Shown piece after piece: positions 1 to 36,991 of a stretch of 36,991 nt of DNA. The stretch's first letter is position 1; every line of letters starts with the position of its first letter. The notes beneath the pieces are model-generated. The model worked only from the letters and a program-made list of their open reading frames with translations, had not been told where the DNA came from and did no database searches. The DNA comes from Candidatus Krumholzibacteriia bacterium (GTDB lineage Bacteria > Krumholzibacteriota > Krumholzibacteriia > LZORAL124-64-63). The DNA lies in assembly GCA_024762975.1 (NCBI GenBank), contig JANTGJ010000020.1, positions 1-36,991 of the forward strand, written 5' to 3'. Made by a program: the position numbers and the translations under genes.

Positions 1-1345
1 CGCCCCGCTCGGCGTGGTTCAGAACGAATCTGCAGTTTTCGATGCGCGGCGAGGACTCGCACAGGGCGCCGGCGCCGTCGTCCGGAACATCGCCATTGGT
101 GATCGTCACATCGCGCAGCAGGGAGAACGAACTCTCGTTGCTGTGGAAATATACCCCACGATGCGGTTCACCCACCGAGCCCTGACAATCGATGATCGCC
201 AGCTCCGGGTCCCCGCTCAGCCCCTTCACCGTGATGGCCTTGCCCAGAAAATCCAGATCGCGGTTGCCGTTGCCGAGGTAGGTACCATCGGCCAGCGCTA
301 CGGTGTCACCTGGCGCAGCCGCGTTGATCGCCGACTGGATGGTCGGGAAGTCGCCCATGCCGTCAGCGCGCACGATCATGAAATCCGCGCCCGCTCCACA
401 AACCGCCGGCAAGGCCCCGATCTGTCCGCAGGAATTGTTCTCCGCGGCGCAGAGTGAAGTGATGTAGAGCGTCAGGTCGCCGAAGAGCGGATTGCAGTAC
501 AGCGGATCGACGGACAGGTTGTCGTTCGAATCGGCCAGATCGGCAAAGAAATCGGACCAGTCTTCCAGATTGCCGTGCAGGTCCGAACAACTGATCTCCG
601 GCAAGGGGTCGGAATCGGAGTTGCGAACGATCGCCGAGTCATCACCGTCGGTAATCAGGACCCTCTCCAGCACCGGTGCATCGGTCCGGTAGTGGATCGC
701 CTCACCGAGGGTACCGTGGAAAGTGGTCCCGGTAATCGTCGTCGGCGAACTGGACAGACGCAAAGCGCCGCCGATGGTCGCGGACTCGTTTCCGATGAAC
801 ACGCAATCCTCGATCGTGGCGCCGCCATACAGGACGCACATCGCGCCCCCGGCGTAGTCGGCGTAGTTGCTGTCGAAGACACACGAACGAAAGGTCGGAT
901 CGCTGTCGTAGATGAAGACGCCGCCGCCGCTGCCGAAGGGGTTGATCGCCCGACCGCGGCGCAGGGTCAGGTCCGAGACCTCGATGGTACCGGTCAAGCC
1001 GCGCATTTCCAGACAGCGCCCGGCGCCCTGTGCATCGAGGATCACGTCTGCCGGGTCGCCGGTTGCCCCGCGCAGTGAGACGCCCGATTTCAGGACCGCG
1101 ATATGATAGACGTTTTCGCTCAGTGTCGTGCAGTCGGTGTAGGTCCCCGCGTCGATCACGACGACATCGCCCTGCACGCAGGAATCGATCGCCGCCTGGA
1201 TCGTCGGGGCCTGCTGGGGCACCTGCCAGTCCCGGGCACAAGCCGGTTGCGAGACTCCGGTTCCAACGAGGATCAGCACCGCCAGAATCACTGCGAAAAC
1301 CACACGGTGAGTAAAAAATGTGGTCGAGAGTGGCGAAAAACTCAT
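1..1345 (-). CDS. Secreted right-handed parallel beta-helix repeat protein (3' end beyond window)
   Basis: Reading the minus strand from an ATG at 1345 gives 448 codons that stay open to the window edge, so the C-terminus is missing. Residues 13-37 form a signal peptide ending in ACA, and the mature protein begins near R38. Two homologous modules follow (about 38-325 and 326-448). Each opens with the same theme: a PTIQAAI-type helix, a GD.V.. turn and a D.GTY strand, as in pectate-lyase-like beta-helix proteins. Short rungs with GGA, IEDC and IENC motifs then repeat. Module 1 ends in a Cys-rich segment (DPLYCNP, SLCAAENNSCG, IGALP) common in such proteins of uncultured FCB-type bacteria. The likely site is the cell surface or exterior. 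No catalytic residues can be assigned, so an enzymatic role is open. An AGGGAA-type ribosome site lies inside a small GGGAATTCCC palindrome just before the start. Confidence 0.85.
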   Translation of the reverse strand, partial: MSFSPLSTTFFTHRVVFAVILAVLILVGTGVSQPACARDWQVPQQAPTIQAAIDSCVQGDVVVIDAGTYTDCTTLSENVYHIAVLKSGVSLRGATGDPADVILDAQGAGRCLEMRGLTGTIEVSDLTLRRGRAINPFGSGGGVFIYDSDPTFRSCVFDSNYADYAGGAMCVLYGGATIEDCVFIGNESATIGGALRLSSSPTTITGTTFHGTLGEAIHYRTDAPVLERVLITDGDDSAIVRNSDSDPLPEISCSDLHGNLEDWSDFFADLADSNDNLSVDPLYCNPLFGDLTLYITSLCAAENNSCGQIGALPAVCGAGADFMIVRADGMGDFPTIQSAINAAAPGDTVALADGTYLGNGNRDLDFLGKAITVKGLSGDPELAIIDCQGSVGEPHRGVYFHSNESSFSLLRDVTITNGDVPDDGAGALCESSPRIENCRFVLNHAERG

Positions 1346-1559
1346 CAGGGGAATTCCCTTCCCTCGTGCGGGCATCCGGCGCGAGTTCGTATCGCGGCAC
1401 AGGCACGATGCCGCACCGGACGCTCAACGCAATGCACAACAACATATTGCGACAGCAGCGACCGAAGAGCATTCAATTCACGAAGCCGAAGAGGAACTCC
1501 GGGCGTGCGCATGCTCGCAACGATCTACGGGGATACTGCAAGGCAGGGGCCGGATCCGA

Positions 1560-1964
1560 TCAGACGGTATTCTTCTGCAATTCGGCCGCGTAGGCCTTGT
1601 CGTGCTGGAGGATGTGAGAGGTGAGCCAGTATTTGAACAGGTCGGCCACTTCGACGGTGATCCGCTGGTGCTTGTTCATGAATTCGAATTGGAGCCGCTC
1701 GATTTTCTGCAGGAGTTGACGATGCTGCTTCTGGTGGAGGTCCAGCCCCGAGTATCCCGCCTCTTTCAGGAGTTTCTCCTCGAAGGCGAAATGTTCCTGC
1801 GTGTAGCCGAGAATATCGTTCAGGATCTGCGCCATGATGCGGGACCCTTTTCCCTTGTGCCGCGCCTCGTCGAATTTGTTGATGATTTCGATCAGATTGC
1901 GGTGTTGTTCATCGATCGAATCGATTCCCACACTGAATCCGTCCTTCCACTCGATGAGCGCCAT
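1560..1964 (-). CDS. Bacteriohemerythrin, single domain
   Basis: This 134-residue protein is a stand-alone hemerythrin, a four-helix bundle that binds O2 at a non-haem di-iron site. All seven iron ligands of bacterial hemerythrins are visible at near-canonical positions: H21, H58, E62, H77, H81, H117 and D122. The N-terminal IEW..G...GI..ID.QH pattern is also typical, as is the length. There is no signal peptide or membrane segment, so it is cytoplasmic. Known roles of the family are O2 storage, delivery or sensing in microaerobic bacteria. It lies upstream of the beta-helix gene on the same strand with a 214-base gap, and divergent from the PDZ gene. Neither neighbour explains it, so it is probably an independent unit. 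Confidence 0.95.
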   Translation of the reverse strand: MALIEWKDGFSVGIDSIDEQHRNLIEIINKFDEARHKGKGSRIMAQILNDILGYTQEHFAFEEKLLKEAGYSGLDLHQKQHRQLLQKIERLQFEFMNKHQRITVEVADLFKYWLTSHILQHDKAYAAELQKNTV

Positions 1965-2213
1965 CGTCGTCGCCTTCCGCTCCGCGTTGTATCGGCCCTG
2001 GCCGTCGATTCCGACGGCTTCATGGCTGCCTCCCCTGACCTGGATATCGTCCGGAATCCTCCGGAACTGACCAAAAAGTCCGCGAGAACGTTAACTTTTG
2101 TGAATCCATACCCTGATTGACTGTTTTATGGGAACCCGATCCTTCGATTTGGAGTAGTTGAGCCAGTTCACACGGTATCCCCTGTGTCGGTAGGTTGCTC
2201 GAAAGGAAGAACC

Positions 2214-3305
2214 ATGTCCCCGATTTCGGCCCGATCACGAGCCCCCCATTTCGCTTTCACCCTCCTGGCCCTGACCCTCCTGGTGGGCGCCCCGGTCTCG
2301 CAGGCCGCCGATTCGTCCGGCTACCTGGGTATCCAGATGCAGGACCTGGATTCGAGTATGGCGAAAGCTCTGCAGTTGGACGAGGAGTCCGGTGTCCTGA
2401 TCAGCGAAGTCGTCGAGGATAGTCCTGCGGAGAAAGCCGGTCTCGAAGACGGCGACGTGATTCTGCGCTTCGACGGCAAGGACATCGAATCGGCCGGCGA
2501 CCTGATGAAGGCCGTCCGCAAATCCAACGCCGGCGACGAGGTCGAGTTGAAGGTCCTGCGCGGTGGCAAGAAAAAGTCGTTCGATGTCACTCTTGGCGAG
2601 CGCGAGGACAATCAATTCGCATTTCAGCATCGGAAACTGAAGGAGATGCTGCACGAGAGGAACGGCGAGGGTGACTTCGACATCGACATCGTCGCACCCG
2701 ACAGTGAAGACTTTCCCGGCGAGGAAAACGTATTCTTCTTCGGCGGTGGCGGCGATCACGGATTCCTGGGAATCCAGCTCGAAGACGTGAACGAGCAGTT
2801 GGCCGAGTACTTCGACGTCGACGGCGGCGTGCTGGTGACCGAAGTCGTCGAGGACAGCCCCGCCGCCGAGGCTGGGCTGAAGGCGGGCGACGTAATCGTG
2901 AAGCTGGACGGCGACACGATCGAGGACGGTTCGGCTCTGCGCGAATGGATGTCCGAGACCGAGGCCGAACAGAAGGTCGAGGTCGAAGTCAGCCGCAAGG
3001 GTGATCGCAAACGCTTCGACGTCACGCTCGGCGAGGCGCCCGAGCACGAAGTCACAGCCAATATCCGCTATTTCGACGACAACGACCATTTCAGCGTCCC
3101 CGCCCCGCGGGTCCTGATGAAGCGGATGCCCCACTTCGGGCACGGCGGGCGGCACGGCGAAGACAACGTCTGGTTCCAGGATGGTGACGAGGGCGAGCGC
3201 AGCATTGTCATCGAGCGGCACGGCGAGGAGATGGACGAACTGCGCGGCGAGCTGAAGGAGTTGAGAGAGGAGCTGAAAAAGATCAGGGAAGATCTGAAGA
3301 AGTAG
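2214..3305 (+). CDS. Exported tandem-PDZ protein without protease domain
   Basis: The protein has 363 residues from the ATG at 2214, which is preceded by AAGGAAG at a good distance. A GTG ten codons upstream (2184) is less likely. A signal peptide ending near SQAA is followed by two PDZ domains of the HtrA/C-terminal-processing type. Each has a G.LGIQ carboxylate-binding strand, then a VV.DSPA..AGL..GDVI segment and a FDVTLGE end. An acidic linker of about 60 residues separates them. The tail is His/Gly-rich and ends in a highly charged predicted coiled coil of about 25 residues (E-E-L-K/R heptads). There is no trypsin-like or S41 catalytic domain, so it is probably a periplasmic peptide-binding adaptor or scaffold. 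Its stop lies only three bases from the convergent dgkA stop. Confidence 0.9.
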   Translation: MSPISARSRAPHFAFTLLALTLLVGAPVSQAADSSGYLGIQMQDLDSSMAKALQLDEESGVLISEVVEDSPAEKAGLEDGDVILRFDGKDIESAGDLMKAVRKSNAGDEVELKVLRGGKKKSFDVTLGEREDNQFAFQHRKLKEMLHERNGEGDFDIDIVAPDSEDFPGEENVFFFGGGGDHGFLGIQLEDVNEQLAEYFDVDGGVLVTEVVEDSPAAEAGLKAGDVIVKLDGDTIEDGSALREWMSETEAEQKVEVEVSRKGDRKRFDVTLGEAPEHEVTANIRYFDDNDHFSVPAPRVLMKRMPHFGHGGRHGEDNVWFQDGDEGERSIVIERHGEEMDELRGELKELREELKKIREDLKK

Positions 3306-3308
3306 AGC

Positions 3309-3662
3309 TCAACTTCCCAGCAGGCGCGGCGCGAAAATCACCCCACCGACGATCGCCGCCGCGATCGACGCGATCAGGACCGCTGCGGCCAGGATGTCTT
3401 TCACCTGGCCGTAGCGGTTGTCCTTTTGCGGGCTGAGGATGTCGACGAGTTTTTCGCCGGCCGTGTTCAGCAGTTCCAACGACAGCACCAGGCCGATCAT
3501 TGCCACGATCAGCGCCCACTCCAGGGCCGAGATCGCATAGCAGGCACCCAGCGCCACGGCCACGACCGCCACGCCCAGCATCACGAAAATATTCACCTGT
3601 CCCTGCAACCCGGAAGCGAGGCCGCGGAACGCGTATCCGAAACTGCGGAAAAATCGCATCAT
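3309..3662 (-). CDS. dgkA: Diacylglycerol/undecaprenol kinase (DgkA family)
   Basis: This 117-residue integral membrane kinase phosphorylates diacylglycerol or undecaprenol with ATP at the inner membrane, recycling lipid from envelope synthesis. Three transmembrane segments are visible (about 24-43, 47-66 and 90-110). The family active-site motif is present: E63, N66, E70 and D74 in an ELLNTA-E-LVD context, followed by K88-D89 and an AAAVL segment. A Gly sits where most members have Ile in NTAIE. The spacing between the motifs resembles the Gram-positive undecaprenol kinase type, so the substrate cannot be fixed from sequence. Its ATG overlaps the addA stop by four bases (ATGA), so translation is probably coupled to the repair helicase genes. 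Confidence 0.93.
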   Translation of the reverse strand: MMRFFRSFGYAFRGLASGLQGQVNIFVMLGVAVVAVALGACYAISALEWALIVAMIGLVLSLELLNTAGEKLVDILSPQKDNRYGQVKDILAAAVLIASIAAAIVGGVIFAPRLLGS

Positions 3663-6600
3663 GCCTTCGTACCTTTCGGTGGGATCTCGACCAGGCGTTC
3701 GGAGGACTTCAGTTTCGGATCCGTGAACAGCAACCAGGTGCCCACCTCCCGGTCGGGATACTGCGCCGAAATCGCTTCACGGTAGAGCGCGAGTTGAGGT
3801 GCGTAGTGGTCGCACCAGTGGTCGCGCCGCGCGCGGTCGCCGCCGGTACGATTGGTCTTGTAGTCCACGATATCGACACGGCCGGGCCGGAAGACCAATC
3901 GGTCGATGATACCGGTGATGCGCTGGGGAATACCGGTTCCCGGTCGCGCGTGAATCAGGGGAACCTCACTGCGACCGCGCAGGCCGTTGCCGTCGGGAGC
4001 GAAGATCCACCCCCAGGCGGGATCCGCGAACACCGCCGCGGCCTCGGCATGCAGTGAATCATCCCCCGGCGGCATGGCGCCCTGGTCGGCGGCCAACTGC
4101 AGCAGCGCGTGGATCTCCTCGCCACGCACCGTGGGCGGCAGCGTTTCGGCAGCAGCGTCGAAAAGAGTGCGCTGAGCCGCCGTTTGCGTTGCCTTTTCCG
4201 CCGCGGCGTCCTCGCCGCCTGCACTCGAGGGGGTGACCTCTTTCAGTCGCTCCCGTTGTACCGGTGGTTGCCAGATGCGATAGGCAACGGCCGGCTCCCG
4301 TGTATCGAGTGGATTGCCGGGCGCCACCGCCTGCGATTGCAGCCATTGGGGCGCCTCGGTTTGGACGGCATCGCAGCCGGTCGCCCCCTGGCGGATCCGA
4401 CGCAATGGGCTTTCGAAATCGTCACGACCCGACTTCGGTTCCTTGTTCCCACCCAACACGTAGAGCCGGTCGCGCGCCCGGGTGAGCGCCACGTACATCA
4501 GATGTGCTTCCTCGCGACGACCGCGCTCGCGGGCAATACGGGCAGCCGCCAGCAATCGGTCCTCGGGCATCGCCAGACCGGCCGGCAACTGGAACGGGTG
4601 CCGGTGCTCTTTGCGCAGTCCGAAAAGCAGGGGCGTGTTCGGATGGATCGGGTCGGTGCGGATCCGTCCGCCTTCCTTGTCACCGGGACGATCGGCGTCG
4701 ACCAGCAGTACGACGGGCGACTCCAAGCCCTTGGCGCCGTGGATCGTCATGAAACGCACGCGCCCCTGGTCCGATCCGCGCGGAAGCGAGCCCTCGTCCT
4801 GGCCGCCACGACGACCCGCCCCGTCGATCATTTCGATCAAACGGCGCATCGTGGGCGAGAGCGCCAATTCGGAGCTCTGCGCGAGATCGAACAGGCGCAG
4901 CAGGTTGTAGCGGGCCTGGTCTCCCCGGGCCGCCTGGTAGCGTTCGAGCACCTCGCCCTCGCGGTAGATACGCCGCAACAGATCGTGGCAACTGACGAAG
5001 CCGAGGTTGCGACGCCAGATCTTCAGACGCTTCACCGGCTCGCCCGTGACCTCGTGATTCTCGTCGGCGCTCAGTGTCTGCCACAGCCCGCGCGGCGGCA
5101 GTTTTTCGCCCTGCTCATCGCGACGGTCGAGGCCGCGTCGGGCCAGCGTCTCCTGGAATTCCTGCTCGCTCAGACGGAAGAGCGGCGAGCGCAGCACCGT
5201 TGCCAGTGCGGCATCATCGGCCGGGAATACCAGCCAGCGCAGCAACGCCAGGAGATCCTGCACCTCCCGGCTGGCCGCAAGCATGCCGCGTCCCGAGGGC
5301 GCTACCGGAATGCCCGCTTCCTGGAAGGCTTTCTCATAGACGGCGATTTCGGTGCGCGTGCGACACAGGACCAGCACGTCGCTCCAACCCAGAGGGCGCT
5401 CGCGCAATTCGGCTCCAAATCCTTCCCACGTCGTTTCGCCCGAGTCGACCAGGTGTCGTGCGATGCGAGCCGCCTGTGCGGCGGCCATCTCGTCGACACT
5501 GCGTCCCGCATCCTCGGTCTCGGAGGCGCCTTCTTCACACGGCGGCAGGGCGAAATTTTCGCCCGGCGCTTCGGTCCGCGCCCACTGCTGGGCTACGTTT
5601 TCATGTTCCGACGGCTCGAGGTACTCGACCAGCGGCGCTCTTCGGAACAGGCAGCCCACGCCACTCACTACCGCGCCCAGGCTGCGGAAATTCGTCGGGA
5701 GACTGAGCACCGGTTGCTCGCGCTCGGTCAGCAGGTTCTCGACCCGGGCGAAGAGATCGGGCTCGGCGCCGCGGAACTCGTAGATGGACTGCTTCACGTC
5801 GCCGACGAAGAAAACCGTCGGCTGCCGCTCCTCATCGCCCCCGGCCAGGAATTCTTCGACGAAGGGCCGCAGGATTTCCCACTGGTTGAAATTCGTATCC
5901 TGGAACTCATCCAGCAGGATGTGGGTGATCGAATCGTCCAGGCGATAGAGCAGCGACAGCGCGCGCGCATCGTCGCCCATCAGGCGGCGGGCCAGATCCT
6001 CCAGGTCCTGGAAATCCACCACGCGATCCCGGCGTTTCAGGTCGTCGTAGAGGTCCAGCGCGCGCAATCCCAGTCGAAGCAGGCCGCGGTTTCGCAGGTA
6101 AAGTTCGATGTACTTCGCGCGGCGCAGAACATCCAGCAGCGGCATCGCGTGGCGGCCCACGGCCTCGTTCAGCGCGTCCTTGAGCACTTCGTCGCGCTTG
6201 CGGGTAAACGCCTTCAGCTTGCCGGCCTGGGTCAGCAACAACTGATGGACGGAGGCAAAGGCGCTCTCATCCGTCGCTCGGATCGGACCGGCCGCAGCGC
6301 GCAATTTTTGCAGATCCTTGGCCAGGGCCGCCGCCGCCTCGGCGCCGATTTCCCTTTCGATACGATCGGTCCCGGCGGTGCGGAATTCGTTCAGCGCATC
6401 GGCCAGCGCGGGCAACAGATCAGCCAGGGCCGGTTGCTCGTTCCGGGGAGACTCCGGGAACAACAATTCGCGCAACTCACGCAACATCTCCGGTAGGACT
6501 TCGTTGCGCGGCGGCCGCAGGGCCGGGTCTTCGGACAATCCGGTGAGGCGATCAATCCAGCGCTGCACACGCATCTGCTGGTGGAAGAACGAGCGGACTG

Positions 6601-7216
6601 CCAGTCGGACAGCCGTCGGCGTATCCGCCGTCTCACTGGCGGCGGCCGCCGTATCGCCCCCGCGGGCAATCTCGGTCTCGAGCAGATCGAGCGCCTCGTC
6701 GACCAGCTCCTGCGCATCCTCGATCACCGCGAATTTCGGATCCAGCCCCGCCTCGACCGCGAAGCGGTTCAGGATGGTTTGGCAGAAGGAGTGGATCGTT
6801 CCCACGTTCAGGCCCGATACATCTTCGAGTACCTGTTCATAGAGGCGTGCGGCGCGCTGCATCTCCGGCGCGCTGGGCCTGGGATCGGTCCGGTCAGCAA
6901 ACAGATCGGTCAGCAGGGCGCGCAGGTCCTCCGGTGCCGCCAGCGCCATCTTCGCCGTTCGCTGGAGCAGGCGCTCCTGGATCTCGACCGCGGCCTTGCG
7001 CGTGAAGGTGACAGCCAGGATCGAGCGGGGATGCGCCGGACGTCCGACACTCTCGATGCACAGGCGCAGGAATCGATCCACCAGGACCTTGGTCTTGCCC
7101 GAGCCGGCCGAGGCGCGCAGGGCCACCGAACACGTTGGCGTTGCGGCCCGTCGCTGGATTCGCGTCGCCTCGGTGACCGCGCGAGCTGCGTTCTGGATGT
7201 CGTTGCGCTGCGTCAT
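3659..7216 (-). CDS. addA: AddA-type ATP-dependent helicase/nuclease subunit
   Basis: At 1185 residues this is the UvrD/Rep-like helicase-nuclease subunit of the AddAB (RecBCD-equivalent) complex, which resects double-strand breaks for RecA loading. Superfamily 1 motifs appear in order: Walker A ASAGSGKT at 35-42 (K41), the TFTRKAA motif Ia, a LLDEFQDT Walker B, GDVKQSIY.FRGA (motif III), LPTNFRS (motif IV), MTIHGAKGLE (motif V) and YVALTRARDRLYV (motif VI). The C-terminus is a RecB-family nuclease with D1105, D1118 and K1120 in a DYKTNR context, then a YAPQLALYR motif. All catalytic motifs look intact. The start overlaps the addB stop by four bases and its own stop overlaps dgkA by four, giving a coupled operon. 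Confidence 0.96.
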   Translation of the reverse strand: MTQRNDIQNAARAVTEATRIQRRAATPTCSVALRASAGSGKTKVLVDRFLRLCIESVGRPAHPRSILAVTFTRKAAVEIQERLLQRTAKMALAAPEDLRALLTDLFADRTDPRPSAPEMQRAARLYEQVLEDVSGLNVGTIHSFCQTILNRFAVEAGLDPKFAVIEDAQELVDEALDLLETEIARGGDTAAAASETADTPTAVRLAVRSFFHQQMRVQRWIDRLTGLSEDPALRPPRNEVLPEMLRELRELLFPESPRNEQPALADLLPALADALNEFRTAGTDRIEREIGAEAAAALAKDLQKLRAAAGPIRATDESAFASVHQLLLTQAGKLKAFTRKRDEVLKDALNEAVGRHAMPLLDVLRRAKYIELYLRNRGLLRLGLRALDLYDDLKRRDRVVDFQDLEDLARRLMGDDARALSLLYRLDDSITHILLDEFQDTNFNQWEILRPFVEEFLAGGDEERQPTVFFVGDVKQSIYEFRGAEPDLFARVENLLTEREQPVLSLPTNFRSLGAVVSGVGCLFRRAPLVEYLEPSEHENVAQQWARTEAPGENFALPPCEEGASETEDAGRSVDEMAAAQAARIARHLVDSGETTWEGFGAELRERPLGWSDVLVLCRTRTEIAVYEKAFQEAGIPVAPSGRGMLAASREVQDLLALLRWLVFPADDAALATVLRSPLFRLSEQEFQETLARRGLDRRDEQGEKLPPRGLWQTLSADENHEVTGEPVKRLKIWRRNLGFVSCHDLLRRIYREGEVLERYQAARGDQARYNLLRLFDLAQSSELALSPTMRRLIEMIDGAGRRGGQDEGSLPRGSDQGRVRFMTIHGAKGLESPVVLLVDADRPGDKEGGRIRTDPIHPNTPLLFGLRKEHRHPFQLPAGLAMPEDRLLAAARIARERGRREEAHLMYVALTRARDRLYVLGGNKEPKSGRDDFESPLRRIRQGATGCDAVQTEAPQWLQSQAVAPGNPLDTREPAVAYRIWQPPVQRERLKEVTPSSAGGEDAAAEKATQTAAQRTLFDAAAETLPPTVRGEEIHALLQLAADQGAMPPGDDSLHAEAAAVFADPAWGWIFAPDGNGLRGRSEVPLIHARPGTGIPQRITGIIDRLVFRPGRVDIVDYKTNRTGGDRARRDHWCDHYAPQLALYREAISAQYPDREVGTWLLFTDPKLKSSERLVEIPPKGTKA

Positions 7217-10200
7217 CCTCCGAAGGCCTCCCGTGCTCCGACGAGCTTGTCCAGGCGGCGGCGCACGTCCGCACCCAATCCATCGCGCTCCTCGATGCGA
7301 CAGACTCCACGGAAGTCACACCATTTGCAGGGCAGCGTGGAGAGCCCCTCACCCCGGCGTGCACGGGGTATCAGTGGGTGTTCGGCGTTCGGGTCGGCGG
7401 CGGCGATGGCCAGTTCCGCAATCTCCAGGGCGCCTTCAACCAGGATCGAACGACCGGCGTCGGCACCGGCAGCCAGATGCGGTTGAGCCGGCGGTCCGGC
7501 CTTCTCGCCCTCGACCGGGTAGTAGATCCCCTCGGCCACGGTTCCGGTCACCGGCCGCGGATCGGCACCGGCCAGGGCTCCGGCCTCGAGCGCGGCGGCG
7601 TACAGCACCACCTGCAACTCCTCGCGCTCCTGAAGGCTCTTCTTTGCCGGCAACTTGCCCGTCTTGTAGTCGATCACGGCCAACGACGCCGAACCGTCCC
7701 GGCATCGATCGATCCGGTCGATGCCGCCCGTCAGGACAATCCCCTCGGTAGCCCGGTCACGCAATGGATCCAGACGCGGCGCCGCGGCAGCACCGAGTTG
7801 GCCCGAACACCAATCCAACAACTGCTCCAGCGGCATGTGAAAGCGCGGCTCCAGCGCGAGGGGGCGCCAGTTCTCGAAGCGTTCGAGCTCGCCACGTACC
7901 AGGTACGGCACCGCGGCGGTGAACGTGTCCAGCCACAGCTTCCGCACCGGCAACTCGCGCGAACCGGGCAGGAAGGCTTTCGCGGCCAGATCCAGCAGCA
8001 ATTCCTGCGCGCGATCCCCTGTGCCGGCGGACAGCCCGGCGTGACCCTCGCCCTCGGGATCGAGCCAGTCTTTCAGCACATCGTGGACAATGCGGCCGTA
8101 CTCCTTGCGCCCGAACTCGGCGCGCACTTCCTCGGATTTGCGGAGACCGAAACCGCGCTCGAGCAGGAAACGATAGGGACAATCGCGCCAAAGCCGGAGC
8201 GCCGACCAGCTCAGCTCGATCCGGGGCCGAGCCGATTCGGTCAAGGGGATGTCGAGCGGCTCCGCGCTGAATTTCTCCCCCCGGGATTCGATCTCGACCC
8301 AGGGGATGTCCTGCTTGCGCCAGTTTGGGACCTCGCCGGCGGTCTGCGGATCGCCCAGCGCCAACAACAGGCGCGAAACGAACGGCGACGGCAACGCGGG
8401 CTGTCCCTGATCCTCCAGCGGCCAGGTCAGGGTGACCTGCGGGGCGGCGTGCAGCAGGCGCAGGAAGAGCTCGGCGTCGCGGGCCATCGTCTCCTGCCAG
8501 ATCGGGAGATCGAGTCGGCGTCGTAGCGCGCCCGGCAGCAGCAACGGGCGCTTCGTGCGCACCGGGAACGATCCCTCTCGCAGGCCCGCGACGATCAGCA
8601 GGTCGAAACGTTCGAGCCGCGCTTCGACCAGACCGGTCAGCATCACCGGCAGATGGGCGCGGCGATGGGCGGCGACCTCCTCACCGGCCAGCAGGCGCCC
8701 CAGCTCGGTCGCGAACTCGGTCAGGGTGACGGGAGGCAAGCGCTCGGCCTGCCAGCGCAAATCGTCCAGCAGTTGGGCGGCTTTCTGGATATCCGTCCGA
8801 TTCGAATCTCCCACCAGCGGTTGCTTCGGGGCCAGCGCATTCCAGCAGGCAACGACAGCGTCCAACAGCTCGCGCCAGCCGGTGCGAAGCTGCCCCCCGC
8901 GTTCGGTGCCGAACTCCAGCAGCGGCGCGAAAGCGTCGGCGACCGCGGTGACGAATTGGACCATTCCGGCGCCGCGGCCCCCGAAGAGATCAAGCGCCGC
9001 CTGGTCCCGATCCTCGGCTCGTCGATGCAGCCCGGCCAGGCCACCCTCGGGTCCGGTCTCCCGCCGGAAGATCTGTTCCAGTTGCAGGGTCCAACGACCG
9101 TGGCCGCCCTGGCCGCCGGTTTCCAATCGCACGTACGGGTGGGTGAGCACCTCCAACAGCGGTTCGGCGCGCAGGCCGGTCACGGCCGAACGCAGAATGA
9201 ACCGCAGCAGCAATCCGGAGGCCTGCACGGACAACGGCCGGCCATGGGTGTTGTCCACGTCCAACCCGGCATCCGTCAATTGCGCGTAGAGACGCTCGGC
9301 CAGGTCGGGATCGTTGACGGCGATGCCGATGCTCGGAGCCTCCCGGCCGGCAGTCTCCAGCAACGTCGCCACGCGATCGGTGATCACCCGGCTTTCGGAC
9401 TCGGGATCGCCGCAGGGGAGCAACTCCAGCGGGCCGGTGGGTGCCAACAGGCCCCGCGGATCATCCAGTTCGCTGAGACGTTCGTGCAGTGTGGCCGCAA
9501 CTTCCGGGGAATCGCTCTCGACGTCGAAGGCCCGGGCAATGCGCCGCGTCCCGGCCAGCGGATCGGTGGCCGGTGCGGCTTCCTCGGGCTGGCCCCAGGT
9601 TGCCAGGAAGAGGCGGGAAATCGGAGCCGTAGCTTCCGGGAGATAGAGCGCGGACCGGTCGGACGTCGAGGTCGCCGCGCGCAGTACATCCACCCGCAAA
9701 GGATCGATCCGACCGAAGCCGGCGATCAGACACTGTTCGTAACGACGGCCGGGCACCTGCCGGCCGGCCTGACGAAGACGTGCCAGTTCGTCCCCGACTT
9801 CGACCCGATGATCGATCTGGTCCCGCGGCACGGCCTTGCGGTACAGGTCCCATACCTCGCGCGCCCGCTCCAGATCGGCCGCCACAACCTCGGCTTCCTG
9901 CGGCGAGGATTTCTCCAGCACCGATTCGAGGTTCTCCGCTTGCAACAACATCGCGTCGCGCCGATGGCGTCGTGCCTCGTCGAAGAAATCCAGGAACTCG
10001 GTCGCCAGCGAGGGTGCGTTCTCGGGCCGATCGGCCAACCAGGGGACCTGCAACAGTTCCCGTGCCAGAATGATGGCCCGAATGCGATCGTCCGGCAGAT
10101 GCGCGGCCGACAGCCCCATTCCGATCGCGACCTCACTGGCCCATTGCTCGGCCGTCAGGATGCGCGGCAGCAGGAGACCCTCGCGCCCACTCTCCTGCAG

Positions 10201-10362
10201 CAGGATCCGCCCGAGCGTCTTGCAGGCGCGCGCCGAGGGCAGCAGCACCAGTACATCACTCAGATCTCCCGTCTGTGCACCGGAAGCATCGCGAAGCACG
10301 TCGCTCGCCACCTGGCACAGCAGGTCGCCGGAAAACGGGAGGTGGCGGATGATCAAGGGCAT
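7213..10362 (-). CDS. addB: AddB-type nuclease subunit with Fe-S cluster motif
   Basis: This 1049-residue protein is the partner of AddA. The C-terminal PD-(D/E)XK nuclease shows a GIDRID segment (D882/D885) and D898-K900 in an IDYKTGK context, followed by a QxxxY-like motif. Four cysteines match the AddB-type Fe-S pattern: C728 in a DCPYRF segment before the nuclease, and C1012-x2-C1015-x5-C1021 after it. The N-terminal region has the helicase-like fold remnants, but its segment around VLLPSARACKTLG lacks a Walker A (no GxxxxGKT), as in the alphaproteobacterial type of AddB. It therefore probably does not hydrolyse ATP and acts in Chi recognition and 5'-strand cutting. It is the first gene of the unit. 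Only a weak GAGG lies 12 bases before the ATG. Confidence 0.92.
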   Translation of the reverse strand: MPLIIRHLPFSGDLLCQVASDVLRDASGAQTGDLSDVLVLLPSARACKTLGRILLQESGREGLLLPRILTAEQWASEVAIGMGLSAAHLPDDRIRAIILARELLQVPWLADRPENAPSLATEFLDFFDEARRHRRDAMLLQAENLESVLEKSSPQEAEVVAADLERAREVWDLYRKAVPRDQIDHRVEVGDELARLRQAGRQVPGRRYEQCLIAGFGRIDPLRVDVLRAATSTSDRSALYLPEATAPISRLFLATWGQPEEAAPATDPLAGTRRIARAFDVESDSPEVAATLHERLSELDDPRGLLAPTGPLELLPCGDPESESRVITDRVATLLETAGREAPSIGIAVNDPDLAERLYAQLTDAGLDVDNTHGRPLSVQASGLLLRFILRSAVTGLRAEPLLEVLTHPYVRLETGGQGGHGRWTLQLEQIFRRETGPEGGLAGLHRRAEDRDQAALDLFGGRGAGMVQFVTAVADAFAPLLEFGTERGGQLRTGWRELLDAVVACWNALAPKQPLVGDSNRTDIQKAAQLLDDLRWQAERLPPVTLTEFATELGRLLAGEEVAAHRRAHLPVMLTGLVEARLERFDLLIVAGLREGSFPVRTKRPLLLPGALRRRLDLPIWQETMARDAELFLRLLHAAPQVTLTWPLEDQGQPALPSPFVSRLLLALGDPQTAGEVPNWRKQDIPWVEIESRGEKFSAEPLDIPLTESARPRIELSWSALRLWRDCPYRFLLERGFGLRKSEEVRAEFGRKEYGRIVHDVLKDWLDPEGEGHAGLSAGTGDRAQELLLDLAAKAFLPGSRELPVRKLWLDTFTAAVPYLVRGELERFENWRPLALEPRFHMPLEQLLDWCSGQLGAAAAPRLDPLRDRATEGIVLTGGIDRIDRCRDGSASLAVIDYKTGKLPAKKSLQEREELQVVLYAAALEAGALAGADPRPVTGTVAEGIYYPVEGEKAGPPAQPHLAAGADAGRSILVEGALEIAELAIAAADPNAEHPLIPRARRGEGLSTLPCKWCDFRGVCRIEERDGLGADVRRRLDKLVGAREAFGG

Positions 10363-10449
10363 CGGTTCAGGAACCTCGTGCTCGTGCCGGTGAAGGGTGA
10401 ACCGCAGTCTACCGGCACGAGTACGCGAGAATCAAGAGAAGGCGACGGA

Positions 10450-11952
10450 CTAACGGTACAGGGCGATCACATCATCCCACCCGACGTCGTCCGTCTTGCG
10501 GGAGGACGACAGAGCGCGCAGTCCCACCAGGCGATACTCGGTGGTTCCCATGTTGTCGATCTCGGTCGCGTAGACCAGAACCTGCTGACGGACCAGGAAT
10601 CGGTGCGAGAGGTCGGCATTGTAGAACCCGATGCCGACCTGGTAAGGAACGAAGTAGTCCGCAACGCCCCCAAAGTACACATCCTGGGGCGGGACCTGTT
10701 GCCACGCCGCCTGTTGCTCGAACACATCGATCGTGATGCCCGCGATCGGATGAACCACGTTCCCGTTCGCATCGGCGCCCGGATCACCCCGGAACATCTG
10801 CGTATGGGCTTGCACGAAGTCGTCGCGGTCGAAATGGAAATCCGAAGACCAACCCCATTCGTCCTGTACCTCGGGCCGCAGGATCATCTTGAACTGGTCA
10901 TCCAGTTGGCTGGCCAGGGCCTCGGTCGCCATCGTCTGGTAGGCACCGACGACGTTATCCACCAGGATGGCCCCCGTGGTGGCTGCGGGAGGATCAGCGA
11001 CAGCGACGGTGACCGAATCGACGGCCATCGCGGTCAAATTCCAGCGATTTCGCACCGTGACCTGCACCGGGTAGGTTCCCGGCGCATCTTCGGATCGCAG
11101 AAAAACCGTGGCCTCTCGCCAACTGGAGAACCAGCGACCCTCGAGTGAGGCATCGGCAAAATTGAAAGCAACCGGAGCCAGCCCATGCACCGGGTCCATG
11201 GATCCCGTCGCGTCACACTCGATCAGGGCGTAGGGAAAACCGCCGGCATCCGAGAGTGTGAGCATTGCCGTGGGGGCCGAGGGAACGAGGTAGCTGCAAA
11301 GGATCTCGCCCAGCAGCATCGACTCGGACTTCTGCGCCTGCGCCGAGGAGTCCAGCCAGTCGTAGATCCGTACCAGTTCGTAGCGCTGAGCGACGCTGCC
11401 GTCCGACAGTACGGTGTCGACCGCGGTCGCGTACAGATTCAGGCGCTGGTCGGCGCGCAGCAGGGAGGCCCCATCGGCTAGCTCGAAATCGAGAGTCGAA
11501 TTCCACGACGACTCCACGCTGCCCGGATAGGGGCTGAAATCGCCTGCTTCCTCCCAATCGGTCATCTGCGTGAAATGGGTGACCCGCACCCCGGTGATCT
11601 CGCCCCACTCGGCATCCAGCACATTTCCGGATGCCTCCTGGCCCGCGAAGATCAGTCCCAGGCTTTGCAGGGTCTCGGCACGGTTCAGGAACGTGGTCGG
11701 CAGGTCATTCCGGGCGATGGTTTCGGAATTCAACGAGTAGCGAAAATCATCGGCCAGCAACGACTCCAGGAGTTGCGAATCCATCTCGTCAAGAGCGGTC
11801 CTGAACATCGTGGCCAGCGAATCGGGTGAAACCGCGAGCGGTTCGGGTTGCTCCTGGATCGGAGCCACCGGATCGTCGTCGCTGCAACCCGCAAAGATCA
11901 GAACGGGAAGCAGAAAAATATAGACCGCCGCAATGCGAACACTCTTCGCCAT
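10450..11952 (-). CDS. Lipoprotein with duplicated NTF2-like domains around an Ig-like segment
   Basis: The start at 11952 is chosen for its AAGGA site and because it opens a clear lipoprotein signal (charged start, hydrophobic core, LIFAGC lipobox). The frame stays open far upstream but that extension is not coding. The mature protein has about 475 residues. An N-terminal domain (about 45-190) and a C-terminal domain (about 345-500) align in order: a helical start with S-x-L-x-D-x-F, an IxGVxV/IAGITI strand ending in a Trp, and a late QxLxxYAT strand then YxLVxxRxx. They are diverged copies of one alpha+beta domain, possibly SnoaL/NTF2-like. Between them lies a beta-rich, PKD/Ig-like segment. 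I do not recognise the family. It is probably anchored in the periplasm or outer membrane and lies divergent from the transglutaminase-like operon. Confidence 0.8.
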   Translation of the reverse strand: MAKSVRIAAVYIFLLPVLIFAGCSDDDPVAPIQEQPEPLAVSPDSLATMFRTALDEMDSQLLESLLADDFRYSLNSETIARNDLPTTFLNRAETLQSLGLIFAGQEASGNVLDAEWGEITGVRVTHFTQMTDWEEAGDFSPYPGSVESSWNSTLDFELADGASLLRADQRLNLYATAVDTVLSDGSVAQRYELVRIYDWLDSSAQAQKSESMLLGEILCSYLVPSAPTAMLTLSDAGGFPYALIECDATGSMDPVHGLAPVAFNFADASLEGRWFSSWREATVFLRSEDAPGTYPVQVTVRNRWNLTAMAVDSVTVAVADPPAATTGAILVDNVVGAYQTMATEALASQLDDQFKMILRPEVQDEWGWSSDFHFDRDDFVQAHTQMFRGDPGADANGNVVHPIAGITIDVFEQQAAWQQVPPQDVYFGGVADYFVPYQVGIGFYNADLSHRFLVRQQVLVYATEIDNMGTTEYRLVGLRALSSSRKTDDVGWDDVIALYR

Positions 11953-12201
11953 GGCGCATCCTTTCCGAATGTGGGGTACAGGCATCCGGGTCGAGACGAT
12001 TTGATGATAGCATAAACAGTCAGGAAAACGGGCATGGTAAAAACAGGAAAGCCGCGACATCGGGAAGGAACTCCCGATATTGCTGGGCGCTTGCTCTGTT
12101 TCACGCCAACCGGAAACCTCGCCCCGGTTGACTCGCCCCCCGCGATCGGAGACACTGCAGCGCGTATTCAACCGCCGCCTTGTCCCCTTCGGGAGGTTCC
12201 G
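11953..12201. promoter_or_regulatory. Divergent intergenic region between lipoprotein and DUF3857 operon
   Basis: This 249-base gap must hold the promoters of two divergent transcripts. On the minus strand, TATGCTATCAT (complement of 12004-12014) fits an extended -10 element (TG-n-TATCAT) about 50 bases before the lipoprotein start. No good -35 is seen. On the plus side, a perfect 7-base inverted repeat (ATCGGGA at 12059-12065 and TCCCGAT at 12072-12078) could be a leader hairpin or operator for the DUF3857 operon. GGGAGG at 12191-12196 is the ribosome site of that operon. These are pattern matches only. Confidence 0.4.
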
Positions 12202-14247
12202 ATGTCCACCCTCCGCGCCCTTACCCTTTGTCTGCTGGGTTTGTTGATTTCCACTACCGCATGGGCTGAACTCACCGCCGAACCGATCGACGTGAGAGCC
12301 AGGCTCGAGGCGATCGCCGGTCGCGATTTCGACGGCGCCGACCAGGTCGTCGTGCTGGACCGGACGAACATCGATGTCGAACCCAGCGGTCTTTCGCACA
12401 TCGTAAACCAGCGGGTGGTCCAGGTCCTGACCGAGTCCGGCGCGGCAAATGCCTCGTTCCAGCGACTCGACTATGACCCGACGACGCAGTCGATCACGGT
12501 CAAGCGCGTCGTCGTATACCGAGCCGACGGTTCGTCCGAGGTGCAGGATCTGGAAAGAATCGAAGACGTGATCGCGCCGGCACACGCCATCTACTGGGGT
12601 GCACGCATGCTGGGCCTGGATCTGCCGCGACTGCATCCGGGCGACGCTGTCGAGATCGAGACCTACCGCAAGGGATTCCAGATCGCATATCTCGCGAACG
12701 AGACCGAAATCGATGGCGGCCGCCCGATGTTCCCGGCCCGCACGTTCGGCGACGCCGAGGATGAGAGCCGTTTCATCCCGCCCATGCGAGGTCACTACTA
12801 CGACATCGTGTTGTTCCAGGAAACAAGCCCACTGGTCGAAAAATCCTACACGCTACGCACGCCGCGCGCGACTCCTGTCCAATACGAGGTCTACAACGGA
12901 GAGGTGAAGGCCGCCCAGACCTTCGACGCCGATCATTTCACCTATCGCTTCGAACTGCGGGACGTACCGGCCGCGAAACACGAGTGGCGCAGCACCGGCC
13001 TGAGCGACTATGCGCCGAAGGTCGTCCTGGCCACGGTCGACGGCTGGGAAGCCAAGTCACGCTGGTTCCATGACGCGAATACCGCGCAGTTCGAAACCAC
13101 GCCCGAGATCACCGCCCGGGTCGAAGAGTTGATCGATGGCCTGAAGACCGACCAGGAACGGATCTCGGCCATCAACCACTGGGTTGCGCAGAACATCCGG
13201 TACTGTGGATTCAGCCTCGGCGCGAAAGAGGGATATACGTTGCACCCGGGCGAGCTGATCTACCGTGAGCGCGCCGGTGTCTGCAAAGACATCGCCGGCA
13301 TGAGCATCACCATGTTGCGGGCAGCCGGCTACACGGTATACCCCGCCATGACGATGGCCGGTTCACGCGTCGAGTACACGCCCGCCGACCAGTTCAACCA
13401 CTGCGTCGTGGCGCTGAAGAACGACGATGGCAGCTACAAGATGCTCGACCCCACCTGGGTCCCCTACTCACGATATGACTGGTCCCGCAGCGAAGGCGAA
13501 CAGCACTACGTCGTCGGTTCGCCCCAGGGTGAGGATTTGAGCATCATCCGCAGATACTCGGCCGAGGAAAACGGCGTCGTGATGAAGATTGACGCGAAAA
13601 TCGACAAGAACGGCACCCTCCGCGGCAAGCTGAGCCTGGACCCGAGCGGCAATTCGGACACTCGTTTGCGGCGTGCTGTGGGCAGCAATCCCAAGGATCG
13701 CGTCGAGCCGAATTTGCGAGCCTGGCTGGCGACACTCGGTCCGGCGGCGGATCTCGTGAAATACGAATTCGGCAAAGCCGAGGACTGGTCCCGGCCCATG
13801 ACGCTCGAGGTGGAGTTCGTCGTGCCGGACTACGCCACTGTCGGCCGGCGCACGCTCACCTACCGACCGGTCGGCAGCCGCCTGGTGATGGCCAACTATG
13901 CCCGTCTCTTTGGCTATACCGGCCGCAACCTTGCCCGGGAGCGCACCACCCCCGCGCTCATCTGGGCCAATGGCCAGGTTGCGCTGACCGAGAAGATCGA
14001 ACTGCCGAAAGGCTTCGAGGCGAACGCACCCGCCGGAGACGTCGTAGCCGGTAACGCCGAAAGCGCCGGCCTTTGCGATTTCACCTGGAAAGCCGGCGGC
14101 CGCACGTTGACCTTCGCCGGACGCCTGGTGGCCGCCGATCGCACGATCTCTCCCGAAGGTTGGCCCGACTATCGGGACGCGATGTCCCGTTTTGAAAAAG
14201 TAGGCGCGACTCCGATCGTCGTCTGGAAGAAGGGGGGCCGCTCATGA
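12202..14247 (+). CDS. Exported DUF3857 / transglutaminase-like protein (catalytic triad intact)
   Basis: The protein has 681 residues from the ATG at 12202, which follows GGGAGG by five bases; the frame is open further upstream but lacks such a site. A signal peptide (1-22, ending TAWA) is followed by a DUF3857 beta domain (about 45-220), a transglutaminase-core domain (about 310-430) and a C-terminal beta-rich region. The Cys-His-Asp triad is visible as C361 in a GVCKD context, H400 in FNHCV and D416 in LDPTW. This argues for a working cysteine enzyme such as a peptidase, amidase or transferase in the periplasm. The substrate is unknown. Its stop overlaps the next start (ATGA), and the next protein is its paralogue. 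Confidence 0.9.
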   Translation: MSTLRALTLCLLGLLISTTAWAELTAEPIDVRARLEAIAGRDFDGADQVVVLDRTNIDVEPSGLSHIVNQRVVQVLTESGAANASFQRLDYDPTTQSITVKRVVVYRADGSSEVQDLERIEDVIAPAHAIYWGARMLGLDLPRLHPGDAVEIETYRKGFQIAYLANETEIDGGRPMFPARTFGDAEDESRFIPPMRGHYYDIVLFQETSPLVEKSYTLRTPRATPVQYEVYNGEVKAAQTFDADHFTYRFELRDVPAAKHEWRSTGLSDYAPKVVLATVDGWEAKSRWFHDANTAQFETTPEITARVEELIDGLKTDQERISAINHWVAQNIRYCGFSLGAKEGYTLHPGELIYRERAGVCKDIAGMSITMLRAAGYTVYPAMTMAGSRVEYTPADQFNHCVVALKNDDGSYKMLDPTWVPYSRYDWSRSEGEQHYVVGSPQGEDLSIIRRYSAEENGVVMKIDAKIDKNGTLRGKLSLDPSGNSDTRLRRAVGSNPKDRVEPNLRAWLATLGPAADLVKYEFGKAEDWSRPMTLEVEFVVPDYATVGRRTLTYRPVGSRLVMANYARLFGYTGRNLARERTTPALIWANGQVALTEKIELPKGFEANAPAGDVVAGNAESAGLCDFTWKAGGRTLTFAGRLVAADRTISPEGWPDYRDAMSRFEKVGATPIVVWKKGGRS

Positions 14248-16076
14248 ACCGCATCATCATGACCCTGCTGCTGCTGGTACTGCTGGTTCCGACCGCCTTT
14301 GCCGCACCCGACCTGGACACGCTCGCAGCCGACGCGCCGGGCCTGGCCGAGTATCCGCTGGCGGATCAGATCACGCTGTACGAACACACCGACATCCAGG
14401 TGGACGCCGAAGGTCGCATGACCCGTCGCGTACACCGGATCCGAAAAATTCTGACCAACTGGGCCATGCGCCGCGTTGCGGACCCGCGGGTGGACTGGGA
14501 TTCTTCGCGCCAGACCCTGGAAATCGAAGTCTGCCGGACCCGGCAATCCGATGGCGCGATCATCGACTCGCCCGCCAACGCGCTGAACGAGGTCACTCCG
14601 GATGCCGTGGGACACTGTGCCCGATTCCTGGACCTGCGCGAAATGGTGATCAGCCACGTGGGCCTCGAGCCCGGCTGTGTCACCGAACTGATCTACACGA
14701 TTCGTGATCTCGAACCGGCGCCGTTGCCGCCTTCGGGGCGGATTTTCCTGCAGGACCGATGGCCGGTGCTCGAACGCAGCATCACGCTGAGCGGCGCGGG
14801 GGTTCGTTCCGAAATCAGAAATGCCGGCGACCTGACCCTCGAGACCGAGGGGTCGACCATCGTGGCGCGCAACCTGCCGGGCTTGCCGGATGCCGTCAAC
14901 GCCCATCGAGCCGACTTCGTACCCTACCTGGTCTACTCCGTCGCCACCGGCGACTGGGAAGAGCTGGCAGGCCGGATCGCGGCAGCCGGTGACGCGGCAC
15001 GGGTCCTGAATGAAGACATGCGCACATGGCTGCAATCGGGCGAAGATCTGACGGCCATCGATACGATTCAAAGGATCGCCGCGCTGGTCGGCGACCGGAC
15101 GCGAACGGTGCACCTGCCCGGAGGCCTGTTTGCTCGCTCACCGCGTGCAACGACCGAAGTCTTCCACTCCGGCTGCGCCTCGCGCTGGGAAGAAGCCCTC
15201 CTGGCTTTCACCCTGCTCGATGGACTGTCGCTGAACCCTTCCCTGGTGCTCGCCGGAGATCTCGAAGTGCTGCCGAAGAAGGCGTTCGCTGTCGAGACCT
15301 GGAATCGGCTGTTGGTCTCGGTCGCCGTCGACGGCCAAAAGTGGTGGGTCTCGCCCGAGCGCGGCGAGGCCTGGCCCGGTTCGATCGCGGAAACGAACAC
15401 GCACCGGCTCACGATACTGGGCCAGAGCGCAGGTTCGCTGACCCACTCGGTGGTCGCGGGACAGGCCTGCGCCATGAACATCAGCATCGTGCCGGACGAT
15501 AGCGGCCTGGTGTTGAGCATCGACTGGCGGGCGAACGGCATGTTGCGCGGACACGAGACCGATGCCGACGAACTGGCCGAGACCCTCGTGCACGCCGTCC
15601 TCCCGGGCGCCGACGTTACCGCGACCGAAATCCTGCAGCTTGACCCCTCCGAGGCCCACCTGCGCATCGAGGCCCAGGCGGACGATCTCGGCACGTTCGA
15701 TGATGGGATCCTGGTTCTGGATCTGCCGACGATCCCCGACGGCGTATTGAGCCACCTGCCGCACGATTGCCGTTTGCAGGAGCCCGTGCGACACTCGCCA
15801 CTCATCCTGCCCGGCGGCATGCGGCAGGAGATGCGCCTGCATCTCGAACTGCCCGAGGGTGTCGAGGTCGACTACCTTCCCACCGCAGAGGAAGCGATTG
15901 CCGACGGAAGCCGTTTTCGCATGGACCCCTCCCGAAGCGACGGCATGCTGGAGCTGGATTGCCGACTCGAGTTGCAGCCCGGCCCCATTGCTTCGACCGA
16001 CTGGCCCCTGCTGCGGAAAATGTTGATCCGGGCGCGCAACGTCGGCGAGGGCAGAATCGTACTGGTCCAACCCTAG
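14244..16076 (+). CDS. Exported DUF3857 protein with degenerate transglutaminase core
   Basis: This 610-residue protein starts inside the stop of the preceding gene (four-base overlap), so translation is probably coupled. It has a signal peptide (1-20, ending TAFA) and a DUF3857-type N-terminal half. Its central region aligns with the transglutaminase core of the upstream paralogue. Cys is kept (C311 in HSGCASRW), but the triad His position is Arg (R355 in WNRLLV against FNHCVV) and the Asp position is Ser (S370 in VSPE against LDPT). It therefore looks like a pseudoenzyme, probably a structural or substrate-binding partner of its neighbour. The C-terminal quarter is beta-rich. The alignment was done by eye and needs a profile comparison. 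Confidence 0.85.
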   Translation: MNRIIMTLLLLVLLVPTAFAAPDLDTLAADAPGLAEYPLADQITLYEHTDIQVDAEGRMTRRVHRIRKILTNWAMRRVADPRVDWDSSRQTLEIEVCRTRQSDGAIIDSPANALNEVTPDAVGHCARFLDLREMVISHVGLEPGCVTELIYTIRDLEPAPLPPSGRIFLQDRWPVLERSITLSGAGVRSEIRNAGDLTLETEGSTIVARNLPGLPDAVNAHRADFVPYLVYSVATGDWEELAGRIAAAGDAARVLNEDMRTWLQSGEDLTAIDTIQRIAALVGDRTRTVHLPGGLFARSPRATTEVFHSGCASRWEEALLAFTLLDGLSLNPSLVLAGDLEVLPKKAFAVETWNRLLVSVAVDGQKWWVSPERGEAWPGSIAETNTHRLTILGQSAGSLTHSVVAGQACAMNISIVPDDSGLVLSIDWRANGMLRGHETDADELAETLVHAVLPGADVTATEILQLDPSEAHLRIEAQADDLGTFDDGILVLDLPTIPDGVLSHLPHDCRLQEPVRHSPLILPGGMRQEMRLHLELPEGVEVDYLPTAEEAIADGSRFRMDPSRSDGMLELDCRLELQPGPIASTDWPLLRKMLIRARNVGEGRIVLVQP

Positions 16077-16131
16077 TCAATTCGGCGGCCGCAAGACCGG
16101 TCGCCTTGCAGGAATGAAACAGGAGCGAAAC

Positions 16132-17250
16132 ATGTCGAAGAGAATCATCCTGACCCTGGCCCTGCTGGCTGCGCTTTTCGTATGGGGCTGCAACCAGACC
16201 CAACAGACCGGGGTGGCCACCAAGGAAATTCCCCACCTGAAGATCCTCATCCTCGGCGGTACCGGGTTCATCGGCCCGTGGGAAGTGCAAGCCGCCCGCG
16301 CTCATGGCCACGAGGTCACGCTCTTCAATCGCGGCAAGACCAATCCCGGCATGTTCGCCGAGCTGGAAAAACTGAAGGGCGATCGTGATCCCGACAAGGA
16401 TGCGGGGCTGAGCGCACTGGAGGGCCGCACGTTCGACGTCGTGATCGACAACAGCGGCTATTACCCGCGCCATGTGAAAGCATCCGCCGAATTGCTGGCA
16501 CCGAATGTGAAGCAGTACATCTATATTTCATCGATCTCCGCCTACGCCCGCACCGACACCATGGGCCAGGATGTCGACGCGCCGCTGGCCACGATGGAGG
16601 ATCCCACCCTCGAGGAGATGGGGGATCAGTGGCAGAACTACGGTCCCCTGAAGGCCCTGTGCGAGCAGGCGGCACAAGCCGCGATGCCGGGCCGAACCAC
16701 CATCGTGCGTCCCGGTTATATCGTCGGTCCCGGCGACCACACCCACCGCTTCACCTATTGGCCACTGCGTGTGCGCCAGGGCGGCGAAGTGGCGGTCCCC
16801 GGCAGCCCGGATGATCCGATCCAGATCATCGACGCCCGCGACCTGACCGAGTGGATCATCCACCTGGCCGAGCAGAACATCACCGGAGTCTTCAATGGTT
16901 GTGGGCCCGAGCAGACCCTGACCATGCGGCAGATGCTCGAGGATACGAAAAAAGCCACCGGCGGTGACGCGACCTTCACCTGGATCGGTACGGATTGGAA
17001 CGAAGCCCATCCCGAGGTCTACTTCCCGATCTGGACACCGTTCGAGGACGAGTACAAGGGTTTCCATACCTTCCGCAACGAGAAATCCATCGAGGCGGGA
17101 TTGAAGTTCCGACCGATCTCGGACACGGTCACCGCGCTGCTGGGGTGGTTCGACGAAAAGCCGGAAGAAGAACGCACGCCGATCCTGGCCCGGATTCCCG
17201 TGGCCGGCGAAGCGGAGATGCTCGAAACGGTTCGCGAAGCCGGACACTAA
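16132..17250 (+). CDS. Lipoprotein-anchored NAD-dependent epimerase/dehydratase (SDR) family protein
   Basis: The start at 16132 is preceded by AGGAG at six bases; an ATG at 16114 would add six residues. The first 20 residues form a lipoprotein signal with C20 in a VWGC context. An extended SDR fold follows: glycine motif GGTGFIG at 42-48, an YISSIS strand (S133/S134) and YGPLK with Y170 and K174 as the catalytic pair. A RPGYIVGPGD segment is typical of UDP-sugar epimerases and related proteins. The whole fold and catalytic residues look intact. The oddity is location: a lipid anchor puts an NAD(P)-dependent enzyme outside the cytoplasm, where free nucleotide is scarce. It may carry a tightly bound cofactor or have a binding role. 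It lies 55 bases after the DUF3857 pair. Confidence 0.88.
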   Translation: MSKRIILTLALLAALFVWGCNQTQQTGVATKEIPHLKILILGGTGFIGPWEVQAARAHGHEVTLFNRGKTNPGMFAELEKLKGDRDPDKDAGLSALEGRTFDVVIDNSGYYPRHVKASAELLAPNVKQYIYISSISAYARTDTMGQDVDAPLATMEDPTLEEMGDQWQNYGPLKALCEQAAQAAMPGRTTIVRPGYIVGPGDHTHRFTYWPLRVRQGGEVAVPGSPDDPIQIIDARDLTEWIIHLAEQNITGVFNGCGPEQTLTMRQMLEDTKKATGGDATFTWIGTDWNEAHPEVYFPIWTPFEDEYKGFHTFRNEKSIEAGLKFRPISDTVTALLGWFDEKPEEERTPILARIPVAGEAEMLETVREAGH

Positions 17251-17271
17251 CGAGCTGTTGTTCCGAATCGA

Positions 17272-19536
17272 ATGGGTGATATGACGAAACGCAATCGTTG
17301 GGTCCTGGTGATCGTTCTGGTCTGCCCGGCGCTGCTGTGCGCCGGCGCCGGTCGTGCACCTGCCCAGCTCGAGAACAAACCCGCCTGCGAGCTGCATGCG
17401 CCGGCTTCCGACCGCCCCACGATCGGTCTGGTCCTGGGCGGCGGCGGCGCCCGCGGACCCGCTCATATCGGTGTACTCAAGGTACTGCGCGAAATGCGCG
17501 TACCGGTCGACTACGTCGCGGGCACCAGCATGGGAGCCGTGATCGGAGCACTGTTCTCGCTCGGCATGACCCCCGAAGAAATCGAGACGCAGATTCTGGG
17601 CATCGACTGGGATGATCTCTTTTCCGATCCACCGGATCGCCTCCAGCGCACCTACCGGCGCAAACAGGACGACCGCACCGATTTCCTGCCACTCGAATTT
17701 GGATTCACGCGCGAGGCGATTCTGACCAATCGCGGCTTGATCGCCGGCCAGAAGCTGAGTTTCGCTTTCGCCGACCCTCGCCTGGCCACCTCCGGCTACC
17801 AGAGTTTCGACGAGCTGGCCTATCCCTTCCGCGCCGTTGCCGCGGATCTGCACAGCGGCGAAGTCGTCGTGCTGCACGATGGCAACCTGTTGCAGGCGGT
17901 ACGCGCGAGCATGAGCATTCCAGGCCTCTTCCCGCCGGTGCGACGCGATGGCCGTCAGCTGATCGACGGCGGAGTGATCGACAATCTCCCGGTGGACGTC
18001 GCACGGGCCATGGGGGCGGATATCGTGATCGCCGTGGACGTGGGCAATGTGCCCCAGGAAGCGGACGAAGGTGACCTGGGCAGCATTCCCGGAATCCTCA
18101 GCCAGTCGCTGATCATTCAGTCGCGGCACAACACACTGATCCAGATGCAGGATGCCGACATCGTCATCCAGGTGCCGCTGGACGGTCTCAGCTTCCAGGA
18201 TTTCAGCCGCGTCGGCGAAACCATCGCACCGGGGATCGGCGCCGCCCGTGCCGTCCAGTCCCAGCTGGCGCCGTTGGCCCTGGGCAGGGACGAGTATGCC
18301 GAACACCTGGCAGCCCACCGGCCTTCGCCGACGGTCATTCCGATCGTGGATCGTATCGATTTGCTGAATACCAGTCCCGCCGCGGACTCGGCGGTCCGGC
18401 GTCTGATCCGACAGCGCGCGGGGCAACCCCTGGACCTGGCCCAGCTGAAGATCGATCTGGCCGCCATCTATGATTTCGGCGTGTTCGAGCTCGTCGATTT
18501 CCAGGTCAGCCGCGAGCACGGCAGGACCGTTCTGAAAATCATTGCCAGCGGCAGTTCGTATGCACCGTATGTGTTCAAGGCGGCGCTGAACTATTCCGGC
18601 GGTCAGCGGGGCAAGAGCGAGGTCAGTGCCCGTCTGCGCTGCTCGTGGATGGAAATGAACCGGTTCGGAGGTGAATGGCGCAACGATCTGCTGGCCGGTC
18701 GCATCTCCCGACTGCAGAGTGAATTTCGTCAGCCGTTGGGCTGGAGCCGGGTTCCCTTCCTGTCCTTCGGGGGCAGCTCCGAATTTTCGGCGCGGGACTA
18801 TTTCGACCAGGAGAAACGCCTCGGCGAATACAACCTGACCGAGAACGCGGCTACCTTCGATCTGGGCAGCCGCCTGGGCAACTGGGGCGAGGCGCGACTC
18901 GGCCTCGAGTACGGTTTTCTCAAGACGCGCAACCGGTCCGGACTGGGCCTGGAAGAATTCCGCGGCTGGCGCGGCGGCTACACCTCATTCCTGGGCATCG
19001 ACATTTTGGATGATCCCCACTTTCCCACGAAGGGATTCGAGAGCCGCACTTCGCTTTTCCTTGGTCGCGAGGATTTTGGCCGCGACCTGCACTACTCGCG
19101 ACTGGAAACGAGCTGGCGCGGAGTCGTCAGTCGCGGCGGACACACCTTCCAACTCTCACTGTCAGGCGGATCGGACCTGGGCACCGAACTGCCCCAATTC
19201 GAAGAGTTCACTCTCGGCGGCCTGTACCGCCTGAGCGGATACCTCGACCAACAACTGCGGGGGCGTCACTACGGATTGGGCACCATCGGGTGGTACCACG
19301 AGGTGCTGCGCGGTGCAGGGCTCTTTTCACCGTCGTACTATCTCGGGGCGGGACTGGAAGCCGGCAACGCCTGGGCCGACCGGAACTCTGCTCGCTGGGA
19401 TGATCTGCGCTACTGCCTGAATCTGTCGCTGATGGTCCGCACGGCGCTCGGTCCGATCGTTCTGGCCTATGGCCACGGAGAGGCTGGAAACAACACCGTC
19501 TATCTGAAAATGGGGACCGGATTTCTCCCGTTCTAG
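17272..19536 (+). CDS. Patatin-like phospholipase fused to POTRA and outer-membrane barrel
   Basis: The protein has 754 residues from the ATG at 17272; the in-frame ATG at 17281, just after GGGTG, is an equally plausible start. A signal peptide ends near residue 31. The patatin domain (about 50-330) has the oxyanion loop GGGGARG at 56-62, nucleophile S86 in GTSMG and D232 in DGG, giving an intact Ser-Asp dyad. A POTRA-like segment (about 375-430) and a predicted 16-strand-type barrel (about 435-754) ending in Phe follow. This is the PlpD/type Vd autotransporter layout, in which the lipase is exposed at or released from the surface; related proteins in other phyla may stay periplasmic. The substrate is probably a phospholipid. 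It follows the SDR lipoprotein by 21 bases. Confidence 0.92.
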   Translation: MGDMTKRNRWVLVIVLVCPALLCAGAGRAPAQLENKPACELHAPASDRPTIGLVLGGGGARGPAHIGVLKVLREMRVPVDYVAGTSMGAVIGALFSLGMTPEEIETQILGIDWDDLFSDPPDRLQRTYRRKQDDRTDFLPLEFGFTREAILTNRGLIAGQKLSFAFADPRLATSGYQSFDELAYPFRAVAADLHSGEVVVLHDGNLLQAVRASMSIPGLFPPVRRDGRQLIDGGVIDNLPVDVARAMGADIVIAVDVGNVPQEADEGDLGSIPGILSQSLIIQSRHNTLIQMQDADIVIQVPLDGLSFQDFSRVGETIAPGIGAARAVQSQLAPLALGRDEYAEHLAAHRPSPTVIPIVDRIDLLNTSPAADSAVRRLIRQRAGQPLDLAQLKIDLAAIYDFGVFELVDFQVSREHGRTVLKIIASGSSYAPYVFKAALNYSGGQRGKSEVSARLRCSWMEMNRFGGEWRNDLLAGRISRLQSEFRQPLGWSRVPFLSFGGSSEFSARDYFDQEKRLGEYNLTENAATFDLGSRLGNWGEARLGLEYGFLKTRNRSGLGLEEFRGWRGGYTSFLGIDILDDPHFPTKGFESRTSLFLGREDFGRDLHYSRLETSWRGVVSRGGHTFQLSLSGGSDLGTELPQFEEFTLGGLYRLSGYLDQQLRGRHYGLGTIGWYHEVLRGAGLFSPSYYLGAGLEAGNAWADRNSARWDDLRYCLNLSLMVRTALGPIVLAYGHGEAGNNTVYLKMGTGFLPF

Positions 19537-19557
19537 AAATCGGATTCAGCGGTACCT

Positions 19558-19583
19558 GTAACAGCCTGTGAGACAACTGTTAC
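19558..19583 (+). terminator. Possible weak terminator hairpin after patatin gene
   Basis: A perfect 7-base inverted repeat (GTAACAG and CTGTTAC) with a 12-base loop sits 21 bases after the patatin stop and is followed by GGTTTTA. The stem is short and the T-run is interrupted by GG, so termination would be weak. It may instead be a regulatory palindrome upstream of the next gene. Confidence 0.35.
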
Positions 19584-19630
19584 GGTTTTATGACGAATTC
19601 AAAAACCTTCTGCAAAAATGATTATTGGTG

Positions 19631-19659
19631 TTGCGTTTTGGTTCATCGTATGGTATTCT
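19631..19659 (+). promoter_or_regulatory. Sigma-70-like promoter for small secreted protein
   Basis: TTGCGT at 19631-19636 and TATTCT at 19654-19659 are separated by exactly 17 bases. They lie about 70 bases before the start codon at 19730, in an AT-richer gap. The matches to consensus are three and four of six, so the call rests mainly on spacing and position. Confidence 0.5.
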
Positions 19660-19729
19660 TACGACCGAGATAGCGATCCTGGGGGACGCTCCTACCGAGC
19701 ACCGAAAATTGTCGTGGAAGGTTAGACCG

Positions 19730-20161
19730 ATGAAAAAGCACATTCTCCTATTCGTATTCGCCCTGATCCTGGTCGCACCGGGATTGGCGCAGGCCTGCAA
19801 CGTGACCGATGTCGACGCCGCGTTCAACTGTGATGGCTGGAACGCCGTCGTGGTCGTGGTTTTTGCTGATGGCGAGCAGGAAACCTTCCTGGACTACGCC
19901 GTCTCGCTCCTCGACGCCGACGAGAACGTTCTGGAGTGGACCGGCGAACGCCTGTTCATCGAGCGTCCGACGACCGGCGAGTCTACGGTGAACGTACCGC
20001 TACAGGGTCTTTGGCAGGGAACCTACCAGGGATCGGCGTTCTACGCCTCGATCGCAGCCGACCTGGACGATAGCGATCCCAATGGCTTCATCGAGCAACT
20101 GCAGTGCACGGTTGCGAACGACAACGTTTCCTGGGATAGCGTGAAATCGCAGTACCGCTAG
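19730..20161 (+). CDS. Small secreted protein of unknown function
   Basis: The protein has 143 residues from the ATG at 19730, which has GGAAGG eight bases upstream; the open frame upstream to 19625 covers the promoter and is not coding. The signal peptide is residues 1-22 (ending AQA). C23 directly after the cleavage site hints at a lipoprotein, but the -3 residue is Ala and the box is weak. The mature part is acidic and beta-rich, with three cysteines (C23, C34, C126), two of which could pair. I do not recognise the family. It stands alone between its own promoter and a strong terminator, so it is a monocistronic and possibly well-expressed periplasmic or surface protein. Confidence 0.8.
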   Translation: MKKHILLFVFALILVAPGLAQACNVTDVDAAFNCDGWNAVVVVVFADGEQETFLDYAVSLLDADENVLEWTGERLFIERPTTGESTVNVPLQGLWQGTYQGSAFYASIAADLDDSDPNGFIEQLQCTVANDNVSWDSVKSQYR

Positions 20162-20202
20162 GACTCGTTGCGGGTCCAACCTGCGACCTCGAGAAAATCC
20201 GT

Positions 20203-20231
20203 AAAAGGGCCTACTTCGGTAGGCCCTTTTT
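20203..20231. terminator. Strong bidirectional rho-independent terminator with UUCG loop
   Basis: A perfect stem of about 12 base pairs (AAAAGGGCCTAC and GTAGGCCCTTTT) is capped by the very stable C(TTCG)G tetraloop. It ends in five T on the plus strand and four T on the minus strand. It lies between the convergent small secreted protein (stop 20161) and the hybrid kinase (stop 20299), so it can terminate both. Confidence 0.95.
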
Positions 20232-20298
20232 CGTGGCTCAATTTCATTGCTGGGTATTTTGTCGGATCTCGCCGCCGGACACACGGCAACGCCCTCCA

Positions 20299-22449
20299 TC
20301 AATGGGCCGCGGGGATCGAAGACTCGACTTCAGAGAGTTCCCGCTTGATATCTTCGAGCAGAGAGAGTGCGAACTCGGTTTGCTGATCCTTGGCGGCTTG
20401 CATCAGTTCGGTAGCCAATGACGAAATCGCCTCGGCACCGACGTTCAGGGCACTGGATTTGATCGTGTGCGCTTCCTCACGAACGGACGTGAAATCGTAG
20501 CGCTGCAGCGCGATTTCGAGAACGCCCAGGCGAGCGCGTGAGTCGGTGGCGAAAACATCGAGAATCTCGACCGACAAAGCGACATCGCCGTCCATCTTCG
20601 CGATCAGATCCTCGAAACGGAACGGCTCGGTCGCGACCGAGGCCGGACTCTCGCCCGGTTCTGTATTCGACACGCGCAGCATGGCGGCGTAGACTTGGTC
20701 CGAGCTGATCGGTTTGGCGATATAGTCATTCATGCCCGCGGCGAAACAGTTGCGCCGGTCGTGGCTGGTCGCATGGGCGGTCATCGCGATGATCGGCACG
20801 CTCCGGTTCAATTCACCCGCATCGCCCGATCGTAGCTTCCGCGTGGCCTCGAGACCATCGAGTACGGGCATTTGCAAATCCATGAAGACGAGATCGAAGC
20901 CGATGCGCTCCAGCAATGCCAATGCCTCCTGCCCATCGTTCGCGGTCTGGGGCGAGAACCCCAGCTTCGCCAACATGCCGATGCCGACCTTCTGGTTCAC
21001 GACATTGTCCTCGACCAGCAGGATACGTAAGTCCTCGGCCTGCTCTCTCAGGTGAGAGGCGGTTCCACGGGCGGCGATCTCGAAACCCGTCTCCTGGGCA
21101 ACGACCTCGGCGATCTGGTGCACCGAAGGAGTATCGAATTGCGCGACGAAGTGGAAATCCGATCCCTGGCCGGGCAGACTCTCCACTTCCAGCTTCCCGC
21201 CCATTCGGGCCACCAGTTCGCTCGAGATATTCAGCCCCAATCCGGTACCGCCGTACTTTCGTGAGGTCGAGACATCCGCCTGGGTGAAGGCCTGGAAGAG
21301 GGTAGCGATCTTCGACTCTGGAATTCCGATGCCGGTGTCGATCACGCGGAATTCGACACGCTGCTTGCTGCCCAGCTCATCGACCGACCGCACCTCCACC
21401 CGCACCTCGCCTTCCTCGGTGAACTTCAATGCGTTGCCCACGAGATTGACCAGCACCTGGCGCAAACGCCCCGGATCGCCGACGACGTAGTCCGGCAGAT
21501 GATCGCTCTCGACGTCCAGCTCGAGCTCTTTCTCGCGCGCCTGGTACTGGAAGGTCTCGTTCAGGTCTTCCAGCAGCGAGTCCAGCCGGAAGATGGTCTG
21601 CTCCATCTCGATCTTGCCCGCCTCGATTTTCGAGAAGTCCAGGATGTCGGAGATCAATTCATTCAGATTCCGGGAGCTGCGCGCTACGATCTCGGCCGTC
21701 TCGCGTTCCTCCGGGCCCAACTGCATATCCAGCAGCAGGTCGGTCATACCGATCACCGCGTTCAAGGGCGTACGGATCTCGTGGCTCATGTTGGCGATGA
21801 AATTGCTTTTCGCCTCGTTCGCCGTCCTGGCGTCCAGTGCGTTTCGGTTGGCCTGGCGGATCGTCTTCTCGAGCTCCTGGTTGGCCCGTTCGAGATCGCG
21901 CGTTCGCTCGTCCACGATCCGCTCGAGGTTTTCGTTCAGATCGCGCATTCGGGCTTCGATCTCGGTCCGCGCGGAGATGTCGCGAGCCACCCCGACGACG
22001 AAGTCCTGATCGCCATGACGCACGACATGCGCCGACATCGAAACCGGCACCAGCGCCCCGTCGCGGCGGCGCAACTGCCCTTCCATGTGTTGCACACCGC
22101 CCTGGGCCCGCACAGCGGCGAACAACCGGCAAAGACGCTCGTTGGCGTCCTCGGGGTGCAGGTCGGATTCGGGCCGGTCGATCAGATCCACGATCTCGCA
22201 GCCCACCAGCTCAGCCGCTGCACGATTGGCCGCCACGATCCGTTCCGTCTCGCCATCGACCACGAAGATCGCGTCGCGCGATTCGGCAAAGATGCCCTGA
22301 TACAGGGCCCGTTCCCGATCCGCCCGGCCCAGCGAGTCGACGACATCGCTGCACCGTTCCGAGACTCTCAGATGCTCCGCCTGAAGCACCTCGATCAGCC
22401 CGCGGTGCGTCTGCCAGTCCTCGCCATAGTTGTGGCCGGAATCGTTCAC
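20299..22449 (-). CDS. Soluble hybrid histidine kinase: PAS-HisKA-HATPase-REC-HPt
   Basis: This 716-residue protein starts at a GTG with AGGGG six bases upstream. Order of domains: a PAS sensor (about 48-165) with a PAC-like end, a coiled coil (about 165-212), HisKA with H223 in a SHEIRTPLN motif, HATPase with N-box and GTGLGL G-box (to about 440), a receiver (about 474-590) with phospho-acceptor D524 and K579, and a C-terminal HPt with H661 in AHTIKSSA. All four phosphorelay sites are intact. No transmembrane segment is seen, so the signal is cytoplasmic. There is no response regulator beside it; the final HPt must pass phosphate to a partner elsewhere. The single-domain regulator near 36 kb is one candidate, but this is speculative. 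Confidence 0.95.
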   Translation of the reverse strand: MNDSGHNYGEDWQTHRGLIEVLQAEHLRVSERCSDVVDSLGRADRERALYQGIFAESRDAIFVVDGETERIVAANRAAAELVGCEIVDLIDRPESDLHPEDANERLCRLFAAVRAQGGVQHMEGQLRRRDGALVPVSMSAHVVRHGDQDFVVGVARDISARTEIEARMRDLNENLERIVDERTRDLERANQELEKTIRQANRNALDARTANEAKSNFIANMSHEIRTPLNAVIGMTDLLLDMQLGPEERETAEIVARSSRNLNELISDILDFSKIEAGKIEMEQTIFRLDSLLEDLNETFQYQAREKELELDVESDHLPDYVVGDPGRLRQVLVNLVGNALKFTEEGEVRVEVRSVDELGSKQRVEFRVIDTGIGIPESKIATLFQAFTQADVSTSRKYGGTGLGLNISSELVARMGGKLEVESLPGQGSDFHFVAQFDTPSVHQIAEVVAQETGFEIAARGTASHLREQAEDLRILLVEDNVVNQKVGIGMLAKLGFSPQTANDGQEALALLERIGFDLVFMDLQMPVLDGLEATRKLRSGDAGELNRSVPIIAMTAHATSHDRRNCFAAGMNDYIAKPISSDQVYAAMLRVSNTEPGESPASVATEPFRFEDLIAKMDGDVALSVEILDVFATDSRARLGVLEIALQRYDFTSVREEAHTIKSSALNVGAEAISSLATELMQAAKDQQTEFALSLLEDIKRELSEVESSIPAAH

Positions 22450-22541
22450 CGTTTCCCCTGAGTGTTTGAGGGCGTAATGAGATCCCTGTGATCATCGGCA
22501 GGATTCATTGAAACTGAAGGAAATCTGTCTGCAAAAGGGAG

Positions 22542-22832
22542 CTAGTCGGTGGGGTCTTTCGGTTCGGCTTCGACATCGATTTCCAGGGACGCCGCCAGTT
22601 CCACGCAGGTCGTACGCCCGGTCCGGCACTGTTCCAGGGTACCGGTCGTGTTGCGTCGCTGGATTTCCTCGAGCAGTTGGGGATTCTCGGCCAATGGACA
22701 TGAGCCCGAATGGGCACAATCGGAGCATACGGTGCCCTTGCGCACGGCTCGCCAGACGGCCCGCAAACCCCACAACAGAGCCACACCGACGATGATTCCG
22801 ACCACGATGGTTTCCCAACCGGGCATCCTCAT
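22542..22832 (-). CDS. FeoB-associated Cys-rich membrane protein
   Basis: This 96-residue protein has one N-terminal transmembrane helix (about 8-25), then a cytoplasmic-side Cys cluster C-x2-C-x5-C in a VCSDCAHSGSCPL context. Two more Cys occur in the C-terminal half. This is the layout of the small FeoB-associated Cys-rich family, which stands in for FeoC in many bacteria and may bind iron or an Fe-S cluster. The ATG at 22832 overlaps the feoB stop by four bases; an ATG two codons later (22826) is also possible. It is the last gene of the feo operon. The acidic C-terminus has no recognisable domain. Confidence 0.85.
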   Translation of the reverse strand: MRMPGWETIVVGIIVGVALLWGLRAVWRAVRKGTVCSDCAHSGSCPLAENPQLLEEIQRRNTTGTLEQCRTGRTTCVELAASLEIDVEAEPKDPTD

Positions 22833-25009
22833 CCCCCCCACCCCATCAGCAAGCCGACCTGGTGCACGGCGAACGTGAACAGCCAGGCCAACGCCGTCAG
22901 CCCCCACGCCTGGGCCAGCGCCCAGCCGATCGATCCCGACTCCTGGCGGGTAATGGCAAATGTCGCGATGCAGGGAGTCGAGATGAGCGCAAAAATCATG
23001 ATGCACAGGCCCACCAGAGGTGAGTAGAGCGCACGCAATTGGGACCGAAGATCCTCGCTGTTCTCATCCGCCTCTTCGACCGCAAACACAATACCGATCT
23101 GGGCCACGAAGACTTCCTTCGCCGCGATCGCGCCCAGGAGTGCGGTGTTGATGCGCCAATCGAACCCCAGCGGCCTCAGCACCGGTTCGAGCATCCGTCC
23201 CACTCGTCCGGCAACCGAGTATTGCAGAGCGATCGATTGTTTCGCGCCCCCGTCGGGCATTTCGGAGAAAGTGGTTGTTTCCATCTTCGGATGGACCGGA
23301 TCGATGGGCATGTCCGCCGGCGGTTTCGGATAGAAGGTCAAGAACCACAGGATCACCGCGGCACCCAGGATCACCGTGCCCGCTTTCTGCAGATACAGCC
23401 AGGCACGCGTCCACATCTGCACCAGCAGACTGACCGGTGTCGGCAGACGGTAGGGCGGCAGTTCCATCAGCATGGGTGTCGTCTCACCGCGAAAAACGGT
23501 GGCCCGCAGCAACCGTGCCATCGCCAACGCCAGGACGATTCCGACCACATACACGATCCATAGCACCGGCCCCTGCCACTGCGTGGGAAAGAATGCGGGA
23601 ATCATCAGCGCATAGATCGGCAATCGCGCACCGCAGCTCATCAGCGGCAGCACCATCATCGTGATCAATCGGTCTCTGCGGGTTTCCAGCGTGCGAGTGG
23701 CCATGATCGCCGGAACCGTACAGCCGAAACCGATCAGCAACGGAATGAAGCTCTTGCCGTGCAGCCCCACCTTGCTCATGAAGCGATCCATGACGATCGC
23801 CGCGCGCGCCATGTAACCGGTCCCCTCGAGCACGGCGATGGCCAGGAACAACAACACGATATTCGGCAGGAATATGAGCACTCCGCCCACGCCGCCGATG
23901 ATGCCGTCGACAATGAGCGATTTCAGCGGACTGGCCGCACCCACCGGCCAGAAACCGGAGATCGTGCGACCCAACCAGTCGAAGCCCGACTCGATCATGC
24001 CCATGAACGGGTTGCCCAGCGCAAAGGTCGCGGTAAATACGAAAAACATCAGTGTCAGGAAGATCGGCACACCCCAGATCGTATGCAGCACCACGCGATC
24101 GATGCGGTCGGTGCGTGTGCGTTCTCTCTGGGGCACCACCCGCGAGACGAACCCCACGAGCTGTTCGATGAAGTGGTAGCGGCCGGAGGGAATCAGCGTG
24201 TCGGCATCGGCACCGGTGTCCTCGCCGAATCGCGCGGCGACGGCGGCCACGGCCTCGCGTGCATTCGGATCCGGCAACTCGTTCATCGCCTCGGCGTCTT
24301 CCTCGAGCAACTTGACCGTCAGCCAGCGACGATGGTCCCGTGGCGGCACATGCTGTGCGATCTCGGCCAGAGCGGGCTCGACCTTCTCACCGTAGTCGAT
24401 CCATTCGGCGGGATGGCCGCCGGTCTCGACCGCCACCAGCGAAGTGACGCCCGGCCCTGCGGCACGGCACTTTCCCGCCGGTCCCGGCAACTCGGCCGCG
24501 TGCGCGTCCCAGTGCACGATGGCGTCGAGCAACTCGGCTGTCCCCCGGTTCCTGTTCCCCACGGCCGGTACGACCTGCGCGCCCAATTCTTCGCTCAGCT
24601 TCTGCACGTCGATGAAAATGCCGCGATCCTGCGCCGTGTCGCTCATATTGAGCACGACGATCAGCGGTACGCCGAACTCCAACAGTTCGGTGGTCAGGTA
24701 GAGGTTGCGTTCGAGATTCGAGGCGTCGACGACATCGATCACCAGATCAGGATTTTCGTGCAACAGGAAATCGCGGGCGACAAGTTCCTCTTCGGAGAAA
24801 GCGGTTAGGCTATAAGTGCCCGGCAGGTCGATGATATGCATCTCGAGGTCGCCGCGTTGCAGCGTACCTTCCATGACCTCGACCGTGACGCCCGAGTAGT
24901 TGCCCACGCGCTGCCGTGCGCCGGTCAGGTTATTGAAGAGAGTGGTCTTGCCGGCATTGGGATTTCCCGCCACGGCAATTTTCAGCACACGCTTCTGCGG
25001 ATTGGGCAC
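22829..25009 (-). CDS. feoB: Ferrous iron transporter FeoB
   Basis: FeoB, 726 residues, imports Fe2+ across the inner membrane. The N-terminal G domain shows G1 GNPNAGKT at 15-22, a G2-region threonine in a GVTVE segment, G3 DLPG, and a G4 NMSD. A GDI-like helical linker leads to the membrane region near residue 295. Two Gate repeats are visible, with Cys-containing pore motifs in GFGCTVPA and LMSCGARLP contexts. The length is typical for the short-linker class. It starts at GTG with AGGA seven bases upstream. The 60-base gap after feoA holds no obvious promoter, and the Cys-rich partner follows with a four-base overlap. Confidence 0.97.
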   Translation of the reverse strand: MPNPQKRVLKIAVAGNPNAGKTTLFNNLTGARQRVGNYSGVTVEVMEGTLQRGDLEMHIIDLPGTYSLTAFSEEELVARDFLLHENPDLVIDVVDASNLERNLYLTTELLEFGVPLIVVLNMSDTAQDRGIFIDVQKLSEELGAQVVPAVGNRNRGTAELLDAIVHWDAHAAELPGPAGKCRAAGPGVTSLVAVETGGHPAEWIDYGEKVEPALAEIAQHVPPRDHRRWLTVKLLEEDAEAMNELPDPNAREAVAAVAARFGEDTGADADTLIPSGRYHFIEQLVGFVSRVVPQRERTRTDRIDRVVLHTIWGVPIFLTLMFFVFTATFALGNPFMGMIESGFDWLGRTISGFWPVGAASPLKSLIVDGIIGGVGGVLIFLPNIVLLFLAIAVLEGTGYMARAAIVMDRFMSKVGLHGKSFIPLLIGFGCTVPAIMATRTLETRRDRLITMMVLPLMSCGARLPIYALMIPAFFPTQWQGPVLWIVYVVGIVLALAMARLLRATVFRGETTPMLMELPPYRLPTPVSLLVQMWTRAWLYLQKAGTVILGAAVILWFLTFYPKPPADMPIDPVHPKMETTTFSEMPDGGAKQSIALQYSVAGRVGRMLEPVLRPLGFDWRINTALLGAIAAKEVFVAQIGIVFAVEEADENSEDLRSQLRALYSPLVGLCIMIFALISTPCIATFAITRQESGSIGWALAQAWGLTALAWLFTFAVHQVGLLMGWGG

Positions 25010-25069
25010 TTCGGATTCCTCGGTAGGGAATGGGATATGCGCAGTGCGCAGGCCCGGCCTCGAATTCTG

Positions 25070-25285
25070 TTATTCGACCTCGATACGGGACGCCATGCCC
25101 CGGCCGATCACGATACGACTGCCTCGTACTCCGACAATGAAGGGTCCATGCCCCGAATTCTGGATCACTTCGAGCGGTGTCCCCGGCAACAAACCGAGAG
25201 CGGCCAGCCGGCTGCGCAATTGTCGACCCCCGCCGATCGAAAGTACGGTCGCGATTCCACCTTCGTGGATCTGATCGAGAGGCAT
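25070..25285 (-). CDS. feoA: FeoA-type SH3-like protein
   Basis: From the ATG at 25285, seven residues-worth of spacing after a GGGG ribosome site and one base after the regulator stop, this gives 71 residues. That is the usual FeoA length; the open frame 11 codons upstream overlaps the regulator gene and is not preferred. The sequence shows the FeoA/SH3 pattern: MPL start, a R-x-RLAALGLLPGTPLEV core and a G..IVIGRGMASRI end. FeoA proteins modulate FeoB, probably at its cytoplasmic face. It is cytoplasmic and sits between the iron regulator and feoB in a compact operon. Confidence 0.93.
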   Translation of the reverse strand: MPLDQIHEGGIATVLSIGGGRQLRSRLAALGLLPGTPLEVIQNSGHGPFIVGVRGSRIVIGRGMASRIEVE

Positions 25286-25286
25286 G

Positions 25287-25874
25287 TCACGCCCCCTCGG
25301 CAGGGGAGGTGGCGGCACGCTTCGACGGACCGTGAGTTTCCTCGTCCGGTTCGCCGGCCATCAACCCGGTTGCACGCCCACCGTTGCGCGGACAGGCCTC
25401 GGGACTGCACCCCGGGCCCTCGACACCCTCAGTCGGAGCGCAGTAGAACCCCGAAGTATCGTCCCAGCGCACTCCGTTCAATGGGCAAGTCTCGAAATAG
25501 TCGACGAACTGGACCAGGCGCTCCAGAACCAGCCCGCTGATCGCGTGCTCCATGCGGCAGGCGCCCTCGTCCGCATCCTGGTCCTCCAACCCCAAGACGG
25601 TCGTCAGGAACCGGCGCATCACTTCGTGCCGCCGTACCACGTCCCGGGCGATTTTCTCGCCCGAGTCGGTCAGGGTGATCAGATCGTAGGGAGTGTAGTT
25701 GACCAGTTTCTTCTCCGAAAGCAAACGCAGGGCTTGCGTTACCGAGGAGTTGTTCACGCCCAGGCGCTGAACGATGTCCTTGGCGCGGGCCGCGCCCTTC
25801 GAATCCACGGTGTGGAAGATGGCCTCGAGATAGTCCTCCAGACTGGCGCTGACTTGTGATTGTCGAGCATGCAT
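25287..25874 (-). CDS. DtxR/MntR-family metal-dependent regulator with Cys-rich tail
   Basis: The start at 25874 has GGAGG seven bases upstream; the ORF is open to 25940 but that extension covers the operator repeats. The protein has 195 residues. An N-terminal winged helix (about 10-70) with an SVTQALRLL recognition helix is followed by the DtxR metal-binding dimerisation domain, with the RRHEVM and CRMEHAIS ligand segments. In place of a full SH3/FeoA domain, the C-terminus carries five cysteines (CP, YC, GC, AC, CPR contexts), which could bind iron or an Fe-S cluster. It heads the feo operon and probably represses it when Fe(II) is present. The family assignment is firm; the metal is inferred from the operon. 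Confidence 0.92.
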   Translation of the reverse strand: MHARQSQVSASLEDYLEAIFHTVDSKGAARAKDIVQRLGVNNSSVTQALRLLSEKKLVNYTPYDLITLTDSGEKIARDVVRRHEVMRRFLTTVLGLEDQDADEGACRMEHAISGLVLERLVQFVDYFETCPLNGVRWDDTSGFYCAPTEGVEGPGCSPEACPRNGGRATGLMAGEPDEETHGPSKRAATSPAEGA

Positions 25875-25917
25875 GCATCCACCTCCGATTCGATGGATTG
25901 AACCCGCGTTTCGGTTT

Positions 25918-25948
25918 CCACTAAAATTTTTTGTTGCCACTAAAATTT
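25918..25948. repeat. Tandem direct repeat upstream of feo operon, likely operator
   Basis: The 12-base word CCACTAAAATTT occurs twice, at 25918-25929 and 25937-25948, with a centre-to-centre spacing of 19 bases (about two helix turns). It lies 44 to 74 bases before the regulator start, where a promoter would be expected. Its position makes it the best candidate operator for the DtxR-type regulator. It is a direct rather than an inverted repeat, which is unusual for the family. Confidence 0.6.
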
Positions 25949-26076
25949 AACAGAAAAAACAACAAAGACAAGGAAGTGTTCATTTCCCGGGATGGCGTGT
26001 TTCGAGTCGGCGAGATCCGGAAGCCCCGGTGAGATTCCTGCGCACTCGCTTTCCGGTTGGACGACCTATTTCATAT

Positions 26077-26093
26077 AATAACAGTGCGTTATT
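26077..26093. promoter_or_regulatory. AT-rich palindrome between GNAT and feo operon
   Basis: AATAAC and GTTATT form a perfect 6-base inverted repeat with a 5-base spacer. It lies in the 261-base gap (25875-26135) that separates the end of the Ton-like operon from the feo operon. It could be an operator, part of a distal promoter (the minus strand reads TATTAT nearby) or a weak terminator. No T-run follows it. Confidence 0.35.
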
Positions 26094-26135
26094 TGTCTGA
26101 ATACTGTATACGGCGAACTCAAAAGGGGGGCGCCT

Positions 26136-26600
26136 TCAATCCAGAAGAAGCTTCAATTTCGGACCGGTGAACTCAAAGCCCTGGCGTTCATAGAATTCCC
26201 GCGTTCGATCCCACCGCTCGGACTCCGGGGCTGTTACATCGATCCTCCGCCAACCGAGTTTGCGACCGTGGGCCGCGACGGCCTCGATCAACTGGGCTCC
26301 CACCCCCCGGGAACGCCATTCCGGCACCACGTACATCTCATTGAGAATGCCGTAACGGCCTGCGGCGTAGAGCGCAAAGGCTGTCGACAACGTCGCGACC
26401 CCGACGGTGGTCCCGTCTTCGGTACGCGCCAGGAATGCCGTGTGGCAGCCGGGGTCCGCGACCCAGACTGCCATCATCTCGGCGACCATCAGGACGCCGG
26501 ATTCATCAGCCTCTTCTCCCAACTCGGTCAGCAACGCGTTCACCAGTTCCAGAACCAGCGGGCCCGAGTCGGGGCCGACCTCGGCAATTCGATACTTCAT
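26136..26600 (-). CDS. GNAT-family N-acetyltransferase
   Basis: This 154-residue cytoplasmic enzyme transfers acetyl from acetyl-CoA to an amine. The core motif is visible: an EMYVVPEWRSRGVGAQL segment (about 88-104), with R-x-x-G-x-G/A for CoA pyrophosphate binding, then a Y-x-x-x-GF segment near the C-terminus. The length is typical. Its ATG overlaps the TPR gene stop by four bases, so it is the last gene of the Ton-like operon. The substrate cannot be read from sequence. A role in modifying a component or product of the operon is possible but unproven. Confidence 0.9.
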   Translation of the reverse strand: MKYRIAEVGPDSGPLVLELVNALLTELGEEADESGVLMVAEMMAVWVADPGCHTAFLARTEDGTTVGVATLSTAFALYAAGRYGILNEMYVVPEWRSRGVGAQLIEAVAAHGRKLGWRRIDVTAPESERWDRTREFYERQGFEFTGPKLKLLLD

Positions 26601-27778
26601 CTCATTTCCTCCAGCAAACTGCGTGCGGCGCTTGCCTGGCGCGGAAAGGTTGCGGCGCGCAGCAAATATTCTCGCGCTTCCTCGGCGTGACCCGATTCAC
26701 GGGCGCAAAAACCAGCCAGCAGCCAGCCGCGGCCCCAGGCGGGATCGATCGTCGTAGCCTTGTCGTAGGCCGCCAACGCCGCTTCCCAGTTTTCCTCCTG
26801 ATACTCCAGATCGGCCAGAAGGATCCACAATCGGCGTGATTCCGTCTGGTCCAGAGCGGCCAGCAGGGCGGCGCGGGCTTCCTCCGGTCGGTGGGCGGCG
26901 ACCCACGCACCAGCCAAACGTTCCCGATCGCGCAAGTGGGGAGTCGATTCACCGACCGCAGCGGCTTCATAGCAACGGGCAGCCTGCACCGGCACCTCGA
27001 TTACGGCATAGAGGTCGCCCAGTCGACGCCAGTCCTCGGAATCAAACGTACCGAGGTAGCTGGCCACCGTCAGGTAGGTTGCCGCCGATTCGTAGTCGGT
27101 ACGTCCGGCAGCGTAACGGCCGCCCAGACGCCAGGCCGCCGGGTCAGCTGCGTGGGTAGAGCACAATTGCTCCACGATCCGGACATCCGGCTCTTCCACT
27201 TCCACCGCAGCGGCGATCCAGGCGCGGTACCAATCCAATGGAGCGTCGGTCGCCGAAGAAAGTAATATTGTCAATGGCCGGTAAGCTTCGGTGGTAAGAT
27301 CGGCGGCCAGCCAGGAGACCCCCGAGTAGTAGAGCAGTTCCGGCCGGCGGTCGGGACTGAGCTCCCAACCCCGCTCGAACGCTTCCCCCGCGACCCGATA
27401 CTTCTGCGACCCGTATGCGATCTCACCCAGCCGCAGCCATGCGCGCGCAAAGGAAGGTTCCGCGGCGCAGGCCGCCTGCAACGCCGCCTGGGCGCCGGCC
27501 GTGTCACCCAGATCGGCCAGTACCTGGGCCCGTTCGAATTGCAACAGCGGAGCACCCGGACCTTCCAATGGTTCTCCCAGCACGCCCAGCGCCTCCGCGA
27601 GGCGACCTTCCTGGCGATGGCTGCGCGCACGGAACAACGCCTTGCGCTGGGCACCACTGAGCGATTCGCCGGATTCGATCGATGCCTGCAGTGCCGCACG
27701 GTCCAGATCCTGGGCAGCCGCCGAGCCGAGAACGGCCATCAGCAGAAACACAGTCCAGGTTGCCGTAAAGCGCGCCAT
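26597..27778 (-). CDS. Exported TPR protein of the Ton-like operon
   Basis: The protein has 393 residues with a signal peptide (1-22, ending SAAA). The rest is helical and shows degenerate tetratricopeptide repeats through most of the length. The clearest is near the C-terminus, with the A-x-x-x-Y-x-K-A pattern followed by P-x-x-x-x-G/W-x-x-L-G motifs. It is probably periplasmic and binds partner proteins. TPR proteins of this type commonly close DUF3450-ExbB-ExbB-ExbD-TonB operons in marine Gammaproteobacteria. It starts seven bases after the tonB stop with GAGG upstream, and overlaps the GNAT gene. Confidence 0.88.
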   Translation of the reverse strand: MARFTATWTVFLLMAVLGSAAAQDLDRAALQASIESGESLSGAQRKALFRARSHRQEGRLAEALGVLGEPLEGPGAPLLQFERAQVLADLGDTAGAQAALQAACAAEPSFARAWLRLGEIAYGSQKYRVAGEAFERGWELSPDRRPELLYYSGVSWLAADLTTEAYRPLTILLSSATDAPLDWYRAWIAAAVEVEEPDVRIVEQLCSTHAADPAAWRLGGRYAAGRTDYESAATYLTVASYLGTFDSEDWRRLGDLYAVIEVPVQAARCYEAAAVGESTPHLRDRERLAGAWVAAHRPEEARAALLAALDQTESRRLWILLADLEYQEENWEAALAAYDKATTIDPAWGRGWLLAGFCARESGHAEEAREYLLRAATFPRQASAARSLLEEMR

Positions 27779-27785
27779 CGATTCC

Positions 27786-28430
27786 TCAGTTCTCGAGCGT
27801 GAATTTCATGGTCGTCTGCAGCCAAGCCGATACGGGCTTGCCGTCGATCCTGCCGGGCCGGTAACGCCAGCGGGGCACGACTTCGAGCAGGGCATCTTCG
27901 AAAATTCCGACGGGCCGCGAGTCGACGACCGATGCGCGGCTGACCCGGCCGCTGGCCTCGACCAGGAAACGGACCGTCACAACGCCCTCCAGGTTGCGGG
28001 CGCGGGCCGCCGGCGGATAAAACGGATCCACCTTGCTCATCAACTGCGGCGGTTGATCCAGGTCCATGGCATTGAAGACGAAGTCGTTCGCCTGCGGTCC
28101 ACCGTCGAATACCGCCGGATCCAGTGCGACCACCAGGCCGCCGATCTCGGGTTTGCCGATCACCGGCTGCAGGAACTCCGGTTCGAACTCGGGTTTCGGC
28201 TTCGGTTTCGGCGGCGGGGGCGGTTTGCGATGCTGCTCCTCGGTCATCGCAGGTGGATTCACCGTGATCAGTGAGACGGGGACCGGCGACGACAGATCCT
28301 GCGGCAACGCCCGCTCACGCGAAAGGGTCGAGGCGAATCCGAACAACAGAAGATTCAAGGCGATGGCCACCACGGCCGCTACCAGAATGCGGCGCCACAA
28401 CGGTTCGCGATGCCGGAGCACGACACTCAC
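27786..28430 (-). CDS. tonB: TonB energy transducer
   Basis: The start is a GTG at 28430 overlapping the exbD stop (GTGA), giving 214 residues; the long frame upstream lies antiparallel in phase over exbD and is not coding. It has a short cytoplasmic start, one transmembrane helix (about 14-36), a Pro-Lys rich stretch (PPPPPKPKPKPE, about 69-80) and a C-terminal TonB domain (about 130-214) with the YPPAARARNLEGVV start and a W-x-x-x-P turn. It spans the periplasm and delivers proton-motive energy to outer-membrane receptors. No TonB-dependent receptor is in the window. Confidence 0.93.
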   Translation of the reverse strand: MSVVLRHREPLWRRILVAAVVAIALNLLLFGFASTLSRERALPQDLSSPVPVSLITVNPPAMTEEQHRKPPPPPKPKPKPEFEPEFLQPVIGKPEIGGLVVALDPAVFDGGPQANDFVFNAMDLDQPPQLMSKVDPFYPPAARARNLEGVVTVRFLVEASGRVSRASVVDSRPVGIFEDALLEVVPRWRYRPGRIDGKPVSAWLQTTMKFTLEN

Positions 28431-28846
28431 CGCGCATTCCCACGTTTCGCGGCCAGACTCACATTCGAGGCGCCGGCCAGTCGGCATTGGTCCATCGTCT
28501 GGACCACGGCGCCCGTCTCGCTCTTCGCGTCGGCAACGACCACGACGCCGCTCTCGGGATCCTCGGCCAGGGCGCGTTCCACCAGCGCTCGCACCGAACG
28601 TACGTCGACCCGCTTGCCGTCGAACCAGACTTCGCCTTCGGCCGTCACTCCGATCATGATGTTGCCGCGTTCCTTCACCTCGGCCGTCGCGGCGGTCGAG
28701 CGTGCGACATCGATACCGGTTTCCTTGACGAAACTCGTGGTCACGACAAAGAAGATCAGCAGCAGGAATACCATATCCACCAGCGGACCCATGTTGATAT
28801 CCACGCGGTTCTCTCCGCCGCGCAGGGATTTGCGCACGTTGATCAT
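28427..28846 (-). CDS. exbD: ExbD-type proton channel subunit
   Basis: This 139-residue protein has a short cytoplasmic tail, one membrane helix (about 22-42) carrying the essential D24 in a PLVDMVFLLLIFF context, and a periplasmic domain. This matches E. coli ExbD/TolR in length and layout. It works with the two ExbB-type proteins as a proton-driven motor for TonB. The gene overlaps the upstream ExbB and downstream tonB by four bases each. The acidic, Arg/Glu-rich periplasmic part is typical. Confidence 0.95.
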   Translation of the reverse strand: MINVRKSLRGGENRVDINMGPLVDMVFLLLIFFVVTTSFVKETGIDVARSTAATAEVKERGNIMIGVTAEGEVWFDGKRVDVRSVRALVERALAEDPESGVVVVADAKSETGAVVQTMDQCRLAGASNVSLAAKRGNAR

Positions 28847-29394
28847 CGGGTCTCCTTCGGGTGCTTGAGTCGACGCGCCTGCGCCGCAGCAGCCTCATCC
28901 AACCGGGTTTTCAGTTCCTGCGCGCGGCGCCCCAGACGATTGCTCGCCAGCAGGCCGGGGATGGCGACCAGCAGGCCGGTCTGCGTCGTTACCAGGGCCA
29001 CGGAGATTCCACCGGCCAGTCCGCGGGCATCGCCGGTACCGTGCAGCGAGATCACGTCGAAAGTCTGGATCATTCCCAGTACCGTGCCCAACAAGCCCAG
29101 CAGCGGCGCAACGGTAGCCAGAACCCCGATCGCCGCCAACCGGTCGTCCAATCCACGCGACAGGCGGAGTGCACAGTGATTGAGAATCTCGCGATCCAGT
29201 TCGGGGTCGCCACAGCGCTCGATCTCGAAATGTGCCAACAACTCGCCCTGCAATCCGGGGCCTGCGCCCAGTCGCCGGAACTCGCGCCACCGCTCGACGA
29301 TCATGGACCACAACACAACCGACACTGCGACCAGAGGCAGCATGATCCAGCCACCCTGGCGCAGGTATTCGGCAATGCCCGCCAACAGGTCCAT
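28843..29394 (-). CDS. exbB: Short ExbB-type proton channel subunit (ExbB2)
   Basis: This 183-residue MotA/TolQ/ExbB-family protein has three membrane segments (about 15-35, 98-118 and 137-157) and the conserved core: LL-x-LLGTV-x-GMI in the second, and GIS-x-ALV-TQ-GLL-AIP in the third. The last is the classic ExbB signature. It starts directly after the stop of the larger ExbB (TAGATG). The length fits the compact ExbB2 class. It would form the pentamer around ExbD, alone or with the long ExbB. Confidence 0.94.
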   Translation of the reverse strand: MDLLAGIAEYLRQGGWIMLPLVAVSVVLWSMIVERWREFRRLGAGPGLQGELLAHFEIERCGDPELDREILNHCALRLSRGLDDRLAAIGVLATVAPLLGLLGTVLGMIQTFDVISLHGTGDARGLAGGISVALVTTQTGLLVAIPGLLASNRLGRRAQELKTRLDEAAAAQARRLKHPKETR

Positions 29395-30819
29395 CTAGCG
29401 GGCCAGTTTCTGTTTCTGCACGATGTTCGTCAGCTGCACGGCCTTCTCTTCCATGTCACCGATCAAATGATCGGTACGTCGCGACAGCCAGGTATGCAGC
29501 AGCAGGATCGGGATCGCGACCGCCAGCCCCAATTCGGTGGTCACCAACGCCTCGCTGATGCCGCCGGACATCAGCTTCGGATCCGAGGTGCCATACAGGG
29601 TGATGACGCGGAAGGTATCGATCATACCCGTCACCGTACCCAACAAGCCCAGCAACGGCGCAACCGCTCCCAGAACCGCCAGTACCGCGATTCCCCGTTG
29701 GATGCCCGGCAATTCCCGCAGGATCGCCTCGGTCAAAGTGCTCTCCAGCGTCTCCCGGTCTTCGTCGCGCGCGCCCAGGCCGGCCCGAATCACCTGCAGG
29801 ACCGGCCATTTCCTGTCCGCATGATCGGCAACGATCCGAGCGCAACCATCCCAGTCGCCGGTCGCGGCGCATTCATGGACCTGCCCCATCAGACGGTCGG
29901 TGTTTCCGTGCAGTTTGCGCAGGAAAATGATCTTGTAGACGACGATGCCCAACGCGACCAGGGCGATCAGCACGATGGGCCAGACGATCGGACCGCCGGA
30001 GCGAACCTGCTCGATGAATCCCGTACCGGAACCGAGTTGGCGCAGGGCGGAGCCGCCGCTCAGATCGATCGGTGCGACCTCCGTTTCGCCGGACAAGTAT
30101 TTCCGCAGCGCTCCGCGCAGGGAGCGGGGCGGCTCGTCGGCCAACGCAAAAAGTTGCGATCCACCGGGCGCCCAGGTCAGGAATCCCAGCTCGGAGTCGG
30201 TCCGGTAGACCGTCGAGAACTTCCCGAACTGATAGATTTCACCGGTCGTCTCGACCCCATCGCGCCCGACGAAGGAACCGGTCCGGCGCGCGACCTGCCC
30301 GCCGCGGTCGATCTCGTCGAAAAAGACCTTTGCCATGCCCGCGATGTCGTCGATGTCGGGGAAGTAGCCCGTCTCCAGCAACGGCGCAATCGTCTCCAGG
30401 CGCCATGCCGCACCGGCACTCAGCGGCGATGCCTGCAGCATCGATTCCAGATCGCGGGCGGCCACGCGCACATTGCCCGAGATTTCGCGGAATCCGAGCT
30501 CCACACCGGACCACTCCTCGGCCAACCGGTCGAGTTCGGCGCGACCGTCGGCCTGGCGTTGCCGCAGGTCCGCGACCTGGGTTTCGAGAGCTGCCTGCTC
30601 GGCCTCCAGACGTTCCACCTCGGCCAGCAGCGATGCGCGGTCATTCAGGATTCGTGCTGCGGCTTCCCGCGCCTCGACTTCGGCCGCGGATCGATCCGCG
30701 ACGGCTTTCTGTTGCGCCGAACGGATGTCCTGTGCGACAGAGGGAACCGGCCCGGCCAACAGCCCCAACGCAGCCAGCACCAAACCGGCGGCAAACCCGT
30801 GGGCGACTCGGATCCTCAT
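29395..30819 (-). CDS. Long ExbB with periplasmic coiled-coil extension (TtpC-like)
   Basis: The start at 30819 overlaps the DUF3450 stop by four bases, giving 474 residues. A signal peptide ends near residue 29. Residues 30-115 are predicted coiled coil (E/A/R-rich heptads), followed by a mixed domain to about 273. The C-terminal 200 residues are a complete MotA/TolQ/ExbB channel: helices at about 278-299, 373-395 and 424-444, with LLGLLGTVTGMI and GISEALVTTELGLAVAIP signatures. TtpC proteins of Vibrio TonB2 systems have the same layout and are needed for receptor-specific energy transfer. The periplasmic part probably contacts DUF3450 or the TPR protein. Confidence 0.93.
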   Translation of the reverse strand: MRIRVAHGFAAGLVLAALGLLAGPVPSVAQDIRSAQQKAVADRSAAEVEAREAAARILNDRASLLAEVERLEAEQAALETQVADLRQRQADGRAELDRLAEEWSGVELGFREISGNVRVAARDLESMLQASPLSAGAAWRLETIAPLLETGYFPDIDDIAGMAKVFFDEIDRGGQVARRTGSFVGRDGVETTGEIYQFGKFSTVYRTDSELGFLTWAPGGSQLFALADEPPRSLRGALRKYLSGETEVAPIDLSGGSALRQLGSGTGFIEQVRSGGPIVWPIVLIALVALGIVVYKIIFLRKLHGNTDRLMGQVHECAATGDWDGCARIVADHADRKWPVLQVIRAGLGARDEDRETLESTLTEAILRELPGIQRGIAVLAVLGAVAPLLGLLGTVTGMIDTFRVITLYGTSDPKLMSGGISEALVTTELGLAVAIPILLLHTWLSRRTDHLIGDMEEKAVQLTNIVQKQKLAR

Positions 30820-31628
30820 GGTGCGATCCTCCCCAGCGGCAGGCCGATCACGTCCGGTGTGCGGCGCCGCGTGGCCATTTCCATGGCGCGAGCAATCGCC
30901 GGCACGTCGCGGCCGTCCGACTCGACCCATTCCCCGGCGGCGGCATCCCAACGACCGGATCGTTCCCCGTCCGGTGTGCGCCAGAACAGCGCAAGGCGAC
31001 CGACGCGCAGGATATCGGCGTGGATCCGCTGGCCCGCCACCGTGATGGGCTCATTTGAAACCTCGATCGTGGCGGCGTAGCCGGCCTCCACCTGCAACGC
31101 CTCCAGCAACCGGCGCAGCTTCTCGGCCGACGGGACGTCCGGTTTCAGCAGTTCGCTCCGCAAGGATTCGAGGCGCAATTCGCGCTCGGCCGGCAGAAAA
31201 GGCAGCCCGGCATCTACGGAATCCTCGAGTCGTCCCATCAGGACCATCATCGTATCCTGGATACTGGCCTCCAGGCGCTGTGATTCACCCAGGCGACGGG
31301 CCATCTCGGCGATTCTTGCTTCGAGGGCATCGAGCCGTTGCTGTTCGTCGGCTCGCCGGCCGGTCAGCCATTTTACCTGCGCCTCGGCGGCACGGTAGCG
31401 GCGGGTCAATTCCACCTGTTCAGCCGCCCAGCCGTCCAACTGTTGCTGAGTGTCCTGGCGCGTTGACACGGCACCCCGAACCGTCTCCTCCAGTTGACGG
31501 GACGGTTCGGGGTCATCCTGGGCATGGGCAAAGCCCGCACCCACCAGACACAGGGCCACCAGGAAAAACAGGAGTGTCCGGTACCTCCCGGTCACTCCCG
31601 CAGCAAATCGGCGATGACAGTACTCCAT
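30816..31628 (-). CDS. DUF3450 family exported coiled-coil protein
   Basis: The protein has 270 residues, with a signal peptide (1-36, ending AHA), a long coiled coil (about 45-125, rich in Q/E/R/L heptads) and a C-terminal alpha+beta region with a FWRTPDG and W-E turn. This matches DUF3450, found beside TtpC-like ExbB operons. Its role is thought to be structural in the periplasm but is not established. It starts with AGGA six bases upstream, 39 bases after the preceding gene, and overlaps the long exbB gene by four bases. Confidence 0.88.
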   Translation of the reverse strand: MEYCHRRFAAGVTGRYRTLLFFLVALCLVGAGFAHAQDDPEPSRQLEETVRGAVSTRQDTQQQLDGWAAEQVELTRRYRAAEAQVKWLTGRRADEQQRLDALEARIAEMARRLGESQRLEASIQDTMMVLMGRLEDSVDAGLPFLPAERELRLESLRSELLKPDVPSAEKLRRLLEALQVEAGYAATIEVSNEPITVAGQRIHADILRVGRLALFWRTPDGERSGRWDAAAGEWVESDGRDVPAIARAMEMATRRRTPDVIGLPLGRIAP

Positions 31629-31667
31629 CCTCGATCCTGTTCGTTATGGATTCTCGATCTGCCAGTG

Positions 31668-32309
31668 CTACATGTGGGGTCGGAACGATTCAAAAAAGTG
31701 AACGAAATCCGGGTCGGTCGCCAATGCGCCGTGCGCGCGCCAGGCCGTCAGCATGTAGACGTCCCCTTCGACCAGCAAGCCACGCACCCAAACCTGTCCT
31801 GTCTTGTCAGGATCAGTCGCCAGCACATCGACACCTTCCAGCGTCGGCCCGTCTTTCAATTCGCGGTGATAGGGCTTCTGATGAAGAACCTGGACCCCAT
31901 ACTGCTTCAAGACGGCCTGGGTGCGCTGAAGTACGAAACCCGAATCCGCCGGCGGCCCGTCCTCGAGATCGCGGTCGACATAGGCGGCGACGGAACATCC
32001 CTCGTTGGAGCGCCCCTTTCGGTCGCAGTAGGTGTAGACCGTCATCGAAACCAGATCGTAATCCTCCGGGAGCGACTCCTGGTCCATCGTCCGTTCGCGG
32101 TAGGTTGCGCATCCGGGCGGGAACCGGACCGAGAAGTCGCCCGCGGCCGATTCATAGAGAACCGGGCCCGTAACCTCGATCAGCTCATTGTTCGAATCAA
32201 CGCCGTCCAGATCGTCTTTCGGCGCTTCGGCCTCGGTATCCTGCGCCCCGGCCCACACCGCCGTCAGCGTCAACACGATACCGATCAGGATCAGGATCCG
32301 TTTCGTCAT
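31668..32309 (-). CDS. Secreted protein of unknown function
   Basis: The protein has 213 residues with a clear signal peptide (1-22, ending AGA). The mature part starts acidic, then is predicted alpha+beta, with three cysteines (GCATY, YTYCD and EGCSV contexts) and a C-terminal LTAWR...FVHFFESF segment. That ending resembles small lipid- or ligand-binding periplasmic families that finish in a FxxSF strand, but I cannot name the family. It sits 29 bases after pepF and 39 bases before DUF3450, so it is probably co-transcribed with the Ton-like genes. Confidence 0.72.
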   Translation of the reverse strand: MTKRILILIGIVLTLTAVWAGAQDTEAEAPKDDLDGVDSNNELIEVTGPVLYESAAGDFSVRFPPGCATYRERTMDQESLPEDYDLVSMTVYTYCDRKGRSNEGCSVAAYVDRDLEDGPPADSGFVLQRTQAVLKQYGVQVLHQKPYHRELKDGPTLEGVDVLATDPDKTGQVWVRGLLVEGDVYMLTAWRAHGALATDPDFVHFFESFRPHM

Positions 32310-32338
32310 GAATCTACATACCTTCCGGGCAAGAGGGA

Positions 32339-34177
32339 TCAGTCCAACAGCTCTTCGACCTGATCGACCAGGGCGCCGAAGAGATCAATCACATCGCTCA
32401 TCGGTTGCGTCGAAGCCAGGTCCACACCACCCAGTCGTACCGTTTCCACGGGATACTTGCTGCACCCGGAACGCAGGATGTCCAGGTATTGTTCCCGTTC
32501 GGACTCTCCGCCGGCCAGGACCTTGCGCGACAATGCCACCGCGCCGGAGTAGGCCGTAGCATACTGGTAGACGTAGAAGTTGTAGAAGAAGTGGGGAATC
32601 CGTGACCAGGTCAACGGACTGCGTTCGGTATCGAACCGGACCGCGGGGCCCCAGTACTTGTTCAGCAACCCCTGGTAGAGCTCGCCGGCCGAGTCGGCCG
32701 TCAGCGTCTGGCCCTGCTCGCCCAGGCGGTGGATCTGCAGTTCGAATTCGGCGAACATCGTCTGCCGGAAAACCGTGTTGTTGATCTGCGAAAGGTGGTA
32801 GTCCAACAGGAAGAGTTTCCGATCACGATCTTCGGTCTTCTTCAACAGGTAGTCCATCAGAAGCAGTTCATTGAATGTCGAGGCGACCTCGGCGGTGAAG
32901 ATCGGGTAATCGCCGTACACGTAGGGCTGATGCCCTGCGGCCAGGAACGAATGCATCGAGTGGCCCAACTCGTGTGCCAGGGTGAAGGTGTCACCCAGCT
33001 GATCGGCCCAGTTCAGCAGGATGTAGGGCGGCGTATCGTAGACGCCGTTCGAGTAGCCACCGCTACGCTTGCCTGCGTTCTCGTGTACATCGATCCAGCC
33101 GTCGTCGATGCCCTGTTTCACGGTCGCGACATAGTCCGGCCCCAGCGGCGCGAACGCGTCCTGCAGCATCGCGCAGGCTTCGTCGTATTCGAAGCGGAAC
33201 TCGCCCTTGGTGAACAGCGGCACGGACAGATCGTACTCTCGGAGCGGATCCAGCTTCAGGACTCGTTTTTTCAGATCCGTGTAGCGATGGATCGTGTCGA
33301 TCCCACGGGTCACCGATTCGACCAGTGAATGGAACACCGCGGGCGGTACGGCATCCGGATGCAATGCCGATTCGAGTGTACCTTCGTGCTTCCGGGCCTG
33401 GGCGTAGAAGACGTGGTTCTTCACGTTGGCATCCAGATTGGCCGCCAGCGTGTTCTTTACCGCTCCGTAGGAATCGAGGAAGGACTCGTAAGCGGCCTGC
33501 CGCACCCGTCGGTCCGGCGACTTGATGAACTTGTAGTAGCGAGCTTTCGTCAGTTCGATTTTCTCGCCCGTCTCGTCTTCCATTTCGCCGAACCGCAGGT
33601 CGGCGTTGTCCAGTGCGTTGAACACCGCACCGGCGCCCCGGGACATCAGGCCCGCCGAGGCCAACAGCGCCTCCTGTTCCGCCGGCAAGGTGTGTTCGCG
33701 GGCGCGCTGGATATCTTCGATGAAGTGTTCGAAGAGAGCGAGCCCCGGCTCCTCGGCCAGAAGTTCTTTCAGCCGTGCCGGTTCGATTTCCAGCAGCTCG
33801 GACTCGAACCAACTGGTAGCCTCGGCGTAGCCCACACCCAGACTGGAGATGCGACCCTTGCGGCCGGTATTTTCACCGATACGAGTGTCCTCATCGCTCT
33901 TCATGCCGGCGAAAACCAGGGCCTTTTCCAGCTTGCGGCGAACGGCATGGATGGATTCGATGGCGCCCAGCAATGCGCTGCCCGAACCGGACAAGGTACC
34001 GCGCAATTCCGCGATCGACGGTAGCTCGGCTTCGATCTCGGCAAAACAGGTTTCCCACGAGTCCCAGTCCGGAAAAATTTTCTCCAGCTTCCACTTGTAG
34101 CGATCTTCGATCTCGTGACGTTCGGGCAACGCGGAGCCCGCGCCGTCGGCATCGGAGAAGAACAGGGCGTCGTTCAT
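32339..34177 (-). CDS. pepF: Oligoendopeptidase F (M3 metallopeptidase)
   Basis: This 612-residue zinc peptidase cleaves oligopeptides of roughly 7-20 residues. The M3 signature HELGH is present with H402, E403 and H406, and E430 in a TAEVASTFNE context as third zinc ligand. The N-terminal helical domain and the C-terminal FxYQYATAYSGA segment fit PepF. There is no signal peptide, so it is cytoplasmic. An AGAGGGA ribosome site lies before the ATG. It leads the run of close genes to GNAT; whether it shares their transcript depends on a promoter in the 73-base gap upstream (34178-34250), where I see no clear element. Confidence 0.96.
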   Translation of the reverse strand: MNDALFFSDADGAGSALPERHEIEDRYKWKLEKIFPDWDSWETCFAEIEAELPSIAELRGTLSGSGSALLGAIESIHAVRRKLEKALVFAGMKSDEDTRIGENTGRKGRISSLGVGYAEATSWFESELLEIEPARLKELLAEEPGLALFEHFIEDIQRAREHTLPAEQEALLASAGLMSRGAGAVFNALDNADLRFGEMEDETGEKIELTKARYYKFIKSPDRRVRQAAYESFLDSYGAVKNTLAANLDANVKNHVFYAQARKHEGTLESALHPDAVPPAVFHSLVESVTRGIDTIHRYTDLKKRVLKLDPLREYDLSVPLFTKGEFRFEYDEACAMLQDAFAPLGPDYVATVKQGIDDGWIDVHENAGKRSGGYSNGVYDTPPYILLNWADQLGDTFTLAHELGHSMHSFLAAGHQPYVYGDYPIFTAEVASTFNELLLMDYLLKKTEDRDRKLFLLDYHLSQINNTVFRQTMFAEFELQIHRLGEQGQTLTADSAGELYQGLLNKYWGPAVRFDTERSPLTWSRIPHFFYNFYVYQYATAYSGAVALSRKVLAGGESEREQYLDILRSGCSKYPVETVRLGGVDLASTQPMSDVIDLFGALVDQVEELLD

Positions 34178-34250
34178 ACAGTCATCCCTCTTGGAGCCCG
34201 GTGTCCCGCGGGCCGGTTGGTGTTCCTTGCCGGGCGGTCGAAGCCGCCGA

Positions 34251-34679
34251 TCAGGTGATCACATCCCGCTTGCACATCCAGCGCGTATACACGACCAGCA
34301 GTACGGCGATGATGAAAATAATGATCGTGAAGATCAGGCCTCCCGTGCCCGAGATCTCCATCGCATTGGTGAATCCCCAGTTGTGAACCGCGGTCACGAC
34401 CATCGAAACCAACGAGATCATGAACGCCAGGCCGGCCCAGCGGATGCGCAACAGCAGCAGGATACTGGCAACGACCGAACTCCAGATCGCCAAGGCCCAG
34501 AAGAATTCGATCCAGGCCGGGAAGTTCAGATAGTAGTCCAGTTGCTCGGGAGTGAACTTCGCCAGATAGGACTCGACCCGGAACTGGGTCATCAGGTAGT
34601 CGAACGCACCGACGAGATTCCACAACAGGGAAACAATTCCAACGATCCACAAGTGCAGGGGCGTAGCTGCGCGGGTCAT
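34251..34679 (-). CDS. Four-helix integral membrane protein of unknown function
   Basis: The protein has 142 residues and four hydrophobic helices (about 8-28, 55-78, 83-104 and 112-133). The first carries a LHLWIVGIVSLLWN..GAFDY signature that recurs in a widespread small membrane family in databases, often annotated loosely; no function is established. The 106-base gap upstream (34680-34785) and 73-base gap downstream make it likely to be on its own or loosely tied to pepF. No ligand residues stand out. Confidence 0.8.
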   Translation of the reverse strand: MTRAATPLHLWIVGIVSLLWNLVGAFDYLMTQFRVESYLAKFTPEQLDYYLNFPAWIEFFWALAIWSSVVASILLLLRIRWAGLAFMISLVSMVVTAVHNWGFTNAMEISGTGGLIFTIIIFIIAVLLVVYTRWMCKRDVIT

Positions 34680-34785
34680 GGGGCCTCTCCGTTCACAATG
34701 AATGCCGGGAGCGAATTGAACAAAAGCAGTCTAGTGAAGAATCACGTCTGCGGAAACAGAACTTTCGATCCGTGGGGATATTCGA

Positions 34786-35643
34786 TCAGAGAACCCGCCG
34801 GTACACCGCCGGCATCACGTAGTCGTATTCCGTATCGTCGCGACCCAGTGATTCGGAATGACCGATGAGGAGGTGACCGCCCATCGCCGTGTGTTGGTGG
34901 AACTTGGCCACCAACGCGTTTCGCGTTTCACGGTCGAAATAGATCATCACGTTTCGGCAGAAGATGGCGTCGAAAGGTTTGTTGAAGGGAAACTTCGCCT
35001 CCATCAGGTTGTGGCGGCGAAAGTCGATCCGGCTGCGGATCGTGTTGGCGACGGACAGATCACCGTCCGGCAGCTTGCTGAAATACTTGTTCCGCAGCCC
35101 GGCGGGCAGGTCGGCGACGCGGTCCTCTTCGTAGACACCGGACATGGCAGTCTTGAGGATCTGGGCCGAAAGGTCGGTTGCCAGCAGGCGGGGATTCCAG
35201 CCGTTCAACTTCGCGCCCAGGTGCTCGAGCATGAGCATCATCAGCGTATAGGGTTCTTCGCCGGACGAGCATCCCGCACACCAGATGCGCAGTGTGCGGT
35301 CACCCGACTGTTCCTTCCGTGCGGTCAATTCGGGAAGGATTTTTTGGCTGAAGTACTCGAAGTGTGCCTTCTCCCGATAGAAGAAGGTGTGGTTGGTCGA
35401 GATGTTGTTCGCCAACTCTTCCAGAGCCTCGGCCGATTTGCCCGAGCCCAGCCAATCGATGTAGTCGCGAAAGGAATCGAATCCACGATTCTTGATCACC
35501 TTCTGCAGTCGCCCGACTACGAGCGTTTTCTTCTGCTCGGTCAGGTTGATCCCGAATTGCCGGTACACCAGGCGGCGAATCGCCTGGAATTCCTGATCGC
35601 TGATCCGATCCTCGGCGGTGAGGGGTGCGACTGCCTGGGCCAT
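34786..35643 (-). CDS. cheR: CheR-type protein-glutamate methyltransferase
   Basis: This 285-residue protein uses S-adenosylmethionine to methylate glutamates on chemoreceptors. The N-terminal helical CheR domain (about 15-75) is followed by a NNISTNHTFFYRE segment, the SAM-binding CAGCSSGEEPY motif (about 128-138) and FCRNVMIYF near residue 230. All match functional CheR proteins. It starts one base after the stop of the response regulator, so the two are co-translated. There is no chemoreceptor, CheA or CheB in the window. Confidence 0.95.
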   Translation of the reverse strand: MAQAVAPLTAEDRISDQEFQAIRRLVYRQFGINLTEQKKTLVVGRLQKVIKNRGFDSFRDYIDWLGSGKSAEALEELANNISTNHTFFYREKAHFEYFSQKILPELTARKEQSGDRTLRIWCAGCSSGEEPYTLMMLMLEHLGAKLNGWNPRLLATDLSAQILKTAMSGVYEEDRVADLPAGLRNKYFSKLPDGDLSVANTIRSRIDFRRHNLMEAKFPFNKPFDAIFCRNVMIYFDRETRNALVAKFHQHTAMGGHLLIGHSESLGRDDTEYDYVMPAVYRRVL

Positions 35644-35644
35644 T

Positions 35645-36052
35645 CTAGACTCTCGCTTTCACGGCAAGACCCATTTCTTCGAGCTTGGCCAGGAACTTCT
35701 TCTTTTCGATCGGCTTGACGACATAGCCGTCCGCCGACGCTTCGTAGGCTTGGCGAATGTTTTCCTGATCCTCCAGAGCGGTGGTCATAATCACCTTGGC
35801 GCGCTGCTCTTCGAGCCGATCGTGTTGCTTCTCGAGCTCGCGCACTCCTTTGAGCGTTTCCTGACCGCTCATACCCGGCATCATGATGTCCAGGCAGATC
35901 AGATCGTAGTGCGAATTCACCTCGAGCGCGTGCCTCACGGCGGATATTGCTTCATTCCCATTGACGGCCACGTCGCAGTCACCGTACGGATCCAGGTAGC
36001 GGCACAGCAGTTTTCGGCTAATGAAGTCGTCTTCCACAACCAGGATGTTCAT
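35645..36052 (-). CDS. Single-domain response regulator (CheY-like)
   Basis: The protein has 135 residues, a stand-alone receiver with E7/D8/D9, phospho-acceptor D55 in a CLDIMMPGMSG context, T90 region (MTTA) and a VVKPIEK segment supplying the conserved lysine. There is no output domain. Its length exceeds CheY slightly because of a charged insert (EKQHDRLEEQR) after beta 3. It starts with AAGGA upstream and is followed one base later by cheR. It may act in a chemosensory pathway or accept phosphate from a distant kinase such as the hybrid kinase at 20-22 kb. Confidence 0.94.
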   Translation of the reverse strand: MNILVVEDDFISRKLLCRYLDPYGDCDVAVNGNEAISAVRHALEVNSHYDLICLDIMMPGMSGQETLKGVRELEKQHDRLEEQRAKVIMTTALEDQENIRQAYEASADGYVVKPIEKKKFLAKLEEMGLAVKARV

Positions 36053-36221
36053 GCTTCCGTCCTTGTTTCATCTGCGGGGACCGAACCCTCCGAAGATCTC
36101 CGCAATGGGCGAGTTTTACCTGCCCGCCAATACGGACATCATCATAAAATTTCGGCAATCGAGTGCTCCACTTGAATAAAACTTTTGTCTTATCGTGTAT
36201 CCGTTGCACTTCGGGGCAACT

Positions 36222-36250
36222 TTGGCCGCCTCGTGGCGTTTGACTATATT
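36222..36250 (+). promoter_or_regulatory. Sigma-70-like promoter for djlA-like gene
   Basis: TTGGCC at 36222-36227 and TATATT at 36245-36250 are separated by 17 bases; they match consensus at four and five of six positions. They lie 36 bases before the ATG at 36286, with AAAGG at 36273-36277 as the ribosome site. The rest of the 233-base divergent gap (36053-36285) shows nothing else certain. Confidence 0.65.
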
Positions 36251-36285
36251 CCCTGCTCGTTTCACCAACTCGAAAGGCTGCATAG

Positions 36286-36991
36286 ATGGGATTGCTGGGC
36301 ACATTGATCGGCGGCGGCATCGGCTTCATGCTGGGCGGCCCCCTGGGCGCGATCCTGGGCGGCGCCATCGGCTCGAATGTGGGAGAACGTGGCCCGGGCG
36401 CAGATGCATACCATCGCCCCCGCCGTGGTAGCAGCGCCTTCGGTCCCTCCCATCCCTACAGCGCACAGCAGGCTCAACAGGCCTTCCTGGTCGCGGTGAT
36501 CAGCCTGGCGGCCAAGGTGGCCAAGGCCGACGGCCGAGTCACCCAGGCCGAAGTGCAGTCCTTTGATCGCTTCCTGAAGGACAGCCTGGGAATGAACGCC
36601 GAGGACCGGCGAACCGCGGCGAAGGTCTTCAACGAGGCCAAGGACTCGGAAATCCCCGCCGAACAATTCGCACGCCAGATCCGCGAACTGCTGGGCCATC
36701 AACCTCAGCGTATGCGCGATCTGGTTTCGCTGCTGATGAGCATCGCCATGGCCGACGGCCACTTCGACTCGGCCGAAGAAACGATGATTCGCTCGATTGC
36801 CACGCATCTGGGCCTGTCCGCGCGCGACTACGAGGAAGCCCATGCGATGTTCCAGCCGACGGCCAACCTGGATGCCGCCTACGCCACCCTGGGTATCCGT
36901 TCCGACGCCGCAGACGCCGAAGTGAAGAGGGCCTATCGCCGCCTGGCGAAGGAGTATCATCCGGACGTCGTGGCCAACCGGGGAATGGGTG
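36286..36991 (+). CDS. djlA: DjlA-like co-chaperone: glycine-zipper, TerB and J domains (3' end beyond window)
   Basis: From the ATG at 36286, 235 codons are visible and the frame is open at the window edge. An N-terminal glycine-rich membrane segment (about 4-32, G-x-x-x-G repeats) resembles the dimerising helix of E. coli DjlA. A TerB-like domain (about 60-195) with AKADGRV and AMADGHFD acidic turns follows. A J domain begins near residue 200, and its HPD motif is intact in KEYHPDVV at about 225-232. DjlA is an inner-membrane DnaJ-type partner of DnaK linked to envelope stress. The C-terminal end of the J domain lies outside the window. Confidence 0.9.
   Translation, partial: MGLLGTLIGGGIGFMLGGPLGAILGGAIGSNVGERGPGADAYHRPRRGSSAFGPSHPYSAQQAQQAFLVAVISLAAKVAKADGRVTQAEVQSFDRFLKDSLGMNAEDRRTAAKVFNEAKDSEIPAEQFARQIRELLGHQPQRMRDLVSLLMSIAMADGHFDSAEETMIRSIATHLGLSARDYEEAHAMFQPTANLDAAYATLGIRSDAADAEVKRAYRRLAKEYHPDVVANRGMG

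Follow-up and report, generated by a model that had tools for sequence, protein, structure and literature searches.

Introduction

Two overlapping genes of a Candidatus Krumholzibacteriia bacterium encode exported proteins of the same domain family, of which the first appears to be an intact transglutaminase-like enzyme and the second a degenerate copy. The question that this locus raises is whether the second protein is a decaying duplicate or a working partner of the first. Annotation often overlooks dead copies of enzymes, and the DUF3857 family, to which both proteins belong, is almost without literature; among open-licence papers, a single passing mention of DUF3857 was found (PMC6341742), and none that described a pseudoenzyme pair of bacterial transglutaminase-like proteins.

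Results and Discussion

Two overlapping genes encode exported DUF3857 paralogues

The window, which is the whole stretch of DNA analysed here, comprises 36,991 nucleotides of a 3.8 Mb genome in 265 contigs, and the two genes in it, P1 and P2, are the only DUF3857 genes found in that genome. Their reading frames share an ATGA, and a hydrophobic Sec-type signal sequence was recognized by inspection at the N-terminus of each protein (Table 1). The P1 start codon is preceded by a Shine–Dalgarno-like GGGAGG; an alternative in-frame ATG at 12034 would extend P1 by 56 residues, and the starts in its relatives lie near 12202.

Both proteins match DUF3857 (PF12969) above the curated cut-off of 24.6 (101.6 bits and 6.6e-29 for P1, 64.2 bits and 1.9e-17 for P2), as do 32/32 of the P1 relatives and 39/39 of the P2 relatives. 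P1 also matches Transglut_core (PF01841; 33.3 bits, 6.2e-08, cut-off 23), and the same search gave no match for the P2 of the window. The end of P1 is DUF3858-like, with a DUF3858 match in 13 of 32 P1 relatives. Profile–profile comparison of P1 and P2 returned a homology probability of 99.9–100% over about 600 columns, and the mean pLDDT values of the AF2 models were 85.5 (P1) and 90.4 (P2). These results agree with the first-pass annotation, which had described two exported paralogues with a four-base overlap.

Table 1. Positions of the P1 and P2 genes and of their predicted functional elements in the window
Feature	Position	Strand	Basis or remark
P1, exported DUF3857 + transglutaminase-like enzyme (predicted), 681 aa	12202..14247	+	ORF, Pfam, AF2
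P1 Sec-type signal sequence MSTLRALTLCLLGLLISTTAWA	12202..12267	+	cleavage site by eye
P1 catalytic C361 codon (predicted)	13282..13284	+	invariant 117/117
P1 catalytic H400 codon (predicted)	13399..13401	+	invariant 117/117
P1 catalytic D416 codon (predicted)	13447..13449	+	invariant 117/117
ATGA shared by the P1 stop and the P2 start	14244..14247	+	
P2, exported DUF3857 pseudoenzyme partner (probable), 610 aa, degenerate transglutaminase fold	14244..16076	+	Pfam, AF2, profile–profile, 3kd4 type
P2 Sec-type signal sequence MNRIIMTLLLLVLLVPTAFAA	14244..14306	+	cleavage site by eye
P2 pseudo-active-site segment S309–E317	15168..15194	+	column counts
P2 C311 codon, three residues ahead of the C361 counterpart	15174..15176	+	profile alignment, AF2 register, column counts
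P2 R314 codon, counterpart of C361	15183..15185	+	profile alignment, AF2 register, column counts
P2 R355 codon, counterpart of H400	15306..15308	+	profile alignment, column counts
P2 S370 codon, counterpart of D416	15351..15353	+	profile alignment, column counts

The catalytic triad is intact in P1 and lost in P2

In P1, the transglutaminase-like triad C361–H400–D416 is present, in that order, in all of the 117 aligned homologues, whereas the full Cys-His-Asp triad is found in none of the 111 P2 homologues. At the individual positions of the latter, Cys occurs once (locus L051 only), His nine times and Asp 61 times.

The predicted structures place these positions in equivalent surroundings. 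In the P1 model, a helix (350–356) and a strand (358–359) precede a core helix that starts from C361; in the P2 model, a helix (303–309) and a strand (311–312) precede a core helix that starts from R314. P2 thus shows the transglutaminase fold, with the same order and register of elements as P1. Since the register is equal and the profile alignment agrees with it, C361 corresponds to R314, and C311 corresponds to A358. C311 is thereby ruled out as a retained catalytic Cys, and its column is poorly conserved in the 111 P2 homologues (Y 61, G 23, V 10, C 6).

These comparisons correct the first-pass annotation at one point. It had named the P1 triad and the Arg and Ser residues (R355 and S370) at the P2 His and Asp positions, all of which the alignments confirm, but it had taken C311 for a preserved Cys, the position of which is in fact occupied by R314. 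No His/Asp pair is found at the P2 site in the alignments or in the P2 model, and the whole triad is gone, three residues rather than two. The division into one intact member and one pseudoenzyme stands: P1 never loses its triad, while the P2 homologues often keep the Asp, seldom the His and almost never the Cys.

The dead site of the P2 family has a pattern of its own, [ST]-x-x-[GA]-[HTN]-x-x-[DE]-[RK], and conservation is highest in the catalytic core for P1 and in DUF3857 and the dead-site helix for P2. It is highly improbable that this pattern marks a shifted or different catalytic site, for example one made of S/T309 and the frequent H313. Although S/T309 is present in 102/111 homologues and H313 in 43/111, and active-site residues have moved in other papain-like families (PMC10318531), the P2 site has no conserved Cys, position 313 is otherwise mostly T, N, S or D, and residue 309 closes the helix in front of the core helix instead of standing at the N-terminus of the latter.

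P1 and P2 are retained together across phyla

Among 80 Krumholzibacteriota genomes, in which P1 was counted at ≥150 bits, P1 was found in 55, P2 in 54 and both in 54, and no genome held P2 alone. In the one genome with a lone P1 (G022), the P1 match ends at residue 494. For a wider survey, GTDB genomes were scanned with the P1 alignment alone, the P2 alignment having no conserved stretch, and the best 80 loci were kept; the pair itself was thereby not selected for. P2 lies directly downstream of P1 in 75 of the 76 informative loci, the other four (L103, L116, L120 and L131) being at contig ends. The best 80 loci cover at least 13 named phyla, including Bacteroidota, Krumholzibacteriota, Acidobacteriota, Myxococcota, Calditrichota, Planctomycetota, Latescibacterota and Gemmatimonadota, the names being those deposited for metagenome bins, some of which may be wrong. 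The sole informative locus with P1 and no nearby P2 is L133, in genome G089, where a P2-like C-terminal piece was observed at the end of a different contig. Conservation of the pair in relatives, which the annotation had proposed as a check, is thus borne out by both surveys.

Removal of near copies left 93 distinct loci with both genes. In 107 of the 107 pairs checked, some loci being counted twice, the two genes are on the same strand, in the same order and almost abutting. In addition, one locus (L122/L162), a single case from a metagenome-assembled genome, encodes P1 and P2 in one 1462-residue frame that contains no N, with a Pro/Ala-rich joint and without the second signal peptide. Two further candidate fusions were rejected: the frame of L046 is joined through N, and L156 consists of two frames, with a separate signal peptide.

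A 90-protein tree resolves P1 and P2 as two monophyletic groups (SH-aLRT 100 each), and the same was obtained without the transglutaminase columns. The sequence comparisons thus indicate that P1 and P2 form an ancient module and not a local duplication. The patristic distances of P1 and P2 are correlated (r 0.85 over 26 pairs), as is expected of any co-inherited pair, and P2 has evolved about 2.1 times as fast as P1, which would also fit a looser role.

The strict pairing, the fixed order, the coupling of the genes and the one fusion argue that P1 and P2 constitute a single functional unit. The obligate pairing and the natural fusion make it likely that the two proteins share a joint function, and P2 is likely to be a functioning partner of P1 instead of a decaying duplicate. 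Alternatively, P2 could serve the same pathway without touching P1, as an independent binding protein whose ligand is, for example, a peptide or a glycan. The concentration of P2 conservation in DUF3857 and the 301–320 segment would suit such a protein, but the near-exclusive adjacency in at least 13 phyla, the lack of a third gene conserved with the two, and the natural fusion speak against it, and we consider it improbable.

No third gene was widely conserved among the neighbours of the related loci, and the next largest neighbour clusters include antisense frames that overlap P1 and P2. In the window, P2 is followed by a predicted NAD-epimerase with a lipoprotein-like start (16114–17250), upstream of a gene for a patatin-like phospholipase fused to an Omp85-type barrel (17272–19536); both were considered as operon partners and rejected, having no match in the related loci. 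On the minus strand (3659–10362), the window also encodes a UvrD-type helicase with a PD-(D/E)XK nuclease end and, adjacent to it, a second PD-(D/E)XK protein, which together are AddAB-like.

P2 resembles the only close solved structure

The sole close solved structure is 3kd4 (BDI_1141 of Parabacteroides distasonis), a DUF3857/DUF3858 protein that has the same architecture and is titled a 'putative protease'. It tops the fold matches of both models (E 2.3e-33 for P2). Because the P2 profile scores it at 180.7 bits and the P1 profile at only 45.5, 3kd4 is, judged by sequence, most likely of the dead-partner type despite its title. Like P2, it has no Cys in the corresponding segment, 'SAYGTPLEIA'; it differs in being a stand-alone structure that is titled as an enzyme.

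P1 resembles the transglutaminase-like cysteine proteases of PF01841, in that it exceeds the cut-off of that family and keeps Cys-His-Asp, and it shows a weak sequence match and a fold match to one of them, 3isr of Cytophaga hutchinsonii. P1 differs from such proteases in the DUF3857 domain in front, the DUF3858-like end and the dead partner. Foldseek searches with the P1 and P2 models also gave matches of low TM-score to M1 aminopeptidases and to ribophorin I/Ost1.

A precedent for regulation by a dead transglutaminase fold is Cyk3 of budding yeast, in which a transglutaminase-like domain without its Cys helps to activate Chs2 (PMC4758748), indicating that such a fold is able to regulate an enzyme. 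The analogy is one of mechanism only, because Cyk3 is eukaryotic, keeps the His and Asp, and acts on an unrelated enzyme.

A model for the P1–P2 pair

We favour, with somewhat better than even confidence, a model in which P1 is a periplasmic Cys hydrolase or transferase and P2 is its obligate pseudoenzyme subunit. P1 would act in the periplasm, through its transglutaminase-fold Cys-His-Asp site, on an amide bond, more probably as a hydrolase or peptidase than as a cross-linker. P2 would have arisen by an ancient duplication, followed by loss of its nucleophile and its retention as a non-catalytic partner. Co-translated with P1, it would bind P1 and may serve as its periplasmic scaffold, with the DUF3857 domain and the dead transglutaminase site holding the substrate, keeping P1 active, or both. 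The contact between P1 and P2, of which the pairing and the L122/L162 fusion are indirect signs, is inferred, as are the partner that binds the substrate, the direction of the regulation and the substrate itself.

Instead of being a working subunit, P2 could act as an inhibitor or a chaperone and hold P1 in an inactive, or a folded, state until P1 reaches its site. Such a role is compatible with a co-translated, exported homologue that carries a dead site, and the strict pairing fits it as well as it fits a subunit; however, P2 is close to P1 in size and architecture, and one locus even joins the two in a single frame, which sits uneasily with a partner that is to depart. We therefore regard this role as unlikely, and prefer P2 as a lasting subunit of P1.

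The DUF3857 pair is real and widely conserved, with one member intact and one fully dead. That the dead copy tracks its active sister over at least 13 phyla argues that DUF3857 enzymes act as enzyme–pseudoenzyme pairs, for which co-expression and joint assay are warranted, and the family becomes directly testable. A further suggestion is that the sole close solved DUF3857 structure, filed as a putative protease, represents the non-catalytic partner.

Other DUF3857 tandem sets

In a sample of 60 Bacteroidia genomes, each of the 12 adjacent DUF3857 sets examined has one Cys-His member and at least one member without the site, the Asp position being unaligned in L170 and the dead members gapped at the Cys in L185. 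Further tandem sets outside those 12 look similar, and some DUF3857 members are solitary. The hypothesis that all dead members go back to one origin is not rejected (p-AU 0.79; 0.57 without the transglutaminase columns), nor is it established, owing to long branches. We propose only tentatively, and at somewhat less than even confidence, that the pairing of an enzyme with a dead twin is a general bacterial system among DUF3857 transglutaminase-like proteins, one that arose by a single ancient duplication and has been passed on across phyla as a unit.

The arrangement of these sets varies. In the Bacteroidota tandems L168, L169 and L163, the dead copy comes first, which is the opposite of the P1–P2 order, and L169 (2312–8750) contains three genes, one active DUF3857 copy and two dead ones.
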